From assembly GCF_964204865.1 (NCBI RefSeq), contig NC_135258.1:8857001-8921000 (forward strand): 64,000 bases of DNA, given 5' to 3'. This DNA comes from Styela clava. Taxonomy: Eukaryota > Chordata > Ascidiacea > Stolidobranchia > Styelidae. Below are positions 1-64,000 of this stretch, piece after piece (the first letter of the stretch is position 1; the number at the start of each line of letters is the position of its first letter). The notes beneath the pieces are model-generated. The model did no database searches and was not told where the DNA came from. It saw only the letters and a program-made list of their open reading frames with translations. Both the position numbers and the translations under genes were made by a program.

Positions 1-3000
1 AGATTATTCTCTGATCAAGCATGACTATTTACCAACACACATCGCGTTTATATTTCTTTATTTTATAATATTATTTCATATTATATTCGCCATGGGAAAT
101 CAAGAGAGTAATGCTCAAATATATTGACACGAAAATCGCGCATACGTATTGATACGATAAGGACTTTTTCAATGGTATTATTCATTTTTAGATTGCACTA
201 TAAAAAAAGCAGTTTAATTTTATTGTAATCAAATTTAACAAATCAATTTGCTACTTTTTGTAGTCTTCTGTGAGTCGTTTTATCGCTGCTTGATCGAAAG
301 AATTTAATTTAAGCACTGAAAATCTATATATTTCGCAGTATAAGCGATGTTGATGTTGGTGTCGATGACTGAATTTGAGACAACACTTTAATGTTTTATT
401 CAAATTTTAAACTTTACGATCAAAGCAAGTACAAATAAGACTGTGGTGGAAGATTATCTCGATATTGAAATCAAAATACCTTAATGATTTAACTTCTTCA
501 CGCGATTGCTGACACGGGGGTTCAAGAAATATGATAACTTTGCATACTCAATGCTATGTCAGAGTCAGGTGTCCAGTTCATTTACGGTTTGGTCATGGTA
601 TTGAAAAAGTGCGTAAGACTTTCCGAAAATGCGATCTATATTTGCAGATCGATTCCCAAAAATAACTCGAAGTGGTTGTTTTTGTCGACATAAAAATCAA
701 ACGGATGTCATTTTTGGTATAAATAGCAAATATGGTAAACTAAATCAACTGCAACGATACAAACAATCAAATTTACCTATTTCTTACTAAATGGATTTGC
801 TTTCCCATGACACTCATTTTTTGTCCATTACTGTTTTTATGCGATACCCAAGAATACGTTTTACGCTGTCCACGCTTATTAAATTAATAAAAATAACAGA
901 AATTCTTCGGGGCCATTGCTTGTGATAAGTAGCCAGTTTAAAGACCGGTCATCATACCAGCCTGGATAAAAATCAATGGTGTTTAGGTTGGAAATACCAA
1001 GCTTGGTATTTGATCTATATTATTAAGGAACTTCTTGTTCCGTCCAAGAATAAGAAAATACTGCCATGAAGAAAATACTACTTGTATAGAAAAATAGCAA
1101 CCTTATCACATATCAACGAGAAATATACATAGGAATTTATTGATGTAGTTAGTATTCGCACCTAATTTTAACAACTGTCTCACACACGAATTCAAATTGT
1201 CGTGAATATGAGATAAATTAGTTAGGAGTTCACGCCTTTTTTTACATTACCCCCTGATAGTGATATACAATAGAAATCATTGAATTAATGATGCTGAACA
1301 TTCATTATTATATATAAATTTTACACAGACACAAAATTTACACATGATATTCAGCGTTCTTATAATTTTAAAGCCTATAGCAAAAACTCACAAAAAACTG
1401 TAGATGACAAACTTTTTACGGATTTGAAAAATGCGCGGTATTAGCGAGATTATGTGCAAAATATTATATATAACTTAAATATGTTGATACCACCACGCCG
1501 TCGTTCTGTGGGTCACCTTAATGCTCATATGTCAACATACATATGGCAGAGGCCACGCAAGGTTGCAAGAGGTCACACGATGTGTGGCAATAGCATCAGC
1601 GCAGCGTTTGATTTGATTTTCTGCCCGACTAGAGGTCTTAACAAACGACTTAGGTAATTTTCTTCGCTTTGAAATCTTTTGATCCAGTTTAATGGCAATA
1701 ATAATATTAATAATATCGCCATACCACACGCAGGTTTCCAAGTTTTGTTAAAAACTAATAACTTAAATAACGTTAAGCTTGACCAAACATAAAATAGTTT
1801 GATGTGCTCAAATTGAAACTACAATGTTGGTATAGTAAATAATAAACATTGATTCGTTTTGAGGATGTATGACCTACTATATAAATAAAAATTAAACATG
1901 TTCGTTCTATAGGTTTATATTTAGGCATTAATAATCAATATTTATTCATAAGCTGTATATGAACTCTTCGAAAAAATTACGAATTTTCAACTTAACCCAT
2001 ATCCTGGTTCTCTATTAGGCTGCTGCGATTTAATGATGCGAAACGTGGCCTCATTTAAAAAGGGGTTCCTGAGGGTGTGTTCAACAGTTTAGCATTTAGT
2101 GAGGCAAGTGCGTAGATATCTGGAGGTATTCTTCTGTGTAAAACTAAATGGTTTCGATGTAAATATTATATTTAAATTCTAATTGTAGTTCAAAAAGTTT
2201 GTAATGCAAAAGTAATTTATTCAATATTCGAAGGTTTCATCCCAGGTTTGAAGAAAAACTGATACAAAAAGTCACCTATAGGCAGAGATAATAGGAATCA
2301 TTTTGCACAGTTATATTTTACTCAACGTTTTGGATTTGGGTTGTGATTGGTTGGCCAAATTATTGATGTTATCGTTCAGCAATCAGTTGATTAAAAGTGC
2401 TATAAGTAGCGCATAATTATTTACTTACATAGATAAAACTTCTATTACTAAATATTACTATAACACCGTAAAAGGAATTATGGGCGGAAAATTGTTCTTT
2501 TGCCACATGCTATGCTCGACGTGTACATTAACAATTTTACCTAATTTTCCGCAAAAATTTTAATACAATGCAAGTCTGTATTAGTGTAAATGCATAAATT
2601 ATTTTTGCCGAACGTGATCAACGGAAAAAAACGCGCGCCATTGTGTTTAAATCGTGTATGAAAGTAACATGGATTTAGAGAAGTTACCAGGATAGTGAGA
2701 TTTATATTATTTTAAAAATCAATATTTTTGAGTTTGAATGTATAAAATTAGATATATTGTTTGCATAACTCAAATTTTCGAATTTTGTGGAAAATAAATT
2801 CGATATTGATGAAATAATCGAAAATTTATCTTTGACAGATTATACATGGATTATGTCAAATAAACTACTGGTTCCATTACCATTTTAAACTCTGAACATA
2901 CCTAAATGACACAGTGTTTAAATATTAAGTATAATATTAAATTGTCTGATTGTGACTTATTCGTTACATATAAGAAAAATTATCTAAGATGCATATTATA

Positions 3001-3924
3001 AAATTACCGGAACGATTAGTTACTGTTTTGAGACCAAATTTTAGGCTTTGTTGACCAAACATTAGAAAACTTTAGGAGGCACGATTCATCGCCATTACGT
3101 TAAAGTCGGCTCAATTTTAAACGTCTTTCTAGAGTGGTAGCAGAAGCCTTTGAAATTAGCCAGTTATTCAATTGCGGTAACGTGGATGCCCTAATTAACA
3201 GTTTGTTAGTTTTTTAGTAAAGTGGCCCATTAGCATTGATAAAATACTTCACCAATTATCCTCTTGACGGTATGTGAAATTGAAAATATACTCATGGTAC
3301 GCCTATGCTTTACCGCTCTTCACGCGCACTTCATAATCACCCACACGAGGGGAAGTATATGCAAACTTATTGGTAATTACTAAAAGGCGCGAAATGAGAA
3401 TATTCCAGACTAAAAACATAACTGGATTTTAAGACCGGGTGCTTTGACTGCTGTAGTTTTATCTGACACGCTAATGCTATACCGAATCCAAAATATAGTG
3501 CGTTATTTTGATCATTATGAATTGTAAGAAAAACTTCAAAAACATGTCACTCACCAAGTGGCGACCAAGTCGCACCAAGTTGAAAATTCAAGAATAGGTT
3601 TTCTTTTGTGTCGAACTCACTAACAGGTTGTATCATTTCAGAAAATGTATGTATGTTGTTATTATACGTAAGCTGCTTTAACATTAACGTTAATTTTAGT
3701 AGCGAGACAGACAGACGACGAATTATAATCGCCTACCTTCTGTAATTTAATGGAGGCCGTTGGTTACTCAATCTCTCAAAATGAAATATATTTTTATGTT
3801 TTGTTTTAATTTAAATATACATTGGAATGCAAATCCAAACAATTAATAGTAAAAGATGTTTTTATTTTTTCCCAAGAAAAATATTATATTAAATAGAAAT
3901 TGGGGATATAAAGAAACTTTTAAG
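1..3924. other. Intergenic stretch, no gene recognised
   Basis: AT-rich sequence with frequent stops in all frames. The only open frames are short (under 70 codons), overlap on both strands near 1450-1740 and show no motif. I see no convincing splice-linked exons, RNA gene or element ends. It probably includes the upstream region of the Wnt5-type gene that starts at 3925. Confidence 0.5.
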
Positions 3925-6900
3925 ATGTATCTGAGTCAAAGAACTATCTTATTGTATGTTAGATTTCTCATAGCTTTCACATTCAACGTGGAAGTGAACA
4001 GTCATTGGTGGTAAGTGTAAATTTTTTTCTCTCGATATATGAAACTTTAAAATGATATTGGTATTTCAGAACGAAGAAATTAAATTTTACACCCTCAAGT
4101 ATTTTTGAATTCCTAACATGTTATTAATTGAACACAAAACTTTGACCCTCAGGAGTGGCACGTTGCCAACCAAAATTTTTTAAAACATTTTACTATTTTT
4201 TGATCCAATTTAGGTCAATGTCAAACAAGCCCCTCTCAATCACACTGGATAATCACAAAACAAAATCAATTTGCGAATACGTCGAAGGATTATCACGAAA
4301 TCAGAAAACTTTATGCAGAAGATATTATAATCACATGTCGTTCGTTAGTGAAGGAGCACAAAACGGAATTAATGAATGTCAACATCAGTTCGATGGTCAT
4401 AGATGGAATTGCTCTACTGTTAAAGACAGTTCTGTGTTTGGGAAAGTTTTAAAGATAGGTAGGTTGTTGATGTTAGATTCAATAGCTGCAATGTTGAGTA
4501 CGCTCAAGCACGTGATCGATTTCTCACAATTACAGAAGTTATTATAATAATAATATATTACAAACTTTGATAAAAAGTTAAAAATGTCAATTTTCACACA
4601 TGACACTTAACAATGAAGATTTTTAGTTTTGTACAAAACTTGCGTGCTACCTTTGCAAAAATGATTATACATTATTTTTATACACCTGTTCACAGAAAAC
4701 TTGGGAAAAGTCTTTTGACCATGTCTTGTTGTTACATTTGATATGTTTGTAAATGTCAAAAATGGGTCGCTATGTAATTTGATATCCTTACTGTGACAAA
4801 AATTCAATCACCCTCGTCAAACGCAGGTGCAAGAAGGAATGCGGGTACCATCTGGTTCTTTTCCGTTTCAATCCCAAATGCTTGTATTATCCTTGGATAT
4901 AACCGGAATGGAAGTAGTTTTTATTTCCAAAATACCATTTTAGTACGATAAAATGCTTAAAACGATACAAAATCACAAAAAAATTTCCTGTATTCAAAAA
5001 ATATTTTTCAAATTCTATTTTTATTTATACAATATGAGTACATCCTATTTGTCATATAAAAACTATAGTTTTCAGCATAAACACGTTCAATGTTATCAAA
5101 GAACTCAAAATATTGCTTTTTGTTACATAAAATTTCATGTCACAAACATCCTATTTTTCCATGTATATATAATTATTCAGTTTTACTACTCGGATTTCAA
5201 TATATTATTATATAAACTCAAGCGCGCTTTTATTCTATGAACTTATTTATACTTGACTGAAGTTCAGGCGTTCAATACTATTATGATAAAGCAAAACAGT
5301 TTTACAATAGCGTGAAGGCATTTGGACGCGGTATTTTGTTGTCAACTGCCGTAAAATGTTATGCGAGTATTTGTTGAAGTTTTCAAATTATGCATAACAT
5401 TCTGCATAAAGCAATTCATCCGTGTACAGTTGTATTTCAAACCACTTACATTTACGTTTATGAAATTACATCATTTTTAAATTTGGATCCGTTCATTCAT
5501 AAAGCAAACTTGAATGTTTCGATTTCTTTTGATATCATCTATGGGAATAAGATTTCACGCGTAGTCCAAGTCTTTGATTAAAAGGGAAATACTGTGTCGT
5601 TTTTCACAACCAATTCATTTGTTTTACACAAAGTAGAATGTAAAAAGCGTGGATTTAACGCTTTACTGACAAAATTTGACGCTGATAATATGTACTCTGC
5701 GAACCCCAATCATATACAAACTTTATAAAAATATATAAAAATTAACAAAAGTCATTTTCTACTTTCTTTTTAGGGAGTAAAGAAACTGCTTTTACATATG
5801 CCGTTGCAGCAGCTGGAGTAGTTTACTCAGTAGCAAAGGGTTGCAAAAGTGATACATTGGGCACATGTGGGTGCAGTCGGAAACAACGACCAATGGGATT
5901 AGCAAAGGAGTGGGTAAGCGTTTGTTGGTTCTAGTATATTTACAGCGTAGTACTACAAAAATTTCCAAACATAAACAAATTATCAATTCTTATCTTATCC
6001 TGTGAAGCATCGTGGTTTCACTAATGACACTGTTTAAAAATTGGTTTGAGAATCTGTGATTAACCAATCAGTTTGATATCTTGGTGGGGTTTAAGTTTGA
6101 AATTCCAGGTTCAAATCCTAGTTTGTGTCGCCTGCTGTGTAACACAACTTGCAAGTAACCTAATTAATCAGGATCCCAAAGTTTCAAGCTTTTTCGGACT
6201 CTGAATCTCGATGGTTGACGATCTAGCAGTTTGATTAATTCTTCCTACTTTGTGTAGAGATGGGGAGGCTGTGGAGATGATACCGATTATGCTTATGGAT
6301 TTGCAAGAGAATTCATTGATGCGAGAGAACGAGACAATCTCTCTCCTAGAGGAAGAAAGGAGAGAGCAAGAAAAATTATGAACATGCACAACAACGAAGC
6401 TGGAAGAATGGTGGGTAGGAATTTTGATCGCCTTTCATGACTTCTAGTACAAGACAAGCTTAAACAAATAGCTTAACCTTAGGCCATTGTACTCAGTTAT
6501 GGAAGTGGGTGAACTGAAAAAACAGCCCCATTCGTCAGACGTCAAAATAATTTCTTCAAAAACGACCATGCAAGTGTAAGAAACTGCGTCATCGAGATAG
6601 ACCGTCGTAAAAGGGACTAGAAATTTTCAGTTTTTAGTAGACTACACGTAAACATCTAGCTTGACTAATAATGTTCATGCGATTACGATTTGAAGCCGAT
6701 ATATTCATTATGCATATATAATAACTTCAATGAGCGGTCAATAATGAAATACAATAAAAAAAATTCCACTTTGGAAGAAAAACAGCACGACCTGGAAACA
6801 AAACTTTTTAGGTTCACAATCAAATAAATAGATTTCTATTTTACCCAAAGCAAAGAATTTCAAGTACTTGTCGGTGTCGAGTCACGTCTACTTGAAACAC

Positions 6901-8070
6901 TCAAAGCTTGACAATCAATTTCGTTTATTGTAAAAATATTGATACATTCAGTCGTATAAAGAAATCGTTCGGTCATGTGATTACTAGATGACATGTATTT
7001 CCGTTTCTCATGAGCTTCGAATCTTTTGCGTGACTATCATCGGTAAATTAGTCTATACTAGATAGACTCGAAAGCGAACAAATACAAGAATGGAGTGTGT
7101 TATTTGACTGTCTATGGCGAAATGTTTTTAAGACAATGTTTACATCTCCGTCAAATGTCAAACAGTTGTCTTAGTCTGATGTGTAAATTGTATTCTATTC
7201 TTAAACGTTAAACAAGAACAGTTATATACAACAATATACATACAAATGAATCGCTCAAAATTAGGAATTCATTTTTGATAACACTGACCAAAGTTTTTGA
7301 CCTGCCTTTGGGACGTACTTCAAAAATATAGTCTATTTCTAAGTACTCACAAGCAGATAAAATAGAAGCGTAGCAAAGAAGTTACCCACCCATCTTAGTA
7401 GTGTTACTGAGAAGTGTGCTATTTTGCATTTCCTTTACAATTGCTTTTATGCAATGATGACAAATTGATAACAGTCATATCTTTCATTGTTTGGTGTATA
7501 ACGCTCTCTAATTGCATTGACATGCATATTGTATATATATTTTGAGCATTCCCTATTTAAAAATGAACTTTTAAATTTCCTAGTTTATATTCAATTCGTT
7601 TACTTTTACAGGCTGCAGTTCGTGCTACTCGTCCAGCATGTAAGTGTCATGGCGTATCTGGTTCCTGTAGTTTGAAAAGTTGCTGGTACCAGGTTCCCGA
7701 CTTCAGAGTCATTGGCGATATGTTGAAAGTAGAACATAAAAGAGCCATTGAAATGAGAATGAATAAAAGGGGACTTATTCGACCCCGTAAAAGGCCACGA
7801 GAGGCGCCATTTATCACTGACTTGATATTTATAGAGTCCTCTCCGGATTACTGCAGACGTAATACTCGTACTGGTGTTCTCGGCACTAGAGGTCGGGAAT
7901 GTAAACTAAACTCTCGTGGTATGGACGGTTGTGGATTACTATGTTGTGGTCGAGGATATAGAACAAAAATGATTGAAGTTACCGAAAGATGTAATTGTAA
8001 ATTTGAATGGTGTTGCGAAGTCCGATGCCAGAAATGTAAAAGAAAAATTGTCCAATATACATGTAAATAA
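3925..8070 (+). CDS. WNT5: Wnt5-type secreted signalling glycoprotein, five exons
   Basis: Exons read as 3925-4010, 4214-4458, 5774-5913, 6258-6410 and 7612-8070. All have GT-AG introns, phases join cleanly, and the total is 360 codons plus stop, a normal Wnt length. Residues 1 to about 24 form a hydrophobic signal peptide. Exon 1 ends inside the HWW tryptophan pair. Exon 2 carries the [14 protein letters not shown] and RWNCST blocks, the latter an N-glycosylation sequon. Exon 3 has the [14 protein letters not shown] block. Exon 4 has WGGCGDD and HNNEAGRM. Exon 5 has [10 protein letters not shown] at residues 218-227 with Ser226, the residue that Porcupine palmitoleoylates in the family, and ends in the cysteine-rich CNCKFEWCC...CK tail. 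The [22 protein letters not shown] and SPDYC...GMDGC blocks resemble Wnt5 most closely; subfamily assignment is by eye. In the family it is a secreted ligand for Frizzled/Ror receptors, mostly non-canonical. AATAAA-type signals lie near 8226 and 8386. Confidence 0.93.
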
Positions 8071-11000
8071 AGGCTGGAACCAACAAGTGTTCATATCATA
8101 CGGAGAAATGGAATAATATCACGCTTCGAATCAATACAAAATTTTCTATGATTTTCCATGGCGACCATAAATAGTGGAACGAATGAAACTGAACTGAAAT
8201 ATGGATTAAGGATTCAATATTTCTAAATAAAGGTAAATAACATTTATAAATGTGTATTTATAGTAGTTATGAGTAATATACATGTATTCCAATATACATA
8301 TATGGTAATACCCTAAACTAGTATGACGTATTTGGAATATTGACAATATATTTATCTAAATAAACAGACATCTATTTGCTAATTAATAAAGTTTGAGACG
8401 CTAATAAGGAGATAACTATGACCATATATTTTTCAGAATTAATTAAATATATTAACAAAAAAATATTGTACATTTCAGTTTGGCCGAAGCAAGAAAAATA
8501 AAAGAAATAACATATGATGAAAAAGAACGTTGAATTTATCTATTTTGAAATGAACAAAATAATTATATATCGAAACTTTTAAAATAATTAACCTAAAAAT
8601 GGAGAATATTGCTAAATATGGCTTAGAGATGTAACTGGTATATGATAACTTTTATGTTCCAAGTATAATTTTCCTCTATTATATATAAAGCTCGTCTTGA
8701 GTGACATTTTCCGTTGTTTTTTGTTATCATGCGACTCATTTTCCAGGTGTATCTTTCATTCGTTTGTTTTTCTTTATTTTTGATTATCGTGATTTTTGTA
8801 GTATTATTTATTTATTTTTTTGTAAATTATTTTCAAACACTGTGAATAAATGCTGTAATGACCTCTTTCGTTAAAATGTTTCTATTGAGTTGTTTTTATC
8901 GTAGTATACCTCGAATATCACAAGAACGGCGGTTTAGAAAAAGCAAGTATATTTTAACGAAAAATTAGGTGAACATTAATGCTTACAATCGAGTCAATTG
9001 TATATAAAAAGTCAAATCACTGAAAGAAAAATAATGATAATTGTAAAGCTGAGAGGTAGAAGATAGCGTCCTTTTACCATCGCTTGTCCATTTTCCAGTG
9101 AAACTAATCATTAAAATTTATATTTTTCACCTTTTTATGCCATATATGCATATATGACATTAAAAAAACGTTTATTTTTCAATATGTGGTTATTTAAAAA
9201 TCAGAATACTAATATCACACATAATGATCAATAGACTTTGGTTAAAAACAAATTCCAGACTTCAAATTTGTACATTGTGGCCTATTGACGCGTACGACTT
9301 CAGCGAAATGGGTGCCGACATGTCTCCCATTTTTGGTTTCGTTCATACCGGCAACCCAACCTTGTTAATTAAATTCAGTTCATGTTATTTTAACCCATCA
9401 ACACCCAGTTCAAGTGGCTCCAGGATGTCAATAATTTTTTTGAACGAGGTTAAATCCTAAGGTTGGGACATATCTAGATCAAGTATGGCCTTTCTCTTAA
9501 GCCTTGTATTTAAACCCAATGCTTGGCGGTAAAGAAATAATTATCTATTCGAAAATTATTTGGTGAAATTACTCGACTCTATCAATGAGTATAGTATGTT
9601 AAGTATTTCATATGAATATATAATATTTTTGAAATTCTTTTTGAGAAAAACGTGTCTGTTGAACTTTTTTCTTATAATATCTCATTCTTCATAAAACGTA
9701 ATTTAAGATTATATTATTCGTATATTCAAATTAAACTCATTTAATTTTCATTCCCAGACTTTCTGAGTGAAGAGAAGATTTTTATTTACCTAAGTAATTT
9801 ACTTCATTTTAAAGACAAACTTTTAACCTTATGAACTCCCACACACACATATTTTGAAAACATAAAATAGAATTTTGTGGAGGTTTAAATCCAATATGAC
9901 CCAAGTTCATGTTCAGTTCACAGTATTTTACGTTTGTATGATGGCATGTATTTTTCGTCTCGGAATTGGTAGCAGAATCAATACCAAAGTATTGCGAGAT
10001 TGATATAAATTGCTACTTTTGACGAAAAAATTCCCAATCCGACCTATTCAACTTTTGCAATAGTATAACTCACGACTTTTATTGTCAAAGCCACCTACGA
10101 CCGTACTATTAGGTGTTGTCATAGCGATACGTGGTACACATTGCGTGCTCACGGTGAGGACCAGGACACACAGGGTATGATTACAAAACACATTCGTAAT
10201 GGCAGAACACATTTGCAATGACAAAATCGTATTTGAACAGCGGTGTATAATTAATTAGTAATAGTAAGATTTTCGAGTGAAAATTAAGAATACTGATTTT
10301 TAATTTAATTAACATTTTAGGTTTGGTTGAATAAATAGACACAATAGTTTGTCAATTTGAGTGCAAGAATATAGACTGGAAAACAAGTTCATTGGTAACT
10401 ACGTGAAAATTTTTCCCACAATAAAATATTAGGACATTTATAGTTTCTTTTTTATTTCTTCGTATTATATGAAATTAGTGATGATTACTCTCATCGAAAC
10501 GCGATGAAATTACAACTTCAACCAAACTGCTTTTTAAAAATTAAACTGGTAGCCTGACCCATCTCAATTAAATTTTTTCTTCGTCGTCGGTCATACGGTG
10601 TCCACTCTGACTCATCTATAACGGGCAGTGTAGAAATGATCAGTCCAGTACTACATTTATCGCATGTTTATGATGATCTACGCAGGTGAAGAATTGGTAC
10701 GGGGAAGTTAAAAATCAATTTGCTATGTTTTGGGTATAAACATGCACCCAGCCACCTCTTACTTTTGACTCGGCTTTTTGATGGAGTTAACTCACCATTT
10801 TGCAAGCAAGGTCCTAAGATTTTACAAGTCTACGGAAACAATTAACAACCGTCGCACATGCTTGTTTTGTATCGTAGGGAAGGGAAAATATCGTGTACGG
10901 CGCCACACGGTGTTTTCGAAAATAGCCTCCATGCTATCTATCATACGCGACCGAAGCTTTAATTACTTTAATTTGACATGTTCAAATTTTAATTTTCAAT

Positions 11001-14000
11001 AAATTACGGTAATATTTTTACCGGAATCGACCATACGTATTTTCTTCAAAACAGAGTTTCTTGCACGCTATACTTCTATGTTCTTTTTTCAGTGCGTCAT
11101 GGGGAGATTTTTTATTGAATTTACAAAGCTATTAAATGATGATATAGTATCACAAAATATTTTTAGTGTCGCGTTAAAGCTGATGTAAAACTAGTCGCCC
11201 GTGATGTTATATATCGACAACTGCGTCATTGGAAACTGTATCGTGGAAAAATAATCGATGCTAAGTGCTTTTCATGTATATGTTTTTTGTGGAAACTTCT
11301 ATTCGACAAGTCAATATGATATGCACAAAGCATTGTACGTTTCATTCATTTTGCGAGATACACGTGCCAGTTTTCTTAAAGATTCAAAAATAAAAATAGA
11401 AACGAAATTTAACTATCCAAAGCTATTGGAAATATTATTTATGTATCATTAGACAATGAATAACAAAAAATTTATGTATGAATAATATCGTCTTATATTA
11501 ATGTATTTGAAAATTTCAAAGCATTGTTTCCGCACTCAATTTTGCTCCAAATAGACTCTGAAAATGGATAAAGTTACCCGAACAAAAAGTAAAAGAAATC
11601 TTTTCAAATGAAAATCTCCTATTTTTTATTTTACCGACAAAATCTGCTTCAAAATTGCAATTTATGCTTTGTTTGTTGAGTGCGTTTTACATGTATTCAC
11701 ACTGTATAGACCCGATGATGTATATATAATTACCTTCCCAAAAGCACCCAAAGCGTTTCTTTGTTGTTTAGTACAACTGCATTGAATGCCTCAATATCGA
11801 CCGGAAGCAATGATCACACACACAACGGATTATTTTGATTTATTTTTGGTTTTAAACTTTTTTGCTTCGAAATATATTGGTAAAAAAATCAAAACAACAT
11901 TTACAAGTCAAAAAGAATTAACCCATACATTATTCAATATTATTTTACACTTTTTATATTAGTTTTTTAAACAACAACTACTTTTATTGTTTGCTTTTAA
12001 ATGAAGGGTGACCAGGTTATGGCGACTTTACTTCCGCGATTAGACAGCTCAGTGTCAAGTGATGCAAATGTTTCTGGTGATCATTATTAGATTGTTTAAA
12101 TAACTAATCCTAACTAATACCCCCAAGAAGTTAAGTGTAAAAGTGTGGTTTGTGCCAAGATTTCTTCGGTCTATTTGCGGCAAATGAGGGCATGCTATTG
12201 CAAAATTTAACTAAACATATACTTGAGCCAATCGCTATTTCACGAAAATTCATAAGTCTCAAAGATATAATATAATTGAGCGTGTAACGCACGCCCTATT
12301 CGCTATAAGTAATTGATTGGTTATTAATTTTTTCAAACTTTAGTAAGACTGAAAACACAGTATCATATTCACGTTTTAGTAGATATGAACTTGCGGAATC
12401 GACCTTGAAAGATCAGTTTATTGCTGGATATTAACTGAAAAACCTGCGGCAAAAAGGCAAGATCACAGATTCAATTTATTCAAAAGATGTTCTCAACTGT
12501 TTCACATTATACAACAAGAAAAAATAATACATCAGAACAAACTTTCACCACAACTGTGGGTATGCGAAATGCTTCAACAACACTCAGTTGTAGTATTTGT
12601 TCTTTTTTAGGCTTATGTGGATATCCACAATCTTCTAAAATGCTGGGCATATATATGGTATACATATTAAACCTGTTCAGTATTTGTTAGTTGGGTGATC
12701 TAGTAGAGCAATGTGTTGCATTTATATGACTTTATGCGCGCAAAGGGGGACATTCAATGAAAAAGCAGAGACGAAAACCTTCAACTGGATCTTGATTTGC
12801 TGACTGCACCATCAGAATAGGTTTTTTGTAGAACTTTTCCCAATTTATTTAGTGACTGTGTGTGTGTGTGCTGTACTTATACTACAAGTGGTGTTTAGAA
12901 AAGAGAGATTAAATTTAACAACTGCTATCACAGTTATAAGTAGTTATTGTGAGTGAAGACTATGCATTGTGCCTTGACTGCATATTTAGTAAGATACATC
13001 GGGCGACAGAGTGTTGTTGTAACTCTTCGATTTTTCGATCATATAGAAGTTCCCTTAATGAGTACAGCTGGACTGCTACGCATACGCGTCATCTTTACTT
13101 CAGTGACATCTAGCGGCCAGTTGATTTTGATTTCTAGACCCATTTTGATGTGTAATGTCTGTATCGTACAAGTCCTATTCATTTTTCTCGTGAAAATATC
13201 ATATATAAAAACTTTTAGGAGTCCAAAAAGGAGATGCCACAAAGTATAAATTGGAAAACCTTACCGATTTTATTAGATTATGAACATGGATTGAAACAAC
13301 TTCATTCGAGTTCTTCCGTTCAACCCACTATATCATTTCAGAATCTTGTAAAACGGGCCGCATCTTTATTTAAGATACCCTAGTAGTTTCAGACAGGTAA
13401 AAAAAAATGTTTCCATTTTTATTGATTTTACGGTGTGTTAGGGGTACTTGCAGACATGGTGATTTAAAACGCATAGATTTCTAAAGAAAAATGCTATTCA
13501 AATTTATTGTCACACCAACTTTAAACAAATTCAGTGAGAAACATGTTTTTATAACATTGTAAACTTGGCAACAGGATTTTGCTAGCTAGTTTCGCTTATA
13601 TGACAGTGGCACTCAGATTCCACAGTTTGCACACGCCTGGTCTAACGTATAAAAAAACAATAACGAGTTCGCTGACTATCACGGCATTCCAAGAACACCC
13701 AACACTAGATTTAAACGACCAATCGAAAACATGCTAACATAATTTTGTTAATTTACCAATTAAGCATTTTGAAAAAGAGGTAAAAAAAAATTGAAGACAT
13801 CTCTGAAATGCTAGTAAACAATACTTAACATTGAAATTACACGGGAATGGAAATGAGCTAAGTTTTACTCAACTAGGCCTTTTTTTCCCTGAACGTGTCT
13901 GTATATTCCTAACTAAAACCGTTGATGACAAGTAAATCAGTGAAAGTATGTACACTGTCATTGGTAAATAAAAATGCATAATCAAAACATATTTTTTCTT

Positions 14001-15647
14001 AATCTTGAATTTTTGAAGTCTTTCTGACAACGCAATTCGATACTCATTTAAAAATGTTAATTCACGTGAAGATGGGAACCGGTCCTTACGTTTTAAATGC
14101 GTGCAAATTGTTAGTTAAGAATGCTGCAAACTGCAACATACCAATGACATACATACTACTTTATGACGCGAGGAACTTACGGCTGGATTAGTTACGTGAT
14201 GAAAATAAAGCGGAATATTTACATACTGGTGATTGCTTTGCTGTTTTCGTTTTGTCGACTGAAACTTGAATGCCCTTACGCATTTGCGGTAAGGAGAAAA
14301 GGTCTGGAGTATAGAGTACGATATATATTCGCTTTAGCTGAGATGAGCTCTCCATTTTAGGTAATATTGCTTTCGCAATTCCCTTTTTGAGTTATTTTGT
14401 TTTATATTTCGTCCAACTATTTGTACAACTCAGTGAAATACATTATACAACCTTTATATAAAGGTGACATAAAGGGTATCATATTACAACATTTGTACCA
14501 ATAATAGAAACAAGCATCTACGTATCAGTTAATTTCACTTTGGTATTTTAGCTCTATGAAAGCCAAAAGAGTAAATTGATCAAACTATTTGATTTTTGCC
14601 GCCCACGAGAACGTTTCGGGATCACGACTCACGAGCTGGGCGATTCATTATCGTGATATGGTCCGGTAAACATTTAGTGGATTTTAAAACACTTTGTATC
14701 CAAGCTTTTGTTTGATTAAGTACGATGTTTCCATCCTCTACAAATCACCCGGGTGTGACGGCAATAATACCCATGAATTCAATGCGAACCTGCTTGCAGT
14801 CACGTAGAAAAATCGGAGACAAATAGTATATACCCCTTTTATTTGTTACAGAGTCATAAACATGAGTACCGTTCGTTTGGTCAGTGGTGCTTGTTGACAA
14901 TGTGCGCGTAACAAAAGTAAACAATTTTTCTCAGTAAACATGATTGCACTCGAATGTATATGTAATGTGCGGGCAGGTTATGTATGAGTATTGGATTCAG
15001 TTTATATTAATTGAGGTGCTGAAAGAGATATTACTTCAAGCAACTAATCGATTTCTCCTAGTAGTAGTATATTCAGTACTATATGTGTTAAGTTAATTTG
15101 AAATTTAAGAGTAATACAAATTTCATATGTAATATAAATTTCAAAGCAATATCACTAAATAGTCAGAGGAATAAAATTCGAATTCTTATTTTCAAGTCAA
15201 AAATCGCCGAGACATACATTCCATGTACATTACTAGAGGTGTATATCCTCGTAAGGGACGGGACAAGTGTTGATGGAAAACTACTTGTGCACATAAATGC
15301 CCTGAGGGAAATATGCTTCTATCCTTTATCTCGATGCCTCACGTGACTATTGATGACATTATCTGTACGTGATCAAGTGTGAATCATTTGGTCACACGTT
15401 TAACTTAAAAACAAGTCGCTAATATAAGTTTTGTATAACACAGGATACACACAGAGCACGAATATATAAAGCACAAACAATGCTTGCATTGCATTTATTT
15501 TTATAAATTTCATCGTTTCGCTAACATCTGTTTTAGTCTATATATCGTCGACGAAAGATACTTGTTTACAAGCATATAGGTTTTTTTATTAGGTGAAAAG
15601 TGAATTTTTTATAACACTTCACAGAAAGTATATTCTAAAATTCAATC
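8071..15647. other. Long gene-poor stretch
   Basis: After the Wnt5 3' UTR, including polyadenylation-like AATAAA at about 8226 and 8386, I see no recognisable gene for about 7 kb. Open frames at 9224, 10778, 11258, 12487, 12953, 14163 and 15098 are under 100 codons, have no family motif and no plausible splice partners. A short TG run lies near 12858. The last few hundred bases presumably hold the promoter of the alpha-arrestin gene. Confidence 0.45.
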
Positions 15648-18600
15648 ATGGGAAAAATTGTTTCATTTGGATTTGTATTTTCTGACAACAAGACAGTATA
15701 CTTTCCAGGCGATTTTGTAAGTGGACATCTTGTCGTGGATATTCTCCGACCGATGAAAATTAAGGGTGAGAATATTTAATGGTATTTGTAGGGCATTTAC
15801 GTTTGATTTGTCAAAATCAGAAAAGAAATATTTTCATGTACGGAAATTTTTAATGAGTAGGCCTAGTTTGTCTAACACATGTTACTATTTTTTGTTTTCT
15901 TATTTATAAGTTTTTGTTTCACCCCGAAAAAGAAACTTCTGAATGAGCTAATATTGGCTTATGGCTTATGGCCCTGTGCATTAGATCATAGGTTCTCAAA
16001 GTGCTCCGTACGGAGCCCCAGGGCTCCGCGAGAGAAACCCAGGGGCTCCGCGAGCTATTCGATTACTTTTCAAAATACTGACTAATTTTGTAACTGTTCA
16101 AAGAAGCAATAACAGCTTTGATAAAATCTGACAACAATATAGCCTCGAAATATGGCACAGAGGCGGAATTTAAAAATGACATTATTTATAAGCAGGAGCG
16201 CAGCCAGGATTCTTAAGAGGGAGGTGGTTCAAAATTAGAATCGAAAAACGGATAACGGGATTTCTGTTGCGTAAAATATTCAATCCATGACCGATGCCAG
16301 CATTTAAAGTGTCTCGTCGTTATAATGTAATTGTGTTCATCTTTACTCACCTTTGATTCGAAATTACTATTAGGATTACTAAAATGAAAGAATACTATTC
16401 TAAAATAACATAAAATATGTGATAAACTGCCAACTATAAATAAATTGGAGTCGTATTTTTGCGATCTTGGGGTTTGTCAAACTTGATTTGTTCTTTCGCA
16501 CTTGAGAATATATTTAAGCAAGATATCGCCGTTTAAAAAATCACAATGTCTGGGCAAAATACGAACAATTGAAATCTATTTTATTGCATTCGGCTCCATC
16601 GGTAGTTTTAGAATGAAAATGGTACATCGCGGATCGCGCGCACAATTGATTGCGAGCGGTTCCGTCGGCAGTTTCAAAATGGGGAAAAAAAATACATCGC
16701 ACGCACAATTGACTGTGTTTCGATTTTGCAGTTACTACGATGAAAATCTAACATAACAGCAAATTTTGTGATTTACAATGTCTATAAAAGCGTTTTCAAT
16801 CTACGGTGAGTCTGCTGAAACCAAACGTGTGATCTTCCATTTTAAGTTTTAGTTTTAATATTTTAGAATGCCGCTTTTCAATCAAGAAATTTGAGTTGCG
16901 GATCTACCTCTTCATTAATTATTATTTTTAGCAGTTCGTCGCCGATGACTATAAAATGGTAACATATTTTTCACATTGAACTCATAATTCCCCACGAGAA
17001 CAAAAAAGCAATTAACGTCGTCATTGTGTAACAATACATGTATATGCCGAGGGAATTTTTGATATAGGGAGAATAAACAACGGCGTAAAGATGTAGGTTC
17101 AAAAACACGCCGCCATGCTGAGGAAAAAAATCGGCGATTGTAACAAAATGCAATCTCGCACATTATTAGCGGCATTTTGGGTCTTCCAAAAATGTCAAAA
17201 GGGAGAAGATTCGACCCCTAATTTATTAGTATGTTTGTCAAGTGTCAAATTTACAGCTTTAGTATATATAATTTATGTTTGAAATTTAGATTTATTTATA
17301 ACTTGTATTAACCCTATCAAAAAAGGTTCAGCATTTAAATTGAGTAAAGTACTTTTAACTTGCTCAGGAATATTAATCAGAAAGTAACAATTTTAACATT
17401 TATTTTGGGGCTCCGTGAGTAATAGTCAACAATTTCAAGGGCTCCGCGACACCAAAAGTTTGAGAACCCCTGCATTAGATAATACTATTTGTACAAATCT
17501 AAATTTTTTGGCAATGCCCAAGTAGCTTATGATACCCCGAATAAGATAGATAGGGCTGTGGTAGGATATAACCCTTGGAATCTGAAACGACACGTAGCCA
17601 TTCTCGTCAAGCAATACTGGCATTTGTGCATGTTTAGAATAATAAAGTCGCATATCAGTTTCTTCGTTAATAAATTATCTCTTCATGTATTTTTGTCTAG
17701 AAATCAAAATAAGATTTTTCGGCAAAGCTCTTGTTCGTTGGAAAACTACAGAGATGGTGAATGTTTCCAATCTGCACGAAAGCATACATGCCAGCCAAAC
17801 AAATAGGCAATCTGTTACTAGAAATTACTCCGCTACACAAAACCTTTTTAACCAACATATGTTGTTGTATGGAAGAGGTGGGTATTATAAAACGCCTTTT
17901 TAAGTTTGTTTAGTAGTTTGATTTTGGTTTGATCAATCTGGATATGAAATGTTTGTCAAATTTTAAACCCTACAATTCAACCAATTAATAAAGCAATATT
18001 ATTAAGAAACGAAAAATAAATCGGAGATTGGGTAGGTCGAGACTATGATTTTTTTTGTGTGTTATTTCATCATTGAGTAATTATGTTGTTGCAGAAGTGA
18101 ATGGCGAACATAGCTTACCACAGGGACAGACTATTTTACCATTTGAATGCCAACTGCCACATCCTCTACCGTCATCGTTTGAAGGTAAATCTTCACTGAT
18201 TTGCATGAAAATAGACTCGACTTGAAAATCAGTTAGATTACGCAAAGATTAACTACATACCATTCCTCTATGCATTTTTTGATTCCGCATGCGTAAAATT
18301 CAGGAACACTGTAACAAGAATAAATTTGGCTAATTCATGTGATTCTGATAGAATACTTTCAATACAGTCATTTACTAATTATGTTTGATGAATTTATATT
18401 TCTTATAATATTTATATTATATATATTATTTATTATAAATACTTGATTGGCAATTGAATGTTATCGCCAGCATTATTTTATCCTTATGCCTAGAATATTC
18501 AATTTTATATAGATAATATTTAACACGCAAAATTTGTTTCAAATTTAAAAATACATTCCTATAGATAAACCTATTATGGTGAAACCAAAGTAACTAAATA

Positions 18601-21600
18601 GTATCAAAAACTCTGAAACCATTCATAACTAAGTCCTGCTTTCGTTCGATTTCTGTTACGTTTCGCAAAATTTTCATTTTTTGATATTAAATGTTTCATT
18701 GATAGCATTGAGTAATTCACTTTCAATTTGTAAGGGAAATTATGCTACAGAGAAACATGTTGAGATTAGGGTTGTTCAATACATATTGGTTTCAAAATAT
18801 TAAAGTGTTGGATATTCTATACTGTATTATAATTTTTCTAATCTTGCTTGTATAAAATATGACATAACAAACCATTTTTACACTCGCATTATTAGATTAC
18901 AGTTGCTCATTTTGTAAGAAATTGTGACAGATGAGCAAATTTGAAATTTTAAAACAATTATATATATATCTAACTACAATACAATAAGCAATATTATGTA
19001 ATATATATATATATGAGACTTGATTTGAGTTTTTTTTTATATTTTAGGAGAATTCGGATACATACGATACTCTGTTAAAGCAACAATAGTTAGAGAATGG
19101 AGGCTCGATTGTACAACGAAAAAATCTTTTACAGTTCTTGATAGTCTTGATCTAAATCGTATACAAGATATTACGGTCAGTATTTGATATTCGAGCCTTT
19201 GAACTATTTTAGTTATGTCACGTTATTTTCGATTTTATATTATATTACATTAGAATATTATAATTCCCTCTCACGTTTGATAGTCTGGTTATAAGAATGT
19301 TTTTGAGTGATTAAATATGTCCATGAAATAAAAGAGTATGAATGTTTGAAGAGACCAAATCAAACCAAATCTCACTTAACTGTACAAATTACCAACGGAA
19401 AATAATGTTAAACTTCATTTTTATGCAGCGTTTTCGAAGTTTTTTTTATCCGAAAAAGACGTTGTTCAAGCAGCCACCGATTCGTATTATTTTTGCAAGA
19501 CTGGTATTTTCGAGATTTGAAATTGTCAGCAAATTATGCGAAAATATTTTGTGCCCATTTATTCCGTTTTTTAAATCCTAGATCCATTGAGTTTAAAATA
19601 CCTCATTTTTTATTGTTCATATCAGAATCCGTCACAAAATTATGATTCACAGTCAATAGCGTGTTCGTGCTCAAGAAGTGGAATAATTGAAGTTGATTTT
19701 TCTTCAGACAGAACTGGTTACGTGCCAGGCGAATATATAAAAATAAATGCTAATATTTCTAATTCAAGGTAACCTAAAATCTTACGTTGAATATCCCTAA
19801 TTTAGATTACCTGATGATTTTCTATATTCCATACCTCGATGTAGAACTTTTAAAGGACAGTGTAATATACCATACAATCACATTCACAGTGTATGCCATA
19901 TGCTGAAGTTTGTTTAATTTTTTATTTATAAATAATTCTTTGCTTTTCGAATTGGTCGGTACATGGTTTACCATATGAACCTTTTCTCTCAAATCTGTCA
20001 TATTATTTGTTAGCTGTACCTGCCGCCATGAGATGTCTCATTTTCATCCCACTTGTCCCACACTTTTTGACTATTTTGAGTTCGGGTAGATATATATATT
20101 GTGAAGCAAATGGTTGAAGTAAGCATGTGAAATAGACTCATGCTGTGATTTGGAATGGATGTTGTAGCTTGGCAGAAGGCTTGGATATCAAATGAAGTGA
20201 GATTCGTCAGAAAGTGGGGATTAAGTTGGACAAGCTACACACGACCTTTTTTAGAACCCCCTATTCTACGGTGTCTTGCAAATTTCAAGCACAAAATTAT
20301 ACCATAGAATCACATTAAATAGAAATGTTCACAGCCAAGCACTCGAATACCATCAATGATTATTTATCTTTATTGTGATTCCTTATAGCTGTATATATGT
20401 ATAAAGGATTACTGTTTTAACGGGAATGATGTCTTGCGTTGTCTTAGACTTGTCAAAAAACCTACATTCAACTTTGAATCTCAGATAAATACTTCCTTTG
20501 TTAACAGTAACAGCAGAGTCAAATCAAGCTCAGTCAAACTTCTACAGACAGTGACGTTTTATGCTTCATCAAAAACACGGAGAAAAACTTACGTTATAAA
20601 TGATGTGACTGGTCCTTCAGTTCCAAAGCGTAAAACATTCAATTGGGCAGACGCAGTTCTTCACATACCTCCTCTTCCTCCGTCAGAATCTAGAAATTGC
20701 AGAATTATCGATATCGACTATTCGTTAGTTGTAAGCATTGTTGATGATTAAAATGCCGTATGGCTATTGAGGTTCTTCAATATAAATATTTGATTACGTT
20801 AAACAAGAGAGCAGTGCTTAAATATATAGTAACAAAGGCCAAACGAAGTGGTATGCATATCCAATGTTATACATAAGACTACTGTACCGTAGTCTTCCCG
20901 ACTTAGCAACGCCACAAGGTGTGCAATTTTTAATTTGATGACGTCATCGCACACAAAAAACGGATCTTGCAGACCCCACAGACATTTTTGAAGAAAAATA
21001 TAGCTTCCTAGCGACAACAGTCTTCAACAAATCTTCAATTTTGAAGCAATTGGTTAAGTAATCAAAAAGGAAATCAAATGTTTCGCGACGACAAAAAAAA
21101 TAATACCAACAAGAACAACAACATAATAACCAAACCTCACATAGAAAAATTTCGTTTCCGATAGAGATTTGGCCTAATTTGACCATGAAACACAAAATAA
21201 ATTAAATTCATAGAAGTTTCTATTATAATAAACAAAAATTTTTATTTTTCTGCAGTTCCATGCTAGACTCCGAGACTTCACACCAGATATTCGCATGTTT
21301 GTTCCAATCATACTAGGAACGGTGCCAATCGATAGTCTTGAAATGTACAGTAGAACAACATTAAATGGATATACAATGTCTTCAGTCATTCCGAGTGCCC
21401 CCACAAGAGATGCGATTTCAGCTGAAAACTCTGATCCTCCTCCAAACTATACGTCTCAGAGTAAGCTGAATTTGATAGTCTAGTTGGTCCCCCCTACTTA
21501 CTCGTTCTATGTTTGTGTCTGCTATCTAATTAACATACTTTATTACTTCAGAAAGTAGCGGTCTAATTACTCATAGCTTCGGTGTAGAAGTATATTTATC

Positions 21601-22098
21601 GCATAGTTATTGGGATATCAAGTTTGACCAAGATTCATTTCGCTTCATTTTTATTCCATAGTATTATATCCCGATGTATTCTATCCTATATTAACGTCAA
21701 ATTTAGAAAACGAATCATCGTTTATAAATAGTACAGATTTAGGACTATTAAATACATATAACTTTTTTTGTTGATATCATTTTCAATATGTTTTTATTTT
21801 GTATTTTGCCTAAATCTTGAGATTGCGTGTCACCAGCCATCGCTAATGAGTAGTAACATGTCACACCATCCTGCAAATATATATAATCACATGATACATC
21901 ATATTCCACAAAAAATGCATTAAAATTTACTTAACAGTTTCCTTTTTCACAGTGCCACCACCGCCATCGTATGCTGCTGCCACTGGGTCAATACCTATTT
22001 TAAGGGATGAAGAGGATGGCGAAGATGAACATTATAATGAAGAACACGAGGCATTTGCCCCCAGATACACATATTATGACTGGGATCATAATTCCTGA
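15648..22098 (+). CDS. Alpha-arrestin (ARRDC family) with two PPxY motifs, eight exons
   Basis: Exons: 15648-15765, 17701-17877, 18095-18184, 19048-19175, 19626-19768, 20508-20730, 21256-21460, 21953-22098. Phases join to 409 codons plus stop, typical for ARRDC proteins. The N-terminal arrestin fold starts at residue 1 (FGFVFSDNKTVYFPGDFVSG, then KIRFFGKALVRW). LPSSFEGEFGYIRYSVKATI is the characteristic arrestin-N block. The C-arrestin domain includes DRTGYVPGEYIKINANI and VKLLQTVTFYA. The tail carries PPNY (355-358) and PPSY (365-368), motifs that bind WW domains of NEDD4-type ubiquitin ligases. In the family these proteins act as ubiquitin-ligase adaptors at plasma membrane and endosomes, driving receptor trafficking. 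The exon 6 acceptor is ambiguous (AG at 20507 or 20513), changing two residues. Reading past the exon 7 donor gives a stop at 21483 and would drop PPSY. Intron 1 carries a hAT-type element. The exact ARRDC paralogue is not resolved. Confidence 0.92.
15987..17472. mobile_element. hAT-type non-autonomous DNA transposon in arrestin intron 1
   Basis: The element has imperfect terminal inverted repeats: left CATAGGTTCTCAAA, right TTTGAGAACCCCTG. It is flanked by an identical 8-bp target duplication, CATTAGAT, at 15979-15986 and 17473-17480. An 8-bp duplication with a CA...TG terminus of this kind is the hAT hallmark. The GGGCTCCGCGAG motif recurs just inside both ends. No transposase frame is visible in the 1486 bp. 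Part of the interior (about 16245-17170) is also recognisable near 61.0-61.75 kb, so either the family has a second copy there or a different repeat is nested inside. Confidence 0.85.
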
Positions 22099-22690
22099 GA
22101 AATCATCATAATATAAAATGTGATGTGGATGAGCCGAATGTGAAATGAAAAATCTAGAAACTCAACAAATAATCTGAATTGGCAAGCTGTTGAAGATGGC
22201 CAGAAAATATTCAAATAAATATGTATTTTAACATTCAATGCAACCTATATTTACTGTGCTTATTGTACTAAATGTTACGTATAAATGAAAGTGAAAAATT
22301 CAATTGAAACTGATTGATCATCGTTACAGTAATCTTTAACAAAGAAGTTCAAGAACAAGGAGTCTGTTTCATAGTGCGCTATTTTTTTAATTTAAAGATT
22401 TCTCGACAACCAATATGAAACAGTTATAATAAATGTTTCAAGCTTGGCGTTGTCATCAGTTACGAGTTGATCACGTGACCGAATCCTCATCATAAAGTTC
22501 AAACTGACATGCTCTAAAATTGTTCGAAAAAAAATGTAGTCATAACGATGTTTATCAAAATTTAAATCCCAATTCAAATGTAGCTACTCCATTGTCAAGT
22601 TCATCATCTGTCAGGGGATAGAAGTTGTTCGTCTTATAATACACTTTTTAAGTCTGTAACAATTCTCGGCAACTGATATATATATACTAT
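22099..22690. other. Arrestin 3' UTR and short spacer
   Basis: It starts directly after the arrestin stop. An AATAAA signal near 22215 is the likely polyadenylation signal. Nothing else is recognised before the repeat fragment at 22691. Confidence 0.5.
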
Positions 22691-22745
22691 ATGTAAATCA
22701 ATTATGGGAAAGCTTATCGCAGTTTCTATTAGTAGAAAAGTCAGA
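22691..22745. repeat. Short repeat shared with 24773-24820
   Basis: About 45 bp beginning ATCAATTATGGGAAAGCTTA and ending near TTCTATTAGTAGAAAAG recurs with few changes at 24773-24820. There it directly follows a retrotransposon reverse-transcriptase fragment. It is probably a remnant of the same retrotransposon lying upstream of the intact U4 copy. Confidence 0.5.
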
Positions 22746-22828
22746 AAATACGAGATTGGTTTCTTCGTGGAATGAGTTAATGCTGTAATCGGTTGTCAAT
22801 TTTGTGATATTGAATAATCTATTAAAAA

Positions 22829-23044
22829 GGGGTACTCCTGAAGTATGTGAACCGAGATGGTGGACAGGTTAGGGTCAGGCAATGGTTTTAATCTAATTTT
22901 CCGTATTTTAGTTCTATTACTAGTTTAGGGACTAGCCAAGTGACTCTCGTAGTAATTGTACCTGAGATTATTGCTTAACGATAACCTGGTACACATACTA
23001 CGTTCCGGTGTCCGCCATCTTGAATCGCATATTTCGGGAGTACC
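22829..23044. mobile_element. hAT-like MITE, copy 1, within the U4 cluster
   Basis: 216 bp with long imperfect terminal inverted repeats. The left end reads GGGGTACTCCTGAAGTATG. The right end, reverse-complemented, reads GGTACTCCCGAAATATGCG and continues through AAGATGG. It belongs to the same family as 29802-30037 and 39511-39676, which both have perfect 8-bp target duplications. Here the flanks (ATTAAAAA and AAATAAAT) no longer match well. It interrupts the U4-unit upstream sequence, which is continuous in the unit near 25.9 kb. Confidence 0.75.
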
Positions 23045-23105
23045 AAATAAATGCGATGAAAGGAATTTTAATTTATATAAAACGTGGCAATTATGTGCGT
23101 TTCTC

Positions 23106-23120
23106 GAGTCACCATAAATG
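23106..23120 (+). promoter_or_regulatory. PSE-like promoter element of the intact U4 gene (-62)
   Basis: GAGTCACCATAAATG begins 62 bp before the first U4 base. The same 15-mer, with one or two changes, sits exactly 62 bp before the U4 start in the copies at 26062 and 26233, and at the matching place before the copy near 23644. Position and conservation fit the proximal sequence element that directs snRNA transcription in metazoans. The role is inferred from that spacing. Confidence 0.75.
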
Positions 23121-23167
23121 TAAGAGTTCATTTTCAATCCTATAAGAAATTTTCCCCTGGGATCGGT

Positions 23168-23311
23168 AGCTTTGCGCAGCGGCAGTATCGTAACCAATGA
23201 GGTTTATCCGAGGTGCGATTATTGCTAGTTGAAAACTATTACCAATACCCCGCCGTGGTGGCGCAAACGCGTCGCTTGTGGCAATTTCTGAAGGGTTGTA
23301 GGCAACCTGTA
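23168..23311 (+). ncRNA. RNU4: U4 spliceosomal snRNA, apparently intact
   Basis: About 144 nt that can be read along the whole U4 consensus. The 5' end AGCTTTGCGCAG...GCAGTATCG pairs with U6. Next comes CCAATGAGGTTTATCCGAGG with the 5' stem-loop kink-turn region, then GCGATTATTGCTAGTTGAAAACT. The central domain with ACCCCGCCGTGG is followed by the Sm-site region AATTTCTGA. A terminal hairpin follows (AGGGTTG/CAACCT around a short loop). U4 is the partner and chaperone of U6 in the tri-snRNP. Length matches the usual 140-145 nt. A promoter element lies at -62. The 3' end is set from the terminal hairpin and may be off by a few bases. Confidence 0.93.
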
Positions 23312-23584
23312 CTGTTTGCAATTGTGGTTTTATTATTCGATCATTACCGTTGTTATCGCTACGCGAGTTGAGTTATGTCATACCCCTCCCCGTTATTAGC
23401 TGTTTATAAGCTCAACGCGAATCGACAACAACTTCATGACCTTCCAAAAATTGGTTTTCGTGGGGTACTAAAATCAGTTCCTGTTGTAATCGTCAGTTTT
23501 ATGGTTGATATTGGGTAATTTATTAAAATAATTCAATTGCGGGAATTTTAATTCACATTATTGTGGCAATTATGAGTGTTATTT

Positions 23585-23599
23585 GAGTCACCATAAATA
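23585..23599 (+). promoter_or_regulatory. PSE-like element of the second U4 copy
   Basis: GAGTCACCATAAATA, one base different from the element of the intact gene. It sits about 60 bp before where the U4 start should be. That start is deleted, so the promoter likely drives nothing functional. Confidence 0.55.
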
Positions 23600-23643
23600 C
23601 TAGGGTTTATTCATACTTTCATAAGAACATTTTTCTCTCTTCC

Positions 23644-23752
23644 GTAACCAATGAGGTTTATCCGAGGTGCGATTATTGCTAGTTGAAAACTATTACCCTG
23701 GTGATACAAACGCGTCGCCTGTGGCAATTTCTGAAGGTTTCTGCGAAACCTA
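23644..23752 (+). pseudogene. U4 snRNA pseudogene, 5'-truncated and internally deleted
   Basis: It starts at GTAACCAATGAGGTTTATCC, so the first 23 or so bases that pair with U6 are missing. The segment after GAAAACTATTACC jumps to a shortened central domain. The Sm-site region AATTTCTGA and a near-perfect terminal hairpin (AGGTTTC/GAAACCT) remain. With no 5' domain it could not form the normal U4/U6 duplex. Confidence 0.85.
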
Positions 23753-23887
23753 TCCTTTTACAAAATTGAGTTGCGACCAGCAGTATAGGTTGTACTAATC
23801 TATAAAGGTCCGCGAATTTACAAAACCTAACCTTCGATGTGAGCACGAGGCAGACGTTTATTTGTTCTTTTCTCGAGCTATGCAAAG

Positions 23888-24062
23888 CCAGTCAGTCAGT
23901 CAATCGTTTATTTGTCGTCACAAAAAAACAAATGCACAAAGATTGTTACAGAAAATATATAAAGCAGTAACGTTAATTGTGCGACAGGGGTCGAGAGGAA
24001 GCTCCTTAGGTCTTCAAGTAGCGACACCTATGGTATTGTTACTGGTTCAGTGTAAAAAATAC
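23888..24062 (-). repeat. Dispersed retroelement-tail-like repeat, copy 1
   Basis: Begins with a short GTCA/CAAT-type run followed by TCGTTTATTTGTCGTCACA. It continues to a GGTCTTCAAGTAGCGACACC block and GGTTCAG. The same order of blocks is at 35038-35219. Read on the minus strand it ends in AATAAACGATTGACTGACTG, the microsatellite-type tail common on LINE or SINE 3' ends. Orientation and class are inferred. Confidence 0.55.
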
Positions 24063-24632
24063 AGACATTGACTATGCAATAGCCATGAGTGTGAACATAT
24101 CTTGACTATACCTCCAATATTTTGGGAACTTGAGAGCGAGCGCAACATTGGTAAGATATCTAATAAAATCAGTAAAAGCTATTACTAGATTGTTAACGGC
24201 TAAACTTCATAACATCTCTGTACGTGTTCACACAACTGGCGTGAGGAATTTGAAGTAATTGAATGTATGTTCCTGGTTCAGCATTGCTCGAATGAAATAA
24301 ATATAACCACTAAGCATATAGTAAATAAGATAACTTTAGATAAATTTTTATCACGCGACTAACTGTTCATCTCGACCTTGCTCCAACACGAATTGAAATA
24401 TTGATTCATCGTTACAGTAAAAAAACGCAAAGACAATTTAACTCAAAACAAAAAATGTTATATTAACATGTGTGAGGTAATGTCTGATTAAATCCTATTT
24501 ATGAATATTTAGGCGTGGAGAGTTTTAATGACACGACACGATAGTTCAGGTTTACTCGTTTCTTACTTTACCAACGATTACTGGTGGACTTGAGGAGGAA
24601 GGAAGGAAGTGAGAAGGAACACGAACGTATGG

Positions 24633-24822
24633 ATAAATGGAATATTTGATAAATCGTTTCTGTGTTGAAATATTCACCAACGCTAATAACCTACTGATAA
24701 ATCACCAAAAGGACTTCTCGCATGTAGAATATTTTTATTTAAAAATTCTACTTGCCCGACAACAATTGTACATTTATCAATTATGGGAAAGCTTATTGCA
24801 AATTCTATTATTAGAAAGGTTA
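24633..24822 (+). mobile_element. Fragment of the U4-associated retrotransposon (RT C-terminal part)
   Basis: From GAATATTTGATAAATCG onward this matches 30046-30195 base for base with scattered changes. It keeps a similar open frame (MEYLINRF...NNLLINHQKDFS). The NLLINHQK block resembles the conserved segment after the YADD box in L1/Tx1 reverse transcriptases. It is therefore a second, heavily truncated copy of the 26.3-30.2 kb element, next to another U4 unit. Confidence 0.6.
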
Positions 24823-24880
24823 AAACATTTTTTGGCAAATTTTTCTCAATACTATTGCTAACCAAGCTATTTGTCTAGTT

Positions 24881-25677
24881 CAGTGGTTTTCAACCTTTTA
24901 CTGACCACTTTAATGTTTTTTTACTCTGGCCGCGTACCACTGAAAAAGCCATTTTTGGCGCGGAGAACAATGGCACAAGACACGCGCTATGGAAGTATTT
25001 CATAACGTGGCACAAGGACCTAATTCGCAGGACGGACGAAAACATGCCCATCTCAATCCGTTCGTGGACAATAGCAGGCGAGGGCGATCTCTAAAGACTG
25101 GACTGATTCATAAGACGTTTCCCCGACCCTTGACCCCAGAAAAAATCTTCCTATACTTCACTATTGCAAATTTTTTTTTCTTATTTTGAGAGTGTTTTGA
25201 TGTGTTGGCGCTTATAAACTGGTTTACGTGTTTGAAAGCCTTCTTTTTTATTAAAATTAATCAACCATGTGCCGCTTACAGGCACTGATAGTTTAGTTTA
25301 TATTAGTCTATCGCAGCATTTGCGAGACTCATTTTTTATTACCAAAACTAAATTAATGCTCCTTCGAAAACATAATTTGACAATTAAGATATTTAATTCA
25401 CTATTTTTTTTTTGAAACGCAACTGAAAACTGACAAATAACACGCAAAACTACAAAAACGAGGCAATGTTTACTGGTTGTTGCTGGTTACGGAATTGAAC
25501 AAGGAAATTCATGCACGGAGGAACATTCATAAAGGTCGTTCAGCAAATACAATCAGTATAGTAGATAAAGCGTTGTCGGCATATTTTGGCCAACTCAAAA
25601 GTTAATTGTTGCAATAATTCAAAGCTGCTCGCGTACCCCTTGATCAACTTCCGCGTACCACAAGTTGAGAACCACTG
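24881..25677. mobile_element. hAT-type non-autonomous transposon, 797 bp
   Basis: Terminal inverted repeats CAGTGGTTTTCAACC (left) and GTTGAGAACCACTG (right). The flanks are a perfect 8-bp duplication, GTCTAGTT, at 24873-24880 and 25678-25685. Subterminal CGCGTACCAC repeats occur at both ends. The one open frame (24989) shows no transposase motif. The insertion lies just downstream of the retrotransposon fragment. Confidence 0.9.
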
Positions 25678-25999
25678 GTCTAGTTGAACGGATTTTCAAT
25701 TTTACTTTGAGTTTGTCATCATTCGAAGTGAATATGAAATCAAATTGCTTTAAGTCTAAATGACATCTTGATCAGTATTTTTCTATCTTCTGTTTCCAGC
25801 TTATTATACTCTGATGCTAATCGGAAACAACTCCATGATCTTCCTGAAATTCAAAATACGATTGGTTTCTTTGTGGTGGGCTTGAATGAGTTCATGCTGT
25901 AATCTGTTGTCAATTTTGTGATATTAAATAATTTATTACAAAAGGCGATTGTGGGAATTTTAATTTATATCAAAACGTGACAATTATGTGCGTTTTTTC

Positions 26000-26014
26000 G
26001 AGTCACCACAAATG
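26000..26014 (+). promoter_or_regulatory. PSE-like element of the third U4 copy
   Basis: GAGTCACCACAAATG starts exactly 62 bp before the U4 start at 26062, as in the intact unit. Confidence 0.65.
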
Positions 26015-26061
26015 ATGGAGTTCATTTTCACTCCTTTAAAGCTTTTTCCTTCAAAATCGAT

Positions 26062-26079
26062 AGCTTTGCGCAGTTGAAG
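26062..26079 (+). pseudogene. U4 snRNA remnant (first about 17 nt only)
   Basis: AGCTTTGCGCAGTTG follows the conserved promoter context, then the sequence jumps into the upstream spacer of the next unit (TTTTATG...GATATTGG). This looks like an unequal-recombination deletion that removed nearly the whole RNA. Confidence 0.75.
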
Positions 26080-26170
26080 TTTTATGAATGATATTGGATA
26101 ACTTTTTAAAAAAGGGAGAACACATGAATTTTAGTTTATATAAATATGTGGCAATTATGTGCGTATTCTC

Positions 26171-26185
26171 GAGTCACCACAAATG
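26171..26185 (+). promoter_or_regulatory. PSE-like element of the fourth U4 copy
   Basis: GAGTCACCACAAATG, again exactly 62 bp before the U4 start at 26233. Confidence 0.65.
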
Positions 26186-26232
26186 GTAGAATTCATTTTA
26201 AGTACTATAGGAACTTTTCCTCCTGAATCGGT

Positions 26233-26305
26233 AGCTTTGCGCAGTGGCAGTATCGTAACCAATGAGGTTTAATGAGGAAAAAAAAAAAAAAAAACCAATG
26301 AGGTT
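26233..26305 (+). pseudogene. U4 copy split by retrotransposon insertion
   Basis: The first 39 nt of U4 are intact to CCAATGAGGTTTA. Then come ATGAGG and an A-run of about 17, then CCAATGAGGTTTA again, and then the retrotransposon 5' region. The expected continuation TCCGAGGTGCG is missing. The repeated CCAATGAGGTTTA behaves as a target-site duplication made from U4 itself, and the ATGAGG-poly(A) as a very short 3' remnant of an earlier insertion. The 3' half of this U4 was not found in the window. Confidence 0.85.
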
Positions 26306-26428
26306 TATTGGTGTAATTGGCTGTATCGAGCTAGTTGTTTGATTAAGATGAACATTTGCTATTGTTATTATCTATTGGAACACTTTGGATTGTAAACTAT
26401 ATGGAATATACATTCGTGGATACTAAAA

Positions 26429-27848
26429 ATGGATTACTCCGCAGCTCTTACAGGATCAATGGGGATTACAGGTAATCGCCCTCGATCGGTTGTCACAGAG
26501 GTGAGTGATTCGGTTCCATTACATTTGAACCCACGTACATTTGAACCCATGACAATTGCACCTGTATGCTATTGCACCTATGGATTTTTTTTTGGTTCAC
26601 GGATAGTTAAACCCATACTAACCCTAACCCATGGGTTTTAGCACCCGCATATAGATTGAACCCGTGGATATACGCATGTGTTCAAATGTACGTGGGTTCA
26701 AATGTACGGTCACCGAGTGATTCTATTGATATAAACCGATTTCTCTACATCTTGGGAGAAAACCTTGTAACAAAAAGATATGTCGAACAACTGTCAGGAA
26801 TTTTTGAAACTAGGCCGAAAATTTGGTTGATATCTTTCAAACAGTTGAATCCAACAAATCCAAGTGATTCAGTTAGAGACAAATTTATTGTAGAAACGCA
26901 AAATGGCATTAACGTAGATGATACAATAGTACGCTTTTTTCTACCCACAAAACCTTCAACAAGAATCAGCATTCGCGATGTGCCAGACGAATCACGACCA
27001 CAAGTCGTCCTTGAAGCTCTGAACAAGGCTGAATGCGGAAAAATTAAAAGCATGACCAAACTATACTACCGAAACACTCAACTATTCAACGGATATATAG
27101 CTGTATGGATAGATGGTTTTAAACAGAAAAAATTGCCCCCCTTTCTTGTCATTGACAAAGCTAGGTGCAAAGCCTACGTATCCACCGAGCTGTACAATCC
27201 AACGTGCATGAACTGTCTTAATCCTGGTCATAATGCAAGAAATTGCCGAAATAAAACAAAAATGTAGATCATGCAAAAGTGCCACGTTCAGGCAAATTGC
27301 CCCCTAAAATCCAAGGTAAGACCGAATAATATGGAATCGTGGCTTAAGGAATCAATATCTACAAAACCTGGGATAGTATCATATGTAGAAGAAAAAAAGA
27401 CGCAGCACCAAACAATAACACCATACCAGAAATAGGAGATAATCAAATTGCAGAGGCAGTGCTCCCAACTTCTCACTTCGACACAATACCTGATACGGAT
27501 TTGTTATACGAAGAAGTAAAAGATTGGTTTCTATCAAAAGACAATAGGATAACAACACCCCAAAAGCGCACGTCACCTCGCAAAACAGTACCGAAACATA
27601 AATTAAAACCTACATCTACAATAGGGAACACTCCAATTGGACCCCCAGTAATTGGCAAATCGTATATAAACATGGTAATTAACGACCTAGAGAATCCAAA
27701 TAGCACGTATGAAACTGACCCATCACAAACACTCACACTTGAGCCTACTATTAGCAAAACCGAAAAACAGATTGGAAAACGGGAAAGAGAAAATACCTCT
27801 TCGTCGACAACATCGATAATATCACCCTCACCAAGACCCAACATATGA
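26429..27848 (+). pseudogene. Retrotransposon ORF1 (nucleic-acid-binding, CCHC), broken
   Basis: The start at 26429 opens the frame MDYSAALTGS. A 203-bp MITE at 26512-26714 interrupts it, after which the frame resumes (IDINRFLYILGENLVTKRYV). Near 27208-27250 is a zinc knuckle, CMNCLNPGHNARNC, fitting C-x2-C-x4-H-x4-C. It is typical of LINE ORF1 proteins that coat the element RNA. A frameshift follows at about 27265, with hints of a second CxxC in another frame. The rest (27459-27848) is a Ser/Thr/Pro-rich tail. ORF1 ends in TGA at 27846-27848, overlapping the ORF2 ATG. Confidence 0.8.
26512..26714. mobile_element. Palindromic MITE with 9-bp target duplication, in ORF1
   Basis: 203 bp bounded by a perfect 9-bp duplication, GAGTGATTC (26503-26511 and 26715-26723). 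Inside both ends lies a long inverted repeat, TACATTTGAACCCACGTACA on the left and its complement on the right. A 9-bp duplication suggests a Mutator-like (MULE) origin; class is inferred. Removing it with one duplication rejoins the ORF1 frame, so it landed after the retrotransposon. Confidence 0.85.
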
Positions 27849-30205
27849 CTGAAACTCCATCACAATTAAAAATAATCTCACTGAACGTAAACGGACTAGA
27901 AAAAAATTGGAAAAAACTAAAAATCTTCATAACTTACCACAACCCAGACATTATTGCTTTACAAGAAGTCCACAGAGTTAAAAGCAACGTTTTCGAGAAA
28001 CGACTTAAAACATGGGGTACAGATTATTTATTAACTCACTGACCGACTTCGATAAAAGGGATGACCAAAGATTCTTCCAAGGCACCGCCACTGCAGTAAG
28101 AGAAAACCTATGTGCAACGCACAGCCTTGAATATGTAATATTCATACCTTGTAAAGCGTGATCGACATCAATGACGAACTTACAAACCAAAGACAAGCTA
28201 TCTCTAGTAAATGTTTATGCACCTCCCAGAAGAGGCGACAGAAAAACTAGAATGTTCTGCAAAAAGCTGATAAACTTTGTGAGAGAGATCAAGCATATTC
28301 CAATTTAACATGGTTCACCAAAAATAGACGTCAGCAACGAAAACTCATTTACACTAGGGAACCCAGAAAGAAAATGGAAAGACTTTATACAAGCTTACAA
28401 CTACATAGACACCTATAGATATCACTGGCCCGATAAAAGATTATATACAATTACCAGGAGGAGACAATCCCGACGAATAGATCGAATATATATTCCGTAC
28501 AACATTAGTCATGAATTAAAAAATACAGAATATTTAGTAAACACCGTTTCAGACCACCACTTGGCATCGCATATCACTTTCAAAAATATTAAGCAAGTTA
28601 AATGGGGATGGGGAACCTAGAAAAACAATACTGCTCATTTTAAGAATGAAAAAGTCAGATTTTTGATAAAAGAGATATACAAAAAAGAAAAACAGTTCAA
28701 CATCAAACCAAGAAATATATTTACTCAATAAAAACCTGCAGCAAGTAGAAAAAAAAAGTGACGTTCAAACAAAAAACAGCAAAAATCAAAGCATTAGAAC
28801 AAAACGAAAGACCAACTAAATATTTCTTTGACAAATTGAAAACTAGAAGACGGAAAACTACTATAGACAGCCTCCAAAACAAAGAAGGAAAGTATTTGAA
28901 AACAAAAAATGAAATACTGGATGAAGCGCAAAAATTTTACCAAACATTATGGAAACAAACGTAAGTAGGGGAGGAAAAAAGAATGGGGGAGTATCTCAAA
29001 ATATATGGAGAAACCATGCTTAGCACTGAGGAAAAAGAAGGAAGAACTATTCAGAACACTGAAACAAATGGACAATTTCAAAACTCCGGGACCAGATGGG
29101 TTATCAAAGGAATTTTACCTTGAATTCTGGGAAATTCTAAAGAATGACCTGCACCAGCTAGTAAACAATGCTATCGCTTTCGACACATTACCCAAAAGTA
29201 GCAAAGAATCGATAGTCACCCTTATCTTTAAAAAAGGAAACTCAAATCACCTAGCAAATTACCGGCCCATATCAAACTTAAATGTAGATTTTAAACTGAT
29301 ATCAAAAATAATAGCTAACCGATTGAAACTTATCTTGGATAAATATATAATGCCAACACAAAAAAGCGCGATTCCCAACCGATCCATATTTGATAGCTTA
29401 CGAAATATTCAAGAAATATGGAATTATACAACAAAATGGAACCTACCTTTATATATAATCAGTTTCGATCAGGAAAAAGCTTTTAATATGGTTAACCAAC
29501 GTTTTTTATTCAAAACCATGACTAAACTAAACTTCAACAAAAATATTATTAAGTTAATCAAAGAAATGTACAATTGTATATACAGCAGAATACAAATTAA
29601 CGGAGCTAAAACCAATAAAATCTTTTTGACCAGGGGAATTAGACAAGGCTGTCCTGCCCATTGAGCATGGCAATGTACACCTTAGCCATGACCCATTGGC
29701 AAGAAAAATCATCGCGAACCAAAAGATAAAAGGATTCAGTATCGGGAAATACAAAACCGTAATTGATCAATTTAGAGACGACAATACAACATACGCGCGA
29801 GGGGGCTTCCGAAGTATGCGAACCAAGATGGCGGACATCGTAATGTAACATGTGTACTAGGTTAGGTTTAGGCCATAATTTTAGGTATGAATACTACGGG
29901 AGGCTCTTGGCTAGTCTTCGAACTGATAATAGGACTAAAATAAGGAAAATTGGAAAAAAATTATCGCCTAACCCTAACCTGTTACCCATGTTACGTTCCG
30001 ATGTCCGCCATCTTGGTTCGCATACTTCGGGAGCACCCGCGCGAGACATTTGGAATATTTGATAAATCGTTTGCGTGTTGGAATATTTACTATGACTAAT
30101 AACCTACTGACAAATCACCAAAAAGATTTCTCGCTTATAGAATATTTTATTCAAAAATTCGACTTGCCCGACAATTTCTTCTCACAATTGTACATTTGCA
30201 ACAAA
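27845..30205 (+). pseudogene. Retrotransposon ORF2 (endonuclease and reverse transcriptase), broken
   Basis: Starts MTETPSQLKIISLNVNGL with the N-terminal AP-endonuclease block (SLNVNG, then IIALQEVH). A stop follows near 28040. Later endonuclease blocks are readable in shifting frames: SLVNVYAPPRRGD near 28204, RRIDRIYIP near 28475, and SDHHLASH near 28551. The reverse transcriptase runs from about 29065 with TPGPDGL, NYRPISNLNVDFKLISKIIANRL, SFDQEKAFNMV and RGIRQGCP. Next comes a stop, then a shifted frame with FRDDNTTYA, matching the catalytic YADD box with Ala replaced by Arg. A MITE cuts in at 29802. Motif order and the QEKAF form point to the L1/Tx1 group. The copy cannot be active. Confidence 0.85.
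29802..30037. mobile_element. hAT-like MITE, copy 2, inside the RT domain
   Basis: 236 bp. The left end reads GGGGCTTCCGAAGTATGCG and the right end, reverse-complemented, GGTGCTCCCGAAGTATGCG. Inverted-repeat similarity runs about 65 bp per arm, through AACCAAGATGGCGGACATCG and GGTTAGG. A perfect 8-bp duplication, CGCGCGAG, lies at 29794-29801 and 30038-30045. No coding capacity. It inserted a few codons after the FRDD box. Confidence 0.92.
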
Positions 30206-30472
30206 ATCAAAATTACAACTCAATGTTACTTTCGCAAAGTTTCGAAGTCACGATGAAGCGAATTTATGCCACGGCATACGATTTATTTCGTTGTTTATTC
30301 ATTTTTTGTTCCAAGCTTAACCGGTGCAAAAATTCCCGTATGAATACAATTATATATCAGAATTGGGATCAACAAAAATACTTTGTTGACATAAATCAAT
30401 GTTTGTCTCTTTTCATATACATAAGCAGAGCTTTTAGTGATGGTAGCAAAATAGGAGAATGGTTTAATTTGA

Positions 30473-33324
30473 TTATTTGCAAATGTATTTAGGAACCAAT
30501 CTATCACACTTGCACTCCAAGCCATTGATTGACACACAATCACACCTGCTTTGTCTCACTTTGATCAACTTTGTTCTGTAACCGCGACCGCAACATAGAT
30601 GCTCACAACTTCCGGGTCCAGTTCTGGTTACGTTACATTCTCTAGAACGTGTCCCGACAATACCAGCTTCTACATTTTCAATACAATAATCAGGAGATGC
30701 TGAGAGATACACAAGTTGGGAATTGTTGAGTGATATTTCTACCTCCCCGTGAAAAATTTCACGACCGGAAATCTCTATTTTGCATCCAACAAGATTTTAA
30801 GCCATTGTCTTTTCCATAATACCTGCACATTCGTTTTGATGTCTTCACCACTGTCTGTACAGAAAAATGAAGTTTTGTTCATCACATTTATATTTAATAA
30901 GTTCAAAGAATGAAATATTATCTTGTTAAAATTTGATAAAAATTAAGTAATTCAGTATTTATATGAAAAACATTTCAGAAGATCAGAGTTCTGTTTAAAA
31001 TTCGTTACAATTAACTTTTAATTTTCAAAATCCTATTGAATAAAAAGAGTAAAGAGCGTCTCACCAGTCTTCCTACTTTATTGTTATGAGCAAACATCAA
31101 TTGCTTTGGGTCAAGTTCTCGCATCTTTCTTTTTCCATCGAGAAAATATTTTACCAAATTGCTCACAAATCCGCTATATGAAGCGTATGTAGTCTACAAA
31201 AAATAAAATTTATGATAAGCTTATATAATTTTCAAAGTACAATAGGTGCAATTAGACTTGTGAAAATAAACACAATACCTTGGGGTACATTTTTCTTTTG
31301 AGTCGAATGAAATGTAAATTTTAACAAAAATTAAATATGATTTCAGGACGCCTATAATATTCATGTTGAAGGGAAATTTTCAATAATGAATCCGAGAACC
31401 TTGTTTTACCAAATATGCAACATTAGGGTGTAGCAATCAATTGTACCCAGCATTCGAAATTATATGCTATGGAAGTAATTTTATTTTTAACGTAATAATC
31501 ATAATCGATCACAATTGATATGATCCGTTTTCAAAAGATGTACAGTTTTATTAATTGATAACAATATGTTATATCATCCTCAAATATCTTACCAAATTTC
31601 CAGTGTAATTTGCAATTTCCGAATGCGGACAAAATTTGTTGTAAGGAAGAAGAAAGTCCTCACATGCCCTTGAAATAGAATGCACAACGCCAGCAGCAGT
31701 TATTGCTTGAGCGAATGCCATTTCTCTTGTACCTAAATAGAATGTTCACTAAATTTCAGAGTGACAACCAAATCACTTAAATGTCTCAGAGATCCACACA
31801 CTACAAATCCAAAACTCTACTGATATTAAATAAATATGATCTGGTGGTGGCTGTGGTGTCTAACGATGAACAATAACTCATTTAATCCTGAAGATATTAA
31901 TAAGATGATGAGCCTTTGAGTACGATGATACATGATTTGTAGCAAACATTGAATGCACCGTCTACTGTTCGAGCAAAATGCATTCAGCATTGATTATTGA
32001 AAAAGCAATACGACGAGTTACCAGGATCTAATACGCAATCAAACCTTAAGATTTTAAATAAAGAAAAGCAAAAAAAAGAGGAAAATATTTTACGCGAATC
32101 TGCGAATGTTCCAAAAATTGCTTTGTTCTTCACTGACGGACACTTCCAGCGATTGTTACGGAATTGATATTGACATTCAGAAATTCCGTTTCTCGCTCCC
32201 TCGCTTACATATTTCATGAGGGGTTTTCTTTTTCGCACCATTTTCTTTGATAGTTGGTAAATCTATCCATTAGATGACAATTTGGAACATCACTTTTCAG
32301 CATATCGTAAACAGAATCTTGAGCCACAGACCTGTACAAAGCAATGTATTATTGAAAAATTAGAAATCGAACAAAATGACATTAAAAATCGGATGTATTC
32401 CGTCGTATGGAGTTTATTTCCAATCACATAGAATTTAGAAGGAATTATAATTACTTCGAATAAGATCTTGCATTGTCAATAATAGGATTCATTATCCAAA
32501 ATTTAAAACAAAGGAAGAAACGCTCTATTTTTTTGTTATTATTGGACATGTTTAGTGGACATACGATCATTTCAATATTTTGTTGTTGTTCTTGTTAATT
32601 TTCGTCTTCATCATTATAAAATCGCTTTTCTATTCGACTACTGGACCAATTGCTTTGAAATTTTCAGTGAGTAAAGATTATATTTTTCGTTAGAAGGCTA
32701 TTACTTTCATTTATCGTTTTTGTGTGCTATGACGCCAACAAAATTTGCCAATATGTGGCGCAACGTGTCCATATATTTGAGCTCTGCTCTCTTGTTTGAT
32801 ATGTTATTAGACCCACAGAGTAGAGTGCGACATGCATGTTTCCCAACCGGGCAGGAATAACTCCTCATTTGCCATTGTTGTGGAGGAATTGTGTTTTGTA
32901 TTTGCTGTGGTATCATTGGTTTTCTTCAGTTCATAATTAATATAATATTTATGCCCACATTATAAACTACTTAAATTTTACAAAGGCAACTTGCGTACAA
33001 CCCTAGCTTAATACCCATTAATAATTGAATAAATGAATATTTTTATGTAGTGTGAGGGAGAAATAACAATTTAAAAGCAGGAGAAATTTGACAATAAAGG
33101 TCGGAAAGCACTGCGGTAATGCTATCCAAAATGAATAAATGTTTAATTATATATATATCATTTAGTATTAAATAGATTTTTGTCGGCGGTATTTTCAAAT
33201 ATAATACAGTTATTTGTCCATGAAAAAAAGCTTACCACCAACGGTCGTACACTCCGCTGCTCAAAATCAGGGGGAAGATGAGAACACATAGCAGGAAAAA
33301 ATAATTTTTGTTGGAATTTCCCAT
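30473..33324 (-). pseudogene. Wnt pseudogene, five exons, two or more disabling lesions
   Basis: Minus-strand exons: 33236-33324, 32094-32331, 31593-31732, 31065-31193, 30473-30854. All splice sites look normal. Exon 1 is a 29-residue signal peptide ending in RWW, the same 89 nt as the Wnt-like gene at 37007. Exon 2 has Wnt blocks (SEGARNGISECQYQF, NNRWKC) but loses one base near 32220, so the WCEKEN frame runs into a stop and LMKYVSEG continues in another frame. Exon 3 keeps AITAAGVVHSIS and exon 4 HNNKVGRL. In exon 5 the lipid-site region reads CRYYGKDNGLKSCW, without the acylated serine. After NRDFR there is an in-frame stop (30759-30761), a deletion of roughly 20 codons and a frameshift to SPDYC...CCGRGY...CK. 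It is a close paralogue of the 37007 gene and is transcribed away from it. Assembly error in the C-run is possible for exon 2 but unlikely for exon 5. Confidence 0.85.
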
Positions 33325-36300
33325 CGTTTTTCGACCACCCTATCTCCTTAAGAAAAATCCTATAATTTGGTGAGAATAGCACAAGATCGAATATCATAAT
33401 TTTTATGTTTTATATTGCAAATACGTTTTTAGTGACAAATTCTATGTTTAAACTGTTCCAAAGCGTCAAGATAACATAATTCCATTGTTTAGCACTAAGC
33501 ATTTGTAGTTGCATGCAGTGTCGAGTTCTCAATTTCGAATAAAATTTTAGGATGGGTTTGGGAAGAAGTTTAAAACCAGTAAATGAACTATTTGTTTAAA
33601 ACATTATTCTGGTCATCAGTTGACAATAAACCTCGAGCGTTTCGTCGCGGATAGTCCGATATCCTCCTTATCTGTCGTTAAATCATTAGAAGTTTAACCG
33701 AAACGATTTATCTACCGATTGTTACACATCTCATTTATTTGCCTATGTAAAGTACGAACTCTCCTTTGATTGGGATACCTATAACATTTTCTAAGCTCTT
33801 GCTTTGCTAAGGCTGACCGAGACCTTCAAAATCACTATATGTTTTTATCCAGAAGATTTAATCCATATGTTCATTCTATTCCTATATGCCGATCACTCAT
33901 GTTAATCATCAATATACTGCGATTTTCTTATACCTTCCCTTCTACTTCCATCACTACCTATCTTTAGAAAAACCTGCTCATAATGTATAAATTCTCCTAA
34001 GTGTTGTTATTAATGTTGCTAATATTTGAATGATGTTATTTATCTACTGTAACTACATTAATATCTGGTGTTTAAGGATATGTAATACTACCCAATCTTT
34101 TTTTCACGAATATATCTAGCAATTTGTATGAGATATGGAAATATGCCACAATCATATTTTTGCAGCAATCACGTAACTCGACTTCGATTATTTCCGCAAA
34201 GAGATTTATTTTTCTGCTGAGCTTTTAAGCATACTCGTTTCAGGTTCACTCAATAAAAATATTATATGTTAGGAAGTCGATCTAAAAATTATCACGTCAA
34301 TTGTATATGTCCCAAACATAGTGATGCAAAATAGGTATTGCTTTTTTACTTTCATTTTTCCAATTATTGGCGATATTGCTTCCTGTATCATTTTATAATT
34401 TTATTCTGCAAATATTATATAATTTTCGACATTGCTGGAAAAAATGGTGCTGAGTCAGAAAAACAAGGGAATTTTTAAAGGAAAAGTTTTGTTTGCAAAA
34501 TTTTCCTGTCGCGTTTTATTTCTAATATGAATCTGAAAACTGTAATAAGATTCGTTTCTTTTGTTTAACCCAATATAAATTGACTTTGCGTTGTTATTCT
34601 ACAAAAAATAAAAACAATTTAATTCTGACCTGAAAAGTAAAGATGACGGTAACAAAGGTCATATTCCAAAATAACCCAATTATCCAGATTTTCAAGGCTT
34701 CATTATTTTATGGCTATTTAAAGTAGCACGTGTTTAACTAGTGCTCCTTTCCCTCTGTCTTTGCGTTAGTTGATCCATATGCAGTGAATATGGCAAGAGT
34801 GAAAACGTCTATATTAAATAGTTCATTTCAATTTCCCAAATTTTCTTTCGTATTGCTTCGTCTGGCCTAAATCATACTTCCCCAGACAAGAAATTTAAAA
34901 CAGTTATGTTGGAAACATATAAGAAAATGTATACTATAATATTTCCATGTTTATGAGTTATGTTACTTTGCTTGGAAATGCAATGATGCACTGACGACTC
35001 AGTGATGCACAGACAATTTGTACTTTGACGATATACTAATCAATCAATCAATCATCGTTTATTCGTCAACACAATTAATATAAATATATCACGGAAATAT
35101 GACAAGATATAAAGTAAATGAAAAAAGACGAACTTCATATCTGTGACAGGAGTCGCGAGGGACCACGAAAGGTCTTCGAGCAGCGACACCCACGATGCTG
35201 GTTCAGCTTAATAAATAAAATTAGTTAACGCCTATGCTTTTAATTATTATTATTCATAAAACATAAAAAACGAGACACCAAAACAATTGAATAATATGTG
35301 TATATAATAAATTTGAAAAACATGAAAACCATCAAAGAGCTAAAGAACTAAAAGAAAACTTTTCCACTGCATTGACTTTGATCAGAACTGAACAAATATA
35401 GCACTCAGTTCAATTAATTTCAGGTCTGTAACCGACAAACTCGAACGTTATTTTATTGAATTGCTGAAGCAAAAAGATAAAATACCTCAAATACTCCAGG
35501 GGACTGTGAAACTGTGAATACGACCACGGCGTTTATCTATTAGTAAAATAAAAAAAACACGAGTACTGTATAACGTACATTCGTTCATTTCCAATTCAAG
35601 CTTGTATTCAACGGAGTCGTAAACAACGGCCAAACGTATAGCTTTCCTTCATAACTTAGGACTTTTCTGATTGCAGTTATATTGCTTCCTGAATACCTGT
35701 GTTTACCCAGAAACAATCTTGTATTAAAATTTTGCCCTTTTCAAAAATATAAAACATAAAAACACGGAGATTTCCAACGGTAGTTGTTGACATGTAATAG
35801 CCATTGATTTTTTTTTCAATGGAATTATTTGAAAAAACAAGAACAAGATTAACAACAATAATATAATAATAACAGAACGATCCATATGTAACTTTGTGTA
35901 CAAAAATGAAACAACAAATTATCAGTGTGAAAATCAGACGGTAGGCTAATCTGGGATTAAATTACTGACTGATATTAACCCAACTTGCGAGAGTACAGCA
36001 AAGTTTAAGAATCAAGTTCAGCAGCAATACAACCAAATTAAATTTGTTTGCAATCCTACATTTTTATTTTTCGAGACGGAAAAAGACAAACTATAATTGC
36101 AGACACAAGTAACCTCTTTTGGCGTTTGTGGTTTAATTGATATTCATAAAAATCGTTGGCAGTCCCACGACTCCCACATGACTTTCGTCTTTTGCTTTAG
36201 AAGTGATGCAGGCATTTGTTGGTAACAATTTCGAAATTGGGAAAAGTGTTTGAAATCTTCATTTACCGCATGATTTTTTTAAAGTTATTATACGGATTGA

Positions 36301-37006
36301 TTATTTGAATATTTTCGTTCCAAATTGAATTAAGCTATTGAATAATGCCAACATTGGAATGCGGATATAATTGTAGGCCGAATTGGGCAATTTCGTAAGT
36401 AGGTGTTGTACATTGAACATTTAAAACAAGTTTTCATTATTTGCCTTTAATTTATATTTACGATTTGGTGTAATTGTCAAGAATATGACTAAGCAGCCAT
36501 TTGGGGACAAATATAAAATATTCTTAGCCAACTCGTCCGACACAGACCGCAATTCTACATTGCGACACAGGCGTCGCACATAGGATACAAATTTAAAAAG
36601 ATTGCCGGGATTGCTGTAGAAAAATAAGTTGTATTTAGACTAGAATAATAGATATTAGAATTTTATATAAAGTAGATCATGCTTGGGGATAAGTTTTATA
36701 TTAATTTAATTACTTGGTTTTTATCTTAGAAACAAGGTCGTTATAGACTGTTACAATCGCTTCTGTCACGACTGATAGTGCTCGGTCCTGATGTCAGTTT
36801 CAGGGTCGACTGAATTTATTCTGGTTTACTCTGTCGCAAATAATAACAGTTCATATATCTCTAAACCAGTATATATTAAATTTTGATGTTCTTTTTTTAA
36901 TCGCATAATTGCTTTATGCTTAAATCAATTAGAAGCGAAATAAGCGTATTTATTTACCTCCTATTTACCATTTGAATCTGGTAGTAATTTTTTTCATGTG
37001 AGCACA
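33325..37006. other. Spacer between two divergently oriented Wnt-related loci
   Basis: No coding sequence recognised. It contains the dispersed repeat at 35038-35219 and otherwise unremarkable AT-rich DNA. It would hold the upstream regions of both the minus-strand pseudogene and the plus-strand Wnt-like gene. Confidence 0.5.
35038..35219 (-). repeat. Dispersed retroelement-tail-like repeat, copy 2
   Basis: Starts CAATCAATCAATCATCGTTTATT, then TCGTCAACACAATTAA, and ends with GGTCTTCGAGCAGCGACACC and GCTGGTTCAG. The order of blocks is the same as at 23888-24062. On the minus strand the (ATTG)n follows AATAAACGATG, as at the 3' end of many LINE/SINE families. Confidence 0.6.
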
Positions 37007-40000
37007 ATGCCGAGTTTCTATTCAGCTTGTGTTGTTCTCATTCCTGTACTTCTATCCACAATGGTTTTGAGCAGAAACGTGCATGACCGTTGGTGGTAAG
37101 ATTTTTCTTTCTATAAATTTAAGAACCATTGCACTTAACTAGTTGCAGTGTACGTAATTAGTTGTTATGTTTTATTGGCGATGCAAAACAAAAACCTTCT
37201 TCTTTTAACCAATTCGTCACTGCTGGAGAGAAGAGCTCATACGACAATGTAAAGACATGATGACTATTTAGCTAATGTCGAATCGTATTTCACCTGCATG
37301 ACTATGAGCAAATATTATTTCGGACTATAAAAGTTAACAAATAGTTTTTTTTCGATCCATGGTTTTAATTGATAATTTTTTATTCAAGAAAAATTTCTTC
37401 AAACGACAAATCATATATAACCTACGGATATAATAAGTACAACTTACTTTATAAACACTTTTTTACAAAATAATTTTCAGGTCCGTCGCACAAGATTCCA
37501 TTCGCGATATGGTACAGAGAAATAGATCTATTTGTCAAAAAGTAGAAGGATTCACACAATACCAAAAGAGATGGTGTAAGACGAATAAAGCATTTATGAA
37601 GTTTGTAATCGAGGGAGCGAGACAAGGAATCTCGGAATGTAAATATCAGTTTCGCAATGATCGATGGAATTGCTCAACAGAAGAAAAAAAATGGATATTT
37701 TATGGAAAATTTATAAAATATCACGGTGACTATCTAGTGAAATATTTGAACATTTCTTTAGTTTCAACGCTTAAAACGCAACTGACACTGAGTTAAGTCG
37801 GCTGTGATGATATAATGTAACCTAATAACTAACACTATTCCAATTATTGGGAATGAAATTGACCCATATGAATCGTTTTGTTGTTATGTTGTTTTTGTGA
37901 AAAAATCGTCTTTTTTCTTCAACTACTCGACCATTGAAGATTGTTGTTGTCGCTAGAAGGGTATTTTGTTTTTTTAAAAATATTTGTTTGAATTTGTTTT
38001 TCACTTCAAAGTTTTATGTGATGAACTCATAAAAATTAGCCGTTTTCAAGCAGTCTGTTACATTCAATGAAAAAAATTGAATTTAAACTTAATTGAAATT
38101 AAATTTTAGTATAATAAATTTTTTAATTTCATTTTTTTGTTCTAATTTTTCCTATTCAAAATGATTTGCATTTCAGGATCTCGAGAAAGCGCATTTGCAC
38201 ATGCTATAACTGCTGCTGGCGTAGTACATGCCATATCTCAAGCTTGTGCAACTAATAGTCTTCCACCCGAAGCTTGTCCCGATGTAAGTTTAATTGGATT
38301 TAGTTTATGACATTTTCTATCGCCCCCTCTTTCACGATGAATGACAAAACAACATGCTATAGGTTATAAGTATCACAGATATCTACAAACCTACAATGTG
38401 ACTATAAATGACTTTCTTATCATTATTATTCTTTTACGAGTCTTTTAGCAATCAATTTTAGTGGACACGAAATGCGTCATCAAAATTAAAAATTGCGCAT
38501 TTTGTGGCGGTTCCGCGTTAGTGGCCGTGTCCATATAATTTGCTGCCTAGGAATATTTAACACAAATTCGAGTCATTCCGCTAACGAAGTTTTTTATTTA
38601 CATAAATTCAGTCTTGGATCAGTATTTAATTAAAAAAGGCGTGTTCGTGGAAAAATGATGTCATCCGACGTTTTGCCTTTTTTGGTTCATTTTCATAAAA
38701 AATCAAAAATAATCCATAATTCATAATAATATGGATTGATGTTAATTTACAAACGGTTGTATGTATGAATAAATCTCATATAACTATGCATAAATATTGC
38801 TTCAAAATAATAATAAAACAATTTATTATCAATTTCCATTAAGGATGGTCTGTACAGCAAATTCGCAAGTGGGTTAGTGAAATATTTTCTTAACAATAAA
38901 AGACACAGACGAGGACTGGATCGCCGACTAGTAATGGACGATCACAATAACAAAGTTGGGAGGATGGTATGTAATGTAAACACGTATATTTTTAGTTTTT
39001 ATTCTGATTTGCTGTCATTTCTATTAGTGAAATTTGCTCGTAAACAGGTGAGTAATTTGAAAATATTAGAAGATTTGAAAACTATTGTACTGTTTATGAA
39101 TATTTTATTACAAAATCCAGAAAAACAGCTGTTATGCTTTTTTTTTAATTCTTACTCAAATTAAACATCATCTCATTTGCTGACCTTCAACGTTTTTATG
39201 AAACCTCGAATAATAATACGAATGGCTCACGAATTTTGTTTCCTTTCTGGATTCCTATTCAAATGAAATGCAAAATTGGATAAACCTTTATAAACCGTTA
39301 GGATGTGAGATATTTACAGAATAATGAGTAAATATTGTTTCAAAAGTTCCAAGCTAAGCAGGGCTTATATGTAAAAATTACAGTCGTCTTTTGAAATTCG
39401 TAGAAGGCGAGAGACTACTTATCTGGCCAAGTTTTGACATTATAGAAAATAAGATTAAAAAAACTTTCTTTGTTAATGAAGGCGTTTTATATCTTTTCGA
39501 ATCAATTTTGGGCGCTCCAGAAGTGTGTGCGTAAAGGGACTGAAACCTATGGGCAGGGGTATATTCACTTGGTTAACACAGACAGCCACCGAACTTGTGA
39601 TAGAAATAAAATAAGGAAAATTGGAGAAAAATTATGGCCTAACCCTAACCTGGTACACACACTATACGGGAGTATCCAATTTTGGACGCGAAAAAACTCG
39701 GCAATCATTGAGTATAATTAGCTTATTATATTCGTCCGTCTGGTTTTGACAGGCTGTTGTAAATACGTCCGAGAAAAAGTGCAAATGTATCGATGTACCG
39801 GAAAATATGGAAATATGCAACAAAACATTCTGCTGGGAGGATGTTGAGGATTTTCGAGTAATTGGCAATACATTGAGAAAAGCATATTTTAATGCAAGTC
39901 AATTTTGGATACCGCGAGACGAAATTGCATCTGGGAATCTGAATACCAAACTCAAAACCGATCTCAAATCTAACACCGAGCTTGTATATTTTAATGGTTC

Positions 40001-40217
40001 TCCAGACCTTTGCTACCGTGTACCGAGAAACAACTATTATGGAACTCGCTCCCGTGTATGCAATGCTACAGGGTCGGAGTTCGGAAGCTGTGAGTATTTG
40101 TGCTGCGGTTATGGCTACGAAGCGAAAATGTTTGAAGTTGTCGAATTATGCAATTGTGACACTCAAAATAAATGCTTCAGATGTGTGCGCATGGAACAGC
40201 GCCATGTATGTAAATAA
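37007..40217 (+). CDS. Divergent Wnt-like protein lacking the acylated serine, five exons
   Basis: Exons 37007-37095, 37481-37725, 38177-38283, 38844-38966, 39753-40217; phases join to 342 codons plus stop with no lesion. Residues 1-25 are a signal peptide and exon 1 ends inside RWW. Exon 2 (IEGARQGISECKYQF, DRWNCST) and exon 3 (SAFAHAITAAGVVHAISQAC) are clear Wnt blocks. Exon 4 lacks the WGGC...N block of normal Wnts and goes from CPD to DGLYSKFASGLVKYF, then HNNKVGRM. In exon 5 CHGVSGSC is replaced by CIDVPENMEIC (residues 200-210): no serine or threonine between the cysteines, so no palmitoleoylation site. The C-terminal domain keeps GTRSRVCN, CCGYGY and a shortened end CNCDTQNKCFRC...CK. 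A precedent for a Wnt without the lipid is Drosophila WntD. Function is unknown; it may be a free-diffusing ligand or a gene under relaxed constraint. Confidence 0.85.
39511..39676. mobile_element. hAT-like MITE, copy 3, in intron 4 of the Wnt-like gene
   Basis: 166 bp. The left end reads GGCGCTCCAGAAGTGTG and the right end CACACTATACGGGAGTATC. A perfect 8-bp duplication, CAATTTTG, lies at 39503-39510 and 39677-39684. The interior stretch AAAATAAGGAAAATTGG...TAACCCTAACCTGG matches copy 2. Shorter and more diverged than the other two. Confidence 0.82.
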
Positions 40218-41540
40218 TCAACCCCATCAAATATATATACCAAAATGTAAGAAATCCTACTACTCAATATCAATAATTTTTTCCGTTACAAATACAACTG
40301 CAACAAATTTTTTTTTTTCTGTTTACCTATATTTATTTTAAATTGATTTCATTCTCTCGATATATATATATTATTTGACCGACACCATGCAATATCAATA
40401 CACAAAAACACTCAGCACAGAAGGATTGAATGTATGTATTTAGGCAGAATAAAGTATCAATGGTATTGTTAACATCGTTCTGAAGTCGCCATTGTCATAA
40501 GAGTGATATATTGGCCACGTTGTGTGTGATAAATATCTATAAGATCTAATTAAATGTTTGAAACGTTTGATATTTGAAATGAAAAATTATCTTTTGCATA
40601 AAGAAAAATAAAATAATATTCGTGTATGATTCTGCATATGATGGTATGTAATATAGATTGAAATTGTTCATGACTTGCAGTTTTTTTTACGTACTGGTAT
40701 TGAGTAGCGGTTTTGAGTCACACCAGATTGAATCTGTCTCGTTCAATACAATAGGAATATAAATTTATGGATTAAATATATTTATATTAGCTTGGGAAAG
40801 AGTTAGAGCCAATTCAAAAGTTTCGTAAGACAAGATGGCAGTATCTATAATTCTATAACCTCTATTGAAGTCGACAACAAACTAATAAAAAAATAATTTT
40901 GGGCATCAAAAGGAATAGGGGAAATAATATTAGGGAAATGTTCTTCAGAGTATTCTAGCCAAATAGAATTCAATCATACACTTCTATAAGCTATGCTTAA
41001 AGCCTAAGGATTAAATGGTAGACAATTTTTTTTTTTTTTCAAAATCACCCATGCAAAATGAACCCAGAAAATCGGCCCAACAGGATAGGATTTTGATAGT
41101 AATTCAATTTTTGCCATCATCCTTAATTCGACCTCCCATACTCGCGTGACTTTGATATCGACCTAATGAACTAACTACTTTACTGTATCTATACTGCATC
41201 CTGATTGCGATACCATCATTACTTCCGTATGCCATATGATGAGATTGACTTATATATATAATAGATGGGAACGATTCCAATACCCTAATTTTAAGGCTAT
41301 CAGGAAGTGCGTCTATTCATTCATATAATGTCACTCATATTCAAACGCAATGTTTCGCGTATTACTTCATTCATTAGCGCTGTTAGAACAATAAAAGTCA
41401 ACTCGAATGGATTTTTGGACTATGCGCTGTATTAGCCATTAAGCCTCTTGTTTCTTAACACTGCCTAAGATTATGCATCAGCTGGATCCAACTAAAAATC
41501 AGCAATTTGCCTTTTATTAAGTAATTCTTTTTTCATCACA
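40218..41540. other. Spacer between the Wnt-like gene and the receptor gene
   Basis: Holds the 3' UTR of the Wnt-like gene (AATAAA-like near 40606) and the presumed promoter of the receptor. No open frame, RNA gene or element ends recognised. Confidence 0.45.
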
Positions 41541-42887
41541 ATGACTGAAGAAGTGACAGAAGAAATGAGTGGCGACGACATGGATGATGGAAATGTCATG
41601 AAGAGTATTATGCATAGGGGAATAGCGGTGGAGTTCATATTATTGGTTTTAAACTTGTATCTTGCGGTGGCATTCGGATTGCACGGAAAAAAAGAAAAGA
41701 TGATGAAATGTCGTTCTAATAGAGATATGCATCGTGGTTTAGTGTATAAAAGTGCTCTTGCAGCCGTGATTTTACCATTCCTACGGTACGCATGTACCTT
41801 GGCGTTCATATTTGAAGGCCTTTTCTCAACTGGATTCAATGGATGTGAATGGTCTGCTGATTTTGCATATGTAGGTTTAATGCTGGGGCTTTTACCAACG
41901 TATACGTTTCTATGGGCCCGGCAGAGAGCATTCTACAGCCATCCTAGCCTTAGTGGAAAATACGGTGTCTGTATCAGTTTAACAAGCAAGTTTGTTTTTG
42001 TGCCCATAATTGTCCAAGGGTTGGTATCTGTAGTACTCGCTACATATACAAGAGAATACGAACTAGATATCAAAAACCATCAATGCGTTCTGTCAGATCA
42101 TGTACCCCATGTTGACTACAGAGAGTTTCTCTATGCCGGGGTGATGGTTTCAAGTCAAGTTGTATTACTGTTGCTCTTCATAAACCCGATCGTATCGCAT
42201 GTAAAATCACAGAATAAGCAATTCACGGTACGAAGAAATGCAAACGATGATACGGATTTCAAATCAACCACCGAGAGTAGCTCTCAGCACGATGTATCCA
42301 CGATAAATGTTGTTAACACTGTCAGCCAACAATCGGTATGCGGCGTGAGTTTGTCAACAAACCTGCCAGGCCACAATACCAACGAATTGGATGGCGAAAG
42401 GGTCAAGGGTCAAGATGAAAATACAACGAAAGAAATTATCATGCAAGTTTCCAACAAAGTACCAATTCAAACATACAAAAATCAAACTATGCTGGGTGTG
42501 GATAATCCAGCTGCAGATATTCCAGACTGCAAACCCAATAAAACATCAACCAAAATAGCTGATACGTTACGACGTCAGAGTACCCTCGCCACCAATTTTA
42601 TAAAACGAGCGACACGTGGCCGTGATACTGTCAGACGTGGAGGAAAAGTTTTCAGGCTTATGAAACGAACACTCTATCTTGCCTTGACATCAGTTTTATC
42701 CGATATCTCGGTTTTATTGATCTCGGTTATTTGGAGCAATGAGATTCCTCAATCTATGCTGTTTGTGCTATACGACATAAGCATGTTTATCAACGTAGTT
42801 ACCGTTACTGCTTCTTTTGAAAATTGGTGCAAGATATTGAGGCTCCCGTGCACCGTGCCTTTCAAGTGTTTGGATACTCAAGCTTGA
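41541..42887 (+). CDS. Orphan seven-transmembrane receptor-like protein, intronless
   Basis: Single open frame of 448 codons from the first ATG (MTEEVTEEMSGDD), which gives a short acidic, Met-rich N-terminus. Seven hydrophobic segments are visible at about 28-49, 67-93, 106-128, 147-170, 197-219, 380-398 and 406-427. Cys102 just before segment 3 and Cys182 between segments 4 and 5 are placed like the conserved disulphide of rhodopsin-type GPCRs. After segment 3 comes WARQRAFYSHP, where GPCRs have DRY; the canonical triplet is absent, and segment 7 has no NPxxY. Between segments 5 and 6 lies a long polar loop (about 224-375) rich in Ser/Thr/Asn, ending in Arg/Lys-rich DTLRRQ and RRGGKVFRLMKR. 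The C-tail is short with three cysteines. I do not recognise a named family. It is not Frizzled-like, despite its Wnt neighbours, because it has no extracellular cysteine-rich domain. Ligand and pathway are unknown. Confidence 0.8.
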   Translation: MTEEVTEEMSGDDMDDGNVMKSIMHRGIAVEFILLVLNLYLAVAFGLHGKKEKMMKCRSNRDMHRGLVYKSALAAVILPFLRYACTLAFIFEGLFSTGFNGCEWSADFAYVGLMLGLLPTYTFLWARQRAFYSHPSLSGKYGVCISLTSKFVFVPIIVQGLVSVVLATYTREYELDIKNHQCVLSDHVPHVDYREFLYAGVMVSSQVVLLLLFINPIVSHVKSQNKQFTVRRNANDDTDFKSTTESSSQHDVSTINVVNTVSQQSVCGVSLSTNLPGHNTNELDGERVKGQDENTTKEIIMQVSNKVPIQTYKNQTMLGVDNPAADIPDCKPNKTSTKIADTLRRQSTLATNFIKRATRGRDTVRRGGKVFRLMKRTLYLALTSVLSDISVLLISVIWSNEIPQSMLFVLYDISMFINVVTVTASFENWCKILRLPCTVPFKCLDTQA

Positions 42888-45800
42888 ATTAAAAAATTGC
42901 GCAAATTAATCAATTGCGCAGGTCTCGCTCAAATGAAGAAGGAATTTACACGAAATTGGTTTTTGATATCTTTCAAATAATCCAATCTATAAATTCCAAA
43001 GTCCTAAGAATAAGTCTTTTCCACTTGTACATGAAAATGTCCTGAGGTCACATCTCAGATGATGCTTCGTTTGTACGTGATCTTTGTCAATTGCAGTATA
43101 ATGTACATTCGGTCACATTATTTTGTGTTTCTTATACTAGTAATTTATCAGTTGTACTTACGTAGTTAGCCAATAAATAAATTATCACTAACCAAGTGTA
43201 AACACTGTTTGTTCATTCTGTGTGTAATACTGTAACTTTTACGCATATATTTTCTGATAAACTATGATGTGATGAATGTGATACATGCGAAATTTGCAGC
43301 ATTTTCTTTTTGTTATATTTTTGTTATTGCCTTTTCTGATTTTACTTATTCAGTTTACTTTTCATTAATAGCGAGCATACAATCTAAGAATTTAATTTGC
43401 TAAATGACACAAGAGGAATCAATAAACTTTACATATCTCAAATGTTAGATTAGTTCAGTCTCGGAATTACCTAGCTAGCTGATCCGTTTGACGACATTTA
43501 CTGATAAACGGGAAAAAGGGTCGTTGCCCGGCAAACAATTCAAGTTAACTTTGAACATTTTATGTCTCTTGAAATGAATAGAGAAAGTTTTTTCTATCTC
43601 AATCTCACTATGGTCGGCTGCAAAGTTTACGATTGGTTCTTGTCGAAAACGAGACAATAACTGACCACATTGAAGTTCAAATGATTTGTTTATCAAAGTG
43701 AAATCGTTAATGGTTTTTGACGAATTATGATATGATGTTCTAGAGCTGTCACTGATCAAAATTTCACTTACAAGTCACTCGCGATCTATTGAAATACAGT
43801 TCTGTACTCGTCAACTTCACTTGTCATTGTCAGTCAAATTAAATACATCTTTTAATATATTTTTCGATGGGCTTGGGTATCGTAATCGAGGGAATCGCAG
43901 AATTCTACTAGCAAGCATTTTACAAATGGTTGTATGGTTTGAAAAGGTGTTGGAGCTTAATATTAATAACTAACGCATACTATAATCACAGACATGTAGC
44001 AGGTCATCATTGATAAATAGCTATAATGTAGTGAGTCCCACATAACTAAAGTTCTTGGAGAAAACTTTTCACTTCGAAAATTTTGATATATATATGTTCA
44101 TTTTCAACATTTGAGTTATTCGATTCACATTCATTTTAAAAACAAAGATATGTCCGCATCGACTCCACTTAGCATGATTTAGAGCTAGATTTTTTAGAGC
44201 CACTCGTTCATGAGACGGGATATTAAAGTTAGAAGCAGATTACCAATTTTTATAATATCTCTGTAACGCAAACGTGGTATCTAACGAGTTAAAACTATAT
44301 CATCCCCACATAATAACCCTTCGGTGCTACTATAACGTGAGTTCTGCCACATCATAGCGTGAGATCTATCCGAGGATCACAATATATAGTGATATCCATA
44401 GTGGTCTACTGGGCCTACACTATATCGTGAGACCTATTTTAAGGAGGTCTACCGCACTATAGAGTGGGATATACTCCAGGCTGGTAGGCATACTATATTG
44501 TAAGGTCTCCGATGTATTTTTTCATTTCCGTATCCAGATGACCCCACTCTGTCGTACCATCAACTGATCTTATTTATATTGTTTTATATCTCATAAAACA
44601 CGACCCACATCCTCACCCAGCATTAAAATTATTGTTCGACGCATTTATATTTACTTTATCCTAATACTAAATTTGCTTTGATTGGCAGGACTGAACATTC
44701 GAGAAATTGATTTGGGTAATTACCGACTCTATAGGAGTGGTGTCAGTCAGCTTGTCGTGTGTGTGTGTTGTCAGGTGGCCCAGAAGCTCTGTTTGCGTTT
44801 TATTTTGGTGGCAAGTCTCAAGCAATCGTCTGCATGTAATAAGATGGTATTGAGAGAGATATAGGAAAAAAGAAGTTTTATCCTGTGTTAATATGTCGTA
44901 CATAATTCCGTTCAGATATTAGTGATGATGATCAGAAAGTATTTGCGATGCGTAGCTAACTATAGTAGGATAAATTTAGCTTTTGCCAATAAAAAACCGG
45001 TATTGTTTAAAAAGGCTTGTTGCGAAAGTGTTGGGAAATTTATGATCTCGCACCCCTTTGGATTTTGCGAGTTCGATCTTATGTTTCTGTATCACAAGAC
45101 GTTCACCTTCCGTCGTACTTAATTATATAGCCAATGATATGACATAAAAGTTCAAATGCATTTCTTATATCTTATACATTTTTCTCGCTGAAGTACAGCT
45201 TTTAGATGAATGAGGCCGGCGTAAAAGTTGAAAGTCGCTCAGGCACTTTTTCAATAAAAAAAATATTTGTAGTAACAATGGTTGATAGCAGTAACTATTC
45301 TTTATAGTTTCGAGTGCGAAAAATTTAGTTGTAAATCGAATTAGCCTACTTAGTAATCGTTTTGTCGCTGGGAGAGTTTTAGTTAAATCAGAAAATGTTT
45401 CAGAAATATCTTTTCAATTCCAAGGGGTTGAATATTTTGAAACCAACCAACTCGCGAAAACGCTCACAAAATAGCACTAATAATCTTATAATGGGAAAGG
45501 ATAGAAAGAATTTTTCCGGGATCAAAGGTTGCTTGAGGTTGAGGATCATGCATGTCATCGGTTTTCGTTTTCCCGCGGTAACCAACGCCCGAGCAAAATA
45601 CATCAATTTTTAGGCAAAGTTACATTCGCAATTGAAACAAACTGCGAATATTAGGAAAGTTTGTTACTTTGGAATCTGCCCTAGCACCATTTCATTATTA
45701 TTAAAACAGTAATATATAAGTTATTAAAATTTACAACAGATACCGAAGAAGAATACATATAGTACTACGAATCTGGGATCTGAGTTGAAATTTTTGTCGT

Positions 45801-46229
45801 GCATGTTACGTTATCACTTCTGTCAAATACGTCATCGACTTAGAAAAGATACTTTGAAACTATTGATCGTTTTACTTAATTGCTGCTTATGCTGTTATTG
45901 TTTGTATCAAATTAGCTAATGAGAAATTTGAATCAATATCTTTATGCCACAGTCATTTTTATATGATGCATTTTTATATATTAATAAATGTTATACCTAA
46001 TGCCATATTCAGCCATTGATCCAGTGATTCAGTATAGCATTATGCAAATATGACAAGAGTCCGTAGAATTATTTTCATACGGTGTAAGTAGTATCTTCTC
46101 TAAACAAAATGGAGAAGCATTTATCGCCTCCAAATGTTATTTCTTTCGTATATGTCATTTACTTAGCAACTCAGAAACTTCAAAATAATATTAAATCTGT
46201 AGTCAGTTAACTACTGCTTACTTTAACAG
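42888..46229. other. Spacer; no gene recognised
   Basis: After a receptor 3' UTR with AATAAATAAA near 43173, no splice-linked coding exons are visible. Open frames at 43475-43759 (-), 44667-44903 (-), 44922 and 45395 have no motif. The only structure seen is a degenerate tandem repeat near 44.33-44.51 kb. Upstream exons for the Wnt pseudogene at 46230 were looked for here and not found. Confidence 0.45.
44330..44510. repeat. Degenerate minisatellite-like repeat (ACTATATCGTGAGAYCT)
   Basis: Six variants of a 17-bp core occur in about 180 bp: ACTATAACGTGAGTTCT, ATCATAGCGTGAGATCT, CAATATATAGTGATATCC, ACTATATCGTGAGACCT, ACTATAGAGTGGGATAT and ACTATATTGTAAGGTCT. They are separated by 5-25 bp, often with CCTAC or TCTAC nearby. 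Period is irregular, about 22-40 bp. Confidence 0.65.
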
Positions 46230-46640
46230 GCCGTTGTCAAGACATCGCAAACCATGTGTAAATGCCATGGTTTAAAGGAATCTTGTAATTTTAAAACATG
46301 CTGGAAACAAGTGCGCGATTTTCGTGTTGTATCAGACGAATTGAAAGAGGCATACGACAGAGCAATCGAAGTTGAAAAGTGGGGAACTAGTCGCTAAAAG
46401 ATTGATGAGAAATCCAACAGATTCTGATCGTATATACTGATCATATAGAATAGACTATCGTGAACGGAATGCCGAAAGTGGAATATTTGGAACAGTCGGA
46501 CGCGAATGCGATGTCAGAACCATTGGAATGCACGATTGCAACATAATCTGTTGTGGGCGCTGATACAAAACCACCAAGTTTCGTGTTGATGGAATTTGTA
46601 TTGGCAGCACAACTGGCAGACCCTAAATTTGCAGTCGTAT
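46230..46640 (+). pseudogene. Orphan last exon of a Wnt gene, degenerate
   Basis: A normal acceptor (TTTAACAG) is followed by AVVKTSQTMCKCHGLKESCN, the Wnt exon-5 start. The lipid-site motif here is CHGLKESC, which keeps the serine before the last cysteine. KTCWKQVRDFRVVSDEL follows. An extra base near 46380 shifts the frame: one frame ends at a stop at about 46398, while the other continues ELVAKRLMRNPTDSD, stops, and resumes RNAESGIFGTVGRECDV...CCGR. A stop replaces the expected Gly after CCGR. The cysteine of DYC has become arginine. No earlier exons were found upstream, so this is either a partial duplication or a gene whose 5' part has decayed. Confidence 0.85.
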
Positions 46641-46876
46641 TGACACTGGACTCATTTTTTGCTCACCAAAATTCAGTTTTGAAATTCTTCCAACACAAAA
46701 TTATCGACTTTGGGTTTTGTCTAATTCCTACATTTCAGTTGACAGATAAATGTTATTGGAACTCTGAATTTTAACCTAAACCTCATTTAATTGGCACAAT
46801 AGTTCTATGTTGTTGATATATATCAGAAAATAGATGACAACCAGTGATACAGTATTTCCTCTTCCTGAATTGTTGT

Positions 46877-47209
46877 CGTGTTTCCCCGAAAATAAGACCT
46901 AGCCTGATTTTTAGAAAATGATTTTAATATAAGCCCTCAAAATAAGACATATTCGATAGCAAGAAATCTCTCCTACACGTTTTAAATGATTGATAATCTA
47001 TGTTTTGCAGTTATTTTGAATAAAAACGTGTTATTTATAAGTAAATGGATATCAGTTTTCATATTTTGTTTATTTTGAAATCTCCTAATTCTCTACTTTG
47101 TAATTTTGTTTTCAATAAATGAAAAATAAGACATCCCCAAAATAAGCCGCAGTGTTATTTTTCAGAAAATAATTCGAATAAGACCCAGTCTTATTTTCGG
47201 GGAAACACG
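46877..47209. mobile_element. MITE with long inverted termini (CGTGTTTCCCCGAAAATAAG)
   Basis: 333 bp. The left end reads CGTGTTTCCCCGAAAATAAG; the right end is the exact complement (CTTATTTTCGGGGAAACACG). Internal ATAAGAC/CAAAATAAG motifs repeat. No reading frame, and no clear target duplication (left flank TTGTTGT, right flank GTAATAG), so the superfamily is not assigned. Lies just downstream of the Wnt pseudogene exon. Confidence 0.85.
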
Positions 47210-47789
47210 GTAATAGTATATATATTTTTCTACTCTACTGTACTATCTGATTACCTGGGCATGTTGGGGGATTGAATATAACATGCAACTACAGTTACTG
47301 ATCGTTCGATTGAGCTCTGGACAGATGGCATTAAATTCGAAAATGTTTTAACATTGATTTTTAAGTTTGTAACTTCAGCGATAGTTTGTCTTTTAAAAAG
47401 AAGTTTACTTGAACGTCTTTAACAACCGAATGGGGAAATCAACCGAACCAACTAAATCACTGGGGAAGTTGCAGTTAAAAGATCATTGGGTCTCTTATGA
47501 TTTACGAACCAACTTGCTTACTTTAAAATCTATAAATCATTTTCTAAATTGCGATCCCAATATGCCCTAATAGAACAAATGTCTCCAACATCTGCTTTTC
47601 GCGATATATATTCTAATACGGGTAAGATATATTTTAATGTACACAGTTTAAAACAATTGATGTAGTTAAAAAACTAATTCAGTCTAATTGTTATGAACGT
47701 TTGAAAATTTGTCCGAAAATCGTCTATTGATATATAAGGGATATATGTTGAGATGCAATCATTCAACTTCTTCATCAAATACCATATGA

Positions 47790-48404
47790 CAGGGGTGGCC
47801 AACAAGTCGATCGCCATCGCCACGTCTCGAGTAGTCGATCGCCTCTGATGTTGAGTGAATGTCATAACATAACCCAAATATAACCAGTTTCATGCAGCGT
47901 CTGTTGTGCGCTTTAAAACAGGAGAAATACAACATACGGTATTTGAGGTATTATTACGTAACAAATGCAAGTTTCGCTGCTGCGAAGGTTTATAGCCTGC
48001 ATGCGCAAAATACCATGAACACAAATATTGAAACATTTACTCTGGGTACAATTACATATTCATAAACCGCTTGAACCCTGTAAGCCGTCTTTTCAGAGAA
48101 CGCTTTTTCACGTGGCAAACCGGTTTTCCGTATTGCTCCTCGTTTCAGAAGCAATCAATTTTATGCTCTCATATCTCAGAGACGTCAGGGTTCAAAGAAA
48201 TTTTTGCGGCTATTTTGTTAACAATGCGGCTCTGTGAGCTTATTGGCAGCGATGGAAGTTGTGTAAGCGTGTGTTACTGTTCAGTTATCTGCATAATCGA
48301 TGGGTCTACTCGTTCGTTATCGTGTATGACCTTATTACCTATCAGTCGATCGCGAGCTACTTTGGAGGTTTCAGTCGATTGCGGAAGCAGGTTGACCACC
48401 CCTA
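47790..48404. mobile_element. hAT-type non-autonomous element (CAGGGGTGGCCAAC)
   Basis: 615 bp. The left end CAGGGGTGGCCAACAAGTCG and right end GGTTGACCACCCCTA form inverted termini. The flanking 8-mers CCATATGA (47782-47789) and CCATATGG (48405-48412) agree at seven of eight bases. The right flank continues into sequence of the 2.7-kb repeat family, so it inserted into an array unit. The open frames inside look non-coding. Confidence 0.82.
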
Positions 48405-48412
48405 CCATATGG

Positions 48413-48830
48413 TATTATATATAAGTTCTATTATTATATTAAAACAGAAAGAGATTTTGCTATGATCGTGCTGATAATTTAATGAATTTAGTACTCAATC
48501 ATTTCCGTATGATTATGACTCAATGTTTCTTTAAACATTCACAACAGAGAAATTTCTTCAACAAATTTATATATTTTTCATAAACGTAAGCATGATATGA
48601 TATACGCGTACATGATATCACTTACATAATTATAAGTTAGAATATTATAAACACAACTACACTGAACGTTGTTTGAAATTTTCAATAATGTGTTGTTGGT
48701 TATTTTAGGTACAAACTGTAAATTAAAAAAGAAACATTGATGAAGATTTTAAAAATTCAATATTATATTTTGAACAGATAAAAACGTTACTATACCATGC
48801 AGATTGGTAATTGATGTTTTGAGCAAAGAT
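48413..48830 (+). repeat. Partial unit of the 2.7-kb repeat family
   Basis: Follows the same order as about 55125-55600: GGTATTA...TATAAGTTC, TTATATTAAAA, ATTATGACTC, CATTGATGAAGATTTTA, TTGGTAAT. It carries many small differences, so it is an older copy than the units at 53.7-59.2 kb. It is joined abruptly to the next partial unit. Confidence 0.7.
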
Positions 48831-51146
48831 TCCCTCGTACTGAAAACGTAAATCCATCACTCAGTTAGTTTGCAGAGCGTTCAACACTATGTTAAACATG
48901 TTTCAGCGATAACTAAATGAAAAAAGTCATATGTCCAAATTGCCCTTCAAATATATGACTTCAATAAACAAAATTGTAGAATTCCCCTCGATCTTTGGCG
49001 GACAGAAAAAAAAACAAGATGGCGGAGATTCAAAATCTTCGTCTGTACCGATTCGAATGATTTACTATTCGATTCTATTTGAATATTCGATTCAGAATGT
49101 CCATCCCCAGAAACCAGAGATTCGAATCTACCGCAATACAATGTACTGCTGATCAAAAAAATGTGAGCGACGACCAATAACGTTTGTGGAGACCGTTCGG
49201 CCAGCAAATATTCAACCTTTGAAACATGCATTGCTTTAAAATTAAATTATAGTTTAAGTGCAATTATATATTATATTATAATTATAGTGCAGTTTGAAAA
49301 TTTGGCCCAAAAGTAAAATTGTAAATAAAACCCGTTTTACGAATAGATTTAACTTTGTCTTCAAATTCCATATGGCAGCGATTTTCAAAAGGTGCGCCTC
49401 GGTGATTTGCTAAGCGATTCCCGAAAATTACCAGAATTGTGTTAAACATAACTAATACAGGATTAAATATTTTACATATTGTATTTATTATATATGCTTC
49501 ATTGTTTTCTATTTCAACTACTGTTTATATAAACCAGTGAATACATATCCGGTTTTTGTCGTTCACTTTCTGCTTCCAAGTGTCTGCAATATTGTTACGT
49601 AACGTAAAGATAAAGGTAAATACAACTTGCTGCAATTTCGCGAGCTGTAGTTTCTTTATCTGCTGAGCCAAGGTTAGCAAACATGAGTGATTTTTTAGTA
49701 CAGTAGTTCAAAGGATAATCAGGCAGAGATGTGGAAGAAGACTTGACATTGCATATATAGGCCTACATGTGTACAAACTTTAAGAAGCATACAGTACAAA
49801 TTAACCTTAACAAAATTGAATTTTAATTGAAGGCAGCAAATTTTTTCGTGTGCGTGCAACTTGAGTTTTTCTCTCATCAGTCGGCGCCGCACAAACAAAA
49901 AGTTTGGAAATCGCTTCCTTATGATCCTTATATCACACATAAGTTATTTTATTATATTAAAACCGGAAGAAACTTTGTTAACACCGTGCTGGAAATTTTC
50001 ATGAGCAATTACCTGTTTTTAGTCGGAGACAATACAGCTTAGTTCTTAATCACTTTCCTGATATTATGACTCAATGTTTCTCTAAACATTCCCAACAGAG
50101 AAATTTCATAAACAAGATTCAGTTATTTTTTCATAAACGCAAGCATGATGTCCATTTATCACTTACATAATTAGAAGTTAAAAATCTTACAAACACAATT
50201 GCACTGAACGTTGTTTGTGGATTTTTGATAATGGGTTGGTCATTTTAATTACAAACTGTAAATTAAAAATGAAAGATTGATGAAGATTTTAGTTATTACA
50301 GTGCAGATTTGGTAATGGATGTTTCGAGCAAAGATTCCTGCGAATGAAATTAATATATTGGTAATAATATAATTGCTGACAAATAAATTGCCATGGAACT
50401 TGTAAAAACTGTTGCAACTCATGTGGTGAAAGTTGTTATCTATACTTGTAGACACATTTGGCGAATAATAAAAGTAAAGTGTTCACCGTTGCTTTGACTC
50501 TGTTTTTGCAAATCTGTACAAGCGTATTCAGAAGTCATGACTCGGCCACATCCAGCAAACATTTCTATTAGAACAAACTTTTTTGACATTTCTCCCTCGA
50601 CGTGTTTTTATGCTCTTATTTCCTTTCCTGCTACAGATAAAAACTGTTCGTATAAGGTATTTAATATTCAACGGAGCATTTGCTCTAGATATGTGTAAAC
50701 TGCATTTTTCTAGAAGAGAACTGAAATAAAAATATTAATAATACCACATACTAATAAATAGTTAAGTTTCTTACCCGAAAACATTCCCGATCGAAAAGTG
50801 TTGTATTAGAATAGTCAGCTTTACTGTTAAATATGTCAATATATTTTTACTTAACTATATTGGCAAAATAAGTTGAATTCACGTGAGGTATAATATTGAT
50901 CCGAGGTCTTTGAGTAAATTTTAGAGCACCATATGGCTGTTTGCTAATGAAAAGCCTAATTAAATCATAACTAGTCATCTCATTTTACACAATGTAACAA
51001 AAGTATGGAGCACAAGCGAGCCCACGATCAAAATGAGTCAGTGTGATTTCAGTAGAAACAAACAAACAAAAAATCGTGTAATGTTTATGTGGTTACAGAG
51101 TCTCATATTTCACAAAACGGAACACGAAATATCTCGCCATAACCGT
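48831..51146 (+). repeat. Older unit of the 2.7-kb repeat family, left of the peptide gene
   Basis: From about 49050 to 51146 it tracks 54290-56430 with many substitutions and some indels. The shared start (CCAAATTGCCCTTC...CCCCTCGATCTTTGGCGGAC) matches 60.24-60.42 kb. It ends with TTTCACAAAACGGAACACGA and the CCATAACCG junction also found at the end of the later units. No coding sequence recognised. Confidence 0.75.
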
Positions 51147-51304
51147 ATGGAAAACATTAGGAGCAAATTTTCTTTATCCGCATATCATTACGCATTACAT
51201 TATCCACACTGAATTCCTTCCTGTCTTAAAATTTCTTAAAGCGATTAAAGAAAAATCGTGATGGATTTTCAAAGACGAATTTTCCGAGATCGAATACGGA
51301 ATTC

Positions 51305-51312
51305 TATAAAAA
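51305..51312 (+). promoter_or_regulatory. TATA box of the peptide gene
   Basis: TATAAAAA lies about 32 bp before a TCACTT initiator-like site (A at 51337). A non-coding first exon would run 51337-51367, with a GTGAGA donor at 51368 and a TTTCAG acceptor ending at 51667, twelve bases before the start codon. The layout is inferred from these signals. Confidence 0.6.
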
Positions 51313-51678
51313 GGGTGAATAAACATCTTTAGCATCACTTCACTTTACGAAGACGAAGAAGATTCGGGTGAGATTTTTGAAAATTCGTATTTTCTATGTA
51401 ATAATTTCTATGTGAGTTTATCATTGTTTTTACCTTTGTTAACACGAATCTTACAAACAGCCATCACAATAAAGAATTTCAAATTCGAATTTATTTTTCT
51501 GTTTTTATCACGAAGTCCGTAATATTCCGAGTTGTTTTTAATTGGAATTCGTTTTACTTCCAAAAATTAACAAGGATTATTTTCTAAGAGCCAAACAAAC
51601 CTTGCTTTTTCGAGTTTAATTATCTAAAACGAAAATTCTTATTTAATTTAATATCATTCAATTTCAGAAAACAAAATC

Positions 51679-52895
51679 ATGAAAACCGCAATCATTCTAG
51701 CTTTGGTAGCATTATTTGTTGCTGATGTCTCAGGAGGATGGGGAAGCTTTACAAAGGCCATGAAAAAAGCAGGTTCAACCGCGCTCAAAGCAGCGACAAG
51801 TCCGTAAGTAATTTATTCACACTTTCAATACGCATTCATGTAATAACATATTGACTATTTTTGCATTCAGATATTTCCAAAAGTTAATATCACCATTTTG
51901 AAATTGTAAATAAAAAGCATTTATGGATAAATATATATTTTTAATGACATTTTTTATGCTTTACCAAATCTCGAGATTTTAGTTATCCACCGTCCACGAT
52001 CTCTGATTTATTCACATTCTCTTTTTAGAACTGGTCAAACATTAATGAAATATGGACTACGAATGGCTCTAGGTGATGTTCGTGCAATTAGAGAAATGGT
52101 GAGATTCAATTTATGGCCTTTTATATTTGTGTACAACAACAGTGTAAAAACCTACACAAAACTGGGAAAATAAATATACACAGATACCAGATTCTTCAAA
52201 TATTTGTTTATTCAGCAATAGCGAATGATCAAAAGTTGAAAAATGATTTAAAGAATTTATTTGTAAAAAAATCGAAATTTCACCTTTGCGACAATTTTTT
52301 TATACATTCAAATATTTGAAATTGATTAAAATAATATTTAGTGTCCTTGATTTTATAAAAACTCAAGCGATTGATAATCCATGCATTTATTTTTACAATT
52401 AGAAGTTTTCAACTGTAAAACTAGATCATATTAGTTACATTCGCAATTAAACAATGCATTCATATTTTTCCAGGACGATGCTGAAGTCAGTCAAATGTTT
52501 GATGCAATTCAAATGATCAGAGAAATGGACGACGGTATGTTTTTTAGATAGTATCAAAAAAACTAATAAAACAAACACAGAAAAATACCCATTTTAAAGC
52601 ATTCTTTATCTAGTTAAAATTTATCTTGCCAGAAATTTAAAAAATTATCAACGAATATTTTAACTCCCAAGATTATGAAGATATATAAGTAAGACACTTA
52701 ACTGTCCACCCTGCCGTTATTTGATGGACATTTTCTCTATTTTATATACATTTTCGAATGTATTATTTCACTATATATTCATCAGTGAATCTAGTAAAAT
52801 ATTCAACTATTTAGAAAGTATCATTGAATTGTAATACCGTTTCAGACGAGTTCCGCACCTTCGCAAAAGCAGCGAGCCTGGAAGATTTTGAATAG
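51679..52895 (+). CDS. Antimicrobial-peptide-type precursor (styelin-like layout), four coding exons
   Basis: Coding exons 51679-51803, 52029-52098, 52474-52534 and 52846-52895, all GT-AG, give 101 residues and a stop. Residues 1-18 or 19 form a hydrophobic secretion signal (MKTAIILALVALFVADVSG). The predicted mature part, about 20-57, begins GWGSFTKAMKK and is cationic and amphipathic (lysines at 26, 29, 30, 37, 49 and Arg53, no acidic residue). From Asp58 on the chain is acidic (EMDDAEV, EMDDDEF, SLEDFE), as expected of a charge-neutralising pro-segment. The order signal, then GW-initiated basic helix, then acidic tail is that of styelin-type peptides of styelid ascidian haemocytes, which disrupt bacterial membranes. 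Cleavage points and activity are inferred; no homologue search was run. A TATA box and a probable 5'-UTR exon lie upstream. The gene sits between units of a repeat array. Confidence 0.82.
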
Positions 52896-53710
52896 GGAGT
52901 GATGACGAAGAGTGACGACGAAGAGTGAAAAAATACATGTCATAATATTAATTTGCCAAACACATCTTGTCTGATCATTATATATATTTTAAATAAGTTG
53001 ACAAATAACAAATATAAATTATCAATATTGATTTCGTTTTGTTAGCTGTTGTTTTGTCTCACTCTTTGTTGTTTGAATAAATGAAAGTAATCTGAAGATA
53101 CGTGTTTATCAATCAATAAAATATTCGAGTTTTACAACATTTTAAACAGGTAACACTCACAGTAGCAAAAAGTAATAACGGCGTTTTTTGTTGTTGTTGC
53201 ACGACTCTATTTCATATAGCTAACGCGAGAATATCAATTGACACTACATTGGATCGCCATTAGGAATAATATCAACGCGCACTGAAAATTAAGTCGAACA
53301 ACCAAAGACGCACAAAGTAAATCGAAAAAAGTGTTTATTGCTCAGAAAAACTTGCTACTGGGGTCAAAAAAGTGTATTTCAATTTAGCTTTGCCATGTAA
53401 TCCAAAAATCTCGCAAGGCAAAATTAAATACCGGTAATAAAAAACCTATTTAGTTTTTTCACTGTAAGTATTGCACTATTTTGAATGTTTGCTGGAAATG
53501 CACGAACAAACCTGCGCCAATTCTCTATGCATTATACCGCCATTTCAAATATTTTTACCGCGATATCTCACGAAGACAAGATTGAATCTGCTCCAGATTT
53601 TGCATGTACATTCATCATATGTCGTACCAGAAGCCTATTGATTCGTATAATTAGCGAGTTATTAATTAATTAATGATGGGACACAAGGTGTCACTATGGA
53701 GTAAGAGCGC

Positions 53711-56430
53711 TGTTTTGGGGTATCCCCTAACTTTCGATCGATAAGTCTTCGGTCTCTGACCGATATTCTCCTTTAGCCAATTGATATGATATCCAAGCTT
53801 TGAGCATACAAAACATCTGTTGTCTTCTACATGTGAAAACCTGAGTGAACTCAGAGTTTTCTTATAGAGTAAAATTGTCATCAGCTACCTAGCATTCCTC
53901 AAATGTTTGTCACATACCAAACGTGAACTTAGACTACCATGATGTGAAACAGCTCCACGGAACCAAGGAATACATGGTAGCCAAAGTTTAATGGGTAAAG
54001 AACCATATATACCAACGGTGGGCAATTATACGGCTCCTCTCGCTAACATATAATTTTATCCAAATTCCACTATTGCAGAATCTGTAGTGTAACAGTTTTT
54101 TTTAAATTTATCAAGCGATTGAAGGAGTTTTCATTTATGATTGAGACAAATTATGTCTTAGTATGAAAATTGTTGTAGCGTGGACTTCAAATTTAAATCA
54201 GTCATGCGACAAATCTCAGGTGACAATGGTCACATGTTTATTGCTGCGTTGGCAGTATTACAAAAAACAATATGTCGGCAATTCAACATTTTCGTCTGAA
54301 CCGATCCGAATAATTCACTATTCGATTCTATTTAAATATTCGATTCGAAATTCTCAATTACAGGAACCAGATATTCGAATCTACCACAATACTATGTGCT
54401 CATTAAAAAGTGTGTGCGACGATCAATGACTTTTGTGGAGACCATTAGGCCAGCAAATATTCAACCTTTTAAACATGCATTGTTTTAAAATTACAATATA
54501 GTTATTGCAGTTTGAAAATTAAACTCTAAAAGTCAAACTGTTAATAAAACCCGTTTACGAATAAATGTAACTTTGTCATCAAATACCATATGGCAGCGAT
54601 TTCCAACGGGTGCGCCTCGGCGATTTGCTCATCGAGCTCCGAAAATTACCAGTATTGTGTTAAGCATAACTAATATAGGATTAAATATTTTACACATTGT
54701 ATTTATGAAATATCTTTTATTGTTTTTTAATTTCAACTGCTGTGTATATGAACTAGTGAATTCATTCCCGTTTTTTGTCGTTTACTTTCTGTTACATGAT
54801 GTCTGCTTTATTGTTTCGAAACGTAACGTTATAGGTAAATGCAACTTGTTGCAGTTTTTTTATATGCTGAGCCGAGGCTACCGAACTTGAGTGATTTTTA
54901 GTATAGTGATTCAGAGGAAAATCAGGAAGAGATGTGGAAAAAGAGTTAAAATCGCGTTTATTCTTTAGGCATACATGTTTACCAACTTTAAGATGCATAT
55001 GATACACATTAACCATTACAAAATTGCAATTTAATTAAAAGCAGCAAATTTTTTCATGTAAGTGCCCCTTAATTTTTCTTCCCTCGTAATTTGGCGCACG
55101 AACAAAAGTTGATAGACTACTTCCATACGGTATTACTTATAAGTTCGTTTATTATATTAAAATCGGAAGAAACTTTGTTATCACCGTGTTTACAATTTAA
55201 TGGGCAATTTCCCGTAATTAGTCGGAGACAATACAACTTTGTACTCAACCACTTCCGTAAGATTATGACTCGGTGTTACGTTACTTATTTTGGGTATTTA
55301 TAAATTCACAATATGGAAATTTCTTAACACGATTTGTTTTTGTTTTTTTCTATAATGCCAAGCATGATTATCAGTTCATCACTTACAGTCTTACATAATT
55401 GGAAGTTATCTCACAAACACAACTTCATGCACTGAACGTTGGAGATTTTGGTTATTTTAATTACAAGCTGTAACTTAAACATAAACATTGATGAAGATTT
55501 TAGTTAAAATAAAATAAATTGAATATTATATTTTGATCAAACGAAAATTTTACTACCATATTGATTGGTAATGGGTGTTTCGAGCAAAAATTTGTGCGAA
55601 TAAAATTATTTCACTGGTGGTAATACAATTGCTAACAAATAAATTGCCATGGAACTTGTAAAAGCAGTTGTAACTTATGTGGTGAAAGTTGTTATCTATA
55701 CTTGTAGACACATTTGGTGAATAATAAAAGTAAGGTGCGCTCCGTTGCTAAGACTCTGTTTTTGCAAATCTGCGCAGGCGTATTCAGAAGTCATAAAGCA
55801 GAATAACATTTTTATTAGAACGATGGTTCCCAAACTTTTTTGATATTTCTTCCCCGACGTATTTTTAAGGTCTCAATTTAACGGAGCATTTGCTCTAGCT
55901 TTGTGTAACTTGCACTCTGTTATAATGGAACTAAAATAAAAATATTAATAATATCACATGCTAACAGGAGAGCTATGCTTAAATATATGGACACGTAACA
56001 GCAAATACTACAGTCTACAAATATATTGACACCAAGCGAAGCAGTACTGCAGTAGTTCACCTTATCTTTAGCATTTCCAGTACCGGTAAACTCAAAATAC
56101 TTCCGAGTTTCGAGTAGCGAGGATAAGCAATCTGTCTGAGTGATGTATTTTACGTTTCCAGTAATTTATGTATCTGGAGGACCAAATACAAGAAAAAAGT
56201 TACATACAATTATATATCTCCCAAGTATTCGAGATTCGATTCGATTCGAAAAAAATATTTGATCTGATTCTGAAATCATCAGGTATTCGAAAATGCCCAG
56301 CCCTAACAACTAGTCATGTCAACCCCCCGATCTAAACGAGACAATAACAAACAAAAAATTTCATGTTATGTTTATGTGCTTACAGAGTCTCATATTTCAC
56401 AAAACGGAACACGAAATATCTCCCCATAAC
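53711..56430 (+). repeat. 2.7-kb tandem unit 1
   Basis: Begins TGTTTTGGGGTATCCCC and ends CCATAAC. It is nearly identical to unit 2 over its full 2720 bp, differing by scattered substitutions and small indels. It holds the truncated left end of a hAT element at about 54014 (CAACGGTGGGCAAT) and a shared junction GGCAGTATTAC/AAAAAACAATATG at about 54260. Short open frames recur at the same offset in each unit but carry no motif and are explained by DNA identity. Confidence 0.9.
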
Positions 56431-59179
56431 TGTTTTGGGGTATCCCCCTAACTTTCGATCGATAAGTCTTCGGTCTCTGACCGATATTCTCCTTTAGCCA
56501 ATTGATATGATATCCAAGCTTTGAGCATACAAAACATCTGTTGTCTTCTACATGTGAAAACCTGTGTGAACTCAGAGTTTTCTTATAGAGTAAAATTGTC
56601 ATCAGCTACCTAGCATTCCTCAAATGTTTGTCACATACCAAACGTGAACTTAGACTACCATGATGTGAAACAGCTCCACGGAACCAAGGAATACATGGTA
56701 GCCAAAGTTTAATGGGTAAAGAACCATATATACCAACGGTGGGCAATTATACGGCTCCTCTCGCTAACATATAATTTTATCCAAATTCCACTATTGCAGA
56801 ATCTGTAGTGTAACAGTTTTTTTTTAATTTATCAAGCGATTGAAGAAGTTTTCATTTATGATTGAGACAAATTATGTTTTAGTATGAAAATTGTTGTAGC
56901 GTGGACTTCAAATTTAAATCAGTCATGCGACAAATCTCAGGTGACAATGGTCACATGTTTATTGCTGCGTTGGCAGTATTACAAAAAACAATATGTCGGC
57001 AATTCAACATTTTCGTCTGAACCGATCCGAATAATTCACTATTCGATTCTATTTAAATATTCGATTCGAAATTCTCAACTACAGGAACCAGATATTCGAA
57101 TCTACCACAATACTATGTGCTCATCAAAAAGTGTGTGCGACGATCAATGACTTTTGTGGAGACCATTAGGCCAGCAAATATTCAACCTTTTAAACATGCA
57201 ATGATTTAAAATTACAATATAGTTATTGCAGTTTGAAAATTAAACTCTAAAAGTTAAACTGTTAATAAAACCCGTTTACGAATAGATGTAACTTTGTCAT
57301 CAAATACCATATGGCAGCGATTTCCAACGGGTGCGCCTCGGCGATTTGCTCATCGAGCTCCGAAAATTACCAGTATTGTGTTAAGCATAACTAATATAGG
57401 ATTAAATATTTTACACATTGTATTTATGAAATATATTTTATTGTTTTTTAATTTCATCTGCTGTGTATATGAACCAGTGAATTCATTCCCGTTTTTTGTC
57501 GTTTACTTTCTGTTACATGATGTCTGCTTTATTGTTTCGAAACGTAACGTTATAGGTAAATATATGCTGAGCCGAGGCTACCGAACTTGAGTGATTTTTA
57601 GTACAGGGATTCAGAGGAAAATCAGGAAGAGATGTGGAAAAAGAGTTAAAATCGCTTTTATTCTTTAGGCATACATGTTTACCAACTTTAAGAAGCATAT
57701 GATACACATCAACCATTACAAAATTGCAATTTAATTAAAAACAGCAAATTTTTTCATGTAAGTGCCCCTTAAGTTTTTTTCCTTCGTAATTCGGCGCACG
57801 AACAAAAGTTGATAGACTGCTTCCATACGGTATTACTTATAAGTTTGTTTATTATATTAAAATCGGAAGAAACTTTGTTATCACCGTGTTTACAATTTAA
57901 TGGGCAATTTCCCGTAATTAGTCGGAGACAATACAACTTTGTACTCAACCACTTCCGTAAGATTATGACTCGGTGTTACGTTACTTATTTTGGGTATTCA
58001 TAAATTCACAATATGGAAATTTCTTAACACGATTTGTTTTTGTTTTTTTCTATAATGCCAAGCATGATTATCAGTTCATCACTTACAGTCTTACATAATT
58101 GGAAGTTTTCTCACAAACACAACTTCATGCACTGAACGTTGGAGATTTTGGTTATTTTAATTACAAGCTGTAACTTAAACATAAACATTGATGAAGATTT
58201 TAGTTAAAATAAAATAAATTGAATATTATATTTTGATCAAATAAAAATTTTACTACCATATTGATTGGTAATGGGTGTTCCGAGCAAAACTTCGAGCGAA
58301 TGAAATTATTACACTGGTAATAATACAGTTGCTAACAAATAAATTGCCATAGAACTTGTAAAAGCAGTTGTAACTCATGTGGTGAAAGTTGTTATCTATA
58401 CTTGTAGACACATTTGGTGAATAATAAAAGTAAGGTGCGCTCCGTTGCTAAGACTCTGTTTTTGCAAATCTGCGCAGGCGTATTCAGAAGTCATAAAGCA
58501 GACTAACATTTCTATTAGAACAATGGTTCCCAACCTTTTTTGATATTTCTCTCTCGACGTATTTTTAAGCTCTTAATTTTTTCCCCGCTACATATAAAAA
58601 CTGTTTGTATAAGGTATATATATATTTAACGGAGCATTTGTTCTAGCTTTGTGTAACCTGCACTCTGTTATAATGGAACTAAAATAAAAATATTAATAAT
58701 ACCACATGCTAACAGGAGAGCTATGCTTAAATATATGGACACGTAACAGCAAATACTACAGTCTACAAATATATTGACACCAAGCGAAGCAGTACTGCAG
58801 TAGTTCACCTTATCTTTAGCATTTCCGGTACCGGTAAACTCAAAATACTTCCGAGTTTCGAGTAGCGAGGATAAGCAATCTGTCTGAGTGATGTATTTTA
58901 CGTTTCCAGTAATTTATGTATCTGGAGGACCAAATACAAGAAAAAAGTTACATACAATTATATATCTCCCAAGTATTCGAGATTCGATTCGATTCGAAAA
59001 AAATATTTGATCTGATTCTGAAATCATCAGGTATTCGAAAATGCCCAGCCCTAACAACTAGTCATGTCAACCCCCCGATCTAAACGAGACAAAAACAAAC
59101 AAAAAATTTCATGTTATGTTTATGTGCTTACAGAGTCTCATATTTCACAAAACGGAACACGAAATATCTCCCCATAACC
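56431..59179 (+). repeat. 2.7-kb tandem unit 2
   Basis: Directly abuts unit 1 (CCATAAC then TGTTTTGGGG). It is about 2749 bp and includes a segment near 58575-58625 (CCCCGCTACATATAAAAACT) that is missing in unit 1. It shares with unit 1 the deletion at about 56980 that removed the right part of the hAT element. Confidence 0.9.
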
Positions 59180-61005
59180 GTTTTGGGGTATCCCCCTAAC
59201 TTTCGATCGATAAGTCTTCGGTCTCTGACCGATATTCTCCTTTAGCCAATTGATATGATATCCAAGCTTTGAGCATACAAAACATCTGTTGTCTCCTACA
59301 TGTGAAAACCTGAGTGAACTCAGAGTTTTCTTATAGAGTAAAATTGTCATCAGCTACCTAGCATTCCTCACATGTTTGTCACATACCAAACGTGAACTTA
59401 AACTACCATGATGTGAAACAGCTCCACGGAACCAAGAGAATACATGGCAGCCAAAGTTTAATGGGAGAAGAACCATATATAACAACGATGGGCAATTATA
59501 CTGCTCCTCTCGCTAACATAGAATTTTATCCAAATTCCACTATTGGAGAATCTGTAGTGTAGAAGTTTTTTTTTAATTCATCAAGCGATTGAAGAAGTTT
59601 TCATTTATGATTGAGACAAATTATGTTTTAGTATGAAAATCGTTGTAGCGTGGACTTCAAATTTAAATCAGTCAAGCGACAAAAACAGGTCACAATGGTC
59701 ACATGTTTATTGCTGCGTTGGCAGTATTACAGCTTGGTTGCGGTTAGTCTCAGTCACAGTGCGATATGTCCCGCACCGCTTGGTCTACGTATTGCCCACA
59801 CTTTCAAAAACTCACAGATAGGATGGAAACACGCAAGTCAAGTACTTTCGCATCAAATACTTCGTAATATCATTTGTTGTTATTATACGTTTGGGTAAAT
59901 TCTCTGTTCAAGGTATTCTAATATTAATAATTTCAAAAATTATGCGACTCTCACATATTTCTGACTTGATGCATGCGGCTGTTATACTGAAAAAATTTGC
60001 CCACCCCTGATATATATATAAATTCATGCATTTTTTTCATTATGTTCGCGTGTTTTATTATGTTAGCGTGTTATTATATTCATTTCAATTGTGAGGCATT
60101 TTGGGTTGCGAATGTGCGTTTGTGAGATTTAATAATAATTATCTGCCGATTGGTTGTTTCAGAATCGGATTGAATATTTTTTTTTCGAATCGAATCGAAT
60201 ATCTTATTTAATTTAACTCTATTATACTGTAATACTGAAAAGATAAAATCACTCAGTTACTTCGCTGAGCGTTAAAACATAATGATAAACATGTTTGAGC
60301 CATAACTAAATAAAAAAAATAAGTTTATTTGTCCAAATTGCTTTCTAAATATGAGGCTTCAATAAAGAAAATTGTGAAATTCCCCTCGATCTTTGGCGGA
60401 CAGAAAGAAAAAACAATATGTCGGCAATTCAAAATTTTCGTCTGAACCGATCCGAATAATTCACTACTCGATTCTATTTAAATATTCGATTCGAAATTCC
60501 CAGCCCAAGAAACCAGAGATTCAAATCTATCACAATACTTTGCGCTCATCAAAAAGTCTGTGCGACGTCCAATAACTTTTGTGGAGACTATTCGGCCCCA
60601 AATATTCAACGTTTGAAACATGCAATGTTTTAAAATTACGATGTAGTTATTGCAGTTTGAAAATTAGGCCTCCAAAGTAAAACTGTAAATAAACCCGTTT
60701 ACGAATAGATGTAACTTTGTCATCAAATACCATATGGCAGCGATTTCCAACGGATGCGCCTCGGCGATTTGCTCATCGAGCTCCTAAAATTACCAGTATA
60801 TGTGTTAAGCATAACTAATATAGGATTAAATATTTTACACATTGTATTTATGAAATATCTTTTATTGTTTTTTTTTTATTTCAACTGCTGTGTATATGAA
60901 CCAGTGAATTCATTTCCTATTTTTATTGTTGTTTACTTTCTGTTACATTGTGTCTGCTTTATTGTCACGAAACGTAACGTTATAGGCAGTGGTGGGATTC
61001 GGTAT
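59180..61005 (+). repeat. Tandem unit 3, truncated, with intact hAT insertion
   Basis: Starts GTTTTGGGGTATCCCC and follows units 1 and 2 to about 59725. It then contains about 680 bp that the others lack (59727-60410), resumes at AACAATATGTCGGCAATTC, and stops at GAAACGTAACGTTATAGG near 61004, where unrelated repeat sequence begins. Confidence 0.85.
59483..60009. mobile_element. hAT-type element inside unit 3
   Basis: 527 bp. The left end CAACGATGGGCAATT and right end AAATTTGCCCACCCCTG are inverted. The flanks ATATATAA and ATATATAT agree at seven of eight bases, although the AT-richness weakens that evidence. Related to 47790-48404 in terminal sequence. Units 1 and 2 retain only its left part. 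Confidence 0.7.
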
Positions 61006-61750
61006 CCGCGTTCGTTGAAAATACCGGCTTTTTCGCGGTATAATTTTCTGTCTCGTAATATTCAATCTATGACAACTACAAGAATTCAAAATGTCTCTCT
61101 ATTTTAATTCATTTGTGTTCAAGGTAACTCGCGGTTGCGGCGACTCACGACAAAATAAACTCATTAGTCATTACCGATCTAAAATACCACGCCAATCCAC
61201 GGACATAATAATGTGTGATCAACTGCCCGATTATATTTAGTTTTGATATATATATATTAAGCTAATGCGAATTCGTTATCGTCGTTGGAAAGATCTGGTA
61301 TAATATCCCAGAAAGTATATTTAATTTAGTACAATAAAAATACATATATAGTATATTTGTAAATAAAAAATACATATTCATCGACTCGAAATCCCCGCGG
61401 TACGCTTTCCGTTTTATTTTTCGTACTTCATAATGCCGCTTTTTCAATCAAGAAATTTTTGGTTGTGGATTCACTTCTTTATTACATCTTTAGCATCTCG
61501 TAGCTGATGATTATATAATAAAACTAACTCGTTTTCCTCACAGCTGTCATAGTTCCATTCAAAAACAAAAAAAGTATCATCGTCTTCGCGGCACAAAAAT
61601 ATATCGAGGAAAATTTCTGATTACGGGAGAATAAACATCGAAATCAAGAATTTTACGACCTAAATAACACGTCACGCTGACGAAAACAATCGAGATTTAA
61701 AGAAAATGCAATCGCAAACGCCTTAGCGACTTAATTTTTCAGCGGTCAAG
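61006..61750. repeat. Decayed element related to the interior of the arrestin-intron transposon
   Basis: Stretches match 16.24-17.17 kb in order: ATATTCAATC[CT]ATGAC, AAAATGTCTC, AATGCCGCTTTTTCAATCAAG, TCTTTATTA...TTTTAGCA/TTAGCATC and GGGAGAATAAACA. Similarity is patchy. It begins at CAGTGGTGGGATTC right where array unit 3 is cut off. No transposase frame is intact. Confidence 0.5.
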
Positions 61751-62131
61751 GGCCGGGAAAACGTCCACATGCATAATAACTATTAAAAATTGAACGCCTT
61801 TTAAATTTACATAAATTCATTTGCAATTCTCCATTTTGTAAACTGTAATTTTGAACTTGGTGGTTGTCCAAATGTATTGGTAGTGTAATTTGGAAACGTT
61901 AGGCAATAGGTCTGTAATTGTTACTTAGTAAATAAACATTAAAGTAAATAATTTTTGCTCAATCAATGCTCAATAGTGATGAAGTAAACAATTGATTGAA
62001 ATTTTACGTGTCTTATGTAAACGTTTAGGCAGAAAATACACCAATGCATAGGTTTATTGCGTATTTAGTTTTACTTAAAAAATAGTTAGACTTTACCAGG
62101 TATTGCAAACTGAGCGGAAAAACGAAAATGT
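61751..62131. other. Short unassigned stretch
   Basis: AT-rich, with no recognisable frame or terminal structure. It lies between the decayed element and the transposase remnant and is probably part of the same repeat complex. Confidence 0.35.
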
Positions 62132-62341
62132 ATGATGACCACGACAGGCGAAGTGGTACTCCGATGCGTTTTATGCCTAAACAATCTGAGCAACCATGCT
62201 ATGAGACCAACACTCTTGCCCCATCACAAAAACATTTTTTCGAAGCAAAAAGAAGGGGGGCGCGAAGTTTGTAAAATTTTTCAAAGGTGGGGGGGGGGGT
62301 GGCTCAAAAAGTTTAAAAACCACTGCTCTATAGCTTCATGA
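62132..62341 (+). pseudogene. hAT transposase N-terminal remnant (ZBED-like zinc finger)
   Basis: The frame reads CVLCLNNLSNHAMRPTLLPHH, fitting the C-x2-C...LSN-x-MRP-x-L-x2-H arrangement of the BED-type finger found in hAT transposases of the ZBED5/Charlie group. It degenerates after FSKQKEGG. A run of eleven or so G follows at about 62287, and the segment ends AAAAACCACTG, a typical hAT terminus. This is the only trace of coding capacity for hAT movement in the window. Confidence 0.6.
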
Positions 62342-62349
62342 ACATAACA

Positions 62350-63560
62350 TGAAATTTATTTGTTTTTTTTTCCTGAAATCACACAGACTCAAATTGATCG
62401 TGCGAATGCTTATGCTCCAATTTATTGTTGTTGCATTGTGTAAACGAGATGACTAGTTGTGATTTAATTAGGATTTTCAATAGCAAACAGTCAAATCGTG
62501 CTCTAAAATTTACTCCAAGACGTCGGATGAATATTATACCTTCCGTGAATCTAAGGAAGGAATTAAGAGCTTAAAAATACGTCAATGGGGAAATATCAAA
62601 AATAGTTGGAAACCATTGTTCAAATAGAAATGTTTGTCTGCTTTATGTGGCAGAGTCATGACTTGACTGACTACGCTTGCACAGTTTGCAAAAACAGAGT
62701 CTTAGCAACGGAGAGCACTTTATTTTCCTTATTCACCAAATGTGTCTACAAGTATATATAACAACTTTCACCACATGGGTTGCAACTGCTGTATAAAATC
62801 ACATCTTGAATGCCTAAAGGCTCAAAATACGGAATGTAACACTGAGTTAAAATCGGGGCACTTGCACGAAAAAATTTGTTGCCTTAATTAAAACGCAATT
62901 TTGTGATGATAGTCAATGTGTATTTTATGCCTCTTAGAGTTTGTAAACATAGGGACTTAAAAAATAGCGGCGATGTCAACATTTCTTCTACATCTTTGCC
63001 GGATTTTTCTTTGAAATAATGTAGTCAAAAATCACTCATGTTCGCTAAATTCGGCTCAGCATATACAGAAACTGCAGCTCGCGAAATTGCATCGTTTGGT
63101 AACAATAAAGACAGACATTATGTAACAGAAAGTGAACGACATAGAGAGGGAGATGAATTTATTGGTTTATATACACAGCATTCAAAATAGGAAACAATAA
63201 AACATTTATTGTAGATGCAATATGTCAAATATTTAATCTTATAAAGTTATTTTTTAACACAATTCTGTTAATTTTCGGGCCTCTTTTAGCAGATCGCCGC
63301 ACTCTTTGGGAACCGCTGCCATAATGATATTTGATGACAAAGTTTTGTGCGAGTTGAATGTACTCGTTAAAACGAGTTTTATTTACAGTTTTATTTTTGG
63401 GACCGTATTTTGAAACTGCAATAACTATATTGTAGTTTCGATGCATTGTATGTGTTGAAGATTGAATTATTGCGGGCCTAATATGCTCCACAATTACGTC
63501 GCACAAGCTTTTTGATGGGTGCATAGTTATGGGATAAGTTTGAATGTTTGAATCGGTGGT
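62350..63560 (-). repeat. Inverted partial copy of the 2.7-kb repeat family
   Basis: Read on the minus strand, it follows the order of the older unit at about 49.1-51.05 kb. Landmarks are the GAGCGACG/ATCAAAAAG region, ACAGTGATTACGT..., TTGTTTACTTTCTGTTAC, the GTGATTTTT...TCAGAG block, the GTTGTTATATATACTTGTAG block and the end near TAACTAGTCATCTC. It is in opposite orientation to all other units. The open frame at 63225-63524 (-) is part of the repeat and shows no motif. Confidence 0.7.
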
Positions 63561-64000
63561 TTCTCCGTGAACAAAACAACATGCTTGTCAAGTGTGATGA
63601 CCTGTTCTCAATGTTAGGTAATGTAATTTAAAATTTTACAATCTGTTTAACCATGAATTAAAATCTCAATTTTCCACATCATTAGGAAACACACTTGAAA
63701 TCAAAAGTGTGGAATAAAATATTTCCAAGTATTGTCAAAGCTGTGCTTTAGCTATTCTGAAAGGGTAAAATTGAATCTCAAAACTTGGACCACTCATCTC
63801 GACCAAGTGGGATAAAAAGAAGAGATTTTTTGCTAGTTTGGCCAAACACAAAAATATGTTATCCCGGCACATGTACTCCGTGATATAACCGAATGCAATA
63901 TAGACTCTAGATTGTCAAATGTATAATAAAGAAAAAGATTTGCAGATAAAACTTTTTTAAATTTTATGGCCGATTGAAGACTAGTGTCAGTCATGAAAAT
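63561..64000. other. End of window, nothing recognised
   Basis: AT-rich sequence with no open frame of note and no repeat match noticed. Confidence 0.4.

Follow-up and report, generated by a model that had tools for sequence, protein, structure and literature searches.

The window, that is, the whole stretch of 64,000 nucleotides analysed here (C10:8857001-8921000, within the 376.6-Mb genome of the ascidian Styela clava), contains the beginning of a U4 snRNA gene followed by the remains of a non-LTR retrotransposon. This raises the question of whether the element inserts specifically in U4 genes and, if so, how it reaches them. As will be argued, the window very probably carries an old copy of a target-specific, L1-like retrotransposon, probably of Tx1 type, whose target lies between nt 39 and 40 of U4 and which would move by the mechanism proposed below.

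The interrupted gene retains U4 nt 1-39 to the left of the insertion site (26233..26271, + strand; 39/39 identical to the U4 5' end) and, as read directly, this segment terminates in CCAATGAGGTTTA. With a local score of 71, versus 16 for the best of 20 shuffles, the 200 bp upstream of 26233 resemble those of the U4 gene at 23168, an intact-looking gene of the same small cluster (23168..23306, +; Rfam RF00015, 120.9 bits). A degenerate U4 copy with an altered 5' end, in which U4 nt 1 to about 21 are not conserved, is found at 23626..23748 (+; RF00015, 62.9 bits). Downstream of nt 39, direct reading gives a tiny first insertion (26272..26294, +), made of ATGAGG (26272-26277) and A17 (26278-26294), then a second copy of the 13-bp target CCAATGAGGTTTA (26295..26307, +), with a poly(A)-CCAATGAGG junction identical to that of the C10 insertions. 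Non-U4 DNA begins right after 26307. Four occurrences of CCAATGAGGTTTA with at most one mismatch are present in the window, versus a shuffle mean of 0.11, and none of 100 shuffles reached four. The succession of U4 1-39, ATGAGG, about 17 A and a repeated CCAATGAGGTTTA, reported in an initial annotation of the locus, is thus what is read at 26233-26307. That annotation also let the 5' end of the element follow the second CCAATGAGGTTTA; the order is right, but 18 nt (26308..26325, +), found in none of the 8 other copies, intervene, and the element proper starts at 26326 (TCGAGC), as fixed by these copies. The 18 nt are possibly a decayed piece of a U4 leader, as weakly suggested by a 10/11 match to U4 nt 13-23, the TCG of the element included (equalled in 28 of 5000 shuffles), and by an end-to-end alignment to U4 with TCG held fixed, for which 96 of 5000 shuffles are as good.

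The decayed copy extends over 26326..29801 (+; blastn to the copy on C3, 87-91% identity in four main pieces) and includes the 5' UTR, ORF1, the endonuclease and part of the reverse transcriptase (RT). Its alignment to a complete copy goes no further than 29801, i.e. about position 3582 of 5159, and shows internal gaps; the 3' third of the element and the 3' half of U4 are gone, so that the copy cannot be called near full-length, as had been proposed. An RT fragment is recognizable at 29026..29664 (+; Pfam RVT_1, E 8.3e-20), and no Pfam match was obtained with the ORF1 frame of this copy. ORF1 is interrupted by a 203-bp nested repeat (26512..26714, strand not assigned) flanked by a 9-bp duplication, GAGTGATTC, at 26503-26511 and 26715-26723. 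The window copy is older than the 8 young copies, as judged from a divergence of 8.3-8.8% (3204-3244 sites compared). Other features were noticed in the window. A short repeat with 87-bp inverted arms (29796-30043) lies in the RT region of the element, with GCGCGAG on either side, and a relative of it sits in inverted orientation near 22857-23040. Another repeat (24875-25683), with inverted ends CAGTGGTTTTCAAC / GTTGAGAACCACTGG that we take to be hAT-like, has TCTAGTT on its flanks. An open frame of 448 aa (41541-42887, +) encodes several hydrophobic stretches discernible by eye and has no Pfam match at E 0.001.

At least 42 U4 matches with scores exceeding the cut-off are present in the genome; nearly all belong to a cluster at C4:20.09-20.16 Mb or to another at C10:7.36-7.43 Mb, the genes being arranged in tandem arrays. 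The genome also gives a glycoside-hydrolase-6 match (35.4 bits, cut-off 27), as would suit a tunicate. A genome search with window positions 26308-26500 retrieved 9 element 5' ends, whose flanks were read. All 9 follow a U4 motif whose last base is nt 39 (GGTTTA, or the same with one base changed). The TCGA of the element joins this motif directly in 8 of them, as predicted by the initial annotation, and after 18 more bases in the window copy. Six copies lie within U4 loci: besides the window copy, two on C4 (C4a, 20117079; C4b, 20139497) and a head-to-tail triplet in a single U4 gene of C10 (C10a, 7399772; C10b, 7404978; C10c, 7410196), the members of which are parted by nothing but poly(A)-CCAATGAGGTTTA. 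The three others (C10:16891738, C3:19859873 and C9:16767957) are dispersed outside U4.

All 8 complete copies end in CTGATCCG-poly(A), and the 5 complete copies found in U4 all read CTGATCCG-poly(A)-(C)CAATGAGG. This junction continues into TCCGAGG, the rest of U4, in C4a (with one base change between), C4b and C10c, and into the next element in C10a and C10b. As the five 3' ends re-enter (C)CAATGAGG, the insertion generates a target duplication of 12-13 bp. Taken together, the 9/9 5' ends at the site and the 5/5 re-entering 3' ends bear out the proposed specificity for U4 genes. The proposed 3' end fared less well. Indeed, (C)CAATGAGG or TCCGAGG does follow the poly(A) in all five copies, but ATGAGG is absent from their 3' ends, and ATGAGG-poly(A) is therefore not the end of the element. 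This discrepancy, which the initial annotation would have counted against itself, concerns a wrong detail and not the target. As the ATGAGG of the window repeats the AATGAGG of U4 itself, the tiny first insertion is not attributable to the U4-targeted element; it is an insertion with a poly(A) that is tied to no template. Such tiny poly(A) insertions do happen, as indicated by the C3 copy, where a poly(A)-only reinsertion into its own duplication gives A22-GATTAATTAGGGTTATT-A25-GATAAATTAGGGTTATT. Two insertions at the same base, as suggested for the window, are thus documented by the C10 triplet, but the tiny insertion of the window cannot be counted among those of the element.

The same picture emerges from the target side. 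The pattern A8-(C)CAATGAGG occurs at 10 distinct sites genome-wide, 7 of them in U4 (5 matches for the reversed-pattern control); among the 7, the one at C4:20152531 stems from another family, whose truncated insertion there has a histone-family tail. The 13-mer target has 68 exact sites genome-wide among the matches listed, and the junctions lie on five contigs. Of 75 U4-like sites with at most 2 changes in the DNA pieces examined, 64 continue as U4, 3' junctions included, 8 run into the element, and 3 do otherwise (2 in the window copy and a chance occurrence on C2). A scan of viral contigs for the U4-element junction found none.

The complete copies are 5119-5159 bp long, and their 28 pairwise differences range from 0.55 to 1.50%, which indicates recent and separate insertions. 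Two of the 8, the C3 copy and C10a, have kept ORF1 (431 aa) as well as ORF2 (1172 aa) open. ORF2 carries Exo_endo_phos (E 1.1e-12) and RVT_1 (E 2.9e-30) Pfam domains, and its best solved relative, human L1 ORF2p, aligns with it along residues 1-881 (E 6.2e-71). With its APE-type endonuclease, RT, poly(A) end and target-site duplications, the element is an L1-type non-LTR retrotransposon. Furthermore, it is probably of Tx1 type. A fixed insertion site in a repeated sequence is typical of the Tx1 clade, and such a site is found at 9/9 5' ends, three of which are off-target with a U4 leader. An ORF1 with CCHC zinc knuckles is also a trait of this clade; the zf-CCHC match of ORF1 (E 0.00093) scores 19.6 bits, under the curated Pfam cut-off of 20.8.

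The three dispersed copies are informative about the RNA that served as template. In each of them, U4 sequence from nt 2 or 3 to nt 39 precedes the element, with 36, 38 and 38 identical positions out of 39. No resemblance to U4 flanks is seen in the 200 bp upstream (scores 15, 15 and 13; shuffle maxima 15, 24 and 17), and Rfam finds no match in their flanks. U4-promoter-like DNA is present upstream of C4a, C4b, C10a and the window copy (scores 164, 184, 45 and 71; shuffle maxima 16-23); the second and third copies of the triplet score 13, because another element adjoins them upstream. Duplications of their own sites flank the C3 copy (15 bp) and the C9 copy (11 bp; 0 and 1 of 2000 shuffles, respectively), and the C10:16891738 copy has no clear one (6 bp, 676 of 2000 shuffles). 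The leaders start at most 2 bases from the U4 start and stop at the genomic junction, which fits the remnant of a U4-element co-transcript. The simplest reading, from genomic copies alone, suggests that the template RNA begins where U4 transcription does and that the U4 promoter drives the element, a step that we infer from three copies. These would be fossils of the 5' end of the transcript that mark, in the genome itself, its likeliest transcription start. Insertions at random sites had been expected to speak against U4 specificity; among the 8 young copies, 3 are indeed found outside U4, yet all three carry U4 nt 2/3-39, which argues more for dependence on U4 than against it. Beside this, the 3' flanks of the dispersed copy at C10:16896884 and of a relative at C16:13946900 contain the same repeat, CGTTTTATG..TTAATAATTGG, a few bases from the poly(A), a possible shared off-target site.

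The leaders could also have been acquired otherwise, if insertion is U4-specific and the RT jumped from the element RNA to mature U4 snRNA. Such template switching has precedents, since LINE-1 chimeras with U1-U6 snRNAs are reported (PMC13174262), and a relative described below has its 5' end preceded by pieces of U2 and U5. However, a jump would be expected to begin near the U4 3' end or anywhere, whereas nt 39, after which the element is inserted in the genes, is exactly where all three leaders stop; moreover, the U6 of LINE-1 chimeras is described in the same paper as consistently full length. We therefore hold template switching to be an improbable source of these leaders, and co-transcription from the U4 promoter is preferred.

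Repeated targeted insertion would itself be superfluous if the copies had been multiplied by DNA duplication of U4 arrays. The U4 genes are indeed in tandem and the C10 triplet could stem partly from unequal crossing-over, but the copies occupy three U4 loci and three non-U4 sites, are 0.55-1.50% apart and differ in poly(A) length and private indels; even C10b and C10c, at 0.55%, are about as distant from each other as from copies on other contigs. Array duplication as the general explanation thus appears very unlikely. Even less can be said for an ordinary LINE inserting randomly, with a proximity to U4 due to chance or to an assembly artefact. Its argument is the older relatives outside U4: a genome search with the 3' end of the element gives 16 matches, half of them the 8 complete copies and half older (75-92%); of the 8 older matches, 2 reach the 3' end (C17, 89%; C16, 75%), both outside U4, and 6 stop earlier. 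It is refuted by the junction census, in which all nine 5' ends fall on the same base of a 13-mer and the junctions are spread over five contigs, and its probability is practically nil. The older relatives may rather mean, as far as their location tells, that the choice of U4 is young in the lineage, or leaky.

Targeted insertion with co-transcription, the reading retained here, could proceed as follows. An element located within a U4 gene would be transcribed from the U4 promoter, giving an RNA that starts with U4 nt 1-39, as the off-target copies suggest, and its two proteins would be made, their ORFs being intact in 2/8 copies. The APE-type endonuclease would then open another U4 gene by a bottom-strand nick at GTAA(C)/CAATGAGG, from which reverse transcription would start on the poly(A) tail, in agreement with the observed junctions. 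Cutting of the top strand past GGTTTA would account for the observed 12-13 bp duplication, and the exact 5' junction would perhaps be obtained by annealing of the U4 leader of the cDNA to the top-strand end of U4. As the duplication rebuilds the target, further copies can insert, as seen in the C10 triplet. The 18-nt 5' excess and the lost 3' junction of the window copy count against this reading, and all counts on the U4-targeted element come from one genome.

The U4 insertion site lies in what we take to be the part of the 5' stem-loop bound by the 15.5K protein. This part is among the most conserved stretches of U4, and the target should therefore, on this background, exist in many animals. 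U4 would thereby join the snRNAs whose genes are targeted by transposons, as a new member. According to a 2015 statement, the transposons reported for snRNA genes were Keno and Utopia (U2), Dada-U1 and Dada-U6 (PMC4640811), and the accessible parts of the Dada papers add no U4-targeting transposon (PMC3706591, PMC8869645). No paper on a U4- or histone-targeted retrotransposon was found in the open-licence literature searched, in keeping with the suggestion that the target might be undescribed.

The element nevertheless resembles several known systems. Keno, of the Tx1 clade, is likewise an APE-type LINE with a constant insertion point in a spliceosomal snRNA gene (PMC4640811), but, in this comparison of published descriptions, its target is U2 rather than U4 nt 39/40. 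Utopia, an R2-like element of U2 genes, shares an snRNA-gene target and occasional tandem insertions (PMC4640811) but uses a restriction-like endonuclease; the U4 element, targeted to U4, encodes Exo_endo_phos (APE-type), and no restriction-like endonuclease domain is found among its Pfam matches. Dada elements likewise target multicopy small-RNA genes (U1, U6 and tRNA genes; PMC3706591, PMC8869645) but, unlike the U4 element, are DNA transposons with 6-7 bp duplications and without RT. Co-transcription with the target has been proposed or described for NeSL-1 and CRE/SLACS (spliced-leader genes) and for R2 (28S) (PMC7650587, PMC3636483), whose endonuclease class and targets differ from those of the U4 element; furthermore, R2 is said to remove the co-transcribed part by a ribozyme, whereas the inserted copies of the U4 element keep the U4 leader. 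The kind of system is thus known, and the novelty, within the reach of the literature search, lies in the U4 target and in the U4 leader that is retained.

The relatives of the element suggest still other targets. Of the 150 scored matches that an RT search of the genome gave, many lie in clusters biased towards one strand. When 29 RT rows, all copies from this genome, are placed in a tree, a copy at C8:7833526 groups with the window copy and the U4 copies (97/98), and their neighbours are C16 and C19 (100/100). The C8:7833526 copy, the closest relative of the U4 element (77% RT identity), lies within a histone array (95 H3 matches in the genome, most at C8:7.30-7.97 Mb). It ends in CTGATCCGT-poly(A)-TCGTTGAACA10-TGGCC directly at the start codon of a histone H3 gene (within C8:7835647-7837000); upstream of it are found another 3' end, then GTTGAACAAAAATG, then its own 5' end. 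From this arrangement, it is a probable histone-H3-targeted element. The H3 empty site GTTGAACAAAAATGGCC, with at most 2 mismatches, was found nowhere in the histone array among the matches listed, and control matches were about as many (159 against 85, among the matches listed). A more distant relative, C8:7649790 (within C8:7646400-7652700), interrupts codons 4-7 of a histone H2A gene, with ATGTCTGGAAGAGGTAAAGGC in front, GAGGTAAAGGCGGC past the poly(A) and the duplication GAGGTAAAGGC; the H2A frame downstream is recognized by Pfam.

Two other relatives are associated with tRNA-Lys. Past the poly(A) of the C2:15946116 copy, the sequence re-enters a tRNA-Lys(UUU) gene (within C2:15948000-15949300), the anticodon being that given by ARAGORN on the neighbouring array. 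In the C13:2243889 copy, tRNA-Lys nt 1-43, a stretch with 43 of its 45 genome matches in the C2:15.88-15.97 Mb array, precedes the 5' end and no tRNA follows, ARAGORN detecting none in C13:2246010-2248200. The histone H3, histone H2A and tRNA-Lys targets are, at one locus read for each, leads. In a sister of the C13 copy (C2:12892800-12893100), pieces of U5 and U2 snRNAs stand in front of the 5' end (U2, 54.1 bits; U5, 34.2 bits, under the gathering score of 40), which is what template jumping would give. At C4:20152531 (C4:20152440-20152560), a U4 gene contains a tiny insertion followed by poly(A)-CAATGAGGTTTATCCGAGG. Its tail matches the 3' end of the histone family (score 20-21, 0 of 1000 shuffles); a truncated U4-family copy was considered and rejected, the tail being unlike that family beyond TCTGATCCG (score 9, 71 of 1000). 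The RNA of a relative seems to have been inserted here at the U4 site, perhaps via the proteins of the U4 family.

A tentative and more general proposal, towards which we lean less than towards its absence, is a radiation of L1/Tx1-type elements, each settled in its own repeated gene (U4, the H3 start codon, H2A codons 4-7 or the tRNA-Lys(UUU) anticodon arm). The promoter and 5' sequence of the target would act as promoter and guide, the 5' piece of the target carried by the element RNA helping to place the next copy. Small-RNA capture by template jumping, as with the U2 and U5 pieces on one copy, could give a lineage a new target. If true, such a radiation takes in sites inside protein-coding exons of histone genes. 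The young copies with intact ORFs, the short exact target and the differently targeted close relatives make these elements a good system for studying target choice and its change. Strand-biased clusters of relatives with 43-50% RT identity are also observed at C4:23.30-23.47, C8:4.23-4.52, C6:19.24-19.69 and C5:7.90-7.95 Mb.
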